From Nocardioides sp. R-C-SC26 (GTDB taxonomy: Bacteria; Actinomycetota; Actinomycetes; Propionibacteriales; Nocardioidaceae): a stretch of 64,000 bases of DNA. The translations under genes were made by a program, and so were the position numbers. This document shows, piece after piece, positions 1 to 64,000 of this stretch (positions within the stretch are counted from its first letter, which is position 1; each line of letters starts with the position of its first letter). The stretch spans positions 1 to 64,000 of the forward strand of contig NZ_JAHRHK010000017.1 in NCBI RefSeq assembly GCF_021246465.1, written 5' to 3'. The notes beneath the pieces are model-generated. The model did not search any database and was not told the DNA's origin. It saw only the letters and a program-made list of their open reading frames with translations.

Positions 1-23
1 GGAGAGTAGGACGCCGCCGAACA
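1..23 (+). rRNA. 5S rRNA, 3' end only (partial)
   Basis: The first bases, GGAGAGTAGGACGCCGCCGA, match the conserved 3' strand of actinobacterial 5S rRNA (helix I plus the GGGAGAGTAGG segment). The gene runs off the left edge, so a ribosomal RNA operon lies immediately upstream. The exact 3' end is estimated. It is followed 10 nt later by a strong hairpin, as expected for an rrn terminator. Confidence 0.75.
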
Positions 24-32
24 AACATTCGC

Positions 33-66
33 AAGAGGGCGACCCGTTAAGGGTCGCCCTCTTGTT
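33..66 (+). terminator. rRNA operon terminator hairpin
   Basis: A perfect 13-bp stem (33-45 with 51-63) closes a 5-nt loop GTTAA and is followed by a T-containing stretch. It lies directly behind the 5S rRNA end and should stop rrn transcription before the ABC transporter operon. Confidence 0.85.
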
Positions 67-187
67 GCATTTGGCAACGTTTTCTTCGGGGTGTGCTCGC
101 GTTCGTGACAGGAGCTTTGGAGATTCGTATTTCGGTTTGGTAACGAAGGACCGCCGCGAGCCTGATCGGTTCCGATCTCCGACACTA

Positions 188-203
188 TGTGACGCCAGTC
201 ACA
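188..203. promoter_or_regulatory. CRP/GlxR-type operator, perfect TGTGA-N6-TCACA
   Basis: TGTGACGCCAGTCACA is an exact match to the CRP-family consensus used by actinobacterial GlxR and mycobacterial Crp. It ends 37 bp before the GTG start of the first gene of the ABC transporter/acyl-CoA ligase operon. cAMP-responsive control is inferred. No crp gene is in the window. Confidence 0.6.
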
Positions 204-240
204 GGGTCGGAGATGAGGGGAACCGAGTGTCGGTGATGGC

Positions 241-1029
241 GTGCTAGCTGTACACAATCTCGAGGTCGTATACGGGGAGGTCGTGCTCGCCCTGAGGGGC
301 GTGTCGCTTGAGGTGCCCCCAGGCGCGATCGTCGCGCTGCTCGGTGCCAACGGCGCCGGTAAGTCGTCCCTTCTGCGCGCGATGAGTGGGCTTCTCGATG
401 TTCACGACGGATCGGTGCGAAAGGGCTCGGTGACGCTCGATGGAGCCCGCATCGACCATCTCGATGCCTCGACCGTCGCTCGGCGCGGGGTGAAGCACGT
501 CCTCGAGGGACGCCGGGTCTTCAAGGAGCTGAGCGTCGAGGAGAATCTCCGTGTCGGCGGCCACGGGTTCCGTGGCCCGCTCGGCGAGAACCTCGAGCAC
601 GTCTACGACCTCTTCCCGCGGCTCGCCGAACGTCGAGGCGGTCAGGCCGGCTACCTCTCGGGTGGCGAGCAGCAGATGTTGGCGATCGGGAGGGCGCTCA
701 TGTCCCGACCCTCCTATCTGCTGCTCGACGAGCCGAGTCTGGGGCTGGCGCCGCTCGTCGTGGCGCAGATCCGCGACATCATCGTGGAGATCAATCGCCA
801 GGGAACCAGCGTGCTCCTGGTCGAGCAGAACGCCACGATGGCGCTGCAGATCGCAGACCACGGCTACGTCGTCGAGACGGGCCGAGTCGTCATGGACCGC
901 CCGGCAGCGGAGCTGATGGCCGATACCGACATCCGGGAGTTCTATCTCGGGCTGGGCGCCGAGGATGCATCTCGCACGTCGTATCGGGACATCAAGCACT
1001 ACCGGCGGCGGAAGAGGTGGGCGTCGTGA
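241..1029 (+). CDS. livF: Liv-type ABC transporter ATP-binding protein (LivF family)
   Basis: This is one of two cytoplasmic ATPases powering a branched-chain-amino-acid-type (HAAT) importer. Walker A GANGAGKS lies at residues 35-42, the signature LSGGE near residue 139, Walker B LLLDEP near 160, followed by the LivF-typical VEQN stretch. At 262 aa it is slightly longer than classical LivF (about 235) because of a basic C-terminal tail. GTG at 241 is the only in-frame start after a stop at 214; no good Shine-Dalgarno sequence is near it. It is the first gene of a tightly overlapping operon (GTGA overlap with the next gene). The substrate cannot be read from the sequence. The acyl-CoA ligase in the operon points to an organic or fatty acid rather than an amino acid. 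Confidence 0.9.
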   Translation: MLAVHNLEVVYGEVVLALRGVSLEVPPGAIVALLGANGAGKSSLLRAMSGLLDVHDGSVRKGSVTLDGARIDHLDASTVARRGVKHVLEGRRVFKELSVEENLRVGGHGFRGPLGENLEHVYDLFPRLAERRGGQAGYLSGGEQQMLAIGRALMSRPSYLLLDEPSLGLAPLVVAQIRDIIVEINRQGTSVLLVEQNATMALQIADHGYVVETGRVVMDRPAAELMADTDIREFYLGLGAEDASRTSYRDIKHYRRRKRWAS

Positions 1030-1826
1030 CCGCGGTGCTGGAGGTGCGCGATGTGTCGTTGCGATTCGGCTCGGTCACGGCTGTGGACTCGGTGTCGTTC
1101 GACGTGGCGGAGCATGAGCTCTTCGCGGTCATCGGGCCCAACGGCGCGGGGAAGACGAGCATCTTCAATGTGTTGTCTGGCGTCTATCGCCCGCAACAGG
1201 GCTCGGTGTCCCTTGCGGGGGAGTCGGTGCTCGGGCTACGTCCGGCTCAGATCGCCAAGCGTGGTCTCGCGCGGACGTTCCAGAACATCGAGCTGTTCGC
1301 GAACCTCACGGTCGTCGACAACCTGATGCTCGGCCGACACCAGCATGTGCGCTACGGGCCGTTGGCGGCCATCGCGTGGCTCGGGCGGGCCCGCGCGGAA
1401 GAGCTTCGTCACCGTGCTGTCGTCGAGGAGATCATCGACTTCCTCGGTCTGGCGGCGTGGCGCATGCTGCCGGTCGGCATGCTGCCGTACGGCGTTCAGA
1501 AGCGCGTCGAGCTGGGCCGCGCTCTGGCCATGGAGCCTCGACTCCTCCTGCTGGATGAGCCGGTCGCAGGCATGAACCTGGAGGAGACCGAGGACATGGC
1601 GCGCTTCATCAACGACATTCGCGCCGAGCTGAAGATTCCGATGATCATGGTCGAGCACGACATGGGCCTGGTGATGGATCTCGCTGACCGTGTCATGGTC
1701 CTCGACTTCGGAAAGCCCATCACCACCGGGGTTCCAGCAGATGTGCAGCGCAATCCGGACGTCGTCGCGGCGTACCTCGGCGGTGCGGTCATCGAGGAGG
1801 CCACGTCCGAGGAGGTGTCGTCATGA
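1026..1826 (+). CDS. livG: Liv-type ABC transporter ATP-binding protein (LivG family)
   Basis: Second ATPase of the importer, 266 aa from the GTG at 1026, whose last bases form the stop of the upstream gene (GTGA overlap). A GTG at 1017 is a possible alternative start. Walker A GPNGAGKT is at about residues 37-44. The C-loop reads LPYGVQKR instead of LSGGQ, which is normal for the LivG branch. Walker B LLLLDEP is near 175, and VEHDM supplies the switch histidine. It is expected to pair with the LivF-type subunit and dock on the LivH/LivM permeases. The next gene overlaps by ATGA, so all subunits are probably translationally coupled. Confidence 0.92.
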   Translation: MTAVLEVRDVSLRFGSVTAVDSVSFDVAEHELFAVIGPNGAGKTSIFNVLSGVYRPQQGSVSLAGESVLGLRPAQIAKRGLARTFQNIELFANLTVVDNLMLGRHQHVRYGPLAAIAWLGRARAEELRHRAVVEEIIDFLGLAAWRMLPVGMLPYGVQKRVELGRALAMEPRLLLLDEPVAGMNLEETEDMARFINDIRAELKIPMIMVEHDMGLVMDLADRVMVLDFGKPITTGVPADVQRNPDVVAAYLGGAVIEEATSEEVSS

Positions 1827-3664
1827 CGACGTCGACCCTGGCTTCGATGGTGCGTGCCCGCGCGCAGAGTCACCCCCACGACGTCGCGATGCGGCACAAA
1901 TCGCTCGGCGTGTGGCGAGAGACCTCGTGGGCTGAGTACTGGGACCTCGTCGAGTGTGCGGGACACGCTCTGATCTCGTTGGGCATCGAACCCGGCGACC
2001 GCGTCTCGATCCAGTCGGAGAACCGGCCCGAGTGGCTGGTCTTGGACATGGCGACCGTCGCGGTCCGGGGTGTCACCGTGGGGTTGTACCCGACGAACCC
2101 GGCCAACGACGTGGCCTACCTCGTCGGGCACAGCGGCAGCACGGTCCACTTCGCTGAGGACCAGGAGCAGCTGGACAAGCTGCTCGACGTGAGCGACCGC
2201 TGCCCTGAGGTGGCACGCATCGTCTACAGCGAGGCCCGGGGGATCGTGGGACGATACGACGATCCGCGGCTGCTGTCGTGGGAGGAGTTCATGGCCATCG
2301 GTCGCGACCATCGGTCTGCGTCGAACGGAGCCGTTGCCGATCGTATGCGTGCCGCGCAGGACGACGACGTCATCACACTCGTCTACACCTCTGGCACGAC
2401 CGGCCCTCCCAAGGGAGCGATGCTCACCGTTGCCAACGCTGCCTACGCGTTGGAGACCGTCCTGGAGCGCGACGGGTTCGCAGACCCGGCGCCGGGCCCG
2501 ACCGACCTGACGCTGTCCTACCTGCCGTTGTGTCACGTCGCAGAGCGGTTCTTCACCACCTGGTTCAACGCGGGCGCCGGCGTTCAGACGAACTTCGCCG
2601 AGTCGATCGAGACCGTGCCGGCGAACCTGAGAGAGATTCAGCCCACGCTGTTCTTCGCCGTGCCACGGGTCTGGGAGAAACTGCTCGCGACCACCCGGAT
2701 CAAGATCGACAGCGCCACGCGACTCAAGCGCACCTACGCACGGTTCTGGCTCCGCCGCGCCGACAAGATCGGCGAGGTCCTGGTGCGGACCGGAGGGAGC
2801 CACACCCCCGCAAGCCGGGCTGTCTATCTGGTCGGGTGGGTGCTGTTCTTCCGCGCGCTCCAGACCCGACTCGGGCTGCGTCGGGTGCGCCACGCCATGT
2901 GTGGTGCGGCGCCGGTCTCCCCGGAGGTGCTTCGGTTCTTCATGGGCATCGGCGTGCCGGTGCACGAGGTCTACGGGATGACGGAGAACGCCGCCCTGGC
3001 CACGGGCAATCGGCCAGGACGCGTCCGGCTGGGAACGGTCGGTGAGGCCCTCCCGGGCGTCGAGCTGCGTCTCGACGAGGAGACCGGCGAGGTGCTGACC
3101 CGCCATCCCGGGGTCTTCGCCGGCTACTGGCGCGACGACGAGGCGACCGCACGCACCGTCGACAGCGACGGGTGGCTGCACACCGGCGACGTCGGCGCCT
3201 GGGTCGAGGGAACCTACCTCGCGATCACCGACCGGATGAAGGACATCATCATCACCTCGGGAGGGAAGAACATCGCCCCTTCGGAGATCGAGAACGCGCT
3301 GAAGGCGTCCCCGTTCATCAAGGAGGCCATCGTGATCGGCGATGGTCGCAAGTACCTGACAGCGCTCATCGGCATCGAGTTGGACACCGTCGGTGACTGG
3401 GCGCAACGCAAGGGCCTCGCTTTCACCACCTACCGGGATCTGTCGGAGAAGTCGGAGGTGCGCGACCTCGTTCAGCAGGTGGTGCAGCAGGTCAACGACC
3501 TGCACAACCCGGTGGAGCAGATCAAGGACTTCCGGTTGCTGCCCAAGGAGCTCGACCACGAGGACGGCGAGTTGACCGCGACGCAGAAGGTCAAGCGCGC
3601 CGCGATCGACCGTGCCTACGGCGAACTGGTCGGTGCGATGTACGGCGGAGGTGGCGCGTCGTGA
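1823..3664 (+). CDS. AMP-dependent (long-chain) acyl-CoA synthetase, FadD-like
   Basis: ANL-superfamily adenylating enzyme that activates a carboxylic acid to its CoA thioester with ATP. Hallmarks: P-loop YTSGTTGPPKG near residue 190, VYGMTE near 382, GWLHTGD near 450, the hinge region MKDIIITSGGKNI near 472, and a C-terminal lysine segment TQKVK near 585. At 613 aa it has the usual length of long-chain acyl-CoA ligases. It sits inside an ABC importer operon, between the ATPase and permease genes, with 4-nt overlaps on both sides. It probably traps the imported acid as CoA ester (vectorial acylation). Chain length and substrate are unknown. Confidence 0.9.
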   Translation: MTTSTLASMVRARAQSHPHDVAMRHKSLGVWRETSWAEYWDLVECAGHALISLGIEPGDRVSIQSENRPEWLVLDMATVAVRGVTVGLYPTNPANDVAYLVGHSGSTVHFAEDQEQLDKLLDVSDRCPEVARIVYSEARGIVGRYDDPRLLSWEEFMAIGRDHRSASNGAVADRMRAAQDDDVITLVYTSGTTGPPKGAMLTVANAAYALETVLERDGFADPAPGPTDLTLSYLPLCHVAERFFTTWFNAGAGVQTNFAESIETVPANLREIQPTLFFAVPRVWEKLLATTRIKIDSATRLKRTYARFWLRRADKIGEVLVRTGGSHTPASRAVYLVGWVLFFRALQTRLGLRRVRHAMCGAAPVSPEVLRFFMGIGVPVHEVYGMTENAALATGNRPGRVRLGTVGEALPGVELRLDEETGEVLTRHPGVFAGYWRDDEATARTVDSDGWLHTGDVGAWVEGTYLAITDRMKDIIITSGGKNIAPSEIENALKASPFIKEAIVIGDGRKYLTALIGIELDTVGDWAQRKGLAFTTYRDLSEKSEVRDLVQQVVQQVNDLHNPVEQIKDFRLLPKELDHEDGELTATQKVKRAAIDRAYGELVGAMYGGGGAS

Positions 3665-4548
3665 CCGAGCTCCTCACCGCAGTGAGCAACGGCGTAGGAC
3701 AAGGGGCGGTCTACGTCCTGCTGGCGCTCGGATTCGTGATCATCTACAAGTCGTCGCACGTCATCAGCTTCGCGCAGCCGTCGTTCATGATGGCCGGCGC
3801 CGTGCTGGTGAGTCATCTGACTCCGAAGATCGGCTTCTGGGCGGCCGCGGTGATCGGGCCACTGCTGATCGGACTCGTGGCACTCGTCGTCGAGCGGCTC
3901 GTCATTCGTCCGATGGTCGGCAAGGCGGTGTTCGTGATCGCGATCATCACGATCGGGGTCGACATCGTCGTCCGTGTGGTCACGGGAGCATTCCTCGGTG
4001 TCGATCCCCGCGTGATCGGGGACCCCTGGGGGCTGGACACCGTCACGGTGGGAGGGGTTCAGATCGAGCACCGCCACATCGCGGCCCTGGTGACCATGAC
4101 CGTCGTCGTCATGCTGCTGATCGGGTTCTTCCGTTTCACGCGTCTGGGTCTCGCGACTCGCGCGGCCGCGCTGGACCAGGAGGCGGCGATGGCCCAAGGC
4201 GTCAACGTGGGAACGGTCTTCGCCGTGTCCTGGGGGCTCGCCGGTGTACTCGCCGCGTTGGCCGGCATCTTCGCCTCCGGCGGGCAACCGTTGGATCAGA
4301 ACCTCTGGGTGATCGCGCTCGCCGCGCTCCCGGTGATCATCCTCGGAGGCTTGGACTCCCTCGGCGGCGCTGTCGTCGCCGGATTGTTGATCGGGGTCGT
4401 GGAGTCGGTCGTGCGGTCCTACCACCGTGACTGGTTCCCGGGGCTGGACGGCAACACCGGGAGCCTGGCTCCGTACGTGGTGATGCTGCTGGTGCTGCTC
4501 GTGCGTCCGCAAGGTCTCTTCGGCACGAAGGAGGTCCAGCGAGTATGA
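3661..4548 (+). CDS. livH: Liv-type ABC transporter permease (LivH family)
   Basis: Inner-membrane permease of 295 aa with about eight hydrophobic segments. It has the typical LivH opening (an N-terminal helix with a long hydrophobic stretch) and ends with VMLLVLLVRPQGLFG, a motif common to this family. GTG at 3661 overlaps the ligase stop. It should form a heterodimeric channel with the next gene product. No unusual features. Confidence 0.92.
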   Translation: MTELLTAVSNGVGQGAVYVLLALGFVIIYKSSHVISFAQPSFMMAGAVLVSHLTPKIGFWAAAVIGPLLIGLVALVVERLVIRPMVGKAVFVIAIITIGVDIVVRVVTGAFLGVDPRVIGDPWGLDTVTVGGVQIEHRHIAALVTMTVVVMLLIGFFRFTRLGLATRAAALDQEAAMAQGVNVGTVFAVSWGLAGVLAALAGIFASGGQPLDQNLWVIALAALPVIILGGLDSLGGAVVAGLLIGVVESVVRSYHRDWFPGLDGNTGSLAPYVVMLLVLLVRPQGLFGTKEVQRV

Positions 4549-5720
4549 GCGTCTCGACGCATTCCGGGCACCGCGCACCGATGAGTACGGGCCCGGCCCG
4601 TGGGCCCCGACGGCCCCGGCGGCTCTGGGGGCGACCCGAGCTCTTCACCGACTACCGCCAGGACATGGCGTTTCTCAACACCCGCCCCAAGCAGCTCGGC
4701 GTCCTCGCACTCGTCGCGGCGGCCACGCTCGTGCCGTTCATGCTCGAGGACGACCTGCTCAAGTTGCTGGGGGCGGGCCTCGTTCTCGCGATCGGTGCCA
4801 TCGGTCTCAACCTCCTGACCGGATACGCGGGCCAGGTCTCTCTCGGGCACGCCTTCTTCGTCGGCGTCGGCGCCTACACCGCCGCCGCGCTGGCAGGGGA
4901 CCCCGACGGCCGCTACCTCGGATTCGGCGTCGAGTTCGTCCCGCTCTGGATCTTCGCCGCCGGGGCCGTGGCGGCGTTGTGCGGGGTGATCGTGGCGCCG
5001 CTGGCGACTCGTCTCCGAGGGCTGTACCTGGCCGTGGTGACGCTGGGGCTGGTCGTCATCGGCGGTTACGTGTTCGCCGAGTGGCGGGAGCTGTCCGGCG
5101 GACCGCAGGTGGGGCGCCCGGCCCCGGAGCCGGTCGTCTTCGGCGTCGAGTTGACCGGCGACGGCACCTACACGGAGGAGCAGAAGCTGTTCTGGTTCTT
5201 CCTGGTCGTGCTCATCGTGATGGCCGTCGCCGCGCGGAACATCGCCCGTTCCAAGATCGGGCGGGCCTTCGCCGCCATCCGGGATCGCGACGTCGCCGCC
5301 GGTGTCATGGGCGTGGAGCTCTCGCGCTACAAGCTCATCGCGTTCACGATCTCCTCGTTCTACGCCGGTGTCTGCGGCTCGCTCCTGTTCGTGGCGAACG
5401 GAACCTTCGGCCCCGAGCGATTCAGCCTGCTCCTGTCGGTGCAGTTCATCGCGATGGTCCTGATCGGGGGAGTGGCGACCGTGTCGGGAGCGATCATGGG
5501 CGCGATGCTCATCGCGATGCTCCCGCGCATCGCCGGCGAGCTGCCGCACTACCTCTCGTTCGTGTCGTCGTCTCCGACGGACCATCCGAACATCTTCGAG
5601 GTCGAGGTCGCCTTCTACGGCCTGCTCATCATCGCGTTCCTGTTGTTCGAGCCACGGGGCCTCTTCGGCATCTGGCTGCGAATCAGGACCTATTGGAAGA
5701 GTTTCCCGTTCTCCTACTGA
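4545..5720 (+). CDS. livM: Liv-type ABC transporter permease (LivM family)
   Basis: Second permease, 391 aa. Start ATG 4545 overlaps the livH stop (ATGA) and has a strong GAAGGAGG ribosome site 7 nt upstream. The LivM/LivH signature NLLTGYAGQVSLGHAFF is near residue 90. The EAA-like cytoplasmic loop (AAIRDRDVAAGVMGV) that contacts the ATPases is near residue 245. The first 45 residues are a polar extension (rich in R, P, S) before the first membrane helix. The C-terminus again carries LLFEPRGLFGIW. Confidence 0.92.
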   Translation: MSVSTHSGHRAPMSTGPARGPRRPRRLWGRPELFTDYRQDMAFLNTRPKQLGVLALVAAATLVPFMLEDDLLKLLGAGLVLAIGAIGLNLLTGYAGQVSLGHAFFVGVGAYTAAALAGDPDGRYLGFGVEFVPLWIFAAGAVAALCGVIVAPLATRLRGLYLAVVTLGLVVIGGYVFAEWRELSGGPQVGRPAPEPVVFGVELTGDGTYTEEQKLFWFFLVVLIVMAVAARNIARSKIGRAFAAIRDRDVAAGVMGVELSRYKLIAFTISSFYAGVCGSLLFVANGTFGPERFSLLLSVQFIAMVLIGGVATVSGAIMGAMLIAMLPRIAGELPHYLSFVSSSPTDHPNIFEVEVAFYGLLIIAFLLFEPRGLFGIWLRIRTYWKSFPFSY

Positions 5721-5745
5721 GGCGGGGCAGATGAAAGGAACCTGG

Positions 5746-7026
5746 ATGAACAAGACCATCCGTCGACTCGCCGTGGGTGCAGTCGCAAGCACGCTCGTGC
5801 TGACGGGGTGTGGCCGTGACAGCGACTCCTCCGCCGACGGCTCCACCGTCGGTGTCACCAGCGAACCCTGCCCCGACGCCGTCGACGAGGACAAGGGCTG
5901 CATCTACCTCGGCGTCATCAGCGACCTGACCGGGCCGTTCGCTCCGGTCGGTGTGCCGTTGACGGCGGGTGGCAAGGCCTTCTGGGACTACGTGAACGCC
6001 AACGGTGGTGTCGGCGACTACGAGGTCAACGTCACGGCGAACACCAAGGACAACCAGTACAACCCCGAGACGCATGCCCAGGCCTACTCCCAGATCAAGG
6101 GCGACATCCTGGCAATGGCCCAGTCGCTCGGCACCGTGGCGACCGAGGCGATGCTCGCGGACTCCGACGCGGACGAACTGCTCGTCGTTCCCGCGACGCT
6201 CGGCTCCAACTGGCTGTTCGAGGACCGGGTCCTGGAGATCGGCACCAGCTACTGCGCCGAGGCGATGAACGCGGTCGACTACGGGGTGGACGAACTGGGG
6301 GCCAAGGGGGTCGCGGCCGTGCACTTCCCCGGCGACTATGGCGACGACGCCATGGTCGGTGCGAGGATCGCCGCCGAGGAGCGCGGCGTGAAGTTCACCG
6401 ACATCACCGTCGACCCGACCGCGACGAGCCAGGACGCCAGCGTGAAGGCGGTACTGGACTCCGGCGCCGACCTCGTCGTCATCTCCACCGGACCGACGCA
6501 GGTGGCCGAGATCGTCGGTGGGGCCGTCGCGAGCGGATTCAAGGGCAAGTTCATCGGCTCGATCCCGACCTGGAATGCCGCGCTTCTCGGTTCCCCGGCT
6601 GGTCCGGCTCTCGAGGCTGCCTACCTGTGGGCGACGTCGTTCCCGCTGTGGGACACCGACAGCGCCGGGTTCGAGGCCATGCGGGAGGCGAACGGCGCGG
6701 AGACACCGAACGACTACTACGCGCTCGGCTGGAGCGGCGGCTACATCATGAAGGCCGTGCTCGAGCAGGCCATCGCCGACGACGACCTGACCCAGGCGGG
6801 GCTGCTCGCTGCCGCGAAGGCGATGACGACGGTCGAGTCCGAGGGCATGCTGCCTGAGGGTTCCGGCAACTACGCGGGCGACCCGAACGAGGCCGCGGTA
6901 CGGGTGAGCCAGTTCGGCATCCCGACGAAGGGCGCGAGCACCGGCATCGGCCCCGACGTCGACTTCTTCACCGGGCCGACCGCTGCCGGCTACCAGTTCG
7001 AGGAGGCGTGCTACCTGCAGAAGTAA
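5746..7026 (+). CDS. ABC transporter substrate-binding lipoprotein (LivK/Peripla_BP_6 family)
   Basis: Extracytoplasmic solute receptor of the upstream importer, 426 aa. ATG 5746 is preferred because AAAGGA lies 7 nt before it; ATG 5731 gives five extra residues. The N-terminus is a lipoprotein signal with lipobox LTGC (Cys22), so the receptor is membrane-anchored. The mature part begins IYLGVISDLTGPFAPVG, the type I periplasmic-binding fold used by Liv-type and aromatic- or fatty-acid-type receptors. The gene closes the operon and is followed by a strong terminator. The ligand is unknown. Confidence 0.9.
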   Translation: MNKTIRRLAVGAVASTLVLTGCGRDSDSSADGSTVGVTSEPCPDAVDEDKGCIYLGVISDLTGPFAPVGVPLTAGGKAFWDYVNANGGVGDYEVNVTANTKDNQYNPETHAQAYSQIKGDILAMAQSLGTVATEAMLADSDADELLVVPATLGSNWLFEDRVLEIGTSYCAEAMNAVDYGVDELGAKGVAAVHFPGDYGDDAMVGARIAAEERGVKFTDITVDPTATSQDASVKAVLDSGADLVVISTGPTQVAEIVGGAVASGFKGKFIGSIPTWNAALLGSPAGPALEAAYLWATSFPLWDTDSAGFEAMREANGAETPNDYYALGWSGGYIMKAVLEQAIADDDLTQAGLLAAAKAMTTVESEGMLPEGSGNYAGDPNEAAVRVSQFGIPTKGASTGIGPDVDFFTGPTAAGYQFEEACYLQK

Positions 7027-7044
7027 CGAGCACCGAGAAGCACG

Positions 7045-7080
7045 AACGGGGGCGAGCCGGTACGCCGGCTCGCCCCCGTT
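7045..7080 (+). terminator. Strong terminator after the ABC/FadD operon
   Basis: A perfect 16-bp GC-rich stem (7045-7060 with 7065-7080) around a 4-nt loop lies 18 nt behind the binding-protein stop codon. It has no long T-run, as is usual in actinobacteria. Confidence 0.85.
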
Positions 7081-7212
7081 GCATGTCCGGCTGTGCTCGT
7101 CGTCCCGGGATCGTCCCTCGGCGAGGGTTCTCCCACCTCTCCACAGGCAGACCTCCCCGAGGACGCCCTGATGTCGGCGTCGGCGAGCAGTCTCGACCGC
7201 GGAGGTGAAGTG

Positions 7213-7626
7213 ATGTCGACCACGACGGAGCAGATGCAGAACAAGGAACGGTCACCCGCAGGACCGGGGCAGGGCAGGAATGCGCACGACCCCGCCGACG
7301 TGGCGGTCAACGAGGTGAGACTGGTGGGGCGCGTCAGTGCGGTCGCCGACGAGCGGGTTCTCCCCAGCGGTGATCGCCTGGTCGGATTCAGGCTCGCGGT
7401 CGATCGGCCCGCGACGACGCCGGGCCGTCAGCGCGTGGATGCTCTGGAGTGCGCGGCCTGGTCACCACGTTGTCGCCGATCGGCGAGCCGATGGCGCGTC
7501 GGCGACGTCGTCGAGGTCGAGGGCGCGCTGCGACGGCGGTTCTTCCAGACCGGCGCGGGTGCTGCGTCCCGTGTGGAGGTCGAGGTCAGCGCTGCTCGGC
7601 TCGTTCGACGTTCCAGGGACGCATGA
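7213..7626 (+). CDS. Small single-stranded DNA-binding protein-like (OB-fold) protein
   Basis: A 137-aa protein. After a polar N-terminal 30 residues it shows the SSB-type strand pattern: NEVRLVGRVSA, a stretch like FRLAV, DALECAAW, then the GDVVEVEGALRRRFF segment typical of SSB/PriB OB folds. It lacks the acidic DDxPF tail of housekeeping SSB, so it is probably a paralogue of the short SsbB-like type. Start ATG 7213 follows GGAGGTGA by a few bases; longer upstream starts lack support. Its last 41 bp overlap the convergent DUF1015 gene. Function is inferred only from the fold. Confidence 0.7.
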   Translation: MSTTTEQMQNKERSPAGPGQGRNAHDPADVAVNEVRLVGRVSAVADERVLPSGDRLVGFRLAVDRPATTPGRQRVDALECAAWSPRCRRSASRWRVGDVVEVEGALRRRFFQTGAGAASRVEVEVSAARLVRRSRDA

Positions 7627-8722
7627 GCACGCCGGGCGGCGGCTTGGGCTGGAAGGACGTCGCCTTCTCGGGGAAGAGGCGACCGGCGGCGACGAAGTCG
7701 TGGACCTCGTCGAAGCCCGGCGCGGCGCAGAGCACCCCCACGCGGCCTTCCCGCGCAGCACCGTCGAGGGCGTCGCCCACGGAGTGGTGGAAGCTGATCG
7801 AGGTCGGGCCGTGCCGCAGTTGGGGGATGAGCGAGCGATGCAGGAGATCGACGTCCGGGCGGTCGCCTTCGCCGAGCGACACCACGACCCACCGATGAGT
7901 ATCGGTCGCCACCAGGGTGTGGGGTGCGAGGGCTGCGACGGCGTCGGCTCGCGTCGTCTCGCGCCGTGAGAGCCCGAGGGCATCGGCCGCCGCGACAACG
8001 TCGTCGACCGACGTCCCGTGGAGGACGCGGTGGATGGCGCCGAGGAAGAGGGGCGTGTCGTTCTGGTCCACCACCATGGCGAGTCCGTGGTCCAGGGCGC
8101 CGCCCGGACTGCGTTGCTGCAGGCGCAGGTAGGCGGCATAGCGGTGGTGCCCGTCCGCGATGACGGCGTCGGTGCCCGAGAGCAGCGCCGCAAGTCTCTC
8201 GAGTGTCTCCGGATCGGTGATGGACCACAGGCGATGGCGCTGCTCGCGTCTGTCCGTGAACGTCGCCGAGGGCGGCTGGTCCCGCACCGCGGCCAACTCG
8301 GCACGCAGAGCCTCCGGCGAGCGTTGGACGAGCAGGATCGGAGCAGGATTGAGCTCCATCTCGTTCATCCGGTCGGCGATGTCGTCGGCTTGACTGGGGT
8401 GGATGCCTTCATGCGGCACGACCGTGCCCGGCTCGCCCGGTGCCGCGCGGTGGGAGACGTCGAGCAGCCCGACGAGTCCGCGCACGGTGATGCCGCTCGC
8501 GGTGTACTCGTGGAGGTACAGCGCCGGGCCGGGCTCACGGATCATCGCGCCGCGCCGCTGCCATCGCTGCAACCGAGCCGCGACGTCCCGATAGGGCCGG
8601 GCCAACGCCCGACCTGCCGACGGATCGGCGACCCGTGACGGCGCCAGGCGGAGCGCCGTGAACGGGGTCAGCCGCAGCGGCCCGCCCAGCGCGGGCGGTG
8701 CCAGGGCTGGCCGGGAGTCCAT
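7586..8722 (-). CDS. DUF1015 family protein
   Basis: A 378-aa protein of the DUF1015 family, recognisable by IADGHHRYAAYL in the middle of the protein. The family is widespread, often near serine/phosphoserine metabolism genes, and has no established reaction. Start ATG at 8722 is chosen over an in-frame ATG 34 codons upstream because a TATCCT -10 box (8729-8734, minus strand) lies 6 nt before it, giving a leaderless transcript. It overlaps the SSB-like gene tail to tail and is divergent from the HAD phosphatase gene. Confidence 0.85.
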   Translation of the reverse strand: MDSRPALAPPALGGPLRLTPFTALRLAPSRVADPSAGRALARPYRDVAARLQRWQRRGAMIREPGPALYLHEYTASGITVRGLVGLLDVSHRAAPGEPGTVVPHEGIHPSQADDIADRMNEMELNPAPILLVQRSPEALRAELAAVRDQPPSATFTDRREQRHRLWSITDPETLERLAALLSGTDAVIADGHHRYAAYLRLQQRSPGGALDHGLAMVVDQNDTPLFLGAIHRVLHGTSVDDVVAAADALGLSRRETTRADAVAALAPHTLVATDTHRWVVVSLGEGDRPDVDLLHRSLIPQLRHGPTSISFHHSVGDALDGAAREGRVGVLCAAPGFDEVHDFVAAGRLFPEKATSFQPKPPPGVLMRPWNVERAEQR

Positions 8723-8728
8723 CCGGGC

Positions 8729-8734
8729 AGGATA
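8729..8734 (-). promoter_or_regulatory. -10 box of a predicted leaderless promoter for the DUF1015 gene
   Basis: On the minus strand TATCCT is followed by 6 nt (GCCCGG) and then the ATG at 8722. No clear -35 hexamer is seen, which is common for such promoters. Confidence 0.5.
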
Positions 8735-8822
8735 CGAGGGGAGGGCGAGTCGCCAGCAGAACCGACACGGCCAGCCCCCGACCCAGGTGAAGGAGGTCGG
8801 TCCGGCGAGGGACGATAGGGGC

Positions 8823-9851
8823 ATGTTGATCTCCAGCGACCGCCGGCTGTGCGACGTCTACGACGTGGCGATGCTCGACCTCGACGGAGTCGTCTACATC
8901 GGCGGTGACGCCGTGCCCGGCGCTCCCGACCTTCTGAAAGAGGCACGAGCCGCCTCGCTCCGGCTCGCGTTCGTCACCAACAACGCCGCCCGGACGCCGG
9001 AGACGGTCGCCGAGCACCTGCGGCGCCTGGGGGTCGAGGCCGACCGCGAGGACGTCGTGACCTCGGCTCAGGCGGCGGCCGGCCTGCTCGCCGCGGAGTA
9101 CGAGGACGGCGCCCCGATCGCCGTCCTCGGTGGCGACGGACTCCTCGCGGCGGTACGGGAGCGCGGTCTGAGCCCGGTCGAGATCGCCGACGGGGACGCG
9201 GTCGCGCTCGTCAGTGGCTACGGTCCCGACGTCCGGTGGAGCGCCATCATGCAGGCAGCGGTGCGGGTGCGTGACGGCCTGCCGTGGGTGGCGTCGAACA
9301 CCGACGCCTCGATCCCGACGCCGTTCGGAACCGCCCCGGGTCACGGTGTGCTCGTCGACACCGTGGCGCGCTTCGCCGGCGCGCAGCCGCGCGTGGCGGG
9401 CAAGCCGGAGCGGCCGTTGCTCGATGAGACGGTGGCCCGGATGAACTCGGCACGACCGCTCATGGTCGGCGACCGCCTCGACACCGACATCGAGGGAGGG
9501 CGCAACGCGGGCATCGACACCCTGCTGGTGCTCACCGGAGTCAGCGGGATCGTGGACCTGGTGCGGGCGGCGCCGACCGAGCGTCCGACCTATCTCGCGG
9601 CCGACCTGGGTGGCCTCCTTCGCGCACACCCGGCGCCCCAGCGCGTGCGCGACGACGTCTGGACCTGCGGCGGCTGGCGGGCTGGCGTCGTCGAGGGGCA
9701 CCTCGTGCTGGACGCCGTGGGAGATCCGGCGGGACGAGTCGATGCCTTCCGTGCCCTTGCGGCGGCCGCGTGGAGCCACGATGACGAAACTGGTCGTACG
9801 CCGGATCTCGCGGGCCTACGCCTCGACGACCTCGACGATCTCGGCGAGTAG
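8823..9851 (+). CDS. HAD-superfamily phosphatase, NagD/PGP type (class IIA)
   Basis: A 342-aa hydrolase with all four HAD motifs: DLDGV (nucleophile Asp19, Asp21), FVTNN, the lysine in AGKPERP and the metal-binding MVGDRLDTDIEGG. The class IIA cap is present. Relatives hydrolyse phosphoglycolate, p-nitrophenyl phosphate or sugar phosphates; the substrate here is unknown. Roughly the last 70 residues (from about PQRVRDDVW) form an extra C-terminal tail seen in actinobacterial versions. It opens a run toward tlyA-nadK-recN. The start is ATG 8823, not the upstream in-frame start at 8658, which would overlap the divergent gene. Confidence 0.85.
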   Translation: MLISSDRRLCDVYDVAMLDLDGVVYIGGDAVPGAPDLLKEARAASLRLAFVTNNAARTPETVAEHLRRLGVEADREDVVTSAQAAAGLLAAEYEDGAPIAVLGGDGLLAAVRERGLSPVEIADGDAVALVSGYGPDVRWSAIMQAAVRVRDGLPWVASNTDASIPTPFGTAPGHGVLVDTVARFAGAQPRVAGKPERPLLDETVARMNSARPLMVGDRLDTDIEGGRNAGIDTLLVLTGVSGIVDLVRAAPTERPTYLAADLGGLLRAHPAPQRVRDDVWTCGGWRAGVVEGHLVLDAVGDPAGRVDAFRALAAAAWSHDDETGRTPDLAGLRLDDLDDLGE

Positions 9852-9862
9852 CCTGCTGACCT

Positions 9863-10102
9863 ATGGACGAGCCCTGGGCCCAGCCGGCAGTCGACGAAGG
9901 CGAGGACCTCCAAGGCCACGTCGAGGACGGTCGACCCGCTGCCCCGCGCCCCGACCGGACCGGCATCGACCGCGTCGATGCCGTGATCGACGCGGTGGCC
10001 GACCTCGACGGGCTCGCACCGGCCGAGCAGGTGGCCGTGTTCGAGACCGCGCACACCGAGCTTCGTCGCGCGCTCGACGAGCGCCCGGCCGAGCACGCCT
10101 GA
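9863..10102 (+). CDS. Small conserved acidic protein between HAD phosphatase and tlyA
   Basis: A 79-aa acidic protein with no recognised domain. The C-terminal half (RVDAVIDAVADLDGLAPAEQ and following) looks helical. It lies 11 bp behind the phosphatase and 5 bp before tlyA, the place where many actinobacteria keep a similar small ORF, which supports it being real. A TAGCCT box (9849-9854) lies 8 nt before the ATG and may drive a leaderless transcript. Function unknown. Confidence 0.6.
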   Translation: MDEPWAQPAVDEGEDLQGHVEDGRPAAPRPDRTGIDRVDAVIDAVADLDGLAPAEQVAVFETAHTELRRALDERPAEHA

Positions 10103-10107
10103 ACACC

Positions 10108-10941
10108 GTGGCCGTCCGGCGGCTCCGGCTCGACGCCGAACTGGTGCGACGCGGCCTTGCCAGGTCGCGCGAGCACGCGGGGGAGCTGGTCGCCGCAGGG
10201 CGGGTCAAGGTCTCGGGTGCCGTGGCCGGCAAGGCGGCGACGGGGGTCACGACCGACGTGGCGATCGTCGTCCTCGAGGACCCCGACCGGCCCGACTACG
10301 TCTCCCGCGGTGGCCACAAGCTGGCCGGTGCACTCGAGGTCTTCGGTCCGCAGGGCCTGACGGTGGCGGGACGCCGATGTCTGGACGCCGGCGCCTCGAC
10401 GGGTGGATTCACCGACGTGCTGCTGCGCGCCGGCGCTCGGCAGGTGGTCGCTGTCGACGTCGGGTACGGGCAGCTGGCGTGGTCGGTACGCAGCGACGAG
10501 CGGGTGATCGTGCGCGACCGACAGAACGTCCGTGAGCTGACGCCTGAGATCACCGACGGACCGGTGCAGTTGGTGGTGGGCGACCTGTCCTTCATCTCGC
10601 TCGAGTTGGTGCTCGACGCGTTGATCGGCGTCACCGAGCCCGACGGCGATCTGGCGTTGATGGTCAAACCCCAGTTCGAGGTCGGCAAGGAGCGGGTCGG
10701 CAAGGGCGGCGTGGTGCGCGAACCGGCCCTGCGAGCAGAGGCGGTCAATGCCGTGGCCCGAGCGGCGGAACGTCGCGGTTGGGGAGCCGTCGGGATCGCC
10801 CGCAGCCCGCTGCCCGGCCCTTCGGGGAACGTCGAGTTCTTCCTCTGGCTGCGCCGGGGAGAAGCGCGGATCGACGCCGAATCGATCGCCACGGCCGTTC
10901 ACGCCGACGTGTCGGCGACGGATGAGAGGGTGGCGCCATGA
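10108..10941 (+). CDS. tlyA: TlyA: 16S/23S rRNA 2'-O-methyltransferase (S4 domain + FtsJ fold)
   Basis: A 277-aa dual rRNA (cytidine-2'-O)-methyltransferase. The N-terminal S4 RNA-binding domain (RLDAELVRRGLARSREHA) is followed by a Rossmann methyltransferase domain. That domain has the SAM motif LDAGASTGGFT near residue 92 and the catalytic lysine region MVKPQFEVGK near 190. In mycobacteria TlyA methylation makes ribosomes sensitive to capreomycin/viomycin. The start GTG 10108 is 5 nt behind the small upstream gene. The stop overlaps nadK (ATGA). The order tlyA-nadK-recN is conserved in actinobacteria. Confidence 0.95.
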   Translation: MAVRRLRLDAELVRRGLARSREHAGELVAAGRVKVSGAVAGKAATGVTTDVAIVVLEDPDRPDYVSRGGHKLAGALEVFGPQGLTVAGRRCLDAGASTGGFTDVLLRAGARQVVAVDVGYGQLAWSVRSDERVIVRDRQNVRELTPEITDGPVQLVVGDLSFISLELVLDALIGVTEPDGDLALMVKPQFEVGKERVGKGGVVREPALRAEAVNAVARAAERRGWGAVGIARSPLPGPSGNVEFFLWLRRGEARIDAESIATAVHADVSATDERVAP

Positions 10942-11899
10942 CGGAACGTCGCGTGCTTCTCCTCGCGCACACCGGTCGCGCCGAGGCGCGTCGCGTCGCC
11001 GCAGACTTCGTCGCCGGTCTGAGCGCACACGGGGTCGTGGTGCGGATGCTTCAGAGCGAGGCCGCCGTGCTGACCGACGACGCCGTGACCGCCTCGGTCG
11101 AGGTGGCCGACTCCGAGGAGATGGCGGGGCGCGACTGCGAACTCACGATCGTCATCGGTGGCGACGGCAGCATCCTGCGTGCCGCCGAGGTGACGAGGTC
11201 GTGGCGTACGCCGTTGCTCGGCGTCAACCTCGGACATGTCGGTTTCCTCGCCGAGGCAGAGCCCGAGCAGATCGAGGACACCATCGGCGCGGTCGTGCGG
11301 GGCGACTACACCGTGGAGGATCGTCTGACCATCGATGTCGGCGTCTACCGCGACGGTGACCTGGTCACCGACACGTTCGCCGTCAACGAGGTCAGCGTGG
11401 AGAAGGCCGCGCGCGAGCGGATGCTCGAGGTGGTCGTCGAGGTCGATGGCCGGCCGCTCTCGCGCTGGGGCTGCGACGGCGTGGTGTGTGCGACGCCGAC
11501 CGGCTCGACGGCCTACAACTTCAGCGCTGGCGGCCCCATCGTGTGGCCGCAGGTCGAGGCCCTGTGCCTCGTTCCCCTCAGCGCCCATGCGCTCTTCGCC
11601 CGCCCGATGGTGATCGCGCCCACGTCGGTGATCGCGATCGAGGTGCTGGCCCGCAACGAGGGCTCCGGCGTCTTGTGGGCCGACGGTCGACGCACTGTCG
11701 ACCTGCCGCCAGGGGCGCGAATCGAGGTGCGCAAGGGTGCGCATCCGGTCCGTCTCGCGCGACTGCATGCCGCGCCCTTCGCCGATCGGCTGGTCGCGAA
11801 GTTCGATCTGCCCGTGAGCGGCTGGCGCGGGGCGGGGGAGCGCCGCTTCCACGAGCACGACGCGACGCGGGCCGCGGCGGAGGCCCGGGAGGTGGCGCG

Positions 11900-11903
<4 letters not shown>
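10938..11903 (+). CDS. nadK: NAD kinase (ATP/polyphosphate-type)
   Basis: A 321-aa enzyme phosphorylating NAD to NADP. The kinase motif GGDGS is at about residues 74-78, NLGHVGFLAE near 96, and the conserved TPTGSTAY segment near 190. ATG 10938 overlaps the tlyA stop and the 3' end overlaps recN by ATGA. The length is typical of actinobacterial NadK. The last ~20 residues are a charged tail. Confidence 0.96.
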
Positions 11904-15315
<3,412 letters not shown>

Positions 15316-15351
15316 CCACTGGCCGGCGGGATCGACGACGGGACGACACGC

Positions 15352-15966
15352 GTGACCGACGTCGAGATCGACGGTGCGCCTGAGCCCCTGCGCGACGTCA
15401 TCCAGCGCTGGCCGGTGAGGAGCACCCGCGACATCCACCGCGACGACTGGGTGGTGGCCCTACGAGCCGACGACGTCGAGGCGCCGGACGGGACGCCGCT
15501 CGAGCACGAACGACTGGTTGTGGAGCACCCGGGCGCCGTCATCGTCCTGGCCCTGGACGACGACGACCGGGTGTTCTGCCTCTGGCAGTACCGCCACGCC
15601 GCTCAGCGTCGCTTCGTCGAGCTCCCCGCCGGCCTGATGGATGCCGGACCCGACGAGACGCCGTTGGACGTGGCACGGCGTGAGTTGCGCGAGGAGGCCC
15701 AGCTGCAGGCGGTCGACTGGACCGCACTCGGGAGCACCTATCCCTCGCCCGGGATCATCAGCGAGATCCATCACCTCTTCGTGGCCCGCGGGCTCTCGCC
15801 GTGCTCCCGCGGCGACTTCGTGCTGGAGAACGAGGAGGCGGACATGAGCACCGGGTGGGTGCCGTTCGCCGATCTCTACGCCGCCGTACTGGCGGGCGAG
15901 GTGGCCGACGGCCCGGTGGTGCAGTGCGTCCTCCTGGCCGTAGCGAAGGGCCTCGTGCGCCAGTAG
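15352..15966 (+). CDS. Nudix hydrolase, ADP-ribose pyrophosphatase type
   Basis: A 204-aa Nudix enzyme. The box reads AGLMDAGPDETPLDVA then RRELREEA, i.e. the catalytic REUXEE core, with two extra residues in the loop before it. LPAGLMD upstream and the overall layout resemble ADP-ribose pyrophosphatase (NudF), which recycles ADP-ribose. It lies between pyrG and ald, as commonly seen in actinobacteria. The start is GTG 15352; no clear ribosome site is seen. Its stop codon TAG overlaps the -10 box of the next gene. Confidence 0.85.
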   Translation: MTDVEIDGAPEPLRDVIQRWPVRSTRDIHRDDWVVALRADDVEAPDGTPLEHERLVVEHPGAVIVLALDDDDRVFCLWQYRHAAQRRFVELPAGLMDAGPDETPLDVARRELREEAQLQAVDWTALGSTYPSPGIISEIHHLFVARGLSPCSRGDFVLENEEADMSTGWVPFADLYAAVLAGEVADGPVVQCVLLAVAKGLVRQ

Positions 15967-15969
15967 GGT
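15964..15969 (+). promoter_or_regulatory. -10 box, predicted leaderless ald promoter
   Basis: TAGGGT, 6 nt before the ATG of ald. The first three bases are also the Nudix gene stop codon. Confidence 0.5.
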
Positions 15970-15975
15970 CGCCAG

Positions 15976-17094
15976 ATGAAGGTCGGCGTCCCCAAGGAAG
16001 TCAAGAACAACGAGTACCGGGTGGCGATCACCCCCATCGGCGTGCACGAACTCGTTGAACGCGGCCACGACGTCTTCGTCGAAGCCGGGGCCGGTGTCGG
16101 TTCCTCCATCCCCGATGAGGAGTACATCGCTGCCGGCGCGACGATGACACCGGATGCCGACACGACCTGGGGCACGGCCGACCTGGTGCTCAAGGTCAAG
16201 GAGCCGATCGCCGAGGAGTACCACCGCCTCCGCGAGGGGCTCACCCTCTTCACCTATCTGCATCTGGCCGCCGACAAGCCGCTCACCGAGGAACTGTTGC
16301 GGTCGCGCGTGACGGCGATCGCCTACGAGACGGTGCAGCTCACCTCGGGCGCGCTGCCGTTGCTGTACCCGATGTCCGAGGTCGCCGGGTGTCTCGCCCC
16401 GCAGGTCGGCGCCCACGAGCTCCTCAAGGCACGCGGAGGACGAGGGGTGCTGCTGGGCGGTGTCGGCGGAGTCGACCAGGCCAAGGTCGTCGTGATCGGG
16501 GCCGGGGTCGCCGGACAGAACGCGGCGAACATCGCGATGGGGATGGGCGCCGACGTCACGCTCCTCGACACCGATCTCGACAAGCTGCGCATGTCCTTCT
16601 GGCGCTACAACAACCGGGTTCACGGCCTGGCCTCCTCCAAGCTCGCGATCGAGCAGCAGGTGATGGCAGCAGACCTGGTGATCGGGTCGGTGCTGATACC
16701 CGGCGCCGCCGCACCGAAGCTCGTCTCGAACGAGCTGGTAGCCCAGATGAAGCCGGGCTCGGTGCTGGTCGACATCGCCGTCGACCAGGGCGGCTGCTTC
16801 GAGGACACCCGGCCCACGACGCACGCCGAGCCGACCTATCAGGTGCAAGGGTCGACCTTCTACTGCGTCGCCAACATGCCGGGAGCGGTGCCACACACCT
16901 CGACCTACGCGCTCACCAACGCCACGCTGCCCTACGTCGTCACGCTCGCGGAGCGCGGGTGGCGCGAGGCCTGTCGAGCGGATCGCAGCCTGGCGCTCGG
17001 GATCAACACCCACGAGGGCCTGCTGACCAACCGGCCCGTGGGGCAGGCGGTGGGGATCGACGCCGTCGATCTCGACGCCGTGCTCGACGGCTGA
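15976..17094 (+). CDS. ald: Alanine dehydrogenase
   Basis: A 372-aa NAD-dependent enzyme interconverting L-alanine and pyruvate plus ammonia. It starts [16 protein letters not shown], with the substrate lysine in VLKVKEP, the catalytic histidine in YLHLAADK, a [10 protein letters not shown] nucleotide motif near residue 176 and VDIAVDQGG near 267. The length matches the family. It appears to be transcribed from its own leaderless promoter overlapping the upstream gene's stop. Confidence 0.96.
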
Positions 17095-17160
17095 GATCCC
17101 GCCACGGTCGCCGCTCGGGCCGCGACGGTCGTGTCGGCGACGCCTGCGATGATCGGCCCC

Positions 17161-18126
17161 ATGGCCACCACGACGGACGACGTCTCGCGCGCCGTCCGCA
17201 CCTACCTCGACCACCTCACGGTCGAGAAGGGCGTGGCCGCCAACACGCTGACCTCCTATCGTCGCGATCTCCGTCGCTACCTGGAGTACCTGGACGCCGA
17301 GGGCGTGGGTGCCCTGGCCGAGGTGAGCGAGGCGACGGTCACCGGCTTCCTGATGCGGTTGCGTGAGGGCGACGCCGAACACCAACCGCTCGGCTCAGCC
17401 TCCGCAGCACGCACGGTGGTCGCGGTCCGCGGCTTCCATCGGTTCGCGCTCGCCGACGGTCTGGCGCCCCACGATCCCGCCGCCGGGGTGAAGCCGCCCG
17501 CGCCTGCTAAGCGACTCCCGAAGGCACTCCCGCTCAGTGACGTCGAGGCGATCCTCGAGGCTGCCGGCGAGCCCGGGACGGCGCTGGCGCTGCGAGACCG
17601 CGCTCTGCTGGAGGTGCTCTACGGCACGGGGGCGCGCATCTCGGAGGCCGTCGGGCTCGACATCGACGACGTCGATGCGGGGGAGACCGGAGCGGAGCGC
17701 GCGCCGGGCGGCGGCACCGTGCTCCTACGCGGCAAGGGCGGCAAGGAACGGCTGGTACCGCTCGGCTCGTACGCCCACGAGGCGCTGGAGGCCTATCTGA
17801 CCCGCGGTCGGCCCGATCTGGTCGGTGCGGGCCGGGGCGGCCCGGCGCTGTTCCTCAACGCACGCGGTGGGCGGCTGTCGCGTCAGTCGGCCTGGGTGAT
17901 CCTGGTGCGTACCGCCGAGCGGGCCGGCGTCAGCGCCGACGTGTCGCCTCACACGCTGCGTCACTCGTTCGCGACCCATCTGCTCGACGGTGGGGCCGAC
18001 GTGCGCGTCGTCCAGGAGCTGTTGGGACACGCCTCGGTGACCACCACCCAGATCTACACCCTCGTCACGGTCGACAACCTCCGTGAGGTCTTCGCCACCG
18101 CGCACCCCCGGGCACGCGATGAGTGA
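17161..18126 (+). CDS. xerD: Tyrosine recombinase XerD
   Basis: A 321-aa site-specific recombinase resolving chromosome dimers at dif. Catalytic residues are visible: Arg in GARISEA (about 159), Lys in GKGGKER (192), HTLRH (His264, Arg267), His290 in LGHASV and Tyr299 in QIYTLV. The position between ald and downstream housekeeping genes, and the absence of phage genes nearby, mark it as the chromosomal XerD rather than an integrase. ATG 17161 is preferred. Its 3' end overlaps the helicase start by 8 bp. Confidence 0.92.
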
Positions 18127-20713
18127 GGCTCACGAGCCCGACTGGGACGCCGTCTACGACGAGATCGTGGCACGAGCCGCCGCGCGCGGCGTCGAGCTCT
18201 ACCCGCACCAGGACGAGGCGATCCTGGAGATCCTCGCCGGGAACAACGTCGTGCTGGCGACGCCGACGGGATCGGGGAAGTCGCTAGTGGCGGTCGCGGC
18301 GCACACCGCGGCCCTCGCCGACGGACGGGTGTCGTTCTACACCGCGCCGATCAAGGCATTGGTCAGCGAGAAGTTCTTCGACCTGGTCGAGACGTTCGGC
18401 CCCGAGGACGTCGGTCTGCTCACCGGCGATGCTGCGGTGAACGCCGATGCGCCGATCATCTGTTGCACCGCGGAGGTGCTGGCCAACATCGCGCTGCGTG
18501 AGGGCGCCGGCGCCGACGTCGGTCTGGTCGTCATGGACGAGTTCCACTTCTACGCCGAGCCCGACCGCGGCTGGGCGTGGCAGGTGCCCTTGCTCGAGCT
18601 TCCCCGCGCGCAGTTCGTGCTCATGTCGGCGACCCTGGGCGACGTCACGGAGCTCCGAGCCGACCTGACCCGCCGAACCGGGCGCGAGACCGGCCTGGTC
18701 GACCAGGCCGAGCGGCCGGTGCCACTGGACTTCCGCTGGTCGTTGGACCCGTTGCCCGACACCATCGAGGAGATCGTCACCACCCACCAGGCACCGGTCT
18801 ATGTCGTGCACTTCACCCAGAAGGACGCCGTGGAGCAGGCGGTCGCCATCTCCAAGTCGCAGTTGAAGCTGCCGGTCTCCGACGAGCTCAAGGCGCGTCT
18901 TGCCGGGGTGCGGTTCGGCGCAGGCTTCGGCAAGACGCTCGGGCCGCTGCTGCGTCGCGGCATCGGGGTCCACCACGCCGGGATGCTGCCGCGCTACCGC
19001 CGCCTGGTGGAGCAGTTGGCACAGGCCGGCCTGCTCACCGTGGTCTGCGGCACCGACACCCTCGGCGTCGGCATCAACGTGCCGATCCGCACCGTGCTCT
19101 TCACGGGCCTGGCCAAGTTCGACGGCACGCGGCAGCGGATCATCCGCGTGCGCGAGTTCCAGCAGATCGCCGGACGCGCGGGTCGAGCGGGGTACGACAC
19201 GGCGGGGTACGTCGTCGTCCAAGCGCCCGAGCACGTGATCGACAACGAGCGGGCCAAGGCGAAGGCAGCCGCCAAGAACGAGGCGATGAGCGCATCGCAG
19301 CTGGCCAAACGTAAGAGCAAAGCCCAACTGCGCAAGCCCCCTGAGGGCACCGTGGTCTGGACCGAGGCCACCTTCGACAAGCTGGTCGCCGGTGTCCCCG
19401 AGCCGCTGGTCTCGCGGATGAAGGTCGACAACGCGATGCTGGTCAACGTCCTCTCGCGGGAGGAGGACGCGTTCCCCGTGATGCGTCGCCTGCTCCAGGA
19501 CAACCACGAGCCCCGCCGACAGCAGCTCAAGCTGAGCCGTCGCGCCCTCCGCCTCACCCGCAGCCTGGTGCAGTCGGGCACCGTCGTTCGTTTCGACGAC
19601 GTCGACGGGTTCGGCCGGCGCTACGCGCTCGCGCCCGACGTCCCAGAAGACTTCGCGCTCAACCAGCCGTTGTCGCACTTCGCGCTGGCGGCGTTCGACG
19701 TCCTCGACCGCGAGGCCGTCGATCACGCCCTGGACGTCGTCTCGATCGTGGAAGCCACCCTCGAGGCGCCGCGACAGATCCTCTTCGCCCAGCAGCGCGT
19801 CGCGCGAGGCGAGGCCATCGTGGAGATGAAGGCCGACGGGCTCGAGTACGACGAGCGGATGGCCCTGTTGGACGAGATCCGGTGGCCGCAACCGCTCCAG
19901 GAGCTCCTCGAGGCCACCTACGAGATCTACCGAGGCTCCCACCCGTGGCTGCCTGAGGATGCGCTGGACCCCAAGTCGGTCGTGCGGGACATGTACGAGC
20001 AGGGCATGGGGTTCACCGACTTTGTGCGCCGCTACGAGCTGGCGCGGTCCGAAGGCCTCGTGCTCCGCTATCTCACCGACGCCTACCGCGCACTGCGGCA
20101 GACGGTGCCCGCGAGCTTCCGCGTCGGAGAGCTCGACGATCTCGTGGAGTGGCTCGGGGAGACGGTGCGCCAGGTCGACTCCTCGCTGCTCGATGAGTGG
20201 GAGGCCCTCAGCGACCCCGACGCCGTCGTGCGCGCTGCTCAGGAGCGCGAGGCTCCCGCCGCGCCGCGGCCGATCTCACGGCAGGAGCGCGCCTTCGCCG
20301 TCATGCTCCGCAACGCGATGTGGCGCCGGGTCGACCTGGTCGCGCGGGATGATCTCGACGGCCTGATGCGGCTCGAGCGCGAGTCGGCCGACCGCTTCGA
20401 TCCGCCGCGCGACGTCGTCATGACGCGTTCGGCGTGGGACACCGCGATCGAGGCCTACTACGCCCAGCACGACGAGGTCCGCACGGATGCCGATGCCCGC
20501 GGGCCGGCGTTGCTGCGCACGGAGATCACCACCGGCGAGCCGGTCGGCGCGCCAGAGGGCACGTCGAGCCGCCTGATGGTCCTCACCCAGACCCTGGCCG
20601 ACCCGGCCGGCGACCGCGACTGGGTCATCGAGGCGGTGGCAGATCTCGATGCCTCCGACGACGCCGGCGAGCTGGTGATCGCCACGCGGGCCTTCCGCTG
20701 CCTCACCGACTAA
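18119..20713 (+). CDS. Ski2-like DEAD/DEAH-box helicase with C-terminal DUF3516-type region
   Basis: A superfamily 2 helicase of 864 aa. It has TPTGSGKS (48-55), DEFH near 140, SATLGD near 170, [11 protein letters not shown] near 282 and [12 protein letters not shown] near 348, an arrangement close to Ski2/Mtr4-type RNA helicases. The C-terminal half (about 430-864) is a long actinobacterial-specific region with no motif I can assign to chemistry; it corresponds to the DUF3516-type tail. A role in RNA turnover is plausible but unproven. ATG 18119 lies inside the xerD 3' end. Confidence 0.85.
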
Positions 20714-20797
20714 GAGGTCGCGCCGAGAGCGGCTGTTCTCATCGAGGCTCCCGCCGGGCGTCGTCGGCGAGGGAGACGGTCTGGGAGAGTGAGCGGC

Positions 20798-21553
20798 ATG
20801 GATCTGGGGCTCCGTGATCGGGTGTACATCGTGACCGGCGGCACGCGCGGCCTCGGCCGTGCCTGCGCCGACGTCCTGGTGAGCGAAGGCGCTCGCGTGG
20901 TGGTGTCGGGACGCAACGCCGCGTCGGTCGACGTCGCGTGCACCGAGCTGGGTGAGCAAGCCCGGGGCATCGCCGCGGACAACGCCGACACCGCGACACC
21001 CGCGAGACTGCTCGAAGTCGCACGGAGCACCTGGGGGCGGGTGGACGGCGCGCTGGTCTCGGTCGGCGGTCCGCCGAAGGGGCCGGTGACGCAGATGAGC
21101 GACGAGCAGTGGACGACGGCGTTCTCGTCGGTCTTCCTCGGCGCGGTGCGGCTGATGCGCGAGATCGGCCAGAGCCTGGACGACGGAGGCTCGTTGGTCG
21201 CCGTGCTGTCCTCCAGCGTCCGTTCCCCGCTGGCCGAGATGGCCATCTCCAACGGTCTGCGCCCCGGGCTCGGGATGGTCGCCAAGACCCTCGCCGATGA
21301 GCTCGGACCGCGCGGTGTCCGAGTCAATGGCGTGCTCCCGGGACGGGTGGCGACCGAGCGGGTCGCCGAGCTCGACGCCTCGAGCGGCGATCCGGACGCC
21401 GCGCGCGCTGCCGCCGAGGCGACGATCCCGCTGCGCCGCTACGGCACCCCGGAGGAGTTCGGCCGAGCCGCCGCGTTCCTGCTCGCGCCGGCGTCCTCCT
21501 ACGTGACCGGCGTGATGCTCCCCGTCGACGGCGGCCTGCTCCGCGCACTCTGA
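20798..21553 (+). CDS. Atypical short-chain dehydrogenase (FabG-like, no YxxxK)
   Basis: A 251-aa Rossmann-fold SDR with TGGTRGLG near the N-terminus and the end-piece YVTGVMLPVDGG. The active-site helix reads MAISNGLRPGLGMVAKTLA, so the usual Tyr-x-x-x-Lys pair is missing (Asn in the Tyr region). It belongs to the atypical FabG-like subgroup whose reaction is unclear. ATG 20798 has GGGAGA 9 nt upstream; GTG 20789 directly abuts that site and is less likely. Stand-alone gene, convergent with the SURF1 gene. Confidence 0.8.
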   Translation: MDLGLRDRVYIVTGGTRGLGRACADVLVSEGARVVVSGRNAASVDVACTELGEQARGIAADNADTATPARLLEVARSTWGRVDGALVSVGGPPKGPVTQMSDEQWTTAFSSVFLGAVRLMREIGQSLDDGGSLVAVLSSSVRSPLAEMAISNGLRPGLGMVAKTLADELGPRGVRVNGVLPGRVATERVAELDASSGDPDAARAAAEATIPLRRYGTPEEFGRAAAFLLAPASSYVTGVMLPVDGGLLRAL

Positions 21554-21576
21554 TCGAGCAGGCCGCAGGACTGCCC

Positions 21577-21595
21577 CAGGACGGACGTCGTCCTG
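21577..21595. terminator. Possible bidirectional terminator
   Basis: A 7-bp perfect stem CAGGACG/CGTCCTG with a 5-nt loop sits in the 51-bp gap between the convergent SDR and SURF1 genes. Short, so only moderately convincing. Confidence 0.4.
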
Positions 21596-21604
21596 CCCCC
21601 CAAG

Positions 21605-22480
21605 TCAGCGGCGGCGCTGGTACTCCGAGGGCACGTTGGTCTGGCGCGGCTTCCGCTCGCGCTTCTTCTCTCTCGGGGCCGGTGCGGGCGACCCGGGCTG
21701 GGCGGCCGAGCCCGCGACGACACGGCCGGCCCGGGCCCGCTCACCGCGGGGGCCGCGCTTGCGTTCGTCGTAGGCGAGGTAGCCGAAACCGATGATCGCC
21801 AGCACGCCGAAGAACCACCACTGCAGGCCGTAGAAGAAGTGCGGGCCGTTGTTCAGCTCCGGCAACGGACGCGGCTCCAGAGTCGCGGTGGGCTCGGGAT
21901 CCTCCGAGCGCAGGTCGACGAACCCCCCGTAGACGGTGCGGTCGAGGGCCTCCCCGATGCGGGCGGAGTTGATCGCACGGGTCGACTGCTCCTCGACCTC
22001 GGTGCTCGCCCCGGTGCCGTCCACCCGCGCCCAACCCGTGATGGTGACCGTGCCGCTCGGCGGTGCGGGCACGTCGTCCACCGTGGCGGTGCCGGCGTTC
22101 TCGGTACGCAACCAGCCCCGATCGACGACGACCGCGGTGCCGTCCGCGGTGACCAGCGGGACGACGACGTCGACGCCGGCGATCCCGTCACGCGTGCGAT
22201 AGCGCACGATCACGGTGTCCTCGACGTCGTACCGGCCGGTCGCGTTCACGACCCGCCACTCGTGATCGACGTCCAGCCCCTGACCGGGCGGCGCGAGGAC
22301 GTCCTCGACGGGCGCGGGGTCGTGGGTCTCGTTGGCTCGGACCACGGCGTTGCGGCTCTGACGGTCTTCGAGCCGGTCGAACTGCCACTGGCCCAACCAC
22401 CAGGCGAGACCGGTCAACAACGCCACGATCACCGCGAAGACCAGCCACCGCCGGCTCAGCAGGAACCGGTAGGAGCGCAC
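21605..22480 (-). CDS. SURF1 family cytochrome oxidase assembly protein
   Basis: A 291-aa membrane protein with one N-terminal helix (WLVFAVIVALLTGLAWWLG), an extracytoplasmic domain and a second helix near residue 225 (FFYGLQWWFFGVLAIIGFG), the SURF1 layout. SURF1 helps insert haem a into aa3-type oxidase. The C-terminal 45 residues are a basic, Pro/Arg-rich cytoplasmic tail. The GTG start has a TAGATT box 6 nt upstream on the minus strand, suggesting a leaderless mRNA. Confidence 0.85.
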   Translation of the reverse strand: MRSYRFLLSRRWLVFAVIVALLTGLAWWLGQWQFDRLEDRQSRNAVVRANETHDPAPVEDVLAPPGQGLDVDHEWRVVNATGRYDVEDTVIVRYRTRDGIAGVDVVVPLVTADGTAVVVDRGWLRTENAGTATVDDVPAPPSGTVTITGWARVDGTGASTEVEEQSTRAINSARIGEALDRTVYGGFVDLRSEDPEPTATLEPRPLPELNNGPHFFYGLQWWFFGVLAIIGFGYLAYDERKRGPRGERARAGRVVAGSAAQPGSPAPAPREKKRERKPRQTNVPSEYQRRR

Positions 22481-22486
22481 CCCGTG

Positions 22487-22492
22487 AATCTA
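22487..22492 (-). promoter_or_regulatory. -10 box, predicted leaderless SURF1 promoter
   Basis: Minus-strand TAGATT, 6 nt before the GTG at 22480. Confidence 0.45.
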
Positions 22493-22531
22493 CCGAGGCG
22501 CCGAGGGCGTGGCATCTGCGGCCCGACCTCG

Positions 22532-22537
22532 TAGGCT
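22532..22537 (+). promoter_or_regulatory. -10 box, predicted leaderless moaA promoter
   Basis: TAGGCT, 7 nt before the ATG at 22545. This promoter and the divergent SURF1 -10 box lie only 39 bp apart. Confidence 0.5.
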
Positions 22538-22544
22538 CGGCGAC

Positions 22545-23543
22545 ATGCAGATGATTCCGCTCGCGGACGGCTACGGCCGCGTGGCGCGCGACCTCCGGGT
22601 CTCGCTCACCGATCGCTGCAATCTGCGCTGCACCTACTGCATGCCGGCCGAGGGGTTGACCTGGCTACCGCGGGAGGAGCAGCTCAGCGACGACGAGGTG
22701 GTCCGCCTGGTCGCTGTGGCCACCGAACGCCTTGGTGTGACCGAGGTGCGGTTCACCGGCGGTGAGCCGTTGGTGCGCCCGGGCTTCGTCGACATCGTCG
22801 CCCGGGTGCGACGGGCGGCGCCCGAGGTCGAGTTGTCCGTCACGACCAACGGCATCGGCTTGGCACGCGTCGCGAGCGCGCTGGTGGACGCCGGTCTGAA
22901 CCGGGTCAACGTCAGTCTCGACACCGTGCGTCAGGACACCTTCGTGGAGCTGACGCGCCGCGATCGGTTGGACGACGTGGTGGCGGGCCTCGCGGCCGCG
23001 TCCGCGGCGGGTCTGGGTCCGGTCAAGGTCAACGCCGTGCTGATGCGCGGCGTCAACGACGACCAGGCCCCGGAGCTGCTGGCGTGGTGCCTGGAGCGCG
23101 GTTACTCGTTGCGGTTCATCGAACAGATGCCGCTCGACGCCCAGCATGGGTGGGCCCGCGAGGAGATGGTCGTGGCTGAGGAGATCCTGGCCGCGCTCGA
23201 GGAGCGGTTCGACCTCACGCCGGCCCACGAGCCGCGCGGCAGTGCCCCTGCCGAGCTGTTCCTCGTCGACGGCGGCCCGGCGACGGTCGGCGTCATCGCC
23301 TCGGTGACCCGACCCTTCTGCGGTGACTGCGACCGCGTTCGGCTCACCGCCGACGGCCAGGTACGAACCTGTCTGTTCGCGCGCGAGGAGTCCGACCTGC
23401 GCAGCGCACTGCGTGCCGGAGCCGACGACGAGGAGCTCGCCAGCCGCTGGGTGACAGCCATGCGCGGCAAGGCGGCCGGGCACGGGATCGACGACCCCAG
23501 CTTCCTGCAGCCGACACGTCCGATGTCGGCCATCGGCGGCTGA
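22545..23543 (+). CDS. moaA: GTP 3',8-cyclase MoaA (molybdenum cofactor synthesis)
   Basis: A 332-aa radical SAM enzyme making the pterin precursor of molybdopterin from GTP. The SAM-cluster motif CNLRCTYC is near residue 25, the SAM-binding GGEP follows, and the second cluster ligands are CGDC and a later Cys (RTC). The protein ends in the conserved double glycine (IGG) needed for activity. No other moa gene is nearby. ATG 22545 is chosen because a -10 box sits 7 nt upstream; the open frame from 22509 would start inside the promoter. Confidence 0.95.
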   Translation: MQMIPLADGYGRVARDLRVSLTDRCNLRCTYCMPAEGLTWLPREEQLSDDEVVRLVAVATERLGVTEVRFTGGEPLVRPGFVDIVARVRRAAPEVELSVTTNGIGLARVASALVDAGLNRVNVSLDTVRQDTFVELTRRDRLDDVVAGLAAASAAGLGPVKVNAVLMRGVNDDQAPELLAWCLERGYSLRFIEQMPLDAQHGWAREEMVVAEEILAALEERFDLTPAHEPRGSAPAELFLVDGGPATVGVIASVTRPFCGDCDRVRLTADGQVRTCLFAREESDLRSALRAGADDEELASRWVTAMRGKAAGHGIDDPSFLQPTRPMSAIGG

Positions 23544-23585
23544 GTGATCGCGACCTCCTGAACGCACCGTCGATCGGCCTGGGAG

Positions 23586-23801
23586 TCAGGCCGACGGCTC
23601 GTCGCTCTCGCCCGGTCGGTGGGGCACGACGTCCTTGAGGAACTGGCGCGCACCGAGGAATCCCGAGAGTGACTCCCGATGCTCCTCGCAGGCGAGCCAG
23701 ACCTTGCGGCGATCGGGTGTGTGCAACTTCGGGTTGTTCCACAGCAGCTGGTGCTCTGCGGCGGTGTTGCAGCCCTTCGCAGAGCAGATGTCGGGGCTCA
23801 C
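23586..23801 (-). CDS. Small Cys/His protein, putative zinc-binding
   Basis: A 71-aa protein with CSAKGC near the N-terminus and CEEH in the middle, an arrangement suggestive of one Zn site. The central LLWNNPKLHTPDRRKVWLAC block is the kind seen in a small conserved actinobacterial family of unknown role. Its ATG overlaps the stop of the upstream DUF3099 gene (ATGA), so the two are co-translated. Confidence 0.7.
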   Translation of the reverse strand: MSPDICSAKGCNTAAEHQLLWNNPKLHTPDRRKVWLACEEHRESLSGFLGARQFLKDVVPHRPGESDEPSA

Positions 23802-24142
23802 CGGGACGGCGGCACGGTCGGCCCGGAGACTGCCGTGAGATCGGGACCGGAGAGGGCGTCACGCTGGTGGTCGATCTCATCGAGCCGGAAGCCGTCGGAG
23901 TTCTGAGCCACCGCGTTCGCCATCACGACGGCGACGTAGGGCAGCACGAGTGCGCCGCCGATCAGGAAGGGCCACAGCCAGTCGAGCCCGGCGAGTGAGG
24001 CCAGGATCGCTCCCACGAAGCAGAGCGTGCGCAGCGTCATCGACAGCAGGTAGCGACGTTGGCGGGCGCCGATGTCGGCGGCGCGGTTGGTTCCTGCCGT
24101 CGTGATCCGGACGACGTCGTCGTGCTTACGGTCGCGGCCCAT
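23798..24142 (-). CDS. DUF3099 family membrane protein
   Basis: A 114-aa protein with the DUF3099 opening VRITTAGTNRAADIGARQRR and two adjacent hydrophobic helices (residues about 36-75). Function unknown; typical of actinobacteria. A minus-strand TAGACT box lies 7 nt before the ATG, predicting a leaderless mRNA. It is divergent from the dodecin gene, only 31 bp apart. Confidence 0.8.
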   Translation of the reverse strand: MGRDRKHDDVVRITTAGTNRAADIGARQRRYLLSMTLRTLCFVGAILASLAGLDWLWPFLIGGALVLPYVAVVMANAVAQNSDGFRLDEIDHQRDALSGPDLTAVSGPTVPPSR

Positions 24143-24149
24143 GATCTCG

Positions 24150-24155
24150 AGTCTA
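24150..24155 (-). promoter_or_regulatory. -10 box of the DUF3099 gene (leaderless)
   Basis: Minus-strand TAGACT, 7 nt before the ATG at 24142. It faces away from the dodecin promoter 6 bp to its right. Confidence 0.5.
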
Positions 24156-24161
24156 CGTCGC

Positions 24162-24167
24162 TACAGT
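24162..24167 (+). promoter_or_regulatory. -10 box of the dodecin gene (leaderless)
   Basis: TACAGT, 6 nt before the ATG at 24174. The matching -35 region would lie inside the start of the divergent gene. Confidence 0.5.
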
Positions 24168-24173
24168 CGGGGC

Positions 24174-24389
24174 ATGACGAACCGCACCTACCGCCTCACC
24201 GAGATCGTCGGTACCTCGCCGGACAGCATGGAGCACGCGATCCGCAACGGCATCGAGCGAGCCAGCAAGACCCTCCGCCACCTGGACTGGTTCGAGGTAA
24301 CGCAGGTGCGTGGCCAGATCAAGGACGGCCAGGTCGAGCACTTCCAGGTCGGCCTCAAGCTCGGCTTCCGCCTCGAGGACGACGACTGA
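24174..24389 (+). CDS. Dodecin family protein
   Basis: A 71-aa dodecin (TYRLTEIVGTSPDSMEHAI at the start, QVGLKLGFRLE at the end). Dodecins form dodecameric spheres that bind flavins, and in some actinobacteria CoA, acting as a storage or buffering protein. The length and internal WFEV tryptophan region fit the family. Single gene with its own promoter and a terminator directly downstream. Confidence 0.93.
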   Translation: MTNRTYRLTEIVGTSPDSMEHAIRNGIERASKTLRHLDWFEVTQVRGQIKDGQVEHFQVGLKLGFRLEDDD

Positions 24390-24406
24390 GGCCGCCCGTG
24401 GACTCG

Positions 24407-24436
24407 CCGGCCGGCCCCCTCGGGGTCGGCCGGTTT
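24407..24436 (+). terminator. Terminator after dodecin
   Basis: A 12-bp stem (24407-24418 with 24422-24433, one G-T pair) with a 3-nt loop followed by TTT, 18 nt behind the dodecin stop. Confidence 0.8.
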
Positions 24437-24457
24437 CGTCTACCTGGGGGTAATCTC

Positions 24458-24463
24458 TAGCGT
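24458..24463 (+). promoter_or_regulatory. -10 box, predicted leaderless fabG-fabI promoter
   Basis: TAGCGT, 7 nt before the GTG at 24471. An alternative TAATCT lies at 24451-24456. Confidence 0.45.
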
Positions 24464-24470
24464 CGCATCC

Positions 24471-25211
24471 GTGAGCGAGCAGACGAGCACGACGGCGGCG
24501 CCGGAGACCGGTCGGGTGGTGTTGGTGACCGGCGGCAACCGCGGTATCGGACGAGGGATCGCCGAGGCCTTCCTCGCCCAGGGCGACCGCGTGGCCGTGA
24601 CGACGCGCGCCGGTGGAGCTCCCGAGGGAGCGCTCGACGTCCGCTGCGACATCACCGACGCCGGGCAGGTCGACGCCGCGTTCGCGAGGATCGAGGCAGA
24701 GCTCGGCCCGGTCGAGGTGCTGGTCGCGAACGCCGGGATCACCGCAGACACCCTGGTGCTCCGGATGAGCGAGGAGGACTGGTCGAGCGTCATCGACACC
24801 AACCTGACCGGCTCCTTCCGGCTCGCCAAGCGAGCGGCCAAGGCGATGCTCCGCCAGCGCCGCGGGCGCATCATCTTCATCTCCAGCGTGGTGGGACTGC
24901 TCGGCTCTCCGGGCCAGGTCAACTACGCCGCCTCGAAGTCCGGCCTGATCGGCATGGCCCGATCGTTGGCACGCGAGCTCGGTTCCCGCTCCATCACCGC
25001 GAACGTGGTCGCCCCCGGATACGTCGACACCGACATGACCGCAGTGCTCAGCGACGAGCAGCGCGAGACCATCCGTGCCCAGGTTCCGCTCGGCAGGACC
25101 GCCACGCCGTCGGAGATCGCCGGCGCGGTGCTCTGGCTCGCCGGCCCGGGCGGCGCGTACGTCACCGGGGCCGTGATCCCGGTCGACGGCGGCCTGGGCA
25201 TGGGTCACTGA
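24471..25211 (+). CDS. fabG: 3-oxoacyl-ACP reductase FabG (MabA-like)
   Basis: A 246-aa NADPH-dependent SDR for the first reduction of fatty-acid elongation. TGGNRGIG is near residue 20, NAG near 87, catalytic Ser in FISSVVG, and the Tyr152/Lys156 pair in NYAASKSG. It is followed 27 bp later by the enoyl-ACP reductase gene, the same order as mabA-inhA in mycobacteria, so the pair probably supplies two of the FAS II steps. The start is GTG 24471. Confidence 0.92.
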   Translation: MSEQTSTTAAPETGRVVLVTGGNRGIGRGIAEAFLAQGDRVAVTTRAGGAPEGALDVRCDITDAGQVDAAFARIEAELGPVEVLVANAGITADTLVLRMSEEDWSSVIDTNLTGSFRLAKRAAKAMLRQRRGRIIFISSVVGLLGSPGQVNYAASKSGLIGMARSLARELGSRSITANVVAPGYVDTDMTAVLSDEQRETIRAQVPLGRTATPSEIAGAVLWLAGPGGAYVTGAVIPVDGGLGMGH

Positions 25212-25238
25212 CCACACCGGCAGACGAGGGAGAAGACG

Positions 25239-26012
25239 ATGGCAGGACTGTTGGAAGGCAAGCGGATCCTGGTCGCGGGCGTGACCATGGACAGCTCGAT
25301 CGGGTTCGCGACCGCCAAGGTCGCCCAGGAGCAGGGCGCGACCGTGCTCATCTCCAACTTCGGCCGGGCGCTCGGCATCACGCGCCGTATCGCGAAGCGG
25401 CTCCCGGTGGAGCCCCCGGTACTGGAGCTGGACGTGACCGATCCCGCGCACCTCGCGGCCCTGCCCGACGCGATCCGTGAGCATGTCGACGGCCTGGACG
25501 GCGTCGTCCACTCCATCGCCTACGGCAATCCCGAGACGCTGCTCGGCGGGAAGTTCCTCGAGGGCCCGTGGGACGACGTCGCGCAGGCGGTGCACGTCTC
25601 GGCGTACTCGCTGAAGTCGCTCTCGGTGGCCTGCCGCCCCCTGATGGCTCCGGGCAGTGGCATCGTCGGGCTCACGTTCGATGCCACCGTGGCGTGGCCC
25701 GTCTACGACTGGATGGGCGTCGCCAAGGCCGGGCTGGAGTCGTGTGCCCGCTACCTGGCCCGCGACCTCGGGCCAGTCGGGATCCGGGTGAACCTGGTCT
25801 CGGCCGGTCCACTCAAGACCCTGGCCGCCAAGGCGATCCCCGGGTTCGAGGACCTGGAGGCGCTCTGGGAGACCAGGTCACCTCTCGGCTGGGACAACGC
25901 CGACCACGTGCCGACGGCCAAGGCCGTCTGTGCGCTGCTCTCCGACTTCTTCCCGGCCACGACCGGAGAGATCGTGCACGTCGACGGCGGCTTCCACGCG
26001 ATGGGTGCCTGA
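25239..26012 (+). CDS. fabI: Enoyl-ACP reductase FabI/InhA type
   Basis: A 257-aa NADH-dependent enoyl-ACP reductase, the last step of the FAS II cycle and the target of triclosan/isoniazid-type inhibitors. It opens LLEGKRILVAGVTMDSSIG, has the InhA-like VHSIAYG, the catalytic VYDWMGVAKAG (Tyr and Lys six residues apart) and ends ATTGEIVHVDGG. It closely follows the mycobacterial InhA pattern around the active site. A good ribosome site (GAGGGAGAAG) precedes ATG 25239. Operon partner of fabG. Confidence 0.93.
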   Translation: MAGLLEGKRILVAGVTMDSSIGFATAKVAQEQGATVLISNFGRALGITRRIAKRLPVEPPVLELDVTDPAHLAALPDAIREHVDGLDGVVHSIAYGNPETLLGGKFLEGPWDDVAQAVHVSAYSLKSLSVACRPLMAPGSGIVGLTFDATVAWPVYDWMGVAKAGLESCARYLARDLGPVGIRVNLVSAGPLKTLAAKAIPGFEDLEALWETRSPLGWDNADHVPTAKAVCALLSDFFPATTGEIVHVDGGFHAMGA

Positions 26013-26064
26013 CCGACACACCTCGCGTGCGGCACTCCCTGGTGCGAGCGCGGCTCCTGAGGCG

Positions 26065-26775
26065 TCAGTGGCCGGCGACCGCCAGGGCCGTGGCGACCAG
26101 GTACGAGCGGACCTGGTCGGGCGAGATCTCGCCGACCGTCGGCACGCCCGGTGCCGCCTCCTTGACCAGGATGCCGACGCGCGCGAGCTGCAGCGCGCCG
26201 AGTCCGCTGGCGTACAGGGTGTTCGCCATCAACGTCGGGTCCGCCGACGGTGTGAACTCTCCGCTCTCCACGCCGTCCTCGAGGGCTGCGGAGAGGATGC
26301 TGAGGCAGGAGGAGATGCCGCGACCGAGGCGGAACAGGGCGCTCTCGGAGATCTCGTCGAGCAGTTCAGGCCCGGACTGGCGCATCAGAGACTGGGCGCA
26401 GTCGACGAACGCGGGGTGCGAGACGCCGTAGTCGACGAACGCGCCCACGATCGCGGCGAGCCGGTCCGACGGCGAGGTGCGAGCGCCGTCGGCCGCCGCC
26501 AACGCGTCGCGCAGCTCGTCGAGATAGCCCACCAGCGTGAGCGCGAAGAGCTCCTCCTTGCCGGTGAAGTGCCGGTAGACGATCGCGCGGTTGATTCCGA
26601 CCGCACGCGCGATGTCCTCGATCTGCGCGTCGCGGACGCCGCGTGCGTCGAACAGTGCCCGAGTGGCGGCGATGATCTCGGCCTCGCGGGCACGTCGACG
26701 GATCGCCGCTGCGCGACGTCGGCCGTCGGTCTCAGGGGCCGGCTGCGACGACGGCGACGGCGCGGAGGAGGACAT
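26065..26775 (-). CDS. TetR family transcriptional regulator
   Basis: A 236-aa repressor-type protein. After a Ser/Pro-rich tail the helix-turn-helix runs from about residue 30 to 80 (IIAATRALFDARGVRDAQIEDIARAVG, then YRHFTGKEELF). The C-terminal ligand domain is unassigned. It is convergent with fabI. A leaderless promoter and a 17-bp palindrome lie directly upstream, so autoregulation is likely. Fatty-acid-related control is only suggested by the neighbour. Confidence 0.88.
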   Translation of the reverse strand: MSSSAPSPSSQPAPETDGRRRAAAIRRRAREAEIIAATRALFDARGVRDAQIEDIARAVGINRAIVYRHFTGKEELFALTLVGYLDELRDALAAADGARTSPSDRLAAIVGAFVDYGVSHPAFVDCAQSLMRQSGPELLDEISESALFRLGRGISSCLSILSAALEDGVESGEFTPSADPTLMANTLYASGLGALQLARVGILVKEAAPGVPTVGEISPDQVRSYLVATALAVAGH

Positions 26776-26781
26776 GCCGCG

Positions 26782-26787
26782 ATAGTA
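26782..26787 (-). promoter_or_regulatory. -10 box of the TetR gene (leaderless)
   Basis: Minus-strand TACTAT, 6 nt before the ATG at 26775. Confidence 0.5.
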
Positions 26788-26794
26788 CGTGGTG

Positions 26795-26811
26795 TGTAAC
26801 TCCGAGTTGCA
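26795..26811. promoter_or_regulatory. Candidate TetR operator
   Basis: TGTAACTCCGAGTTGCA is a 17-bp palindrome (7 of 8 positions paired, centre C) located at the -35 position of the TetR gene's promoter. This is the usual place for an autorepressor site. Confidence 0.5.
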
Positions 26812-26841
26812 AGAGTGTGACGCAAACGCTCTCGACTTCCG

Positions 26842-28383
26842 TCAGTGCAGGAGTGCGCGCACGGCGTCGATCGTGTCCGCCTCGCCAGGGGACTTGTCCT
26901 CCCGGTACCCGACGACCCGGGCGAAGCGCAGCGCGGCACCTCCGGCGTAGCGCGTCGAGCGCTGGACGCCGTCGATGGCGATCTCGACGACCTGCTCTGG
27001 CCGGACGTGGACGACGTGACCCTCGCGGTGCGTCTCCAGAGCCAGGAAGCGCTCGGTCTGCCAGGTGAGCATCGCGTCGGTCATGCCTTTGAAGGTCTTG
27101 CCGACCATCACGAAGTCGTCAGTGCCGCCGGGGTCGCGGGCGCCGAGGTGGATGTTGGAGAGCCACCCGCGGCGGCGCCCGGAGCCCCACTCGACGGCGA
27201 GCACGACCAGGTCGAGGGTGTGCACGGGCTTGACCTTGACCCACGCGGATCCGCGGCGCCCCGCGGCGTAGGGCGCCGCAAGATCCTTCACCACGACGCC
27301 CTCGTGGCCGCGACGCAGCACGTTCTCGACGAACTGCTCCGCGCTCGCGGGCTCGCCCGTCACGACGCGGTCGAGGCGATGCGCCGGAGGGACCAGATCG
27401 GCCAGCTCGGCCGCGCGCTCCGCCGCCGAGACGTCGAGCAGGTCGCGGCCGTCGCGATGCAGGACGTCGAAGAAGTACGGCTGCAACCCGAGATCGGAGG
27501 ACGACTCGGGTGACACCTCGCCGTGGGTGGCACTGCGTGAGGACGTCTCCTGGAAGGGCCGCGCCCGGCCGGCGTCGTCGGTGAGTAGCGCTTCGCCGTC
27601 GAGCACGAGATCGCCGCCGGGCAGCGACCGCACGACGTCGACCACGGCAGGCAGGCGCGCGGTCAGATCATCGAGAGAGCGACTCACGACCAGGACGTCG
27701 TCGCCGCGGCGGTGGGCCTGGATGCGGATGCCGTCGAGCTTCGCCTCGACCGCCACCGGATGGTCGGGAGAAGCGCCCAGCTTGGCCAGCGCCTCGGCCA
27801 CGGTCGGTGCGCTGGCGGCGAGCATCGGCAGGATCGGACGGCCGACCTCGAGCCCGATCGCGGCGAGAGCAGCGGCGCCTCCCGCGACGGCGGCGCCGGC
27901 GACGGCGCGCGTCGACCCCGCGAGCATCGCTGCGCGGCGGATGTCGGCCACCGGCAGTCCGGTGCGCACGGCGAGCGCCTCCTGCACGAGCGCGTCGGAG
28001 GCGCCCTGCCGGAGCTCGCCGGTGATCGCTCCGCGCAGCCACGCCTGCTCGGCCGCCGTCGCCGATCCGAAGAGCGCGTGGAGGGCCTGCGTACGGGCGG
28101 CCTGCGATCCGGGGCCGGCGAACGCCGCGATCTCCTCGAGCGCCGCGTCCACCGCGACGACGTCGAGCGTGCTGACCTCTGCGGGCGCGGGCAGGTCGCC
28201 CAGGCTGCGCCACCCCACCCCGGTGCGACGCTGGCGGACCTGGCCGCCGAGGTAGCTGACGACGACCTCGAGCGCGTCCGGCGCCGTCTTCTCCAGCAGC
28301 GTCGCCAGGGCAGCGACCTTGGCCGTCCGCGCGCGGGTGGACGCGACGTCCTGCGACGTCGCGACGAGGTCGGAGAGATTCAC
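26842..28383 (-). CDS. ATP-dependent DNA ligase (LigB-like)
   Basis: A 513-aa ATP-dependent DNA ligase. The N-terminal domain (1-200) is followed by the nucleotidyltransferase core with adenylation motif EAKLDGIRIQ (active Lys near 213), later motifs EGVVVKD and AWVKVKP, and an OB domain. Length and domain order match mycobacterial LigB (about 507 aa). This is an accessory ligase beside the essential NAD-dependent LigA, probably for repair. The start is taken as GTG 28383 (MNLSDLV...). The open frame to 28551 would enter the divergent protease gene's promoter. Confidence 0.9.
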   Translation of the reverse strand: MNLSDLVATSQDVASTRARTAKVAALATLLEKTAPDALEVVVSYLGGQVRQRRTGVGWRSLGDLPAPAEVSTLDVVAVDAALEEIAAFAGPGSQAARTQALHALFGSATAAEQAWLRGAITGELRQGASDALVQEALAVRTGLPVADIRRAAMLAGSTRAVAGAAVAGGAAALAAIGLEVGRPILPMLAASAPTVAEALAKLGASPDHPVAVEAKLDGIRIQAHRRGDDVLVVSRSLDDLTARLPAVVDVVRSLPGGDLVLDGEALLTDDAGRARPFQETSSRSATHGEVSPESSSDLGLQPYFFDVLHRDGRDLLDVSAAERAAELADLVPPAHRLDRVVTGEPASAEQFVENVLRRGHEGVVVKDLAAPYAAGRRGSAWVKVKPVHTLDLVVLAVEWGSGRRRGWLSNIHLGARDPGGTDDFVMVGKTFKGMTDAMLTWQTERFLALETHREGHVVHVRPEQVVEIAIDGVQRSTRYAGGAALRFARVVGYREDKSPGEADTIDAVRALLH

Positions 28384-28502
28384 CACACCGCCATTGAACT
28401 GCGTACCTCCGACAGCGCGGAGTCGTTGCAGATGTGTCGACCCGCTCGGAGGACCGCAGCGGCGCCGGCGCCACTCCATCAGCTCACTCCGGACAGGTAG
28501 CC

Positions 28503-31500
28503 GTGACTCGTTCCAGACTCTCCCTCGTCGCCGCCGCGACCGCCGTCGCACTCGCGATGCCGATCGCCCAGCTCTCCGACGCCCGCGCCGCCGACGGCGA
28601 CGCTCCGCGCTCGGTGCTCGCCGATCTGCTCGGCCCGCTCGTTCCGGATCGCACCGCGGTGCCCCCGATGGGCGACCTGGCGACCGACCTCTCTTACGAC
28701 GCCCGGGGCACGCTGCCGATCGTCGCGCCGACGGCGACGCAGCGAGGTGCCGTCGAGCGACTGGTGGGTGCGACGACGACGTGGAACCGCGCCGGCACGC
28801 CGCGGATGATCGCCGTCGACGGCGGCTTCCTGAGCGCGCCGCGGAAGGGCGACCCGGTCGCGATCGCGCGAGGGTGGCTCCGTTCGCACGTCGCCGCGTT
28901 CGGCCTGACCCTCGCCGATGTCGCAGCGCTGGACGTCGTCCGCGACCACGAACTGCCCGGGATCGGTGCCCGCGTGGTCTCCTTCGCCCAGACGTTCGGC
29001 GGTGTGCGCTCCGAACTCGGCGGCATGATGACCGTCCTGGTCGACCGCGAGGGCCGCGTCGTCTCCTATGCCGGCGACTCGGTGCGGGAGACCGGTCTGG
29101 TCGGCGGGTTCGACCTCTCGGCCACGCAGGCTCTCACCACGGTGCTCGGCCGACTGCTGCCCGACCTCGACATCGCGGTCCGATCCACGGGTGAGACCGC
29201 CGGTGGCTACGAGGTCTTCAACGGCGGTCTCCTGGGTGCCCTGCAGTACGTCCGCCGCGTGGCGCTCCCGACCCCCTACGGCGCCGTCGCCGCCTACGCG
29301 GTGCTCGCCATCAAGGACCTGAACGAGGCCTGGGCCGTCGTGATCGATGCGAGCACCGGTGCGCCGCTGCTGCGCAAGTCGCTCGTGCAGTTCGACAGCG
29401 ACGGCACGGTGTTCGAGAACTACCCGGGCGCTGCCAAGGGCGGCACCCGCGTGGTGAAGAGCTTCGGCCCCACCGACCAGTCGCCCGGCGGCTGGGTCGA
29501 CCCGACCGGGCTGATCGGACTGCCCGGCATCACCACGCTCGGCAACAACGCCAACACGGCCATCGCGTGGACGGTGCCGCTGGTGGCCGCCGACCAGTAC
29601 AACCGCCCGGTCTCGCTGACCACGAAGTTCCGCTACGGCTTCGAGGACGGATGGGCGAAGAGCAACGGGTCGCCGTTGGGATACCAGGCCGACGCGAACT
29701 CGGCGGCGACCAACCTCTTCTATCACCACAACCGGATCCACGATGAGTTCTACGAGTTCGGGTTCACCGAGTCCGGCGGCAACTTCCAGCTCCTCAACAC
29801 CGGCGACCCCACGGCCCTGGGCCTGCCGGGCGACCCGATCTTCGGCGGCGCCCAGTCGGGCGCGCTCAATCTCACCGCCGCCGTCCTCCCGCTCGGCCGC
29901 AACAACGCGAACATGCTCACCCTGCCCGACGGCATCCCGGGCTTCACCAACATGTACCTGTGGGAGTTCGTCGACGACGCGTTCGAGGGCGACCCGCGCG
30001 ACGGCGACTACGACGCCTCGATCATCGAACACGAGTACGCCCACGGCCTCACCAACCGCTATGTCGGTGGTGGCGGTCTCGGCTCGCTCGGCACGACCCA
30101 GTCCGGGGCGATGGGGGAGGGTTGGGGCGACTGGTTCGCGATGAACGACCTGTTCCGTCGCGGCCTGACCCGCACCGCCGTCACCGCTGCCTACGTCGGC
30201 GACCCCGAGCGCGGCATCCGCAACTGGAACTACGCCGAGAGTCCGGCGACCTTCGGCGACTACGGCTACGACATGAGCGGGCCGGAAGTGCACTCCGACG
30301 GCGAGATCTGGACCGCCGTGCTGTGGAAGATGCGCACGCGAATCCTGAAGGCGGTCGGTGGCAACCAGGTCAAGGCCTCCGACGTCGCCCAGCACCTGGT
30401 GATGGATGCGATGCCGATCTCGCCGCCGTCGCCGTCGATGCTCGACATGCGTGATGCCATCGTGAAGGCCGCCCAGCTGCGCTACGGCTCACGCTACCTG
30501 CCCCAGGTGTGGGGTGCCTTCGCCGAGCACGGCTACGGCGCCTCGGCTCGGACGACGGGGGAGACCGACACCGACCCGCGTCCCGGTTTCGACGTCCCCG
30601 GACGCCGTGCGAACGGCACCCTCACGCTCGAGGTCGTCAACGCGACCACGGACAAGCCGGTCGCAGGTGTCCGCGTGCTCGGCGGCCTGTTCGAGGCCCG
30701 CGCGACTCCCATCGCCACGACGTCGAAGAAGGGTCGCGCGCAGGCTCGCTTCGCCGGTGGTCGGCGTTACGACCTGACCCTCCAGGCGCCGGGCTTCGGC
30801 ATCCAGCGCATCTCGGTTCCGGTGCGTGCCGGCGCCACGCAGGTGGAGCGGATCGCGCTGCGGCCCAATCTGCTCTCGACGTCGGCGGGGGCTCGAGTGG
30901 TGAAGGTGACCAGCCAGCAGGCGGCCTTCGCCGCGACCAACCTGGTCGACGACACCGAGGCCACCTCGTGGCAGACCGCCGCGGGAGCGAGGGCCTACAA
31001 CAAGGGCCCCGACCAGTCGGTCACGATCGCCCTCAAGCAGCCCTCGACGATCGAGACGGTCGCCGTCAGCGTGCTCAAGCCGATCGGCGTGCCGCGCTTC
31101 GCCGCCGCCAAGAACGTCACGGTGCAGACCTCCCTGGACGGGAAGACCTGGACGACGGTGCGCATCGCGCGGTTCCGCTACGCCAAGCCACGCCCGACGG
31201 CGCCTGACCTCGCATTGAAGACCTACGAGCTCGGCAAGCCAATGCGAGCTCGCTTCGTGCGCGTGATCCCCACCGACACCTTCGCCTCGGGTGCCAGCGT
31301 GACGTCGTCGGCCGTGGTCGCGGAGGTCCAGGCGTTCGGCACCACGGCCGAGCTCACGCCGTCCCTGCCGAAGCCGGACAAGCCGGTCAGCTACGGCGGC
31401 TCGGTCACTCTCGGCAACCCGCTCCAGGGCTCGCTGCTCGGCCTGGACCCCTACCGCCCGGGCGTGACCGAACTGTCGTGGGGCTGCGACGGGTCACCGG

Positions 31501-31763
31501 CCGCCAACGGTGTCGACGCACACATCGCCGCCCTTCCGAAGGGCGCCGGCGACGGTCAGCACCAGGCCACGATCAAGGCCGAGGTGCCGCTCGGGGAGTT
31601 CCAGCTGTGGTTCTACGACGAGAACTGTGCGGCGATCGCCGGCGGCGGGTTCGTGCTCGACGGCGAGAGCGTCGTGATCCCGCCCGGGGCGGTCTCGAGC
31701 GGAGTGCTCCTCATCTACGGCGGGGCTCTGGACTACCAGATCACCGTCACCGAACCGCGATGA
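28503..31763 (+). CDS. Secreted M36 (fungalysin-like) zinc metalloprotease with discoidin-like domain
   Basis: A 1086-aa exported protease. The signal peptide (MTRSRLSLVAAATAVALAMP..., likely cut after ARA) starts at GTG 28503; an in-frame ATG at 28434 is less likely. An FTP/PepSY-type propeptide covers about 60-330. The catalytic domain has HEYAHG (zinc ligands His510 and His514, catalytic Glu511) and the third ligand in GEGWGDWF near 538. A carboxypeptidase-regulatory-like beta domain (about 705-785) follows, then a discoidin/F5-8C-like domain (about 790-965) and a last beta domain. The extra domains suggest binding to glycans or surfaces. Single gene, divergent from the DNA ligase. Confidence 0.9.
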   Translation: MTRSRLSLVAAATAVALAMPIAQLSDARAADGDAPRSVLADLLGPLVPDRTAVPPMGDLATDLSYDARGTLPIVAPTATQRGAVERLVGATTTWNRAGTPRMIAVDGGFLSAPRKGDPVAIARGWLRSHVAAFGLTLADVAALDVVRDHELPGIGARVVSFAQTFGGVRSELGGMMTVLVDREGRVVSYAGDSVRETGLVGGFDLSATQALTTVLGRLLPDLDIAVRSTGETAGGYEVFNGGLLGALQYVRRVALPTPYGAVAAYAVLAIKDLNEAWAVVIDASTGAPLLRKSLVQFDSDGTVFENYPGAAKGGTRVVKSFGPTDQSPGGWVDPTGLIGLPGITTLGNNANTAIAWTVPLVAADQYNRPVSLTTKFRYGFEDGWAKSNGSPLGYQADANSAATNLFYHHNRIHDEFYEFGFTESGGNFQLLNTGDPTALGLPGDPIFGGAQSGALNLTAAVLPLGRNNANMLTLPDGIPGFTNMYLWEFVDDAFEGDPRDGDYDASIIEHEYAHGLTNRYVGGGGLGSLGTTQSGAMGEGWGDWFAMNDLFRRGLTRTAVTAAYVGDPERGIRNWNYAESPATFGDYGYDMSGPEVHSDGEIWTAVLWKMRTRILKAVGGNQVKASDVAQHLVMDAMPISPPSPSMLDMRDAIVKAAQLRYGSRYLPQVWGAFAEHGYGASARTTGETDTDPRPGFDVPGRRANGTLTLEVVNATTDKPVAGVRVLGGLFEARATPIATTSKKGRAQARFAGGRRYDLTLQAPGFGIQRISVPVRAGATQVERIALRPNLLSTSAGARVVKVTSQQAAFAATNLVDDTEATSWQTAAGARAYNKGPDQSVTIALKQPSTIETVAVSVLKPIGVPRFAAAKNVTVQTSLDGKTWTTVRIARFRYAKPRPTAPDLALKTYELGKPMRARFVRVIPTDTFASGASVTSSAVVAEVQAFGTTAELTPSLPKPDKPVSYGGSVTLGNPLQGSLLGLDPYRPGVTELSWGCDGSPAANGVDAHIAALPKGAGDGQHQATIKAEVPLGEFQLWFYDENCAAIAGGGFVLDGESVVIPPGAVSSGVLLIYGGALDYQITVTEPR

Positions 31764-31776
31764 TGCCGTAGCTGCG

Positions 31777-32370
31777 TCAACGGGGCGTGGTGACCTCGAG
31801 CACCGCCGAGGTCACCGCGCCCCGCACGACCTGCTCGTAGACGGCCTCGAGCCCGTCGATGCCGTCGAAGTAGCCGATCGCCTCGAGCGAGACGAAGCCG
31901 TGGATGGCGGAGAAGATCGCCATTCCGGTCGGGATCACGCGGTCACCTCCGAGGCCGGTGGAGCGCACCATCACCCCGACCGCCTCGATGACCTCGCCCG
32001 CGGCCTCGAGCAGGCTGTCGGGCTCGATGGCGCGGTGGGTCATCGCGGCGTATCTGCGCGGGTAGTCCAGTGCGAACCGTCGCAGCTCGTGGCAGAGCGC
32101 TGCCAGGCCGTCGGCTCCGGTGCGCCCCATGGCCGCCCGTTGCACCTGGCGGCCCATCAGGTGCATGGCGCGGGTCTGGATCTCGGCCCTGACGTCGTCC
32201 AGCCCGCCCACGTGGTTGTAGAGCGAGGACACGCGGCTGTCGAGCTCGGCGGCGAGCGACGTCATCGAGAGGGCGTCGTAGCCGTCGCGGTCGACCAACG
32301 CCTCGGCCGCGAGCACGACGGTCTCACGGTCGAGCCGGCCGCGTCGCTCGGTCGCGGGGGAGGTCACCAT
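31777..32370 (-). CDS. TetR family regulator (WHG-type C-terminal domain)
   Basis: A 197-aa regulator. The HTH covers about residues 14-60 (VVLAAEALVDRDGYDALSM, SSLYNHVGGLDDV) and the C-terminal part has FSAIHGFVSLEAIGYF, which resembles the WHG ligand domain. The gene is convergent with the M36 protease gene and lies 113 bp behind the enoyl-CoA hydratase gene. A 17-bp palindrome (32447-32463) upstream is a candidate operator. Effector unknown. Confidence 0.85.
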   Translation of the reverse strand: MVTSPATERRGRLDRETVVLAAEALVDRDGYDALSMTSLAAELDSRVSSLYNHVGGLDDVRAEIQTRAMHLMGRQVQRAAMGRTGADGLAALCHELRRFALDYPRRYAAMTHRAIEPDSLLEAAGEVIEAVGVMVRSTGLGGDRVIPTGMAIFSAIHGFVSLEAIGYFDGIDGLEAVYEQVVRGAVTSAVLEVTTPR

Positions 32371-32446
32371 GGGAGCGGGATCGCTTTCGTCGACGTCGTG
32401 AGGCCGAGGGGTTTCAGCCGGGCGCGAAGGGGTCTCGCCTGGTCGC

Positions 32447-32463
32447 GATCACACTTCGTGATC
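32447..32463. promoter_or_regulatory. Palindrome upstream of TetR gene (candidate operator)
   Basis: GATCAC-ACTTC-GTGATC: perfect 6-bp arms around 5 nt, 77 bp before the TetR start and 21 bp behind the enoyl-CoA hydratase stop. It could be the TetR binding site or a weak terminator. Confidence 0.4.
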
Positions 32464-32483
32464 TGCGCACTATAGGCCGCAGG

Positions 32484-33269
32484 TCACCATCCGCGCGGTA
32501 GCGAGGTGAAGTCCGCCTCGCGCCCCTCGGCGAACGCGGCGAGTGCCTCGAGGTTCGCCGGGCCGCCCATCAACTCGGCGAAGGCGGCGTTCTCGCGCCC
32601 GCGAGCGGCCTCGATGGCCTCGCGGCGCGGCTCGGTCATGGTGCGCTTGACGGCGACGAGGGAGGAGATCGGCTTGGCGGCGAGCCTGGCGGCGTGCGAA
32701 CGCGCGTCGTCGAGAAGCTGGTCGGGCTCGCTGACAGCGAAGACCAGGCCCATCGCGCGTGCCTGGTCCGCGGTGATCCATTCCGACGACATCAGCATCC
32801 AGGCCGCGTTCTGGTGGCCGACCAAGAGGGGCATCAGGTACGAGGACGCCGCCTCGGGCGCCACGCCCAGGCTGGTGAAGGGGCACTTGAGCCGTGCCGA
32901 GGTCGACATGAACGCCAGGTCCGCGAAGCCGATGATCGTGGTCCCGATGCCGAGGCCGAGGCCGTTGATCGCCACGACCAGCGGCTTGGGGAACCGCGCG
33001 AGGGCGTCGATGAGACCGGGGAAGCCGTGGGCTCCGCGCACGAAGTCGGGGTCCGTCGCGATCTGGTGCATCTCCAGGAGGTCCGTCCCGGCGCTGAACG
33101 CGCGGCCCGATCCGGTCAGCAGCACGACGGCGACGTCGTCGTCGGCCGCCGCGGCGAGCAGCGCCTCTGCGAGCGCGTCGTAGAGCGCCTCATTGAACGC
33201 ATTGAGCGCGTCGGGGCGGTCGAGAACGAGGGTCCGAACGCGGTCGGCGTCGTCGATCTGAAGCGTCAT
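32484..33269 (-). CDS. Enoyl-CoA hydratase/isomerase family protein (KstR-box controlled)
   Basis: A 261-aa crotonase-fold protein. The oxyanion-hole segments are present: FSAGTDLLEM near residue 62 and INGLGLGIGTTIIG near 105. The second acid/base position reads CPFTSLGVAPEAASS, so a Glu is available. Likely role: hydration or isomerisation of an enoyl-CoA in sterol side-chain or fatty-acid oxidation; the substrate is unknown. The start is ATG 33269, because a TACTCT -10 box lies 6 nt upstream. A KstR-type operator overlaps that promoter, so the gene should be derepressed by sterol CoA metabolites. Confidence 0.87.
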   Translation of the reverse strand: MTLQIDDADRVRTLVLDRPDALNAFNEALYDALAEALLAAAADDDVAVVLLTGSGRAFSAGTDLLEMHQIATDPDFVRGAHGFPGLIDALARFPKPLVVAINGLGLGIGTTIIGFADLAFMSTSARLKCPFTSLGVAPEAASSYLMPLLVGHQNAAWMLMSSEWITADQARAMGLVFAVSEPDQLLDDARSHAARLAAKPISSLVAVKRTMTEPRREAIEAARGRENAAFAELMGGPANLEALAAFAEGREADFTSLPRGW

Positions 33270-33275
33270 GAGCGC

Positions 33276-33281
33276 AGAGTA
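33276..33281 (-). promoter_or_regulatory. -10 box of the enoyl-CoA hydratase gene (leaderless)
   Basis: Minus-strand TACTCT, 6 nt before the ATG at 33269. Its upstream edge overlaps the KstR-type operator. Confidence 0.5.
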
Positions 33282-33293
33282 GAACACGTTCTA
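33280..33293. promoter_or_regulatory. KstR-type operator (site 1)
   Basis: TAGAACACGTTCTA matches the KstR consensus TNNAACNNGTTNNA at every fixed position and has perfect 6-bp arms. It covers the promoter spacer of the enoyl-CoA hydratase gene. Confidence 0.8.
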
Positions 33294-33395
33294 GGTGGTC
33301 GGCTGCGGGCTCCTCCAGGGCTGCTCGGGCCAGGTCGCGCGCCCGCACCCCGCCTCGCCCGTCGTCACACGGGCAGCGCTGTCGGCCGACGGCGC

Positions 33396-33401
33396 TACGG
33401 T
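33396..33401 (+). promoter_or_regulatory. -10 box of the glycosylase gene (leaderless)
   Basis: TACGGT, 6 nt before the GTG at 33408. Confidence 0.45.
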
Positions 33402-33407
33402 GCCCAG

Positions 33408-34418
33408 GTGCCGTCGACGTCCGGGGAGTCCCGCGTGTGGACCCCGGCCTGGCCCTGCCCGGCGGTCGCGATCGCGCATCAGCACCGCCGCGGTCGAGGA
33501 GATCCCACCTTCCGCGTCACGCCCGACGGCGCGGTGTGGCGCGGACTGCAGACGCCGGAGGGCCCCGCGACGCTCCGGCTCCTCTCGTCGGTGCGTTCGC
33601 CGTCGCCAGCGGACGTCGCGTCGCCGACCGTCGAGGCCCACGCCTGGGGTGCGGGGGCGGCCTGGGCTCTGGCGCAGGTGCCGGAGCTTCTCGGCGAGCG
33701 CGACGACGTCAGCGGGTTCGAGCCGCGCCACGAGTTGATCGTGGATCTGTGGCGGCGCTTCCGTCATCTACGCCTCGGCCGTAACGGCCAGGTGTTCCAG
33801 TCGCTGCTCCCGACGATCATCGAGCAGAAGGTGACCGGCCAGGAGGCGTTCGCGGGGTACCGGATGCTCGTCCAGCGCTTCGGCGAGACGGCGCCCGGTC
33901 TGCACGCCGTCGAGCTGGGGCTCCGGGTGCCCCCGACCGCCGAGGTCGTCGCGCAGGTGCCGTCCTGGGAATGGCTGCGCATGCACATCGATCCGGCGAG
34001 GTCGCGGACGATCGTCGGCGCCGCGCGGGTGGCCCCGAGCCTGGAGCGACTGCTGAGCCGGCCTCCCGAGGAAGCGGACCGTGCGTTGCGGTCGCTGCCG
34101 GGGATCGGGGAGTGGACCAGCGCCGAGGTCCGCCAGCGCGCGTGGGGTGACGCGGACGCCGTCTCCTTCGGGGACTATCACGTGGCGAAGAACATCGGCT
34201 GGGCGTTGACCGGTCGGGCCTTCGACGACGTCGAGCTCGCCCGCCATCTGGAGTCGTGGCGACCGCACCGCGGGAGGATCCAGCTGTTGATCGCAGCCGC
34301 AAGGCTCGGCCCGCCGCGGCACGGTGCGCGGATGGCCCCGCGCACCCATCTACCCGCCACCGTCGTTCCGCGAGGTCGGCCCGGCGGAGGACACGCGTCA
34401 AATGCTACGCGCGAGTAA
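33408..34418 (+). CDS. DNA-3-methyladenine glycosylase II-like (AlkA/HhH-GPD) protein
   Basis: A 336-aa base-excision repair glycosylase. The HhH-GPD core starts near residue 125 (FQSLLPTIIEQKVTGQEA), has the helix-hairpin-helix LPGIGEWTSAEV near 229 and the catalytic-Asp region GDADAVSFGDYHVAK near 245. The N-terminal 120 residues are a separate, less conserved domain. GTG 33408 is supported by a -10 box 6 nt upstream; the long open frame from 32694 is antisense to the hydratase and is rejected. The C-terminal tail is basic. Confidence 0.82.
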   Translation: MPSTSGESRVWTPAWPCPAVAIAHQHRRGRGDPTFRVTPDGAVWRGLQTPEGPATLRLLSSVRSPSPADVASPTVEAHAWGAGAAWALAQVPELLGERDDVSGFEPRHELIVDLWRRFRHLRLGRNGQVFQSLLPTIIEQKVTGQEAFAGYRMLVQRFGETAPGLHAVELGLRVPPTAEVVAQVPSWEWLRMHIDPARSRTIVGAARVAPSLERLLSRPPEEADRALRSLPGIGEWTSAEVRQRAWGDADAVSFGDYHVAKNIGWALTGRAFDDVELARHLESWRPHRGRIQLLIAAARLGPPRHGARMAPRTHLPATVVPRGRPGGGHASNATRE

Positions 34419-34455
34419 CTATTTGTCGGGCAACGCTGTCCAGCGCCCCGGTCGA

Positions 34456-34471
34456 TGTGATACCTGTAACA
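34456..34471. promoter_or_regulatory. CRP/GlxR-like site upstream of the mce operon (one mismatch)
   Basis: TGTGATACCTGTAACA differs from TGTGA-N6-TCACA at one base and lies 106 bp before the first yrbE start. The surrounding 16-mer GTGATACCTGTAACAC is palindromic at 12 of 16 positions. Confidence 0.45.
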
Positions 34472-34576
34472 CCTGTCGCGGCATGTGACACAGACCACGG
34501 ATCACCCCCATCTGAACCGAGGCCTCATGGGATTCTGTTTCGGCGCGCCTGGATCGGCCGTCTTGAGGAGGCGCGC

Positions 34577-35404
34577 ATGAGCGCGATCTCCGCCTCCGCC
34601 CGTGCCACCGTGGGGTCGCTCTCGGGTCGCGCGCGCGGCTCGGTGATGACGACCGGCAAGCTGCTGATGCTCGCCGCCGAGGCCACGCAGTGCGCCGTGA
34701 CCGACATCGCCACGCGCCGCTTCTCCTGGAGCGAGTTCCTGCTCCAGGCGTGGTTCATGACCCGGGTCTCGTTGCTCCCGACGATCCTGGTCGCCATCCC
34801 GTTCGGTGTGATCACCTCGGTCCAGATCGGCGCGGTCGCGGGCCAGATCGGCGCGACCTCGTTCACCGGCGCCGTCAACGGCATCGGTGTGCTGCGTCAG
34901 GGCGCGCCTCTGGTCACCTCGCTGATGATCGCCGGCGCCGTCGGTTCGGCGATCTGCTCCGATCTCGGCGCCCGTCAGGTCCGCGAGGAGATCGACGCGC
35001 TGCGCGTGATGGGGATCAATCCGGTGCAGCGACTCGTGGCTCCTCGCGTCGTCGCCGCGCTCGTCGTCGCGCTCCTGCTCACGGTCATCGTCGCGATGAC
35101 GGCCATGCTGACCTCGTTCGTCATGAACGTCGGCAACGGCACGACGTCGGCGGGGACGTTCATCAATGCCTTCACCAGCTTCAGTCAGACCTCGGACTTC
35201 TTCCTCGCCGAGTTCAAGGCGCTCGTGTTCGGGTTCATCGCCACGATCGTGGCGGCGCACAAGGGTCTGAGCGCCTCGGGTGGTCCCAAGGGTGTGGCGG
35301 ACGCCGTGAACCAGGCGGTCGTGTTGAGCGTGATCCTGCTGGCCTTCGCCAACGTCGCGATCACCCAGGCCTACGTGATGATCGTGCCGCAGGGGGTCGC
35401 ATGA
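34577..35404 (+). CDS. yrbEA: Mce-associated permease YrbEA (MlaE family)
   Basis: A 275-aa membrane permease, the first of two channel subunits of an Mce lipid importer. The family core is seen: VITSVQIGAVAGQIGA, LGARQVREEIDALRVMGINPVQRL (the EExDAL loop that contacts the MlaF/MceG-type ATPase) and several hydrophobic helices. ATG 34577 follows TTGAGGAGG; ATG 34646 is an alternative. It heads the mce operon. The ATPase (MceG) is not in the window, as usual for actinobacteria. Its TGA overlaps the ATG of a small repeat-built ORF. Confidence 0.93.
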   Translation: MSAISASARATVGSLSGRARGSVMTTGKLLMLAAEATQCAVTDIATRRFSWSEFLLQAWFMTRVSLLPTILVAIPFGVITSVQIGAVAGQIGATSFTGAVNGIGVLRQGAPLVTSLMIAGAVGSAICSDLGARQVREEIDALRVMGINPVQRLVAPRVVAALVVALLLTVIVAMTAMLTSFVMNVGNGTTSAGTFINAFTSFSQTSDFFLAEFKALVFGFIATIVAAHKGLSASGGPKGVADAVNQAVVLSVILLAFANVAITQAYVMIVPQGVA

Positions 35405-35613
35405 ACACCCCACGGCCTTCGTCGCTTCCCCCGCTTCGCTCCTCCGCGAACAAGCCCGCAGGGACCCCGGTATCCACCCCACGGCCTTCTTCGCTTCCCC
35501 CGCTTCGCTCCTCCGCGAACAAGCCCGCAGGGACCCCGGTATCCACCCCACGGCCTTCTTCGCTTCCCCCGCTTCGCTCCTCCGCGAACAAGCCCGCAGG
35601 GACCCCGGCATGA
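35401..35613 (+). CDS. 70-codon ORF made of three 23-aa repeats between yrbEA and yrbEB
   Basis: An open frame whose ATG overlaps the yrbEA stop (ATGA) and whose TGA overlaps the yrbEB start (ATGA). It is composed almost wholly of three copies of PRPSSLPPLRSSANKPAGTP separated by VST. The repeat unit is 69 bp, a multiple of 3, so copy number can change without breaking the frame. No membrane segment or known motif. It may be a non-functional insertion that keeps ribosomes moving from yrbEA to yrbEB. Protein production is unproven. Confidence 0.3.
   Translation: MNTPRPSSLPPLRSSANKPAGTPVSTPRPSSLPPLRSSANKPAGTPVSTPRPSSLPPLRSSANKPAGTPA
35411..35609. repeat. Tandem repeat, 69-bp unit, three copies
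   Basis: Copies begin at 35411, 35480 and 35549 (the last one truncated to about 61 bp). The only internal difference I see is one substitution in copy 1 (CTTCGTCGC instead of CTTCTTCGC). The copies are directly abutting with no spacers. The block separates two genes that normally overlap or nearly touch in mce operons. Confidence 0.95.
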
Positions 35614-36449
35614 GCATGATCGGCAACGCCGTCCTGCGCGGCACCGACGGCCTGCTGGGCGGCCTCGCGAAGTTCGGGTCGTTCCTGACGTTCGCGTGGA
35701 TCACGCTGCGCGCCATCCCATCGACGATGCGGCTCTATCCCTCGGAGATGCTGCGCCAGCTCAAGGACATCGCCTGGGGCAGCGGCGCGATCATCGTCGG
35801 CGGCGGCACCGTCGGCGTGATGGTGCTGCTCTCGCTGTCGGCGGGCACCTCGCTCGGCATCGAGGGCTTCAACGGCCTCGAGCTCGTCGGACTGGCTCCG
35901 CTCACCGGTTTCATCTCCGCGAGCGTCAACACCCGTGAGCTCGCTCCGCTGATCGCCGCCCTGGCGCTCGGGGCCCAGGTCGGGTGCCGCTTCACCGCTC
36001 AGCTCGGCTCGATGAAGATCCACGAGGAGGTCGACGCCCTCGAGGTGATGGCGGTCAGCCCGATGCGCTACCTGGTGGCCACCCGCGTGGTCGCCTGCAT
36101 GCTGGCGATCCTGCCGCTCTACCTCGTCGGCCTGATCGGTTCCTACCTCGCCTCGCAAGGCTCGGTGGTGCTGCTCTTCGGGCAGTCACCAGGCCAGTAC
36201 GACCACTACTTCTCCACCTTCGTCGCGTTGCGCGACATCATCCTGTCGGTCGTGAAGATCCTGATCTTCGCCATCGTCGTCACGTTGATCCACTGCTGGT
36301 ACGGCCTGCAGGTGGGAGGCGGCCCGCAGGCCGTCGGCGAGGCGACGGGGACGGCGATCCGCGCCAGCATCGTGGCGGTCGTCGTGCTCAACATGATCCT
36401 GACGCTCCTGTTCTGGGGCGGCGATCCAGGCTTCCGGGTCTCGGGCTGA
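35610..36449 (+). CDS. yrbEB: Mce-associated permease YrbEB (MlaE family)
   Basis: A 279-aa second permease subunit. It contains the MlaE-type loop HEEVDALEVMAVSPMRYLVATR and about five hydrophobic helices, with GLQVGGGPQAVGEATGTAIR near the C-terminus as in YrbEB proteins. ATG 35610 (ATGA overlap with the repeat ORF) has AGGGA 8 nt upstream; ATG 35616 is possible. It should dimerise with YrbEA under the Mce protein tube. Confidence 0.93.
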   Translation: MSMIGNAVLRGTDGLLGGLAKFGSFLTFAWITLRAIPSTMRLYPSEMLRQLKDIAWGSGAIIVGGGTVGVMVLLSLSAGTSLGIEGFNGLELVGLAPLTGFISASVNTRELAPLIAALALGAQVGCRFTAQLGSMKIHEEVDALEVMAVSPMRYLVATRVVACMLAILPLYLVGLIGSYLASQGSVVLLFGQSPGQYDHYFSTFVALRDIILSVVKILIFAIVVTLIHCWYGLQVGGGPQAVGEATGTAIRASIVAVVVLNMILTLLFWGGDPGFRVSG

Positions 36450-36459
36450 GGTGGGTGTG

Positions 36460-37548
36460 ATGGCGAATCGACGACGATCCGCGCCGCGCAAGGAGTTGCG
36501 TCGCATCGACCTGGCCCGCCGAGGACTCGCGGGCATCGTGGTGATCGCGGTCCTGCTGACCCTGGTCTTCCTGCGCAGCGGCGGCGCCTTCGGCGGCGAC
36601 CCCGAGGTCACCGCGGACGTCCGCAACGCCGGCGGCGCCTTGCGGGTCGGCTCGGACGTCAAGGTGGCCGGCGTCATCGTGGGCCGCGTGGGCGGCATCC
36701 AGCGCGGCGGCGACAACGGCGTCCGTCTGGATCTGAGGATCGCTCCGGAGGACCTGGAGAGCATCCCCGGCAACGTGGAGGCCCGGATCCTGCCGGCCAC
36801 GGTCTTCGGAACGACGTTCGTCGACCTGGTCGTCAACGGCACCGCCTCGACCACGTCGTTGAAGGACGGCGCGCAGATCCCGGCGGACCAGAGCCAAGGG
36901 ACCCTGGAGCTGCAGCAGGCGCTCGACGACCTCGACCGCCTCGTGACGGCCCTCGGGCCCGCGGAGTTGAATCGCGCCGTGTCCGCGCTCGCGACCGCCG
37001 TCGAGGGTCGGGGGAGGGCGCTCGGTGAGATGCTCGAGACCGCCGACACCTACCTCGGACGACTCGAGCCGGAGCTGCCGCTGGTTCGCAGCGACCTCAG
37101 AGCGCTGGCCGACAACCTGGAGGTCGTCGACGAGATCGCCCCCGACCTGCTCACGGCGACCGACGACGTGCTGGTGACGATGCAGACGATCGTGGCGCAG
37201 CGTGCCTCGATCACGGCGCTGATCACCGGCAGCACGACACTGCTGCGCGACACCGACGACCTGCTCTCGGCCAACGAGCAGAAGGTCGTGCGCTTCCTGC
37301 GCAACGGCGCGATCCTCCTCGACATCCTCTACGACAACCGCGACCGGTTGGCCTCGGGCATCCGGACCAACATCGCGGTCGGGACCAAGCTGCCCACCGC
37401 CATCCGCGGATTCCTGCGCTCGGACTCCAACTTCATGGGCAACGTGCCGCCGTTCTACACCGAGGCCGAACGACCCGACTACGGACCGCCGTCCCCGCTC
37501 GTGCAGGCGACGCTGCGCGGCTACGCGCGACAGGAGAGCCGCCGATGA
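36460..37548 (+). CDS. mceA: Mce family protein, MceA position
   Basis: A 362-aa extracytoplasmic Mce/MlaD protein: one N-terminal anchor helix (GLAGIVVIAVLLTLVFLRSGG), the MlaD domain (residues about 40-120; VRNAGGALRVGSDVKVAGVIVGRVGGI), then a long helical region that builds the lipid tunnel. ATG 36460 is preferred over GTG 36451/36457 because GAGGTGGG lies just upstream. It overlaps the next gene by ATGA. Transported lipid unknown; sterol is a candidate given the steroid genes in the window. Confidence 0.92.
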   Translation: MANRRRSAPRKELRRIDLARRGLAGIVVIAVLLTLVFLRSGGAFGGDPEVTADVRNAGGALRVGSDVKVAGVIVGRVGGIQRGGDNGVRLDLRIAPEDLESIPGNVEARILPATVFGTTFVDLVVNGTASTTSLKDGAQIPADQSQGTLELQQALDDLDRLVTALGPAELNRAVSALATAVEGRGRALGEMLETADTYLGRLEPELPLVRSDLRALADNLEVVDEIAPDLLTATDDVLVTMQTIVAQRASITALITGSTTLLRDTDDLLSANEQKVVRFLRNGAILLDILYDNRDRLASGIRTNIAVGTKLPTAIRGFLRSDSNFMGNVPPFYTEAERPDYGPPSPLVQATLRGYARQESRR

Positions 37549-38552
37549 CCGGGCTGCGTTCGATCGCCGTCAAGTTCGCGCTCTTCGCGCTGGTGAGCCT
37601 CCTGCTGGCGATGCTGCTGCTGAACACCATGCGCAACGGACTGCCCGACTCCGGGCGGGAGTTCCGCGCTGAGTTCACCGATGTCAGCGGGCTCCGGGTC
37701 GGCGACGACGTCAAGGTCGCCGGCGTGCGCGTCGGCAGGGTGACCGGGATCGAGGTCACCGAGGAGGGCGCGGACGTCGCGTTCGAGCTCGCCGACCAGC
37801 AGCCCCTGCTGGACTCCACGCGCCTGGTCATGCGCTACCAGAACCTCCTCGGCCAGCGGTACCTCTCGCTCGTCCAGGGCGAGGACCGTGGCGCGGAGCT
37901 CGAGGCCGGCGCCACGCTGCCGACAGAGCGCACGGACGCGGGCTTCGACCTCACGGTGCTCCTCAACGGGTTCCGGCCGCTGTTCGAGGTGCTCCAGCCC
38001 GACGACGTGAACCGGTTGGCCACGTCAATCGTCCAGGTCCTCCAGGGTGAGGGCGGCACGGTCGAGTCGCTCCTGCAGGAGACGACCCAGCTGACCACCT
38101 TCCTGGCCGAGCGAGACGACCTCTTCGGCGACGTCATCGACAACCTGGTCCCGGTGCTCGACAACCTCTCCGACCAGGACGGCGAGATCACCTCCACCGT
38201 CCAGGAACTGCGTGCTCTGATGGACGGACTGGCGCGCGATCGACAGTCGATCGGCGATTCGATCGACGGCGTCAGCCAGCTCGTCGGGGCGACCTCGGAC
38301 TTCCTGGCCGAGGTTCGCCGCCCGACCGTCGCCACGCTCGGGGAGCTGCGCGAGGTGGCGGCGATCGCCTCCGACTCCCGACAGCGGCTCAACCAGGCGC
38401 TCCGCGGCTTCGGCCAGGTCTTCGAGGCCTTGGGGCGGTCCGGTTCCTACGAGAGCGCGTTGAACGTCTATCCCTGCTCGTTCCTGCTCGTCCTCGGCAG
38501 TCGAATCGTCAATCCGGCAGGGAACCCGCGGTACTCGGAGGTGTGCAGCTGA
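37545..38552 (+). CDS. mceB: Mce family protein, MceB position
   Basis: A 335-aa Mce protein with an N-terminal helix (FALFALVSLLLAMLLLNTMR), an MlaD domain (FTDVSGLRVGDDVKVAGVRVGRVTGI) and a helical tail that ends in a short Cys-containing segment (YPCSFLLVLG...SEVCS). It is the second of six consecutive mce genes, with ATG overlapping the mceA stop. Expected to assemble as one of six different subunits of the tunnel. Confidence 0.92.
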   Translation: MTGLRSIAVKFALFALVSLLLAMLLLNTMRNGLPDSGREFRAEFTDVSGLRVGDDVKVAGVRVGRVTGIEVTEEGADVAFELADQQPLLDSTRLVMRYQNLLGQRYLSLVQGEDRGAELEAGATLPTERTDAGFDLTVLLNGFRPLFEVLQPDDVNRLATSIVQVLQGEGGTVESLLQETTQLTTFLAERDDLFGDVIDNLVPVLDNLSDQDGEITSTVQELRALMDGLARDRQSIGDSIDGVSQLVGATSDFLAEVRRPTVATLGELREVAAIASDSRQRLNQALRGFGQVFEALGRSGSYESALNVYPCSFLLVLGSRIVNPAGNPRYSEVCS

Positions 38553-39535
38553 TGGCCCGCAAGCCGTTGAGCGCCCGCGATCCCTTCAAGGTCGGGTTGG
38601 TCGCGCTCGGGATCGTGTTCCTGCTGGGCGTCGCAGTGGTGCTCGTCTCGGTGGCCTCCTTCGGCGCGAAGTCCTACACCGCGGAGCTCGAGCACACCGC
38701 CGGCCTGCGGGTCGGTGAGGACGTCCAGGTGCACGGGGTGTCGAAGGGGAAGGTCACCGGCATCGAGCTCTCGGGTCGCTCGGTGGTCGTGACGTTCGAC
38801 CTCGACTCCGACATCGACCTCGGCTCGGAGTCGAGCGCCGAGGTGAAGGTCGCCACCTTGCTGGGCACCCACTACCTCCAGGTCGAACCGGAGGGATCCG
38901 GCGAACTCGCCGACTCCCGCATCCCGGTGGAGCGCACCTCGGTGCCCTACAACCTCCAGGACGCTCTCGAGGCCGGCACCGGCGCGCTGACGGATCTCGA
39001 TGCCGAGACCCTCGCCGAGGCGCTGGCCGAGGTCGCCGACACCCTCGATGCCGCCGGCGACGAGGTCGGTCCCGCCCTGGAAGGCGTGGCCTCGCTGTCG
39101 CAACTGGTGAGTGCGCGGTCCGAGCAGACGGCGAAGCTGCTGCAGGCGGCCCGCGACGTCGCCGACCAGCTCTCCTCGAGCAGCGACGACATCGTCGGTC
39201 TGATGCGATCGACCAACCTCGTCGTCGCCGAGATCACCGCTCGCAGGCAGGCGATCAACCTCCTGCTCACCGAGACCCGGCGTCTGACCGCGAACGTCGA
39301 CGGCCTCATCGGTGACGCGGACCGCGCGATGGGTCCCGCTCTGCGTGACATCGACCGCGCGTTGACGGCCCTGCGCAACCAGGACCGCACCCTGCGCTAC
39401 GCACTCGACACCATCGCGCCCGCGGTGCGCTATGTGGCGAACGCGACCGGAAGCGGACCGTGGGTCGACCTCTATGCGAAGGGCCCCGTGATCCCGACCG
39501 ACGACATGCTCTGCCGATTGGGGAACTGCCCGTGA
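38552..39535 (+). CDS. mceC: Mce family protein, MceC position
   Basis: A 327-aa Mce protein. The anchor helix is around residues 12-35 (VGLVALGIVFLLGVAVVLVSV), followed by the MlaD domain (LEHTAGLRVGEDVQVHGVSKGKVTGI) and a long helical part. ATG 38552 shares one base with the mceB stop and has GGAGGT 9 nt upstream; GTG 38543 would add three residues. Ends with a CRLGNCP tail. Confidence 0.92.
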   Translation: MARKPLSARDPFKVGLVALGIVFLLGVAVVLVSVASFGAKSYTAELEHTAGLRVGEDVQVHGVSKGKVTGIELSGRSVVVTFDLDSDIDLGSESSAEVKVATLLGTHYLQVEPEGSGELADSRIPVERTSVPYNLQDALEAGTGALTDLDAETLAEALAEVADTLDAAGDEVGPALEGVASLSQLVSARSEQTAKLLQAARDVADQLSSSSDDIVGLMRSTNLVVAEITARRQAINLLLTETRRLTANVDGLIGDADRAMGPALRDIDRALTALRNQDRTLRYALDTIAPAVRYVANATGSGPWVDLYAKGPVIPTDDMLCRLGNCP

Positions 39536-40599
39536 TGCGCGAACGCACCCCCCGTCGCAGGGCCGTGCTCGGCCTCGCCGCCTCCCTCAGCGGGCTGGTG
39601 GCCCTCACGACCGCGTGCATCCCAGGCGGCGACGACCGCACGGTCACCGTCTACTTCTCCGACAGCGCGGGCCTCTTCGTCGGCAACGACGTCGGCGTGC
39701 TCGGCGTCCCGATCGGTGCCGTGACCGCGATCGAGCCCGAGGGCGCCCAGGTCAAGGTGACTCTTCGCCTCGACGACGATCAGCCGCTGCCCGAGGACGT
39801 CGGCGCCGTCGTGGTCGCTCGATCGGTCGCCACCGACCGCTACGTCGAGCTCACACCGGCCTACGAGTCAGGCCCCGAGCTCGGTGACGACGCGGTGATC
39901 CCGGTCGAGCGCACGCGCACGCCCGTGGACTTCGACGAGGTCCTCGCCGCCATCAACACCTTTGCGACGGGCGTCGCCGGCTCGCAGGAGACCACCGACG
40001 CCATCCGCCGGATCATCGACGCAGGTGAGGGCGCCCTGGCCGGGCGGGGGCAACTCGCGCACGACGCGATCACCGATCTGGCCGGCGCTGTCGGCGACGT
40101 GTCGGACAACCGCGAGGAGATCAGCGGCACGATCGTCGCGGTGGGCGATCTGGTCGGCGTGTTGGCCCAGAACCGCGACACCGTGAGCGAGTTCGTCCGC
40201 CAGGTCAGCTCGGCCAGCGACCTGCTCGCCGACGAGCGTGAGAACTTCCGGGCCGCTCTGCGCGGGCTCGAGAAGGCTGTGCAGACGGTCGCGGAGTTCG
40301 CGTTGAACCACCGCCGGGACATCGATGAGGTCATCGACTCCAGCACCGCCGTGCTCGACACGATGCTGGACAAGGAGGAGCGACTCACCGAGATCCTCCG
40401 GGTGTTCCCGCTCGCACTGCAGAACCTGGCGCTCGCGGGTGCCGGAGAGCGGATCCCCGTGCGGGTATGGCCCTCGGTGCTGCTGCCTGGCGGCGACCAG
40501 ATCGCCGCGCTGTGCGAGCAGCTGCCGTTGAACCTGTGCAGGCTGCTGTCCGGTACCGAGCCGGGCGACATCTCCGGTGACCGAGGAGGCCGACGATGA
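39535..40599 (+). CDS. mceD: Mce family lipoprotein, MceD position
   Basis: A 354-aa Mce protein with a lipoprotein-like N-terminus: basic MRERTPRRRAVLG, a hydrophobic stretch and LTTAC as lipobox. The MlaD domain starts VYFSDSAGLFVGNDVGVLGVPIGAVTAI. In many mce operons only the fifth (E) protein is a lipoprotein; here D also looks lipidated. ATG 39535 overlaps the mceC stop by one base. Confidence 0.9.
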   Translation: MRERTPRRRAVLGLAASLSGLVALTTACIPGGDDRTVTVYFSDSAGLFVGNDVGVLGVPIGAVTAIEPEGAQVKVTLRLDDDQPLPEDVGAVVVARSVATDRYVELTPAYESGPELGDDAVIPVERTRTPVDFDEVLAAINTFATGVAGSQETTDAIRRIIDAGEGALAGRGQLAHDAITDLAGAVGDVSDNREEISGTIVAVGDLVGVLAQNRDTVSEFVRQVSSASDLLADERENFRAALRGLEKAVQTVAEFALNHRRDIDEVIDSSTAVLDTMLDKEERLTEILRVFPLALQNLALAGAGERIPVRVWPSVLLPGGDQIAALCEQLPLNLCRLLSGTEPGDISGDRGGRR

Positions 40600-41783
40600 C
40601 GGTCCCGAGCAGGTATCGCCGTGTCGCGGGCGCAGGAGTCGGGGTGTCGGTTCTGGCGATCGCGCTCTCGGCGTGCAGCACCACGTTGGGAGATCTGCCG
40701 CTCCCGGGGACGACGGTCCGTGGCGACACCGTCAGCGTTGAGGCCGAGTTCGTCGACGCGCTGAACCTGGCCCAGGGGGCGACCGTCAAGGTGAACGGCG
40801 TAGCTTCGGGGAAGGTCCGCTCGGTGCGGGCAGAGGACTTCCACGCAGTCGCCGAGCTGGTCGTCGAGTCCGACGCCGGACTCCGCGACGGCGTGACCGC
40901 GCGGTTGCGCTACGACACCCCGCTGGGGGAGCTGTTCGTCGACATGACGAATCCCGACGCGGGCGCCCCCTTGGCCGACGGCGACGTGATCGAGTTGGAC
41001 GACACCTCGACGGCCCCCACGGTCGAGGACTCGCTCTCCCAGGCGTCGCTGCTCGTCAACGGCGGCGGCCTCGACCAGCTGCAGACCATCTCGGAGGAGC
41101 TCAACACCGCACTCGGCGGCCGCGAGGACGTCGCCCGGTCGCTGTTGGAGCGTCTGGACCGCGTGCTGACCGAGGCCAACGAGTCCAGCGCCGACATCGA
41201 TCGTGCGCTGCGATCGCTCGCATCGGTCTCGGGCACCCTGCGGGAACGCCAGGACGTCATCGACCGGGCGGTCCGCGAGATCACTCCGGCGGCTCGTGTG
41301 CTGAGGGAGAACACCCCCGAGCTGACCGAGCTGCTCGGTGAGCTGGAGACCTTCTCGGCCACCGCCGGCGACTTCGTGGCGGCGATCCGCGATGACACGA
41401 TCCGCGTGCTCGACCAGGCCGTCCCGGTCCTGGACGAGTTCAGCAAGCAGCGCCGTTCGTACCCGGAGTCGCTGGAGAAGCTGGCGGCGCTGGGGCCGAT
41501 CGCGGAGAGCTTCGTGCCCAACGACTACGCCGCCATCACCATCGCCAACAGGCTCGAGGGCTCCACGCTGCCGAGCCTGGGCGACATCCTGGCCAACCTC
41601 GGCATCCCGATCCCGATCCCGGATCTGCCGCCTCTTCCTGGCCTTCCGGGTGGCCGTGCGGCGTCCCAGAACGACACGTCGGATTCCCGCGGCGCGGACA
41701 GGCAGCGCAAGGACGGGTCCGGAGGATGGCTCGGTGACCGGCTGGGCTCAGCCCTGTCAGGAATCCTGGGAGGTCGGCGATGA
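40596..41783 (+). CDS. mceE: Mce family lipoprotein, MceE position (LprN-like)
   Basis: A 395-aa Mce lipoprotein. The signal ends ALSAC (lipobox), and the MlaD domain follows (FVDALNLAQGATVKVNGVASGKVRSV). The helical tunnel region is followed by a proline-rich end (PIPIPDLPPLPGLPGG) typical of MceE/LprN proteins. GAGGAGG precedes ATG 40596, which overlaps the mceD stop. Confidence 0.93.
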   Translation: MTVPSRYRRVAGAGVGVSVLAIALSACSTTLGDLPLPGTTVRGDTVSVEAEFVDALNLAQGATVKVNGVASGKVRSVRAEDFHAVAELVVESDAGLRDGVTARLRYDTPLGELFVDMTNPDAGAPLADGDVIELDDTSTAPTVEDSLSQASLLVNGGGLDQLQTISEELNTALGGREDVARSLLERLDRVLTEANESSADIDRALRSLASVSGTLRERQDVIDRAVREITPAARVLRENTPELTELLGELETFSATAGDFVAAIRDDTIRVLDQAVPVLDEFSKQRRSYPESLEKLAALGPIAESFVPNDYAAITIANRLEGSTLPSLGDILANLGIPIPIPDLPPLPGLPGGRAASQNDTSDSRGADRQRKDGSGGWLGDRLGSALSGILGGRR

Positions 41784-42880
41784 CACGGATCCTGGGCGCA
41801 CTGCGCTCGAAGCTGATCCTCAGCGCGGTCGGGGTCGGTCTCGTGCTGGTGCTCTGCATCGCCTACATCATCAGCGGCGTCCTGGACCGCCCGTTGCTCG
41901 AGCGCCCCGACAAGGTCACGGTCGAACTGACGGGTGCCGGTGGGCTGTTCGAGGGCTCCTCGGTGACCTATCGGGGAGTGAAGGCCGGTCGGATCTCCGA
42001 GATCCGGCTGAGTTCGACCGGAGTCGAGGCGGTGGCCGAGCTCACCAGTGGTCTCGACATCCCGTCGAACTCCCGTGCCGTGGTGCGCAGCCTCTCGCCG
42101 GTCGGTGAGCAGTACCTGGACTTCCAGCCCGACTCGGAGGAGGGCCCCTACCTCGACGACGGCGACGTCGTCGAGGCGTCCTCCACCGACATCCCGCGCA
42201 GCCTCGCCTCCACGGTCATCGCCGTGAACGACGTGCTGCGCCAGATCGACGACACCAAGCTGCGCTCGCTGCTCGTCGAGCTCAGCACCGCGCTCGACGG
42301 CAGCGGCAAGGACCTGGGCCAGCTGGTCGACGACGGGCGGCTGCTGCTCGAGGAGCTCGACGGTGTGTGGCCCGAGACCGAGGCGCTGCTCGAGGATGCT
42401 GCCCCGGTGCTCGACATCGCCGTGGATCAGGGCGACGACCTGCGGTCCCTCGCCGGAAACGCCCGGGAGTTCGCCTCCTTCCTGCGCTCCTACGATCCCG
42501 AGCTCGACCGGTTCCTCCAGCGGGCGCCAGGTCAGATCAGCGAGCTCCAGTCGCTCGTCGACGACGTGCGCGAGGTTCTGCCCGACTTCTTGAGCACCGG
42601 CGTCAGCGTGACCGACATCTTCGCTCTCCACGACCCGCACGTGCGCGCACTCCTGCAGTCCTACGAACTCGGCCTCGGCACGCTGGCCCGACACGTGAAG
42701 GACGGTCACATCCAGCTGAGCCTGATCCTCGACAAGGACCCGCGGTGCAGCTATCGGGACGTGCGTCGGGATCCGCGGGTGGCGAAGAAGTTCCCCTTCT
42801 ACTCCGAGGGTCACTGCCCGGCGTCGTTCTCCACCCTGCAGCGAGGTGCCGCACACGCACCGGGCCCGGTCACCCGGTGA
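41780..42880 (+). CDS. mceF: Mce family protein, MceF position
   Basis: A 366-aa sixth Mce protein: anchor helix (LSAVGVGLVLVLCIAYIISGVL after ATG 41780), MlaD domain (LTGAGGLFEGSSVTYRGVKAGRISEI), helical region, and a C-terminal CSYRDVRRDPRV-type segment with two Cys residues (also SEGHCPAS). Overlaps the Mce-associated gene by GTGA. Completes the six-subunit set. Confidence 0.92.
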   Translation: MTRILGALRSKLILSAVGVGLVLVLCIAYIISGVLDRPLLERPDKVTVELTGAGGLFEGSSVTYRGVKAGRISEIRLSSTGVEAVAELTSGLDIPSNSRAVVRSLSPVGEQYLDFQPDSEEGPYLDDGDVVEASSTDIPRSLASTVIAVNDVLRQIDDTKLRSLLVELSTALDGSGKDLGQLVDDGRLLLEELDGVWPETEALLEDAAPVLDIAVDQGDDLRSLAGNAREFASFLRSYDPELDRFLQRAPGQISELQSLVDDVREVLPDFLSTGVSVTDIFALHDPHVRALLQSYELGLGTLARHVKDGHIQLSLILDKDPRCSYRDVRRDPRVAKKFPFYSEGHCPASFSTLQRGAAHAPGPVTR

Positions 42881-43410
42881 GGCGGACGCCGACGACGCGT
42901 CGGATCGGCGCGACGAGTTCGCTGCTGGCCGGACTCGTCGCAGTGATCGGCATGGCGCTGTTGTCCGGGTGCTCGGATGAGACCAGCGGATCCGGCGGCG
43001 ACGCCTCGTCCGCCGTCGACCTGATCGACGCCGAGGCCGCGGCCGAGCAGGCCGCGCAGGAGGCGGCGGTCGCGATGACGACCTATGACCACCGCAGCGT
43101 CGAGAAGGACTTCGGATGGGTCTTCGAGGACGCGACCGAGAGCTTCCAGCGCAACTTCGCGGCGGCGAGCGTGGACTCGAAGAAGGTGATCACGACGCTG
43201 CAGGCGTCGGCCACCGGCACGGTGGTCGACTCTGCAGCGACGGCGGACGACGCCGAACACGTCAAGGTGCTGCTCTTCCTGGATCAGGAGGTCACCACCC
43301 CCGACGACGACGAGCCGCGCATCGACCAGCCGCGCGTCACCGTGCAGATGGTGCTGGAGGGCGGTCGTTGGCTCGTCGACGACGTCGTCGTCAACGATCT
43401 GCTCTCGTGA
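42877..43410 (+). CDS. Mce-associated lipoprotein/membrane protein (Mas)
   Basis: A 177-aa protein in the place of Mce-associated (Mas) proteins at the end of mce operons. The N-terminus is basic, then a hydrophobic stretch and LLSGC, a good lipobox. The rest resembles Mas proteins: an Ala/Glu-rich helix, then the NTF2-like beta part ending VQMVLEGGRWLVDDVVV. In mycobacteria Mas proteins stabilise the Mce complex. The start is GTG 42877 (GTGA overlap). Confidence 0.85.
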   Translation: MRRTPTTRRIGATSSLLAGLVAVIGMALLSGCSDETSGSGGDASSAVDLIDAEAAAEQAAQEAAVAMTTYDHRSVEKDFGWVFEDATESFQRNFAAASVDSKKVITTLQASATGTVVDSAATADDAEHVKVLLFLDQEVTTPDDDEPRIDQPRVTVQMVLEGGRWLVDDVVVNDLLS

Positions 43411-43519
43411 GCCGGAGCACGGTGGATTCCGCACCCCTCACCGTCCTGGTGAACCAGGTCCTGGACTGTTACCTCATTGTGGATCGTGCGTGGCCCGAGC
43501 GTGGCGGGCCCCGGCCTAG
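43411..43519 (+). other. Gene-free stretch behind the mce operon
   Basis: No open frame, good promoter or hairpin is seen between the last mce-operon stop and the structured segment at 43520. The whole gap to the next gene is 322 bp. Confidence 0.5.
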
Positions 43520-43640
43520 CGTTGTCTCATCGGATCGAGACGACGCCGCGGATCTGGGGGGATCGCGGACCGCTCCGAGTTCGATGTTGGAAGGACCCGC
43601 TCGGCACTTCTGGGGAGTAGTGCCTCGAGCGGGTCTTTCC
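43520..43640 (+). ncRNA. Candidate structured small RNA (three hairpins, last is a terminator)
   Basis: Three consecutive hairpins: 43520-43528 with 43537-43545 (9 bp, one G-T pair), 43546-43554 with 43561-43568 (8 bp, one bulge, G-rich loop) and 43589-43640 (about 20 bp with a 2-nt bulge, then TTTCC). The last one can serve as mce-operon terminator. The first two have no obvious purpose in a plain terminator, which is why a separate RNA is suspected. No family recognised. Confidence 0.35.
43589..43640 (+). terminator. Strong terminator hairpin after the mce operon
   Basis: GGAAGGACCCGCTCG... pairs with ...CGAGCGGGTCTTTCC; about 20 pairs with a 2-nt bulge and a 10-nt apical region. It is 180 bp behind the last mce-operon stop. 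Confidence 0.8.
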
Positions 43641-43720
43641 GCATGCCTTGGTCGTCGGCCCGACGATTCGGCGCGGTGGGCTCGACGATGCCACCGCCGC
43701 GTGCTCGGCGTGCCATTGGC

Positions 43721-43726
43721 TAGGTT
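43721..43726 (+). promoter_or_regulatory. -10 box of the phospholipase D gene (leaderless)
   Basis: TAGGTT, 6 nt before the GTG at 43733. Confidence 0.5.
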
Positions 43727-43732
43727 GACGCC

Positions 43733-44998
43733 GTGAGACGCCGGCATGCCACACGCGAGTTTGGACGGATCCTCAACGTCCTCCGGCGGGTTCTGCTGAC
43801 CGTCGTCGGTCTGCAGTTCGTCCTGGCGATCTCGATGTCGGTGGTGGACTCCTACCGGCGCCGTGGCAAGAAGCCCAAGCCCTTCCCAACGACCCCGCCC
43901 GCGACGGTCGTCGTAGGCGACGGCACCGTCACCACCTACACGTTCGGGCGAGACCTGTACGCCGACATGCTCGCGGCGATCGAGGGCGCACAGCACCAGA
44001 TCCTCTTCGAGACCTACATCTGGAAGGGCGACGCGGCGGGGGAGCGCTTCAAGCGCGCCTTGGCCGACGCGGCCGATCGCGGCGTCGAGGTCTACTGCAT
44101 CTACGACGGCTTCGCCAATCTCGTCGTCTCACCCCGGTTCAAGCGCTTCCCGACCTCGATGAAGGTGCTGCGCTACCCGGTCTATGCGGCCGGGTGGCGC
44201 TTCTTCGACCTGCGTCGGTACGGCCGCGACCACCGCAAGATCCTCGTGGTCGACGACGAGGTGGGGTTCGTCGGCGGGTACAACATCGGATCCGCCTACG
44301 AGACCGAGTGGCGCGATACCCACGTGCGGATCACAGGCCCGGGTGTGTGGGACCTCAAGCGGGCCTTCTCCGACTTCTGGAACCTCAACCGCCGTCGCTT
44401 CTTCCGGTCGAGCGCAGGCCCGCTGCCGTTGGAGTCGGACTCGACCTGGGAGCCGAAGATCCGCTTCCAGCGCAACGTGCCGCGACTGTGGATGTTCCCG
44501 ATCCGGACGATGTACATCGAGGCGATCAACCGGGCCAGCCACAACGTCTGGATGACGACCGCCTACTTCATCCCCGACCAGGACTTCGTCGACGCCTTGA
44601 AGGCAGCGGCGCTGCGCGGTGTCGACGTCCGGTTACTGGTGCCTCTGAAGTCGAATCACATCGTGGCCGACTGGATCTCGCGTGGCTACTACTCCCAGCT
44701 GCTCGACGCGGGCGTCTCGGTGCTGCGGTTCAAGGGGGCGATGGTGCACGCCAAGACCGCCACCGTCGACGGCACCTGGTCGACGGTCGGCACCGCCAAC
44801 ATCGACCGCCTGAGCCTGACCGGGAACTACGAGATCAACGTCGAGGTGATCGACCCCGACCTGGCGCTGAACCTCGAACGGATCTTCGCCGTCGACGAGT
44901 CCAACTGCTCGCCGCTCACGCGGCACGAGTGGGAGGCACGCGACCTGCATCGACGGTTCACCGAAGCCTTCCTCAAACCGCTGCGCCACCTGCTCTGA
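43733..44998 (+). CDS. Phospholipase D/cardiolipin synthase family protein
   Basis: A 421-aa protein with two HKD motifs: HRKILVVDDEVGFVGG near residue 165 and VHAKTATVDGTWSTVG near 338. An N-terminal membrane helix (VLLTVVGLQFVLAISMSVV) and a second-motif TANIDRLS context fit cardiolipin synthase-like enzymes, which join two phosphatidylglycerols or transfer a phosphatidyl group. The exact substrate is uncertain. The GTG start is supported by a -10 box 6 nt upstream. Confidence 0.85.
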   Translation: MRRRHATREFGRILNVLRRVLLTVVGLQFVLAISMSVVDSYRRRGKKPKPFPTTPPATVVVGDGTVTTYTFGRDLYADMLAAIEGAQHQILFETYIWKGDAAGERFKRALADAADRGVEVYCIYDGFANLVVSPRFKRFPTSMKVLRYPVYAAGWRFFDLRRYGRDHRKILVVDDEVGFVGGYNIGSAYETEWRDTHVRITGPGVWDLKRAFSDFWNLNRRRFFRSSAGPLPLESDSTWEPKIRFQRNVPRLWMFPIRTMYIEAINRASHNVWMTTAYFIPDQDFVDALKAAALRGVDVRLLVPLKSNHIVADWISRGYYSQLLDAGVSVLRFKGAMVHAKTATVDGTWSTVGTANIDRLSLTGNYEINVEVIDPDLALNLERIFAVDESNCSPLTRHEWEARDLHRRFTEAFLKPLRHLL

Positions 44999-45043
44999 CC
45001 ACGAGCTCCCTGCTCCCACCCCCACTCTCACCGAGGAGATCCC

Positions 45044-45961
45044 ATGGCCCGTGTGCGTCGTATCCGAGAGCTGCGCGGCCAGCGCGTGCTGGTCACCGGT
45101 GCCGCCAGTGGGATCGGCCGGGCCGTGGCCGAGCAGGCAGCGGCAGAGGGCGCGATCGTCCATCTGACCGACATCCAGGCCGAGCTCCTGGCCGAGGTAG
45201 CCGATCGGTTGCGCGCCGCCGGAGCCGTCGTCGCGTCGGCCGACGCGTGCGATCTCTCCGACTACGAGGCGGTGCACGACCTCGCGCAGCGCATCACCGC
45301 CGAGCACGGCGCGATGGACGTCGTGCTCAATGTCGCGGGCATCGCCTTCTGGGGCACGGTGTCCAGCCTCGAGCACGAGCACTGGCGGCGACTGGTCGAC
45401 GTCAACCTGATGGGGCCGATCCACGTGATCGAGTGCTTCCTGCCGCCGATGGTCGAGGCCGGACGGGGAGGGCACCTGGTCAATGTGTCGTCGGCGGCCG
45501 GGATCATCGGCATGCCGTGGCACGCCGCCTACAGCGCCTCCAAGTTCGGCCTGCGCGGGGTCTCGGAGGTGCTCCGGTTCGACCTGCGCCGCTATCGCAT
45601 CGGGGTGAGCCTGGTGTGCCCCGGCGGCGTCGCGACACCGCTCACCGAGACCGTGCACATCGCCGGCATCGACAAGGCCAGTAGGTCCTTCCTGCGGGCG
45701 CAAGCCGGCTTCCGCAAGCGCGCCGTGACGCCGGAGCAGGCCGCCTCCTCGATCTGGGACGGCGTGAAGCGCAACCGGTACTGGGTCTACACCTCACCGG
45801 ACATCAGGCTGATCCATCTCCTGCAGCGCTACGTGCCGTGGGGCTACACCCTCGCCATGCGTGCCATGAGCACGGGGGCGAACCGGGTGCTGCCCGAGGT
45901 GGAGCGCGCGCGGCGGGCGGACGCGCCCGCGGCTGACTCGCGGTCGAACGCGGTCCGATGA
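45044..45961 (+). CDS. Short-chain dehydrogenase/reductase with C-terminal extension
   Basis: A 305-aa classical SDR: TGAASGIG near residue 20, NVAG, SSAAGIIGMPWHAAYSASKFG with the Tyr/Lys pair, then CPGGVATPL. The roughly 50 residues after the SDR core (YTSPDIRLIHLLQRYVPWG...) resemble the tail of SDRs acting on hydrophobic substrates. The ATG has GAGGAGA upstream. Its stop overlaps the CMD gene (ATGA), so SDR, CMD protein and ALDH-like protein form an operon. Substrate unknown. Confidence 0.87.
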   Translation: MARVRRIRELRGQRVLVTGAASGIGRAVAEQAAAEGAIVHLTDIQAELLAEVADRLRAAGAVVASADACDLSDYEAVHDLAQRITAEHGAMDVVLNVAGIAFWGTVSSLEHEHWRRLVDVNLMGPIHVIECFLPPMVEAGRGGHLVNVSSAAGIIGMPWHAAYSASKFGLRGVSEVLRFDLRRYRIGVSLVCPGGVATPLTETVHIAGIDKASRSFLRAQAGFRKRAVTPEQAASSIWDGVKRNRYWVYTSPDIRLIHLLQRYVPWGYTLAMRAMSTGANRVLPEVERARRADAPAADSRSNAVR

Positions 45962-46560
45962 CGGACGCGGAGCGCGGGGCTCGCGTCGCTCCAGGGCGTG
46001 CGCCGCTGGTGCGGGGTTTCGCCGGCCTGGCGGGCCGGGTGACGGGGACCGAGCCGCCCGGGGTCTTCCTCACCTTGGGCCGCAACCAGCGGCTCTTCTG
46101 GACGTGGTTGGCCTTCGCCGGTTCGATGATGCCCGGCGGCAAACTGACCCGCCGCGAGACCGAGGCCGTGATCCTGCGTGTTGCCGCGTTGGCACAGTCT
46201 GAGTACGAGTGGGCCCAGCACGCGCGGCTCGGACGGCGCGCCGGGTTGAGCGCCGGCCAGGTCGACGAGCTCGCGACCGGACCGCGCGACGGGCGATGGT
46301 CGACGGCGGAGCAGTGGTCGCGCCGGGATCAGGTGCTGCTCACCGCTGCCGAGGAGCTCTTGGCCACCGAGGACCTCTCGGACGCCGGCTGGCAGGCGCT
46401 TCGCGCCGAGTTCGACGAACCTCGGTGCGTCGAGATCGTGCTCCTGGTCGGCCACTACCGGATGCTCGCGACGGCCCTGCGGGCCCTGCGGGTGCCGGTG
46501 GACCGCGCGCGTCCTGGCGCTGCCGGTGCCGGCGACGCGTCGTCGGCTGTGGCACCGTAG
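45958..46560 (+). CDS. Carboxymuconolactone decarboxylase/AhpD-like family protein
   Basis: A 200-aa alpha-helical CMD-family protein. The core region LTRRETEAVILRVAALAQSEYEWAQHARLGRRAGLS has the conserved Glu and the E-x-x-x-H type active-site layout, without the CxxC pair of AhpD peroxidases. Members include decarboxylases, lactone hydrolases and proteins of unknown role. Translationally coupled to the SDR gene; the ALDH-like gene follows after 4 bp. Confidence 0.8.
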   Translation: MTDAERGARVAPGRAPLVRGFAGLAGRVTGTEPPGVFLTLGRNQRLFWTWLAFAGSMMPGGKLTRRETEAVILRVAALAQSEYEWAQHARLGRRAGLSAGQVDELATGPRDGRWSTAEQWSRRDQVLLTAAEELLATEDLSDAGWQALRAEFDEPRCVEIVLLVGHYRMLATALRALRVPVDRARPGAAGAGDASSAVAP

Positions 46561-46564
46561 GAAC

Positions 46565-47941
46565 GTGAGCATCTCCGCCGGACGCGCGCGCCACTTCGAC
46601 GCGGTGGCGGCCGACGGCGACGTCCTCGGTCACTTCGAGGTGCACGATGCCGACGCCGTGCGCGCGGTGGTGGAGATCGGCCACGAGGTGGCCCAGGTCT
46701 GGTCGGCGGCGGACTCGCGTGCTCGGCTGAAGGCGCTGCGCGCCTGGCGTGGTCGGCTGTGGCGTGCCTCGGCCGACATCGCCGGTCTGCTCCATCGCGA
46801 GACCGGCGTGGAGCTGGACGACGCGATGCTCGACGTCGTCCGTGTGGTCGAGCATCTCAAGTGGGTCGAGTCCGACGCCGCGCGCGTGCTGGGGGACACC
46901 CACCGTCGCGGTGGGCTGCTGAGCCCGGATGTGTCTAGCACGGTCGGCTACGCCGCCGAGGGCGTGGTCGGCATCGTGGTCGACGGACGACCGTCGCTGT
47001 ACGCGACGTTCAGTGCCGTGACCTGTGCACTCGCCGCAGGCAACGCCGTCGTGCTGAATCCCGGGCGACGTCTCACGGCCACGGCCTCGGCGGTCGTGGA
47101 GGCGTTCGTTCGCCCCGGGGTCGAAGGGGTGCTTCAGCTGTCGACCGGAGACGAGCTCTCCGGAGTCGATCTGGCCGGGTCCACGCTCGATCGGCTCTGC
47201 TATCTCGGCCCGCCCGTCGGCGCGGTGAAGTACGCCACCGCGGCCGCGCGCGCGATGGTGCCGGTGACGACGGTCGCGGTACTGCCGCCGATCACGCTGA
47301 TCGCTCCCGACGGCGACGTCGAGGCGGCGGCACGGTCGGTGCTCGTCGGCGCCGGAGACGGTGAGCAGGAGGTCTTCGTCGCGCCCGTCGTCCGGGAGGA
47401 GTTCGAGGCGGTGCTCACCGGCGCCGCTCAGCACGACGAGCAGGCCCGCGGGCGCTGGGCCCGAGCCCTGTCACGCGGTCGCACCCCTCGTACTCCGGCA
47501 CTCGGCGCCGCTCCTGGAGAGGCGCACGGCGTGCCGTCGAGCCAGGGCACTACCCCGTCGGCGACGCCCGGTGTGGTGGTCCAGAGCGCGCCCGCGTTCG
47601 ACGCCGTCGTCGACCGGGTGCGGGCCCATCCCGGTGCCGAGGTCGTGGTGTGGTCGCGTCGGCACGGTGACCGACTCGCCGAGCTGCTGTCGGCTGCCGA
47701 CGTCTCGGTCAACCCCGGGCTGCCGGCTCGCGACGGTGCCCTGCCTCGCGCCGCGATCGGCGTCCGCGGCTACGGTCCGTTCGCCGGCGACGACGGTCTG
47801 CGTACCTTCGCCCGTGCCCGGACGACGACCGCACGCCGCCGACTGCCGGTGCCGACGCGTCCGGTCGACCTCCTCCTCGCGACGCCCGGCGGCCGGCTCG
47901 CGGCGCGGCTCGCGATGCATCTGCGGCATTCGCTGGACTGA
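46565..47941 (+). CDS. Aldehyde dehydrogenase-fold protein lacking catalytic residues
   Basis: A 458-aa protein with the overall ALDH pattern: EGVVGIVVDGRPSLYATFSAVTCALAAGNAVVLNPGRRLT in the cofactor domain and VGAGDGEQEVFVAPVV where active enzymes have GQxCxxxxR. The catalytic Cys, the general-base Glu (ELGG is replaced by VLPP) and the NAD-site Lys (KPS replaced by NPG) are all absent. It is thus probably a non-catalytic relative, perhaps a partner of the SDR or CMD protein. GTG 46565 is the start. Confidence 0.7.
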   Translation: MSISAGRARHFDAVAADGDVLGHFEVHDADAVRAVVEIGHEVAQVWSAADSRARLKALRAWRGRLWRASADIAGLLHRETGVELDDAMLDVVRVVEHLKWVESDAARVLGDTHRRGGLLSPDVSSTVGYAAEGVVGIVVDGRPSLYATFSAVTCALAAGNAVVLNPGRRLTATASAVVEAFVRPGVEGVLQLSTGDELSGVDLAGSTLDRLCYLGPPVGAVKYATAAARAMVPVTTVAVLPPITLIAPDGDVEAAARSVLVGAGDGEQEVFVAPVVREEFEAVLTGAAQHDEQARGRWARALSRGRTPRTPALGAAPGEAHGVPSSQGTTPSATPGVVVQSAPAFDAVVDRVRAHPGAEVVVWSRRHGDRLAELLSAADVSVNPGLPARDGALPRAAIGVRGYGPFAGDDGLRTFARARTTTARRRLPVPTRPVDLLLATPGGRLAARLAMHLRHSLD

Positions 47942-48011
47942 GCCGAACCGATCCGTCGGCGGCCGTGATGCCCTGCGACCACGGCGCCACCGGACTGTCG
48001 GTGGGCCGACC

Positions 48012-48017
48012 TAGGCT
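48012..48017 (+). promoter_or_regulatory. -10 box of uvrB (leaderless)
   Basis: TAGGCT, 6 nt before the ATG at 48024. No LexA box (GAACN4GTTC) is seen in the gap. Confidence 0.5.
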
Positions 48018-48023
48018 GAAGGC

Positions 48024-50150
48024 ATGCGCCCCGTCACCGATCTCGAGCGCCGCGTCGCGCCGTTCCACGTCGAGTCCGACTACTCGCCGTCCGGGGACCA
48101 GCCTGCGGCGATCAAGGAGATCACCCGGCGGATCCAGGACGGCGTCCAGGACGTCGTGCTGCTCGGTGCGACCGGCACCGGCAAGACGGCGACGGTCGCG
48201 TGGGTGGCCGAGCAGCTCCAGCGCCCGCTGCTGGTGCTGCAGCCGAACAAGACGCTCGCGGCCCAGTTCGCCAACGAGCTGCGGCAGCTCTACCCCAAGA
48301 ACGCAGTGGAGTACTTCGTCTCCTACTACGACTACTACCAGCCCGAGGCCTACGTCCCCCAGACCGACACCTACATCGAGAAGGACTCCTCGATCAACGA
48401 GGAGGTCGAGCGGCTGCGTCACTCCGCCACCAACTCGCTGCTCACCCGACGCGATGTGATCGTCGTCGCGACCGTCTCGTGCATCTACGGCCTCGGCACC
48501 CCGCAGGAGTACGTCGACCGGATGATCCGGCTGCGCGTGGGGGAGGAGCACGATCGCGACTCCATCCTGCGCCGGCTCGTAGAGATCCAGTACGCCCGCA
48601 ACGACATGTCCTTCACCCGGGGGACGTTCCGGGTGCGCGGCGACACCCTCGAGGTGTTCCCGGTCTATGAGGAGCACGCCGTCAGGATCGAGTTCTTCGG
48701 CGACGAGATCGAGCGGATGATGACGTTGCACGCCGTCACCGGCGAGGTGCTCACCGAGGACGAGGAGCTCTACATCTTTCCGGCGAGCCACTACGTCGCC
48801 GGCCACGAGCGGATGGAGCGTGCGATCCGCGGCATCGAGGCCGAGCTGATCGAGCAGGTCTCCACCTTCGAGCGGCAGGGCAAGCTGCTGGAGGCGCAAC
48901 GGCTGCGGATGCGCACCGAGTACGACGTCGAGATGATGCGGCAGGTCGGCTCCTGCGCCGGCATCGAGAACTACTCGATGCACATCGACGGTCGCGAGCG
49001 CGGCTCGGCACCGAACTGCCTGCTCGACTACTTCCCCGAGGACTTCGTGCTCGTCGTCGACGAGTCGCACGTCGCCGTGCCGCAGATCGGCGGCATGTAC
49101 GAGGGCGACATGTCGCGCAAGCGCAACCTGGTCGAGCACGGGTTCCGACTGCCCAGTGCGATGGACAACCGACCGTTGCGCTGGGAGGAGTTCCTCGAGC
49201 GGATCGGGCAGACGATCTACCTCTCCGCCACGCCGGGCGACTACGAGCTCGACAAGGTCGGCGGCGACGTCGTCGAACAGATCATCCGTCCGACCGGACT
49301 GGTCGACCCTGAGGTCGTCGTGAAGCCGACCAAGGGGCAGATCGACGACCTGATCCACGAGATCCGAGCACGGGCCGAGCGCGATGAGCGCGTCCTGGTC
49401 ACCACGCTGACCAAGAAGATGTCGGAGGACCTCACCGACTACCTCCTCGACGCCGGCATCCGCACCCGCTACCTGCACTCCGAGGTCGACACCCTCAAGC
49501 GCATCGAGCTGCTGCGCGACCTGCGGCTGGGCCTCTACGACGTCCTGGTCGGCATCAACCTGCTCCGCGAGGGTCTCGACCTCCCGGAGGTCTCGCTCGT
49601 CTCGATCCTGGACGCCGACAAGGAGGGCTTCCTCCGCTCGGACAAGTCGCTCATCCAGACCATCGGTCGCGCGGCGCGCAACGTGTCGGGCCAGGTGCAC
49701 ATGTACGCGGACAAGATCACGCCGTCGATGGCCTCCGCGATCGAGGAGACCACCCGACGTCGCGAGGCGCAGGTCGCCTACAACACCGAGCACGGCATCG
49801 ACCCCCAGCCGCTGCGCAAGAAGATCGCCGACATCACCGAGATGCTGGCCCGCGAGGACGAGTCGACCCAGGCACTGCTCGAGACCTGGGCCGGCACCGA
49901 GGCGAAGGGGCGCGCAGGTGGGGTGAAGAAGAAGTCGCCGACACCGGCGCTGGGGGAGAAGGCGGCCGGCCAGCTTCCCGCGGGCATCGCCGGCATGCCG
50001 AGCGCCGAGCTCGCCCAGCTGATCCAGGACCTCACCGACCAGATGAAGGCGGCCGCCGCCGAGCTGCAGTTCGAGCTCGCGGCCCGACTGCGCGACGAGA
50101 TCGGCGACCTGAAGAAGGAGCTGCGCTCGATGATGGAGGCGACCAAGTAG
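48024..50150 (+). CDS. uvrB: Excinuclease ABC subunit B
   Basis: A 708-aa DNA damage-recognition helicase of nucleotide excision repair. P-loop GATGTGKT is at 48-55, the damage-clamping beta-hairpin region [17 protein letters not shown] near 103, [14 protein letters not shown], and the helicase end [14 protein letters not shown] and QTIGRAARN. The C-terminal UVR motif ([28 protein letters not shown]) binds UvrC. Standard length. Its stop is followed 3 bp later by a dispersed repeat. Confidence 0.97.
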
Positions 50151-50153
50151 CGA

Positions 50154-50191
50154 GGTCTCGTGACGGTCGCAGAGCGACCTCCTCGACCACC
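50154..50191. repeat. Dispersed repeat, copy A (REP-like)
   Basis: A 38-bp element directly behind uvrB whose exact reverse complement is at 55983-56020. It contains the hairpin GGTCGC-AGA-GCGACC. Related but diverged sequence at 56053-56093. Such GC-rich elements are common in intergenic gaps of Nocardioides-type genomes. Confidence 0.85.
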
Positions 50192-50262
50192 GGGTGGGCG
50201 ATGGCGCCCGTCGGCCTCGACCACCGACGGGAGCCGGCCGCGGCAGGCGTAGCCTCGGGGGG

Positions 50263-51537
50263 GTGATGGAGGGTCGGCGCTCACCGTGGCCGATCTGGGC
50301 CGTCGGCCTCTCGGTCTACCTGGTGGCGGTGTTCCACCGGTCGTCACTGGCGGTCGCCGGGCTCGAGGCGACCGATCGGTTCGGCGTCAGCGCGGCCCAA
50401 CTGGCGACCTTCACGATGCTGCAGCTGGCGGTCTATGCCGGGATGCAGATCCCCGTCGGGCTGCTGGTCGACCGTTTCGGTTCGCGCGGCGTGCTACTGG
50501 TGGGCACGGTGTTCCTGGCCGGGGCGCAGGCATGCTTCGCGCTCGCCGAGACCTACCCGGCCGCACTGGCCGCGCGGGTGCTCGTCGGCATCGGCGACTC
50601 GATGACCTTCATCTGCGTGCTCCGCCTGGTGACGACGTGGTTCCCCGGCCGTCGGATCCCGCTGATGACCCAGTTGACGGGCACGCTGGGGCAACTGGGC
50701 GCGGTGATCGCTGCGCTGCCGATGACCTGGTCGCTGCACCACCTGGGGTGGACACGTTCCTACCTGCTGACGGCGTCGCTCGGGCTGGCGCTCGCCGTCG
50801 CGATCCTGCTCGTGCTGCGGGACTCGCCAGCAGAACGCACCATCCGCGGTGCCCGCCTCGACCTCGCGGCGGTGCGCTCGACGCTCGGCGCCTCCTGGCA
50901 GCACCCCGGCACCCGGCTCGGGTTCTGGATCCACTTCTCCTCCCAGTTCAGCGCCACCACGCTCGGGCTGCTCTGGGGCTACCCCTACTTCGTGGAGGGG
51001 CAGGGGCTGAGTTCTGGCACGGCGGGTGCGCTGCTCACGTTGATGGTGATCGCCGTGATGGCCGCCGGCCCGGCGCTGGGGTGGCTGGTCGGACTGCATC
51101 CGTGGCACCGCTCCTCGGTGGTGCTCGTGATCGTCTGGTCGATCGTGGTCACGTGGACGGTCGTCCTGCTCTGGCCCGGCCGGGCACCGCTCCCGCTGCT
51201 GGTCGTGCTCGTGATCGTGGTGGGCATCGGTGGTCCGGCGTCGGTGATCGGCTTCGACGTCGGTCGCACGTCCAATCCCAACGCGCGCCTGGCGAGCGCG
51301 AGCGGCATCATCAACCAGGCCGGCTTCGTGGCCAGTCTGCTGCTCGTCATCGGGATCGGGGTGGTGCTCGACTGGCGTACCCCGACCGGGCAGACCTCGT
51401 ACGAGCCGGACGCGTTCCGCTGGGCGATGGCGGTGCACTATCCGTTGTGGGCGCTGGGCCTGACCCAGATCTGGCGCTATCGCCGCCGCGCCCGTGCGGT
51501 CATCGACCGCGCAGAGCTCGAGGGCATCCGCGGCTAG
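50263..51537 (+). CDS. Major facilitator superfamily transporter
   Basis: A 424-aa protein with about 12 hydrophobic helices and the MFS loop motif GLLVDRFGSRGVL near residue 65. It resembles the general sugar/organic acid and drug MFS groups; substrate unknown. A TAGCCT box (50250-50255) lies 7 nt before GTG 50263, while ATG 50266 is the next codon, so the start is one of these two. Convergent with the channel gene. Confidence 0.85.
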   Translation: MMEGRRSPWPIWAVGLSVYLVAVFHRSSLAVAGLEATDRFGVSAAQLATFTMLQLAVYAGMQIPVGLLVDRFGSRGVLLVGTVFLAGAQACFALAETYPAALAARVLVGIGDSMTFICVLRLVTTWFPGRRIPLMTQLTGTLGQLGAVIAALPMTWSLHHLGWTRSYLLTASLGLALAVAILLVLRDSPAERTIRGARLDLAAVRSTLGASWQHPGTRLGFWIHFSSQFSATTLGLLWGYPYFVEGQGLSSGTAGALLTLMVIAVMAAGPALGWLVGLHPWHRSSVVLVIVWSIVVTWTVVLLWPGRAPLPLLVVLVIVVGIGGPASVIGFDVGRTSNPNARLASASGIINQAGFVASLLLVIGIGVVLDWRTPTGQTSYEPDAFRWAMAVHYPLWALGLTQIWRYRRRARAVIDRAELEGIRG

Positions 51538-51568
51538 GGCCCGGCTACCCGGACGATCCCTCGCGCGC

Positions 51569-52294
51569 TCAGCGCTGCGGACGTCGCGCGGTGAGCGCGA
51601 CGAGGCGAGCGATCACGAGCGCGACGTAGAAGACCCCGGCCACCTGCTCGACCATCACCAGCGAACGGGCGTGACCCTCGACCGGCACGACGTCGGAGAG
51701 GCCGACGCTCGTCAGGGTGGTGAAGGACAGGTAGAGCAGCTCGAACCAGTCGCGGACGGTGCCTTCGCTCGCGGCGATGAACGAGCCGGGCCAGAGCACC
51801 TGAGCGCCCGCGTAGACATAGGCGAAGCCCCACGCGACGACGGTGAACGCGGCGCCGGTGGCGAACAGTTCGTCGCGGGTCACCTTGTCGTCGTGGAACA
51901 GATAGCGGATCAACGCATAGGAGACGAAGAAGTAGAACGGAGCGTGGAAGAGAGCCGAGACACCGATGACCCAGCCGGTGTCGTCGAAGACCGCCTCGGC
52001 GATGGTGAAGACCATCGCGGGAGCACCCAGGAGGACCGCGACCCACGGCAGCGCCGGAGTGCGTCGGACGGCCCAGGCGCCTACGAACACCGCCGCCATC
52101 TGCACGACGCCCAGGCCTGCGCGGCCCACGACGCTGTCGTCGAGGAACGGGTATCCCAGTACGGCCACCAGCTGGATCGCGAGCAGGACGGCCGAGGGAT
52201 GGCTGCGCACCGCTCGAACGACGGATTCCAGCGACTCGTCGTCCTGTCGCTCGCGCGGCTGATCGGGCTGGGCGTGGCCCTGAACGTGCGTCAC
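51569..52294 (-). CDS. Putative ion channel (Ion_trans_2 / K+-channel-like), altered filter
   Basis: A 241-aa membrane protein with about six hydrophobic helices. The last two flank a pore loop LLYLSFTTLTSVGLSDVVPVEG, which aligns with the K+-channel filter TVGYGDVVP but reads SVGLSD, so the GYG core is changed to GLS. It therefore may not be K+-selective. The start is GTG 52294, chosen over upstream in-frame codons that would run through the KstR operator. No cytoplasmic RCK/TrkA domain. Confidence 0.7.
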   Translation of the reverse strand: MTHVQGHAQPDQPRERQDDESLESVVRAVRSHPSAVLLAIQLVAVLGYPFLDDSVVGRAGLGVVQMAAVFVGAWAVRRTPALPWVAVLLGAPAMVFTIAEAVFDDTGWVIGVSALFHAPFYFFVSYALIRYLFHDDKVTRDELFATGAAFTVVAWGFAYVYAGAQVLWPGSFIAASEGTVRDWFELLYLSFTTLTSVGLSDVVPVEGHARSLVMVEQVAGVFYVALVIARLVALTARRPQR

Positions 52295-52360
52295 CGGCTC
52301 ACGGTAGCGGTGTCTCACCGGACGGCGATGCCCGTTGTGGCCGCCGACCCATTCGTGCGA

Positions 52361-52380
52361 AACTAGAACACGTTCCAGTT
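52361..52380. promoter_or_regulatory. KstR-type operator (site 2)
   Basis: AACTAGAACACGTTCCAGTT: the 14-bp core TAGAACACGTTCCA fits TNNAACNNGTTNNA, and the 20-bp palindrome has one mismatched pair. 87 bp before the ferredoxin reductase start. Confidence 0.85.
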
Positions 52381-52466
52381 CGTTCGGCCCGGTGGAGCCG
52401 GCGTGAATCGCACGCCGCGCCGCGCTGACCATTGACACGGCTCGTCAGACGGGGAGGATCGCGCGC

Positions 52467-53525
52467 GTGAGCACCCCGCCATCCAGCCCATCCGCCCCGT
52501 CGTCCACCGAGTCGTCGAGCCCGTCGCCGGCCGGCTCAGCAGCCGCGCCGACGCCCGGCCGCCACGTCGAGGTCGACGTCCTGATCATCGGCGCCGGCCC
52601 CACCGGGCTCTTCGCGGCCTACTACGCCGGTTTCCGCGGCCATCGGGTCGGCGTGGTGGATTCGCTGCCCGAGCTCGGCGGCCAGATCACGGCGATGTAC
52701 CCGGAGAAGGCGATCTTCGACGTCGCCGGCTTCCCGCAGGTGAAGGGCCGCGATCTCGTCGCCGGCCTCGTCGAGCAGGCCAACACCGCCAAGCCGACCT
52801 ATCTCCTGGACCGCACCGCGACGACCCTGACCAGCGACGACGACGGCGTCACGGTCGGCCTCGACGACGGCACCGTCGTGCGCGCCGGAGCGGTGCTGAT
52901 CACCGCCGGCATCGGCAAGTTCAGCCCGCGCCCGCTGCCGGCCGGCGACGGGTGGCAGGGCCGCGGGCTGGAGTTCTTCGTGCCGAGCTTCCAGCCGTAC
53001 GCCGGCAAGGATGTCGTCATCGTCGGCGGGGGCGACAGCGCCTTCGACTGGGCGCTGCACCTGGAGCCCGTCGCTGCCTCGGTCACGCTCGTGCACCGTC
53101 GCGACGCCTTCCGTGCTCACGAGCGCACCATCCAGCAGGTGCGCGACTCCTCGGTTCGGATCATCACCAAGGCCGAGATCGCGTCGCTCGCCGGCGACCC
53201 CGTGCTCGAGTCGGTCGACGTCGTCGTCGACGGCGAGACCACCACGCTGCCGTGCCAGGCGATGGTCGCCGCGCTCGGGTTCATCGCCGACCTCGGCCCT
53301 CTCCAGCAGTGGGGCCTGGAGGTCCACAAGCGCCACATCGTGGTCGACACGGCGATGCAGACCAGCCTGCCGCGCGTGTTCGCGGCGGGCGACATCACCG
53401 AGTACCCCGGCAAGGTGCGCCTCATTGCCGTCGGATTCGGCGAGGCGGCGACCGCCGTCAACAACGCGACGGTCGCGATCGACCCGAGCGCCAAGGTCTT
53501 CCCCGGCCATTCCAGCGAAGGATAA
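52467..53525 (+). CDS. Ferredoxin--NADP reductase, thioredoxin-reductase-like type
   Basis: A 352-aa flavoprotein. The FAD motif GAGPTGLFAAYY is near residue 42 and the NADPH motif VGGGDSAFDWAL near 188. LGGQITAMYPEK and the missing CxxC identify it as the TrxR-like ferredoxin-NADP reductase family (YumC type). The first 35 residues are a Ser/Pro-rich tail. GTG 52467 has GGGGAGGA 8 nt upstream. The ferredoxin gene follows after 9 bp, so the two are an electron-transfer pair, plausibly serving a steroid cytochrome P450 or Rieske oxygenase not in the window. A KstR operator precedes it. Confidence 0.9.
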   Translation: MSTPPSSPSAPSSTESSSPSPAGSAAAPTPGRHVEVDVLIIGAGPTGLFAAYYAGFRGHRVGVVDSLPELGGQITAMYPEKAIFDVAGFPQVKGRDLVAGLVEQANTAKPTYLLDRTATTLTSDDDGVTVGLDDGTVVRAGAVLITAGIGKFSPRPLPAGDGWQGRGLEFFVPSFQPYAGKDVVIVGGGDSAFDWALHLEPVAASVTLVHRRDAFRAHERTIQQVRDSSVRIITKAEIASLAGDPVLESVDVVVDGETTTLPCQAMVAALGFIADLGPLQQWGLEVHKRHIVVDTAMQTSLPRVFAAGDITEYPGKVRLIAVGFGEAATAVNNATVAIDPSAKVFPGHSSEG

Positions 53526-53534
53526 GGAGCAGCG

Positions 53535-53726
53535 ATGAAGATCAAGGTCGACTTCGACCTGTGCGAGTCGAACGCCCTCTGCGAGGCGATGGCCCCCGAG
53601 GTGTTCGAGCTCGACGACGACGACTACCTCGTGGTCAAGACCGAGGAGACCACGCCGGAGAACATCGCCGACGTCAAGCGAGCGGTCGCGGCCTGCCCGC
53701 GAGCCGCCATCACCCTGGAGGACTGA
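53535..53726 (+). CDS. fdxD: Ferredoxin (3Fe-4S / FdxD-like)
   Basis: A 63-aa small acidic ferredoxin with Cys10, Cys16 and Cys54-Pro55. The spacing C-x2-N-x2-C has Asn13 where four-cysteine proteins have a ligand, so a 3Fe-4S or incomplete 4Fe-4S cluster is expected. Mycobacterial FdxD (Rv3503c) of the KstR regulon has this design and also lies next to the Hsd4A gene. It is cotranscribed with the reductase. The partner oxygenase is not in the window. Confidence 0.88.
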   Translation: MKIKVDFDLCESNALCEAMAPEVFELDDDDYLVVKTEETTPENIADVKRAVAACPRAAITLED

Positions 53727-53732
53727 GAACCT

Positions 53733-54632
53733 GTGAGCACGACCTCTCTGGACGGCAAGGTCGCCGTCGTCACCGGCGCGGGTGCCGGTCTCGGGCGCGC
53801 CGAGGCGCTCGCTCTGGCCGACGCCGGTGCGCGCGTCGTCCTGAACGACCTGCCTGGTGCCGCCGACGAGGCGGCCGAGGAGATCAAGAACCGCGGGGGA
53901 GAGGTCGCGATCGTCGAGGGTGACGTCGCCGAGCGCAGCACCGCCGACGCCATGGTCGCGGCCGCCGTCGACGGCTTCGGGTCCCTCGACATCGTGGTGA
54001 ACAACGCCGGCATGACGCGCGACCGGATGATCTTCAACATGAGCGACGACGAGTGGGACGCCGTCATCCGCGTGCACCTGCGTGGTCACTTCCTGCTCTC
54101 GCGCAACGCCGCGTCGTACTGGCGACAGAAGTCCAAGGAGGCCGACGCGCCGATCTACGGTCGCGTGGTCAACACCGCCTCGGAGGCGTTCCTCGGGGGC
54201 TCCCCGGGCCAGGCGAACTACGCCGCGGCCAAGGCCGGTATCGCCGCCCTGACGCTCTCCACGGCGCGTGGCCTGGGCAAGATCGGCGTGCGCGCGAACG
54301 CGATCTGCCCGCGCGCCCGCACGGCGATGACGGCTGCGGTCTTCGGCGAGGACACCTCCGGCATGACGATCGACCCGTACTCGCCCGAGCACGTCGCGCC
54401 GCTGGTGGCCTACCTCGCCGCCCCGGCCGCCGATGCCATCACCGGGCAGGTCTTCGTCGTCTACGGCGGCATGATCGCCGCCGTCGCCGCCCCCGGCGTG
54501 GCGCCGCGCTTCGACAAGGCGGGCGACGTCTGGACGGCGTCGGACCTCGACGCGCAACTCGGCGCTTGGTTCGCCGACCGCGACCCGTCGGAGGGCTTCG
54601 CCGCCGACTCCATCATGAAGCTCACGGTCTGA
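53733..54632 (+). CDS. hsd4A: Hsd4A-like 17beta-hydroxysteroid/beta-hydroxyacyl-CoA dehydrogenase (SDR)
   Basis: A 299-aa SDR with GAGAGLGRAEA near residue 17, NNAGMTRDRMIFNMSDDEWD, and the active-site region NTASEAFLGGSPGQANYAAAKAG (Tyr and Lys). It closely follows Hsd4A (Rv3502c), which oxidises the beta-hydroxy group of sterol side chains and 17beta-hydroxysteroids. Gene order FdxD then Hsd4A is the same as next to mce4 in mycobacteria. Starts GTG 53733, 6 bp after ferredoxin. Confidence 0.85.
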   Translation: MSTTSLDGKVAVVTGAGAGLGRAEALALADAGARVVLNDLPGAADEAAEEIKNRGGEVAIVEGDVAERSTADAMVAAAVDGFGSLDIVVNNAGMTRDRMIFNMSDDEWDAVIRVHLRGHFLLSRNAASYWRQKSKEADAPIYGRVVNTASEAFLGGSPGQANYAAAKAGIAALTLSTARGLGKIGVRANAICPRARTAMTAAVFGEDTSGMTIDPYSPEHVAPLVAYLAAPAADAITGQVFVVYGGMIAAVAAPGVAPRFDKAGDVWTASDLDAQLGAWFADRDPSEGFAADSIMKLTV

Positions 54633-54645
54633 GGGGGGAGCCGAC

Positions 54646-55401
54646 ATGGGACGGCTGGAGAACAAGGTCGCGATCGTCACCGGCGGTGCGATGGGGCAGG
54701 GCGCTGAGATCGCGCGAGCCTTCGTCGCCGAGGGTGCTCGGGTCGTGGTGGCCGACGTCGCCAAGGAGCAGGGCCAGGCGCTGGCCGACGAGCTCGGTGA
54801 CGCAGCCCACTTCGCCCAGCACGACGTCAGCGACGCGGCGTCGTGGGCGAGTGTCGTCGAGGACGCCACCGGGCGCTTCGGGCCGGTCAACGTGCTGGTC
54901 AACAACGCCGGGATCCTGAGGTTCGGCGACATCGAGCGTCAGGAGCCCAGCGAGGTCGAGCTGCTGTGGCGGGTCAACCAGATGGGCACGTTCCTCGGGA
55001 TGCAGGCCGTCACGCGCGGGATGCGAAAGAACGGTGGCGGCTCGATCATCAACGCCTCCTCGGTCGAGGGCCTGGCCGGCATGGCGAGCTGCACCGCCTA
55101 TGCGGCGACCAAGTGGGCGATCCGCGGCATGACCAAGTGCGCGGCGATGGAACTCGGCCGTCATGGCATCCGGGTCAACTCGGTGCACCCGGGCATGATC
55201 GACACCCCGATGACGCGCGTCCACGGCGGTGACGCCGCGATGGAGTTCGGCGCCTCCAAGGTGCCGCTCAGGCGGGTGGGCCACCCCTCCGACATCGCGC
55301 CCGTCTACGTCTTCCTCGCCAGCGACGAGTCCGGCTACATGACCGGCGCGGAGCTGGCCGTCGACGGTGGCGTCACCGCGACCCACGCCTTCGGAGGCTG
55401 A
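54646..55401 (+). CDS. 3alpha/20beta-hydroxysteroid dehydrogenase-like SDR (FabG3/Rv2002-like)
   Basis: A 251-aa SDR: TGGAMGQG near residue 15, NNAGILRFGDIE, the active-site NASSVEGLAGMASCTAYAATKWAIRG and HPGMIDTPMT. These blocks match mycobacterial FabG3 (Rv2002) and the Streptomyces 20beta-hydroxysteroid dehydrogenase rather than fatty-acid FabG. Likely acts on a steroid ketone or hydroxyl. Good context: 13 bp after the Hsd4A-like gene and under the same KstR operator. Confidence 0.8.
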   Translation: MGRLENKVAIVTGGAMGQGAEIARAFVAEGARVVVADVAKEQGQALADELGDAAHFAQHDVSDAASWASVVEDATGRFGPVNVLVNNAGILRFGDIERQEPSEVELLWRVNQMGTFLGMQAVTRGMRKNGGGSIINASSVEGLAGMASCTAYAATKWAIRGMTKCAAMELGRHGIRVNSVHPGMIDTPMTRVHGGDAAMEFGASKVPLRRVGHPSDIAPVYVFLASDESGYMTGAELAVDGGVTATHAFGG

Positions 55402-55402
55402 G

Positions 55403-55903
55403 ATGGCCAACCAGCGTGGGCAGATCGTGATGAGCGACGCCGAGGTCGATGCGTTCCTCACCGAGCAGCGCTCCTCCACATGCGCCAGCACGGGGCCATC
55501 GGGCCAGATCCACCTCGTGGCGATGTGGTACGCGTGGCACGACGGCCATATCTGGCTGGAGACCAAGGGCAAGTCGCAGAAGGTGCAGAACCTGCGCCGC
55601 GACCCGCGGATGAGCGTGCTGGTCGAAGCGGGCCACACCTACGACGAGCTGCGCGGCGTCTCCCTCGAGGGAACGGCCGCGATCGTCGAGGACCCCGACG
55701 TCGTGTGGGACGTGTGCGTGCGCATCTTCGAGCGCTACAACGCGCCCTACACCGAGGAACTGCGCCCGATCGTCGAGATCATGGCGAAGAACCGTGTCGT
55801 CGTCCGGCTGGACGTCGAGCGCGTGCGCTCCTGGGACCACCGCAAGCTCGGGCTCGACCCGATCCCGCTCGGCGGCACGACCGCACCGTCGGTCGGCGGC
55901 TGA
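55403..55903 (+). CDS. PPOX-class (F420/FMN-binding split-barrel) oxidoreductase
   Basis: A 166-aa split-barrel protein of the pyridoxamine-5'-phosphate-oxidase-like family: LTEQRSSTCASTGPSGQIHLVAMWYAW near the N-terminus and NLRRDPRMSVLVEAG in the middle. Many actinobacterial members use F420. It closes the operon (1-bp gap to the SDR). Substrate unknown; a steroid-linked reductase is only inferred from the operon. ATG 55403 is the start. Confidence 0.8.
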   Translation: MANQRGQIVMSDAEVDAFLTEQRSSTCASTGPSGQIHLVAMWYAWHDGHIWLETKGKSQKVQNLRRDPRMSVLVEAGHTYDELRGVSLEGTAAIVEDPDVVWDVCVRIFERYNAPYTEELRPIVEIMAKNRVVVRLDVERVRSWDHRKLGLDPIPLGGTTAPSVGG

Positions 55904-55965
55904 GCGCTCCGGTCGCCGGGGCCGAGCCCGGTCGTCGAGCTGGTCGAGCGCTGGGTCTCGACAGG

Positions 55966-55992
55966 CTCGACCACCGCGGGGTGGTGGTCGAG
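55966..55992. terminator. 10-bp hairpin in a REP-like region
   Basis: CTCGACCACC pairs with GGTGGTCGAG (loop of 7 nt) between the convergent PPOX gene and kstR. It overlaps the left end of repeat copy B and can act as a terminator from either side. Confidence 0.5.
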
Positions 55993-56020
55993 GAGGTCGC
56001 TCTGCGACCGTCACGAGACC
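55983..56020. repeat. Dispersed repeat, copy B (inverted relative to copy A)
   Basis: Exact 38-bp reverse complement of 50154-50191, with an internal 6-bp hairpin (55995-56000 with 56004-56009). It lies in the gap between the PPOX gene and kstR, 5.8 kb from copy A. Confidence 0.85.
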
Positions 56021-56052
56021 CGGTGAGTCCGGGTGCTGCCTTGGCCGTCGGG

Positions 56053-56093
56053 GGTTTCGAGACGCTCGCTGGCGCTCGCTCCTCAACCACCGG
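56053..56093. repeat. Dispersed repeat, copy C (diverged, same orientation as copy A)
   Basis: GGTTTCGAGACGCTCGCTGG... shares the layout of copy A (GGTCTCG/TTTCGAGACG..., CTCCTCAACCACCGG) with scattered differences and faces copy B across a 32-bp spacer. Confidence 0.6.
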
Positions 56094-56140
56094 CGACCTC
56101 GACCACCGGGTGCCGGTGGCGGGTGACGGGTGACGTGCGC

Positions 56141-56767
56141 TCAGTCGCGCAGCAGCAGGGCGATCGCCGTCTCGAGGTGAGAGCCGGTCTGGGCGGCGGT
56201 GGAGCGGCCGGTGACCCAGGCGACCAGTGCGGAGAGCCAGACGTCGCCGATGACCCGCGCGATGACGACGTCCTCGGGGGTGGCCTCGTCGGCGTCGGGA
56301 CGGATCGCGTGGGTGAGGATCGAGGTCAGGTGCGTGCCCACGACGTGGATCTCCTGAGCCACGGAGGCGTCGGCGAACATGAATGCCCGCGTCAGTGCCT
56401 CGGTCAGCCGCGGATCGCCCTGCATGCCGCGCGTGATCCGCTTCATGACGAAGATGACGCGATCGGCGGACGTGTCCCCGGGGACCTCGTGCGCCCGGGT
56501 GTTGGTCTCGGTGCGCTCCAGCACGCGTGCCAGAGCGGAGACCAGCAGGTGCACCTTCGACGGGAAGTAGCGGTACAGGGTGCCCAGGGCGACGTCCGCC
56601 TTCTCCGCGACCGCCCGCATCTGCACGGCGTCGAATCCGCCCTCGGTCGCCAGCGCGAAGGTGGCATCGAGGATGCGCTTGCGACGGTCGCGCTGGGCGG
56701 CCGAACCGGCCTCCTCCGACGTCGATGCGGTGGCATTGCTGGTGGTGATCGTGCTCGCCGAACTCAA
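56141..56767 (-). CDS. kstR: KstR, TetR-family repressor of the sterol-degradation regulon
   Basis: A 208-aa TetR repressor. Residues about 25-100 (AQRDRRKRILDATFALATEGG, VQMRAVAEKADVALGTLYRY and PSKVHLLVSALAR) match mycobacterial KstR almost block for block. The C-terminal part (LTEALTRAFMFADASVA, IARVIGDVWLSALVAW) also follows KstR. It senses 3-oxo-steroid CoA thioesters and represses cholesterol catabolism genes. The start codon is TTG at 56767; no in-frame ATG or GTG is near. The upstream gap carries a KstR-type operator at the predicted -35 position, so autoregulation is likely. Confidence 0.9.
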   Translation of the reverse strand: MSSASTITTSNATASTSEEAGSAAQRDRRKRILDATFALATEGGFDAVQMRAVAEKADVALGTLYRYFPSKVHLLVSALARVLERTETNTRAHEVPGDTSADRVIFVMKRITRGMQGDPRLTEALTRAFMFADASVAQEIHVVGTHLTSILTHAIRPDADEATPEDVVIARVIGDVWLSALVAWVTGRSTAAQTGSHLETAIALLLRD

Positions 56768-56877
56768 GGTCTGGTCACCCCCATGGTGCCGGAAGACGGT
56801 GGACGCGCGGGCTTCCGGATCGGGCGCGCTACGTCGGTGGAATGCGCCGGGGAGACCGAGCTGTTGAATGCTTTGTC

Positions 56878-56888
56878 GCTAGGCTAGC
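56878..56888. promoter_or_regulatory. Palindromic -10 region between kstR and the glycosyltransferase gene
   Basis: GCTAGGCTAGC contains a TANNNT box in both directions: TAGGCT (+, 56880-56885) and TAGCCT (-, 56881-56886). It may serve divergent transcription of kstR and the glycosyltransferase gene. Confidence 0.35.
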
Positions 56889-56902
56889 AACGCGTGGGCC
56901 AT

Positions 56903-56922
56903 AATAGGAACACGTTCCAGTT
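56903..56922. promoter_or_regulatory. KstR-type operator (site 3, weaker left arm)
   Basis: AATAGGAACACGTTCCAGTT: the GTTCCAGTT half is strong, the left half agrees in GAAC. The core AAC-AC-GTT is intact; the first fixed T of the 14-mer is A. It lies upstream of kstR (135 bp from its TTG) and 90 bp before the glycosyltransferase ATG. Confidence 0.65.
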
Positions 56923-57012
56923 TGTGCGGCGTCGATGTCGATGCATCTGGACTCGTCACGAGCCCAGCGGTCTCAGCACAGACCGATTCGAACCACGAGG
57001 AGTACTCGCCGC

Positions 57013-58284
57013 ATGCGTATCGCGATGTTGTCCTACCGCAGCAAGCCGCACTGCGGCGGGCAGGGCATCTACCTGCGTCATCTCAGCCGGGAGCTGGTCG
57101 CGCTCGGCCACGAGGTCGAGGTGCTGTCCGGCCAGCCCTACCCCGAGCTCGACGAGGGAGTGGTGCTCACCAAGGTCCCGAGCCTGGACCTCTACCGCGA
57201 GACCGACCCCTTCCGGGTGCCGAAGCTGCGGGAGTTCCGCGACCTGATCGACGTCGAGGAGTTCGCCACCATGTGCGTGGCCGGCTTCCCCGAGCCGAAG
57301 ACGTTCAGTCGTCGCATCTCGCGCATCCTCAAGGAGCGCGCGGGCGACTTCGACATCGCCCACGACAACCAGGTGCTGGGCAGCGGGATGCTCGACATCG
57401 AGGGCTACGGGCTCCCGCTGATCACCACGATCCACCACCCGATCACGTTCGACCGCCGCATCGACATCAGTCAGACACGCAACCCGTGGCGCAAGTTCAC
57501 GCTGAGCCGCTGGTACGGCTTCCTGCGCATGCAGGGCCGGGTCGCACGCCAGGCCCGCAAGGTGCTCACGCCGTCGGAGACCTCCAAGCGCGACATCGCC
57601 AAGGACTTCGGCGTGGATCCCGCGCGGATGCAGGTGATCCTGCTCGGCGTCGACCAGAAGTTCGTCCCGCCGACGGCGCCGCGCGTGCCCGGCCGGATCA
57701 TGGCCATGGCCAGCGCCGACGCCCCGTTGAAGGGCATCTCGACGCTCTTGGAGGCGTTCGCCAAGCTCCGCACCGAGCGCGACATCGAGCTCGTGCTCGT
57801 GACCAAGCCGCAGCCCGGCGGTCGCACGGAGAAGCTCATCGAGAAGCTCTCGATCGGCGCTCACGTCCGTTTCGCCCACGGCCTCACCGACGAGGAGCTC
57901 GTCGAGCTGATGGGCTCGGCCGAACTGGCCTGCGTGCCGTCCCTCTACGAGGGCTTCTCGCTGCCGACCGCCGAGCTGATGGCCTGCGCGACGCCGCTCG
58001 TGGTCTCGCGTGCCGGAGCGATCCCCGAGGTCGTCGGGCCTGACGGCCTCTGCGCCGACATGGTCGAGCCGAGCGACGTCGAGGCGCTGCGCGCGGCGCT
58101 CGCCGCGCTGCTGGACGACCCCGAGCGGCGGGCGCGCATGGGCGCTGCCGGACGGGCCCGTGTCGAGGAGCTCTTCAGCTGGCGCGCCGTCGCCCAGCAG
58201 GTGGCCGAGGCCTACCAGGACGTGATCGACGAGTTCAACGCCGAGCGGGCCACGGGCCCCGACGCCGCCAAGGAGACCGACTGA
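57013..58284 (+). CDS. Glycosyltransferase family 4
   Basis: A 423-aa GT-B fold enzyme. The N-terminal acceptor domain has GGQGIYLRHLSRELV. The donor domain has the EX7E motif PSLYEGFSLPTAELMA near residue 320 and RAGAIPEVV. It transfers a sugar from a nucleotide-sugar; the acceptor is unknown. ATG 57013 is preceded by GAGGAG at about 11 nt; the upstream frame from 56935 overlaps the operator region. First of three adjacent genes (GT, methyltransferase, alpha/alpha-toroid protein). Confidence 0.85.
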   Translation: MRIAMLSYRSKPHCGGQGIYLRHLSRELVALGHEVEVLSGQPYPELDEGVVLTKVPSLDLYRETDPFRVPKLREFRDLIDVEEFATMCVAGFPEPKTFSRRISRILKERAGDFDIAHDNQVLGSGMLDIEGYGLPLITTIHHPITFDRRIDISQTRNPWRKFTLSRWYGFLRMQGRVARQARKVLTPSETSKRDIAKDFGVDPARMQVILLGVDQKFVPPTAPRVPGRIMAMASADAPLKGISTLLEAFAKLRTERDIELVLVTKPQPGGRTEKLIEKLSIGAHVRFAHGLTDEELVELMGSAELACVPSLYEGFSLPTAELMACATPLVVSRAGAIPEVVGPDGLCADMVEPSDVEALRAALAALLDDPERRARMGAAGRARVEELFSWRAVAQQVAEAYQDVIDEFNAERATGPDAAKETD

Positions 58285-59040
58285 TGTTGACCGTGGACTT
58301 CGACCGCCTGGGCCTGCGTGCCGGCGACCGCATCCTCGACATGGGCTGTGGCGGCGGACGCCATGCGTTCGAGGCCTACCGACGTGGCGCCGACGTCGTG
58401 GCCTTCGACATGGACGCCGACGAGCTCGCCGGCGTGCTCGAGCTCTTCGGCGCGATGAAGGAGGCCGGCGAGGTGCCCGAGGGCGCCTCGGCCGACATCA
58501 AGCAGGGCGACGCCCTCGCGCTGCCCTTCGGCGACGGCGAGTTCGACCGGATCGTGGCCGCGGAGGTGCTCGAGCACATCTGGGCCGACGTCGACGCCAT
58601 CAAGGAGCTCGTGCGGGTGCTGCGACCCGGCGGCACGCTGGCCATCACGGTGCCGCGTTGGTTCCCCGAGGTCGTGAACTGGAAGCTGTCGGCCGACTAC
58701 CACAACGCGCCCGGCGGTCACATCCGGATCTACACCGACCACGAGTTGATCGACAAGGTCACCAAGGCCGGGGCGCCCAACGACGGCACCGCGGGCACGG
58801 CGATGATCTTCGAGGGCAAGGACTACGCCCACGGGCTGCACGCGCCGTACTGGTGGATCAAGTGCGCGGTGGGTGTCGAGAACGACGAGCACCCGGCAGC
58901 GAAGGCGTACCACAAGCTGCTGGTGTGGGAGATCATGAAGCAGCCTCGTGCCCTGCGGCTGGCGAGCAAGGTGCTCGACCCGGTGATCGGCAAGAGCATG
59001 GTGCTGTACTTCCGCAAGCCGATCTCGGCGCCGGAGCGCG

Positions 59041-59048
<8 letters not shown>
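58284..59048 (+). CDS. Class I SAM-dependent methyltransferase (cluster gene 2)
   Basis: A 254-aa methyltransferase with ILDMGCGGGRHAFEAYRRGADVVAFDMD near residue 15 (motif I plus acidic ribose-binding Asp) and the post-motif LRPGGTLAITVPRW near 115. ATG 58284 overlaps the last base of the glycosyltransferase stop and its own end overlaps the next gene by 8 bp, so it is part of one transcription unit. Substrate unknown; by context a glycan or lipid intermediate. Confidence 0.85.
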
Positions 59049-60927
<1,879 letters not shown>

Positions 60928-60928
60928 C

Positions 60929-60934
60929 TAGACT
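60929..60934 (+). promoter_or_regulatory. -10 box of the fadE34-like gene
   Basis: TAGACT; transcription would begin about 60941-60942, exactly at the left edge of the KstR operator. Confidence 0.45.
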
Positions 60935-60940
60935 GCGCGA

Positions 60941-60960
60941 AACTAGAACGCGTTCTAGTA
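60941..60960. promoter_or_regulatory. KstR-type operator (site 4, near-perfect)
   Basis: AACTAGAACGCGTTCTAGTA. The 14-mer TAGAACGCGTTCTA is a perfect palindrome fitting TNNAACNNGTTNNA. It lies at the predicted start of transcription, 29 bp before the ATG at 60990. Confidence 0.9.
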
Positions 60961-60989
60961 GACCTTCCATGCGATCCCAGGGGGAGTCC

Positions 60990-63110
60990 ATGTCGATCGG
61001 CATCTCTGACGAGCACGTCGAACTGGCGGCGAGCCTGCGCAAGTGGGCGGCGTCGCTCGACGGCGTCGAGGTGGCCCGTGCGGCGGAGGGCGACGCCACG
61101 GCGAGCTTCGACGACATCTGGCAGTCCGTGACCGAGATGGGGATCGCGCTCATCGGCGTTCCCGAGTCTGCCGGCGGAGCGGGCGGCTCGGTGCTCGACC
61201 AGGCCGTTGCGCTCGAGGCCTGCGCCCGGGAGCTGGTGCCCGGTGCTCTGCTCGGCACCGTCGTCGCGGCATCGCTGCTCAGCGAGTCCGCCGCCGGAGC
61301 GACGGTCGCCGGCGGCGCCCGCGGCGCTCTCGCCCTCGATCCGCGTCTGGACGTCGTCTTGGACCTTCCCGGCGCCGACCTGGTGCTGCTGCCCGACGGC
61401 GTGGATCGGTGGCACGTCGTCCCGGCGTCGTCCGTGGCGGCTCGTGACGGCGCCGAAGCCGTGAGTCCCGACCTGACCCGTCGCTTCACCGCCGCCGAGC
61501 TGGCGCCCGGTGCCCTGACCGAGGAGACCCTGGTCGTCGGTGTCACCGATGATCTGGTGCGGCGCACCCTGGTCACCTTCGCCAGCGCCGAGGCTGCCGG
61601 CGTCGCCCGGTGGTGCCTGGCGACGGCGGTCGAGTACGCGAAGGTGCGCGAGCAGTTCGGTCGCCCCATCGGTTCCTTCCAGGCGATCAAGCACCTGTGC
61701 GCGGAGATGCTCGAGACCGCCGAGGCGATCACCGCGTCTGCCTGGGACGTCGCCGCTGTCGCGCTGCCGAGTGCGCGCGACGACGAGGGTGACTCGCAGT
61801 GGGCCTTCGCCGCCGACGTCGCGCAGGTGGTCGCGTTCGACGGCGCCGTCGACGTCGCCAAGGCCTGCATCCAGGTGCTCGGCGGGATCGGATTCACCTA
61901 CGAGCACGACGCGCACCTGTATCTGCGCCGAGCGCTGGCGTTGCGTGCGCTCGTGGGCGGCGCCGACGCCTCCGCCTCGCGCTTGACGGCTGCCGCGGTC
62001 AGCGGGACGCGGCGCCAGGTCGCCGTCGACCTCGACGGGCGTGACGATGCCGTCCGCGACGACGTCCGGACGGTGGTGGAGGGCATCGCCGCGACGGCGG
62101 AGGAGGCGCGCCGCGCCGCGCTGGTCGACGCGGGCTACCTGACGCCGCACTGGCCGGCCCCGGCCGGCCTCGCCGCCGACGCCGTCACCCAGATCGTGAT
62201 CGACCAGGAGCTGGCGCGCGCCGGCGTCGTCCGGCCCGACATCGTGATCGCGGGATGGGCGCTGCCGACGATCCTCGAGCACGGCACCGACGCCCAACGC
62301 GAGCGGTTCGTGCGCCCCTCGCTCCTGGGCGACCTGGTGTGGTGCCAGCTGTTCTCCGAGCCGGGTTCGGGCTCGGACCTGGCCTCGTTGCGGACGCGCG
62401 CGGAGAAGGTCGAGGGCGGGTGGCGCCTGAACGGGCAGAAGGTATGGACGTCGGTCGCCGAGCGCGCCGACTGGGGCATCTGCCTCGCGCGGACCGACGC
62501 AGACGTGCCGCAGCACAAGGGGATCAGCTACTTCCTGGTCGACATGAAGAACTCACCGGGCATCGACATCCGCCCCCTGCGCGAGATCACCGGCGAGGCG
62601 CTGTTCAACGAGGTGTTCCTCGACGACGTCTTCGTGCCTGACGAGTGCCTGGTCGCCGAACCCGGCGACGGCTGGAAGCTGGCACGCACCACCCTGGCCA
62701 ACGAGCGGGTCGCGATGGCGACGAGCCGGCTGGACAAGAGCGTGGAGCGCGCCGTCGCGCTGTGCGACGACGGCGCCGAGCGCTCGGCGTCCGAGCAGGT
62801 CGCGGTCGGCCGCGCGGTCGCGCTGGCCACCGTGTGCGGGCTGCTCGGCGTCCGGACGGTGCTGCGGTCGCTGGCCGGGCAAGGCCCCGGCGCGGAGTCC
62901 TCGGTGGCCAAGCTGCTCGGCGTCCGCAGCCGTCAGGACGCCTCCGAGCTGGTGATGGAGCTGCACGGTGCCGCCGCGCTGGTGCCCGACCACGCCGTCC
63001 GCGCGGACCAGTGGGAGATGCTCAACACCCGCTGTCTCTCGATCGCCGGGGGCACCACCCAGATCCTGCGCAACGTCGCGGGGGAGCGGATCCTGGGCCT
63101 CCCGCGTTGA
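60990..63110 (+). CDS. fadE34: FadE34-like double acyl-CoA dehydrogenase
   Basis: A 706-aa fusion of two acyl-CoA dehydrogenase halves. The first half (about 1-345) carries VREQFGRPIGSFQAIKH and QVLGGIGFTYEHDAHLY. The second half carries the FAD/substrate region LFSEPGSGSDLASLRTRAEK near 455 and ends CLSIAGGTTQILRNVAGERILGLPR. Length and fusion match mycobacterial FadE34 (about 711 aa), which acts on sterol side-chain CoA esters (C5) and is in the KstR regulon near kstR. ATG 60990 follows GGGGGAG; ATG 60969 lies inside the leader. A near-perfect KstR operator is just upstream. Confidence 0.88.
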   Translation: MSIGISDEHVELAASLRKWAASLDGVEVARAAEGDATASFDDIWQSVTEMGIALIGVPESAGGAGGSVLDQAVALEACARELVPGALLGTVVAASLLSESAAGATVAGGARGALALDPRLDVVLDLPGADLVLLPDGVDRWHVVPASSVAARDGAEAVSPDLTRRFTAAELAPGALTEETLVVGVTDDLVRRTLVTFASAEAAGVARWCLATAVEYAKVREQFGRPIGSFQAIKHLCAEMLETAEAITASAWDVAAVALPSARDDEGDSQWAFAADVAQVVAFDGAVDVAKACIQVLGGIGFTYEHDAHLYLRRALALRALVGGADASASRLTAAAVSGTRRQVAVDLDGRDDAVRDDVRTVVEGIAATAEEARRAALVDAGYLTPHWPAPAGLAADAVTQIVIDQELARAGVVRPDIVIAGWALPTILEHGTDAQRERFVRPSLLGDLVWCQLFSEPGSGSDLASLRTRAEKVEGGWRLNGQKVWTSVAERADWGICLARTDADVPQHKGISYFLVDMKNSPGIDIRPLREITGEALFNEVFLDDVFVPDECLVAEPGDGWKLARTTLANERVAMATSRLDKSVERAVALCDDGAERSASEQVAVGRAVALATVCGLLGVRTVLRSLAGQGPGAESSVAKLLGVRSRQDASELVMELHGAAALVPDHAVRADQWEMLNTRCLSIAGGTTQILRNVAGERILGLPR

Positions 63111-63120
63111 CGCGCCCACG

Positions 63121-63150
63121 TTGACCCGTCTCTATCTGAAGACGGGTCAA
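63121..63150. terminator. Hairpin 1 of a duplicated pair behind fadE34
   Basis: Perfect 11-bp stem TTGACCCGTCT / AGACGGGTCAA with an 8-nt loop, 10 bp behind the fadE34-like stop. Works from both sides of this convergent gap. Confidence 0.75.
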
Positions 63151-63164
63151 CGGGCGATTCTGTG

Positions 63165-63194
63165 TTGGCCCGTCTTTGTCTGAAGACGGGTCAA
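63165..63194. terminator. Hairpin 2, duplicate of hairpin 1, overlapping the esterase stop codon
   Basis: TTGGCCCGTCT / AGACGGGTCAA with one G-T pair and an 8-nt loop. 27 of 30 bases are the same as hairpin 1. The right arm includes the TGA of the convergent esterase gene (63191-63193). Confidence 0.75.
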
Positions 63195-64000
63195 CGCGCG
63201 GGGGTGGCGGATTCGCGCCGGTAGCCGTTCCAGTGCCAGTGCAGGTATCGATCGATCGCGCGGACGACGTGCGCGGAGCGGATCGACCCGAAGACGTCGA
63301 AGGCGTGCTGGGCGCCGGGGAGCTCGGCGTAGACGACGCTGCGCTTGCCCACGGCGCGCAGGCGCTCGACGAACATCCGCGCCTGGTCGACGGGAACGAG
63401 CGTGTCGAAGGCACCGTGCAGCACGAAGAAGTCGGGCGCGTCGGGGGTGATGCGCAGGATCGGGGAGGCCTGTTCGAAGACCTCGGGGTCGGCCTCCCAG
63501 GTCGTCTTGAAGATGCGGGGCGCCAGGAAGAGGTCGCGCAGCTGCACCGCCGACTTCATGCCGGTAGAGCCCGCCATGTCGTAGACGCCGTAGTGGGGCA
63601 CGCAGCACTGGACCGTGGTGTCGGCGTCCTCGAAGCCGGGCTGCCATGCGGGATCGTTCGGCGTCAGGGCCGCCAGCGCGCACAGGTGCCCGCCTGCCGA
63701 CCCGCCGGTGATCGCGACGTATCCCGGGTCGCCGCCGTACTCGGCGATGTTCTCCTGCACCCAGGCGAGCGCGCGCTTCACGTCGACGATGTGGGCGGGC
63801 CAGGCGCTGCGCGGTGAGAGCCGGTAGTTGATCGCCACGCAGATCCAGCCCTTGGCGGCCAGATGGTGCATGAGCTGCTGGCCCTGCTGCTCCTTGGTGC
63901 CGATGGTCCAACCGCCACCGTGCACCTGCACCAGCACGGGTGCGTCGGAGATCGCCTCGTCGGGCGGTAGGAAGAGGTCGAGCTTGCCGCGCTTGCCGAA
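63191..64000 (-). CDS. Alpha/beta-hydrolase (HSL/LipC-type carboxylesterase), 5' end outside the window
   Basis: A 270-codon fragment; the frame stays open to the window edge (reading ...KLDLFLPPDEAISDAPVLV before HGGGW), so the true start lies beyond 64000. HGGGW is the oxyanion-hole motif of the hormone-sensitive-lipase family. GGSAGGH holds the nucleophile Ser, HGAFDTLVP the Asp and GAQHAFD the His. It resembles mycobacterial LipC/LipQ-type esterases. Substrate unknown; a steroid or acyl ester is suggested by the location beside the fadE34-like gene. Confidence 0.85.
   Translation of the reverse strand, partial: FGKRGKLDLFLPPDEAISDAPVLVQVHGGGWTIGTKEQQGQQLMHHLAAKGWICVAINYRLSPRSAWPAHIVDVKRALAWVQENIAEYGGDPGYVAITGGSAGGHLCALAALTPNDPAWQPGFEDADTTVQCCVPHYGVYDMAGSTGMKSAVQLRDLFLAPRIFKTTWEADPEVFEQASPILRITPDAPDFFVLHGAFDTLVPVDQARMFVERLRAVGKRSVVYAELPGAQHAFDVFGSIRSAHVVRAIDRYLHWHWNGYRRESATPAR

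Follow-up and report, generated by a model that had tools for sequence, protein, structure and literature searches.

A probable mobile, MIRU-like hairpin element at stop/start overlaps of Nocardioides genes, present as a triple repeat between yrbEA and yrbEB

Background

The closest described counterparts of the repeat reported here are the MIRUs of mycobacteria, which, according to the summary in PMC12548453 (citing Supply 1997), appear to be mobile, insert at start codons, carry an internal frame coupled at -4 nt and probably have little effect on host genes. In H37Rv, senX3-regX3 harbors a MIRU array of three identical 77-bp units (PMC4213456). The Rickettsia palindromic elements (RPE), of about 150 bp, keep the frame with host genes and encode a conserved peptide, nearly half of them lying inside genes (PMC10969869). 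REPs are described as small imperfect hairpins in many copies, some of them near stop codons, and GTAG REPs as often providing the TAG stop to flanking frames (PMC3733652, PMC12306157).

The locus studied here lies in a window of 64,000 nucleotides from Nocardioides sp. R-C-SC26, in which three 69-bp units (35406-35611) separate two MlaE/YrbE permease genes of a mce operon. We propose with good confidence that this array is a local triplication of a mobile, MIRU-like hairpin element whose insertion sites are NTGA stop/start overlaps, mostly ATGA, and that a small frame within it relays translational coupling. The triple repeat is one site of a dispersed family and not a private tandem repeat. 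Like MIRUs, most copies of the element are found, in sequence form, at a stop/start overlap with an internal frame at -4 nt, and tandem arrays are present at some sites. The differences are that the element occurs in other bacteria, that its core is mostly 63-66 bp or about 47 bp long, and that it has a covarying one-strand hairpin with a GCGNAGC cap and uses three reading frames. MIRUs are not known to have dyad symmetry. In its description the element looks built to work like a MIRU.

As a palindromic element that keeps the frame with host genes it also resembles RPE, but it is found between genes and no one peptide is conserved, with three sites showing fusion to a protein end. With the REP/BIME/RAYT systems it shares small, imperfect, multicopy hairpins near stop codons, and it differs from them by the absence of a GTAG/CGTC end tag, by a Y1 transposase count of 0/98 genomes, and by stop/start overlap sites at which the frame is kept. 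The element is not a REP/RAYT by tag or enzyme, nor an RPE by site or peptide. No description of it, or of such repeats in Nocardioides, was found in the titles and abstract beginnings of the literature searched.

The array and its neighbours in the mce operon

The features of the region are the following.

34577..35404, + strand: yrbEA, upstream MlaE/YrbE permease gene of the mce operon, with its TGA stop inside ATGA (Pfam PF02405 MlaE, E 7.9e-61)
35401..35404, + strand: first ATGA, stop of yrbEA and start of the relay frame (from the sequence; same form at other sites)
35401..35613, + strand: relay open reading frame of 70 codons, open across the three units (from the sequence)
35406..35474, + strand: unit 1, hairpin element core (35406-35469) plus GTATC (model R1 match 35404-35471, - strand)
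35475..35543, + strand: unit 2, element core plus GTATC (model R1 match 35473-35540, - strand)
35544..35611, + strand: unit 3, element core, then GCATGA (model R1 match 35542-35609, - strand)
35610..35613, + strand: second ATGA, stop of the relay frame and start of yrbEB (from the sequence)
35610..36449, + strand: yrbEB, downstream MlaE/YrbE permease gene (Pfam PF02405 MlaE, E 5.9e-61)
36451..38552, + strand: first two downstream mce genes, given as context (Pfam MlaD and Mce4_CUP1)

An initial annotation of the window had described three nearly identical 69-bp units between the permease genes, of a length divisible by three, and a 70-codon frame that is open throughout and overlaps both neighbours by ATGA. 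All of this was borne out. Tandem Repeats Finder ranked the array first among seven tandem-repeat rows of the window (period 69, 2.9 copies, 35406-35608, score 399, the next score being 71), with 99% matches and 0% indels; unit 1 differs from unit 2 at 1/69 bases and unit 2 from unit 3 at 1/68. The relay frame comprises 70 codons and a stop, and shares one ATGA with yrbEA (35401-35404) and the other with yrbEB (35610-35613). The distance from ATGA to ATGA, 209, equals 2 mod 3, and the frame is thereby kept. Inside the array GTATC takes the place of the ATGA, with a period of 69, and the frame therefore reads through, unlike two other arrays of this genome (contigs C21 and C1), in which the inner ATGA is present. 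The three units probably arose from one copy by local duplication; their number rests on the assembly, since the window is part of a draft of 106 contigs.

The array had no match in Rfam when positions 34300-36700 were scanned, the one match obtained lying elsewhere and below the gathering score. Three more ATGA overlaps of the same mce operon, at 37545, 40596 and 41780, are element-free. A weaker tandem repeat, with period 27, two copies and 82% matches, is found at 58369-58422.

Copies in Nocardioides and relatives

The initial annotation had suggested looking for the 69-bp unit elsewhere in the genome. With a one-unit DNA query, 11 full copies were found at seven junctions of the R-C-SC26 genome, and a covariance model also gave 11. 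Three are on contig C24, two on C21, two on C1 together with a partial copy, and one each on C27, C49, C2 and C35, the last with a partial copy; the DNA query also detected a decayed copy on C75. All 11 copies carry the arm signature NCC/GCC, compared with 1/101 copies from other genomes (L036), and because of this common signature they probably spread within their own lineage.

The family is widespread in the genus. The DNA query matches 68/98 genomes, and the covariance model R1 71/98 (E <= 1e-5), both counts including our genome. With at most 52 candidates scored per genome, R1 gives from 1 to at least 48 matches per positive genome and at least 657 in all 98; 18/98 genomes have 15 or more. 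In named genomes, a pattern scan yielded 82 stretches, of which 80 were used (L172 and L173 were left out); among the 80 listed, 71 have Nocardioides titles and the other nine are from Pimelobacter (three), Aeromicrobium terrae (two), Marmoricola, a Nocardioidaceae, a Propionibacteriales and an Actinomycetota bacterium. A profile HMM run on the collected loci produced 136 matches, 127 of them nearly full length, and 112 copies were retained after removing repeats with the same flanks, tandem neighbours being kept. Only 14 of the 112 have another full copy within 30 bp. Tandem arrays include those of the window, of C21 and C1 in the same genome, and one in G302, a genome of another family. The dispersed copies in the own and congeneric genomes support the second proposal of the initial annotation, that of a recently inserted and still spreading repeat family, and the element probably moves, or has moved, as a unit.

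A subfamily, seen in locus L171 (5422-5490 and 7506-7574), retains both ends and the GCGNAGC centre but has another sequence in mid-stem; a copy in L208 looks similar. L208 has a second element copy at 279-343, some 1.1 kb upstream of its copy at the ABC junction described below.

Position at stop/start junctions

Most elements occupy the space between a TGA stop, which they follow directly, and the next start, often as ATGA-element-ATGA. Just upstream of 93/112 copies a same-strand frame with 60 or more open codons comes to its stop, within 6 nt in 91 of the 93, and 82/112 copies also precede a same-strand start, counts that rest on open frames, an open frame being no proof of a gene. This does not fit a merely REP-like repeat in many intergenic sites without coding context, which the initial annotation had considered as well. 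The upstream stop is TGA in 90 of the 93 cases, in the form ATGA (67), GTGA (16), CTGA (6) or TTGA (1). A downstream start on the same strand is found within 40 nt of 98/112 copies; 19/112 have no upstream stop nearby and 3/112 have neither stop nor start. Stops were found in sense for 92/111 copies versus 7/111 in antisense, the antisense control having a longer reach and a stricter length. The spacing between TGA and core varies from 1 to 6 nucleotides.

At 69 sites the flanking NTGA pair could be read as ATGA/ATGA (43), ATGA/GTGA (7), GTGA/ATGA (6), GTGA/TTGA (3) or others (10). The two tetranucleotides are unlike at some sites, so that strict target duplication is unproven and a plain target-site duplication for all copies is not upheld. 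The element is comparable to MITEs in its non-autonomous size, its inverted symmetry (an imperfect palindrome) and the frequent ATGA direct repeat at both ends: ATGA stands on both sides at 43/69 sites and empty sites mostly have a single NTGA, while at other sites the two tetranucleotides differ. It departs from MITEs in that the target is largely one tetranucleotide, used in a fixed orientation; a parent insertion sequence was sought by PF01797 alone, and none was found.

Empty and filled sites

None of 29 other orthologous yrbEA-yrbEB junctions (68-83% identity) has the unit, as judged by eye and by HMM. The statement of the initial annotation that these permease genes normally touch holds for most of the 29, many of which overlap as TGATG or NTGA, but some have a short spacer; TGATG or a spacer is mostly found there rather than ATGA. 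In the closest relative (L063, G056:C83) an unrelated 17-bp tandem unit ending in GCATGA occupies the same junction, which implies that the yrbEA-yrbEB junction expands in more than one way.

Two further junctions were surveyed. At an ABC permease/ATPase junction, which by eye we take to be hmuUV, 30 of 35 matches were read. The site is empty in 26/30 loci, with one ATGA in 17, one GTGA in 5 and a TGATG type in 4 (by eye), and filled in 4/30, a set with which the HMM agrees. In L204 and L208 the element is bracketed by two ATGA, against a single NTGA in relatives. At the R-C-SC26 locus (L228) one copy has ATGA on either side and another, a partial one, runs into the ATPase frame, and L231 (G067) is filled with no second ATGA, the element frame reading into the ATPase. 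On the ATPase tree, four changes between filled and empty states are needed (bootstrap range 3-4), two of them forced by well-supported branches, and the filled label is no more clustered than when shuffled. At the second junction, presumably proteasome prcB/prcA as recognised by eye, R-C-SC26 is the sole filled case among 30 loci read (97 genomes matching).

Some copies are joined in frame to host proteins, as a C-terminal tail in L002 (contig C1 of R-C-SC26) and as N-terminal extensions of the ABC ATPase in L228 (C35 of the same genome) and L231 (G067). Judging from the sequences of these three fusion sites, the elements appear to seed new protein ends.

Maintenance of the reading frame

An open frame with start and stop is present at most junction sites. 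The first NTG is in frame with the second TGA at 54/60 long-form sites flanked by NTGA on both sides, and at 43/49 when similar downstream genes are merged. Descent alone could explain why the commonest architecture is in frame. Among the other architectures 20/26 are in frame (binomial versus one third, p = 7e-6), and when each distinct type of leader, length and trailer is counted once the figure is 11/17 (p = 0.008), which is the fairest one if a single founder architecture was copied.

The same DNA is placed in three frames, which encode three unrelated types of peptide, by leaders of 1, 2 or 3 nt that mostly go with trailers of 1, 0 or 2 nt respectively. The leader classes (mod 3) hold 37, 10 and 7 of the 54 in-frame sites, and this use of three frames indicates that openness and phase are kept, and not a peptide. 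The mRNA strand is free of stop triplets in 108/111 copies versus 93% of shuffles, which is hardly beyond composition. Codon wobble was rejected as the cause of the variable base of GCTNCGC, because all three leader classes show variation of this base at their in-frame sites (T20 C14 G3; T7 C3; T2 C2 G3).

These observations are compatible with the following mechanism. The element would most likely be placed at NTGA, on one strand and with a single orientation; an NTGA would then flank it on either side, so that each gene would retain its own stop or start. Each copy would put roughly 50-75 bp between the upstream stop and the downstream gene (209 bp in the window). Stop triplets are rare in the element on the mRNA strand, and the inserted length leaves the second TGA in the frame set by the first ATG. 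Ribosomes that terminate on yrbEA could therefore reinitiate at the ATG overlapping its stop, translate the 70 codons and terminate again on the start codon ATG of yrbEB. The relay frame, which we presume to be translated, would thus restore termination-reinitiation, and the element would carry its own tolerance. With so many model matches in the genus and empty sites in relatives, termination-reinitiation and the tolerance of spacing and frame become testable by comparison.

Hairpin structure

In alignment A1 (66 copies chosen from 103 distinct cores), 92.3% of the cells of the hairpin are paired, whereas slid structures give 42-58%. Double changes affect 11 pairs and 121 cells, compared with 6.8 and 40.3 after shuffling, and 0/500 shuffles reach these values. 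Pairing extends into the flanks: leader -1 and trailer +1 are complementary in 80/109 copies (shuffled mean 28), -2/+2 in 43/109 and -6/+6 in 48/109 (shuffled mean 29), all above shuffles, while -3 to -5 are not above them.

The stem on the mRNA (top) strand contains 207 A.C/C.A cells versus 8 G.T/T.G, an excess which indicates that the well-pairing strand is the opposite one. The DNA folding energy is lower on that strand in 111/111 copies, and for 40 sampled copies the RNA folding energy averages -30.9 there versus -19.1 on the mRNA strand. Unit 2 of the window, folded as DNA, has z +0.34 on the + (mRNA) strand, with 128/200 shuffles as good, and z -2.79 on the - strand, with 0/200 as good. 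Four copies folded as mRNA-strand RNA gave z -4.65 and -4.25, which beat nearly all shuffles, and -1.47 and -1.54.

A G-G mismatch is conserved at columns 22 and 55, and the conserved ends of the element are CGGGG(T/C)CCCC and GGGGTG. On the strand opposite the mRNA, the centre of the loop is GCGNAGC in 111/112 copies of the main set, with one exception, the second copy of L095. The pattern that supplied loci L092-L171 fixed most of GCTNCGC, and recounts were therefore made for ascertainment: GCTNCGC is present in 41/41 copies from loci found by DNA similarity alone (N: T29, C9, G3) and in 78/78 outside the pattern scan (N: T50, C14, G13, A1), part of the 78 having been found by R1, whose training set included pattern-found copies. 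Very stable DNA mini-hairpins are reported for GNA loops closed by two or more G-C pairs (PMC4686876). The structure data favour folded single-stranded DNA as the selected form, and the folded strand opposite the mRNA may be the mobile form; an antisense RNA could also have been selected.

Alternative explanations

Three near-identical tandem units, of a length that keeps the frame at any copy number, could constitute a contingency locus at which slippage alters the copy number and hence the ratio or amount of the two permeases, as in the phase- or dose-variation device put forward in the initial annotation. No on/off switching would be expected of it, because any copy number keeps the frame. 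Moreover, 98/112 copies have no second full copy within 30 bp and the 29 other orthologous junctions are free of the unit, so that no support was obtained for such a device, which we regard as highly improbable. A hairpin selected for regulation, whether it acts on the mRNA (through stability, stalling of ribosomes near the stop or attenuation) or serves as a promoter of the downstream gene, would agree with the strong covarying stem within a few nt of stops and with the good folding of two of four copies as mRNA-strand RNA. REPs less than 16 nt from a stop have been reported to lower translation (PMC12306157), and the MIRU arrays of senX3-regX3 to drive regX3 (PMC4213456). However, the stem is poorer on the mRNA strand, as seen in the mismatch counts, in all 111 copies folded and in the window unit; the sites are patchy among orthologues; and a search of 35200-35800 found no terminator and no promoter of the sigma-70-like type, the only promoter type sought. 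Regulation is thus unlikely as the reason for the family, and a simple mRNA hairpin or terminator is disfavoured on the same grounds of poorer stem and lack of a terminator, despite the two copies that fold well. A family of small protein genes, in which the encoded peptide is the conserved thing, could account for the open frame with start and stop at most junctions, but the peptides of the three frames are unrelated and the changes follow base pairing, so a conserved small protein was rejected as scarcely credible.

With regard to mobility, Y1 HUH enzymes use a strand-specific hairpin, a mismatch and a tetranucleotide in fixed orientation beside the hairpin. The strand-specific hairpin of our element, its G-G mismatch and its fixed orientation to the adjacent tetranucleotide would suit a REP or IS200-605 type, moved by a RAYT or TnpA acting on one strand. 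Against this, PF01797 (Y1) was detected in 0/98 genomes of the genus while 5/14 control genomes were positive, and the conserved ends lack the GTAG or CGTC tag (tags as given in PMC3733652), which makes such an enzyme very unlikely here. It is also conceivable that nothing was transposed, and that junctions expand by local duplication, with the likeness between sites due to conversion or chance. The different 17-bp tandem of the closest relative at the same junction and the near-identical neighbours within arrays elsewhere speak for it, but the same core, with like ends, is found at unrelated junctions of many genomes, and the empty sites mostly have a single NTGA. For the family as a whole, local duplication is contradicted by the dispersed copies and barely deserves belief, although it is still likely for the step from one copy to three in the window. 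Insertion of a mobile hairpin element at stop/start overlaps is therefore the explanation we prefer.

Short form and distribution across the class

When R1 was applied to 296 genomes of the class, 20 matched: 13 of the own family, one of another family (G302) and six with weak single matches. G302 has five copies, including an array read with ATGA at each joint. The six weak matches proved to be a short form of about 51 bp. A second model, R2, built from these six genomes, matches 36/296 class genomes in 11 families, a count in which the six source genomes match by construction, G302 and several matches of the own genus represent the long form, and the E-values are rough. Single R2 matches in families f19 and f34 were left out of the reading.

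Of the 42 short-form copies that were read, 28, from six families (f1, f9, f10, f12, f15 and f36), lie between an upstream stop and a downstream start, and 14 lack one or both; junction sites of the long form add one more family, f39. All short-form copies with NTGA at both ends (20/20) are in frame. The three copies read in f21, counted among the 14, are not at stop/start junctions. A phylum-wide pattern scan for the short form was negative (0/396 genomes), whereas the covariance model on the class did find it.

The junctions read in these families suggest that the MIRU way of life extends well outside mycobacteria, and that mobile DNA finds a niche in the 4-nt stop/start overlaps of GC-rich bacteria. 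More tentatively, and with somewhat less than even confidence, the long and short forms may belong to an actinobacterial superfamily spanning several families, which would move as a folded single DNA strand opposite the mRNA with a GNA mini-hairpin cap and be placed at NTGA overlaps by an enzyme other than a known Y1 HUH transposase, translational coupling acting as a safe harbour.

In two families, the short form precedes a frame starting with MIQQES or VIQQES (L252 of G201 and L266 of G222). By eye we take this frame to be ribosomal protein L14, and the site to be a probable ribosomal protein operon.
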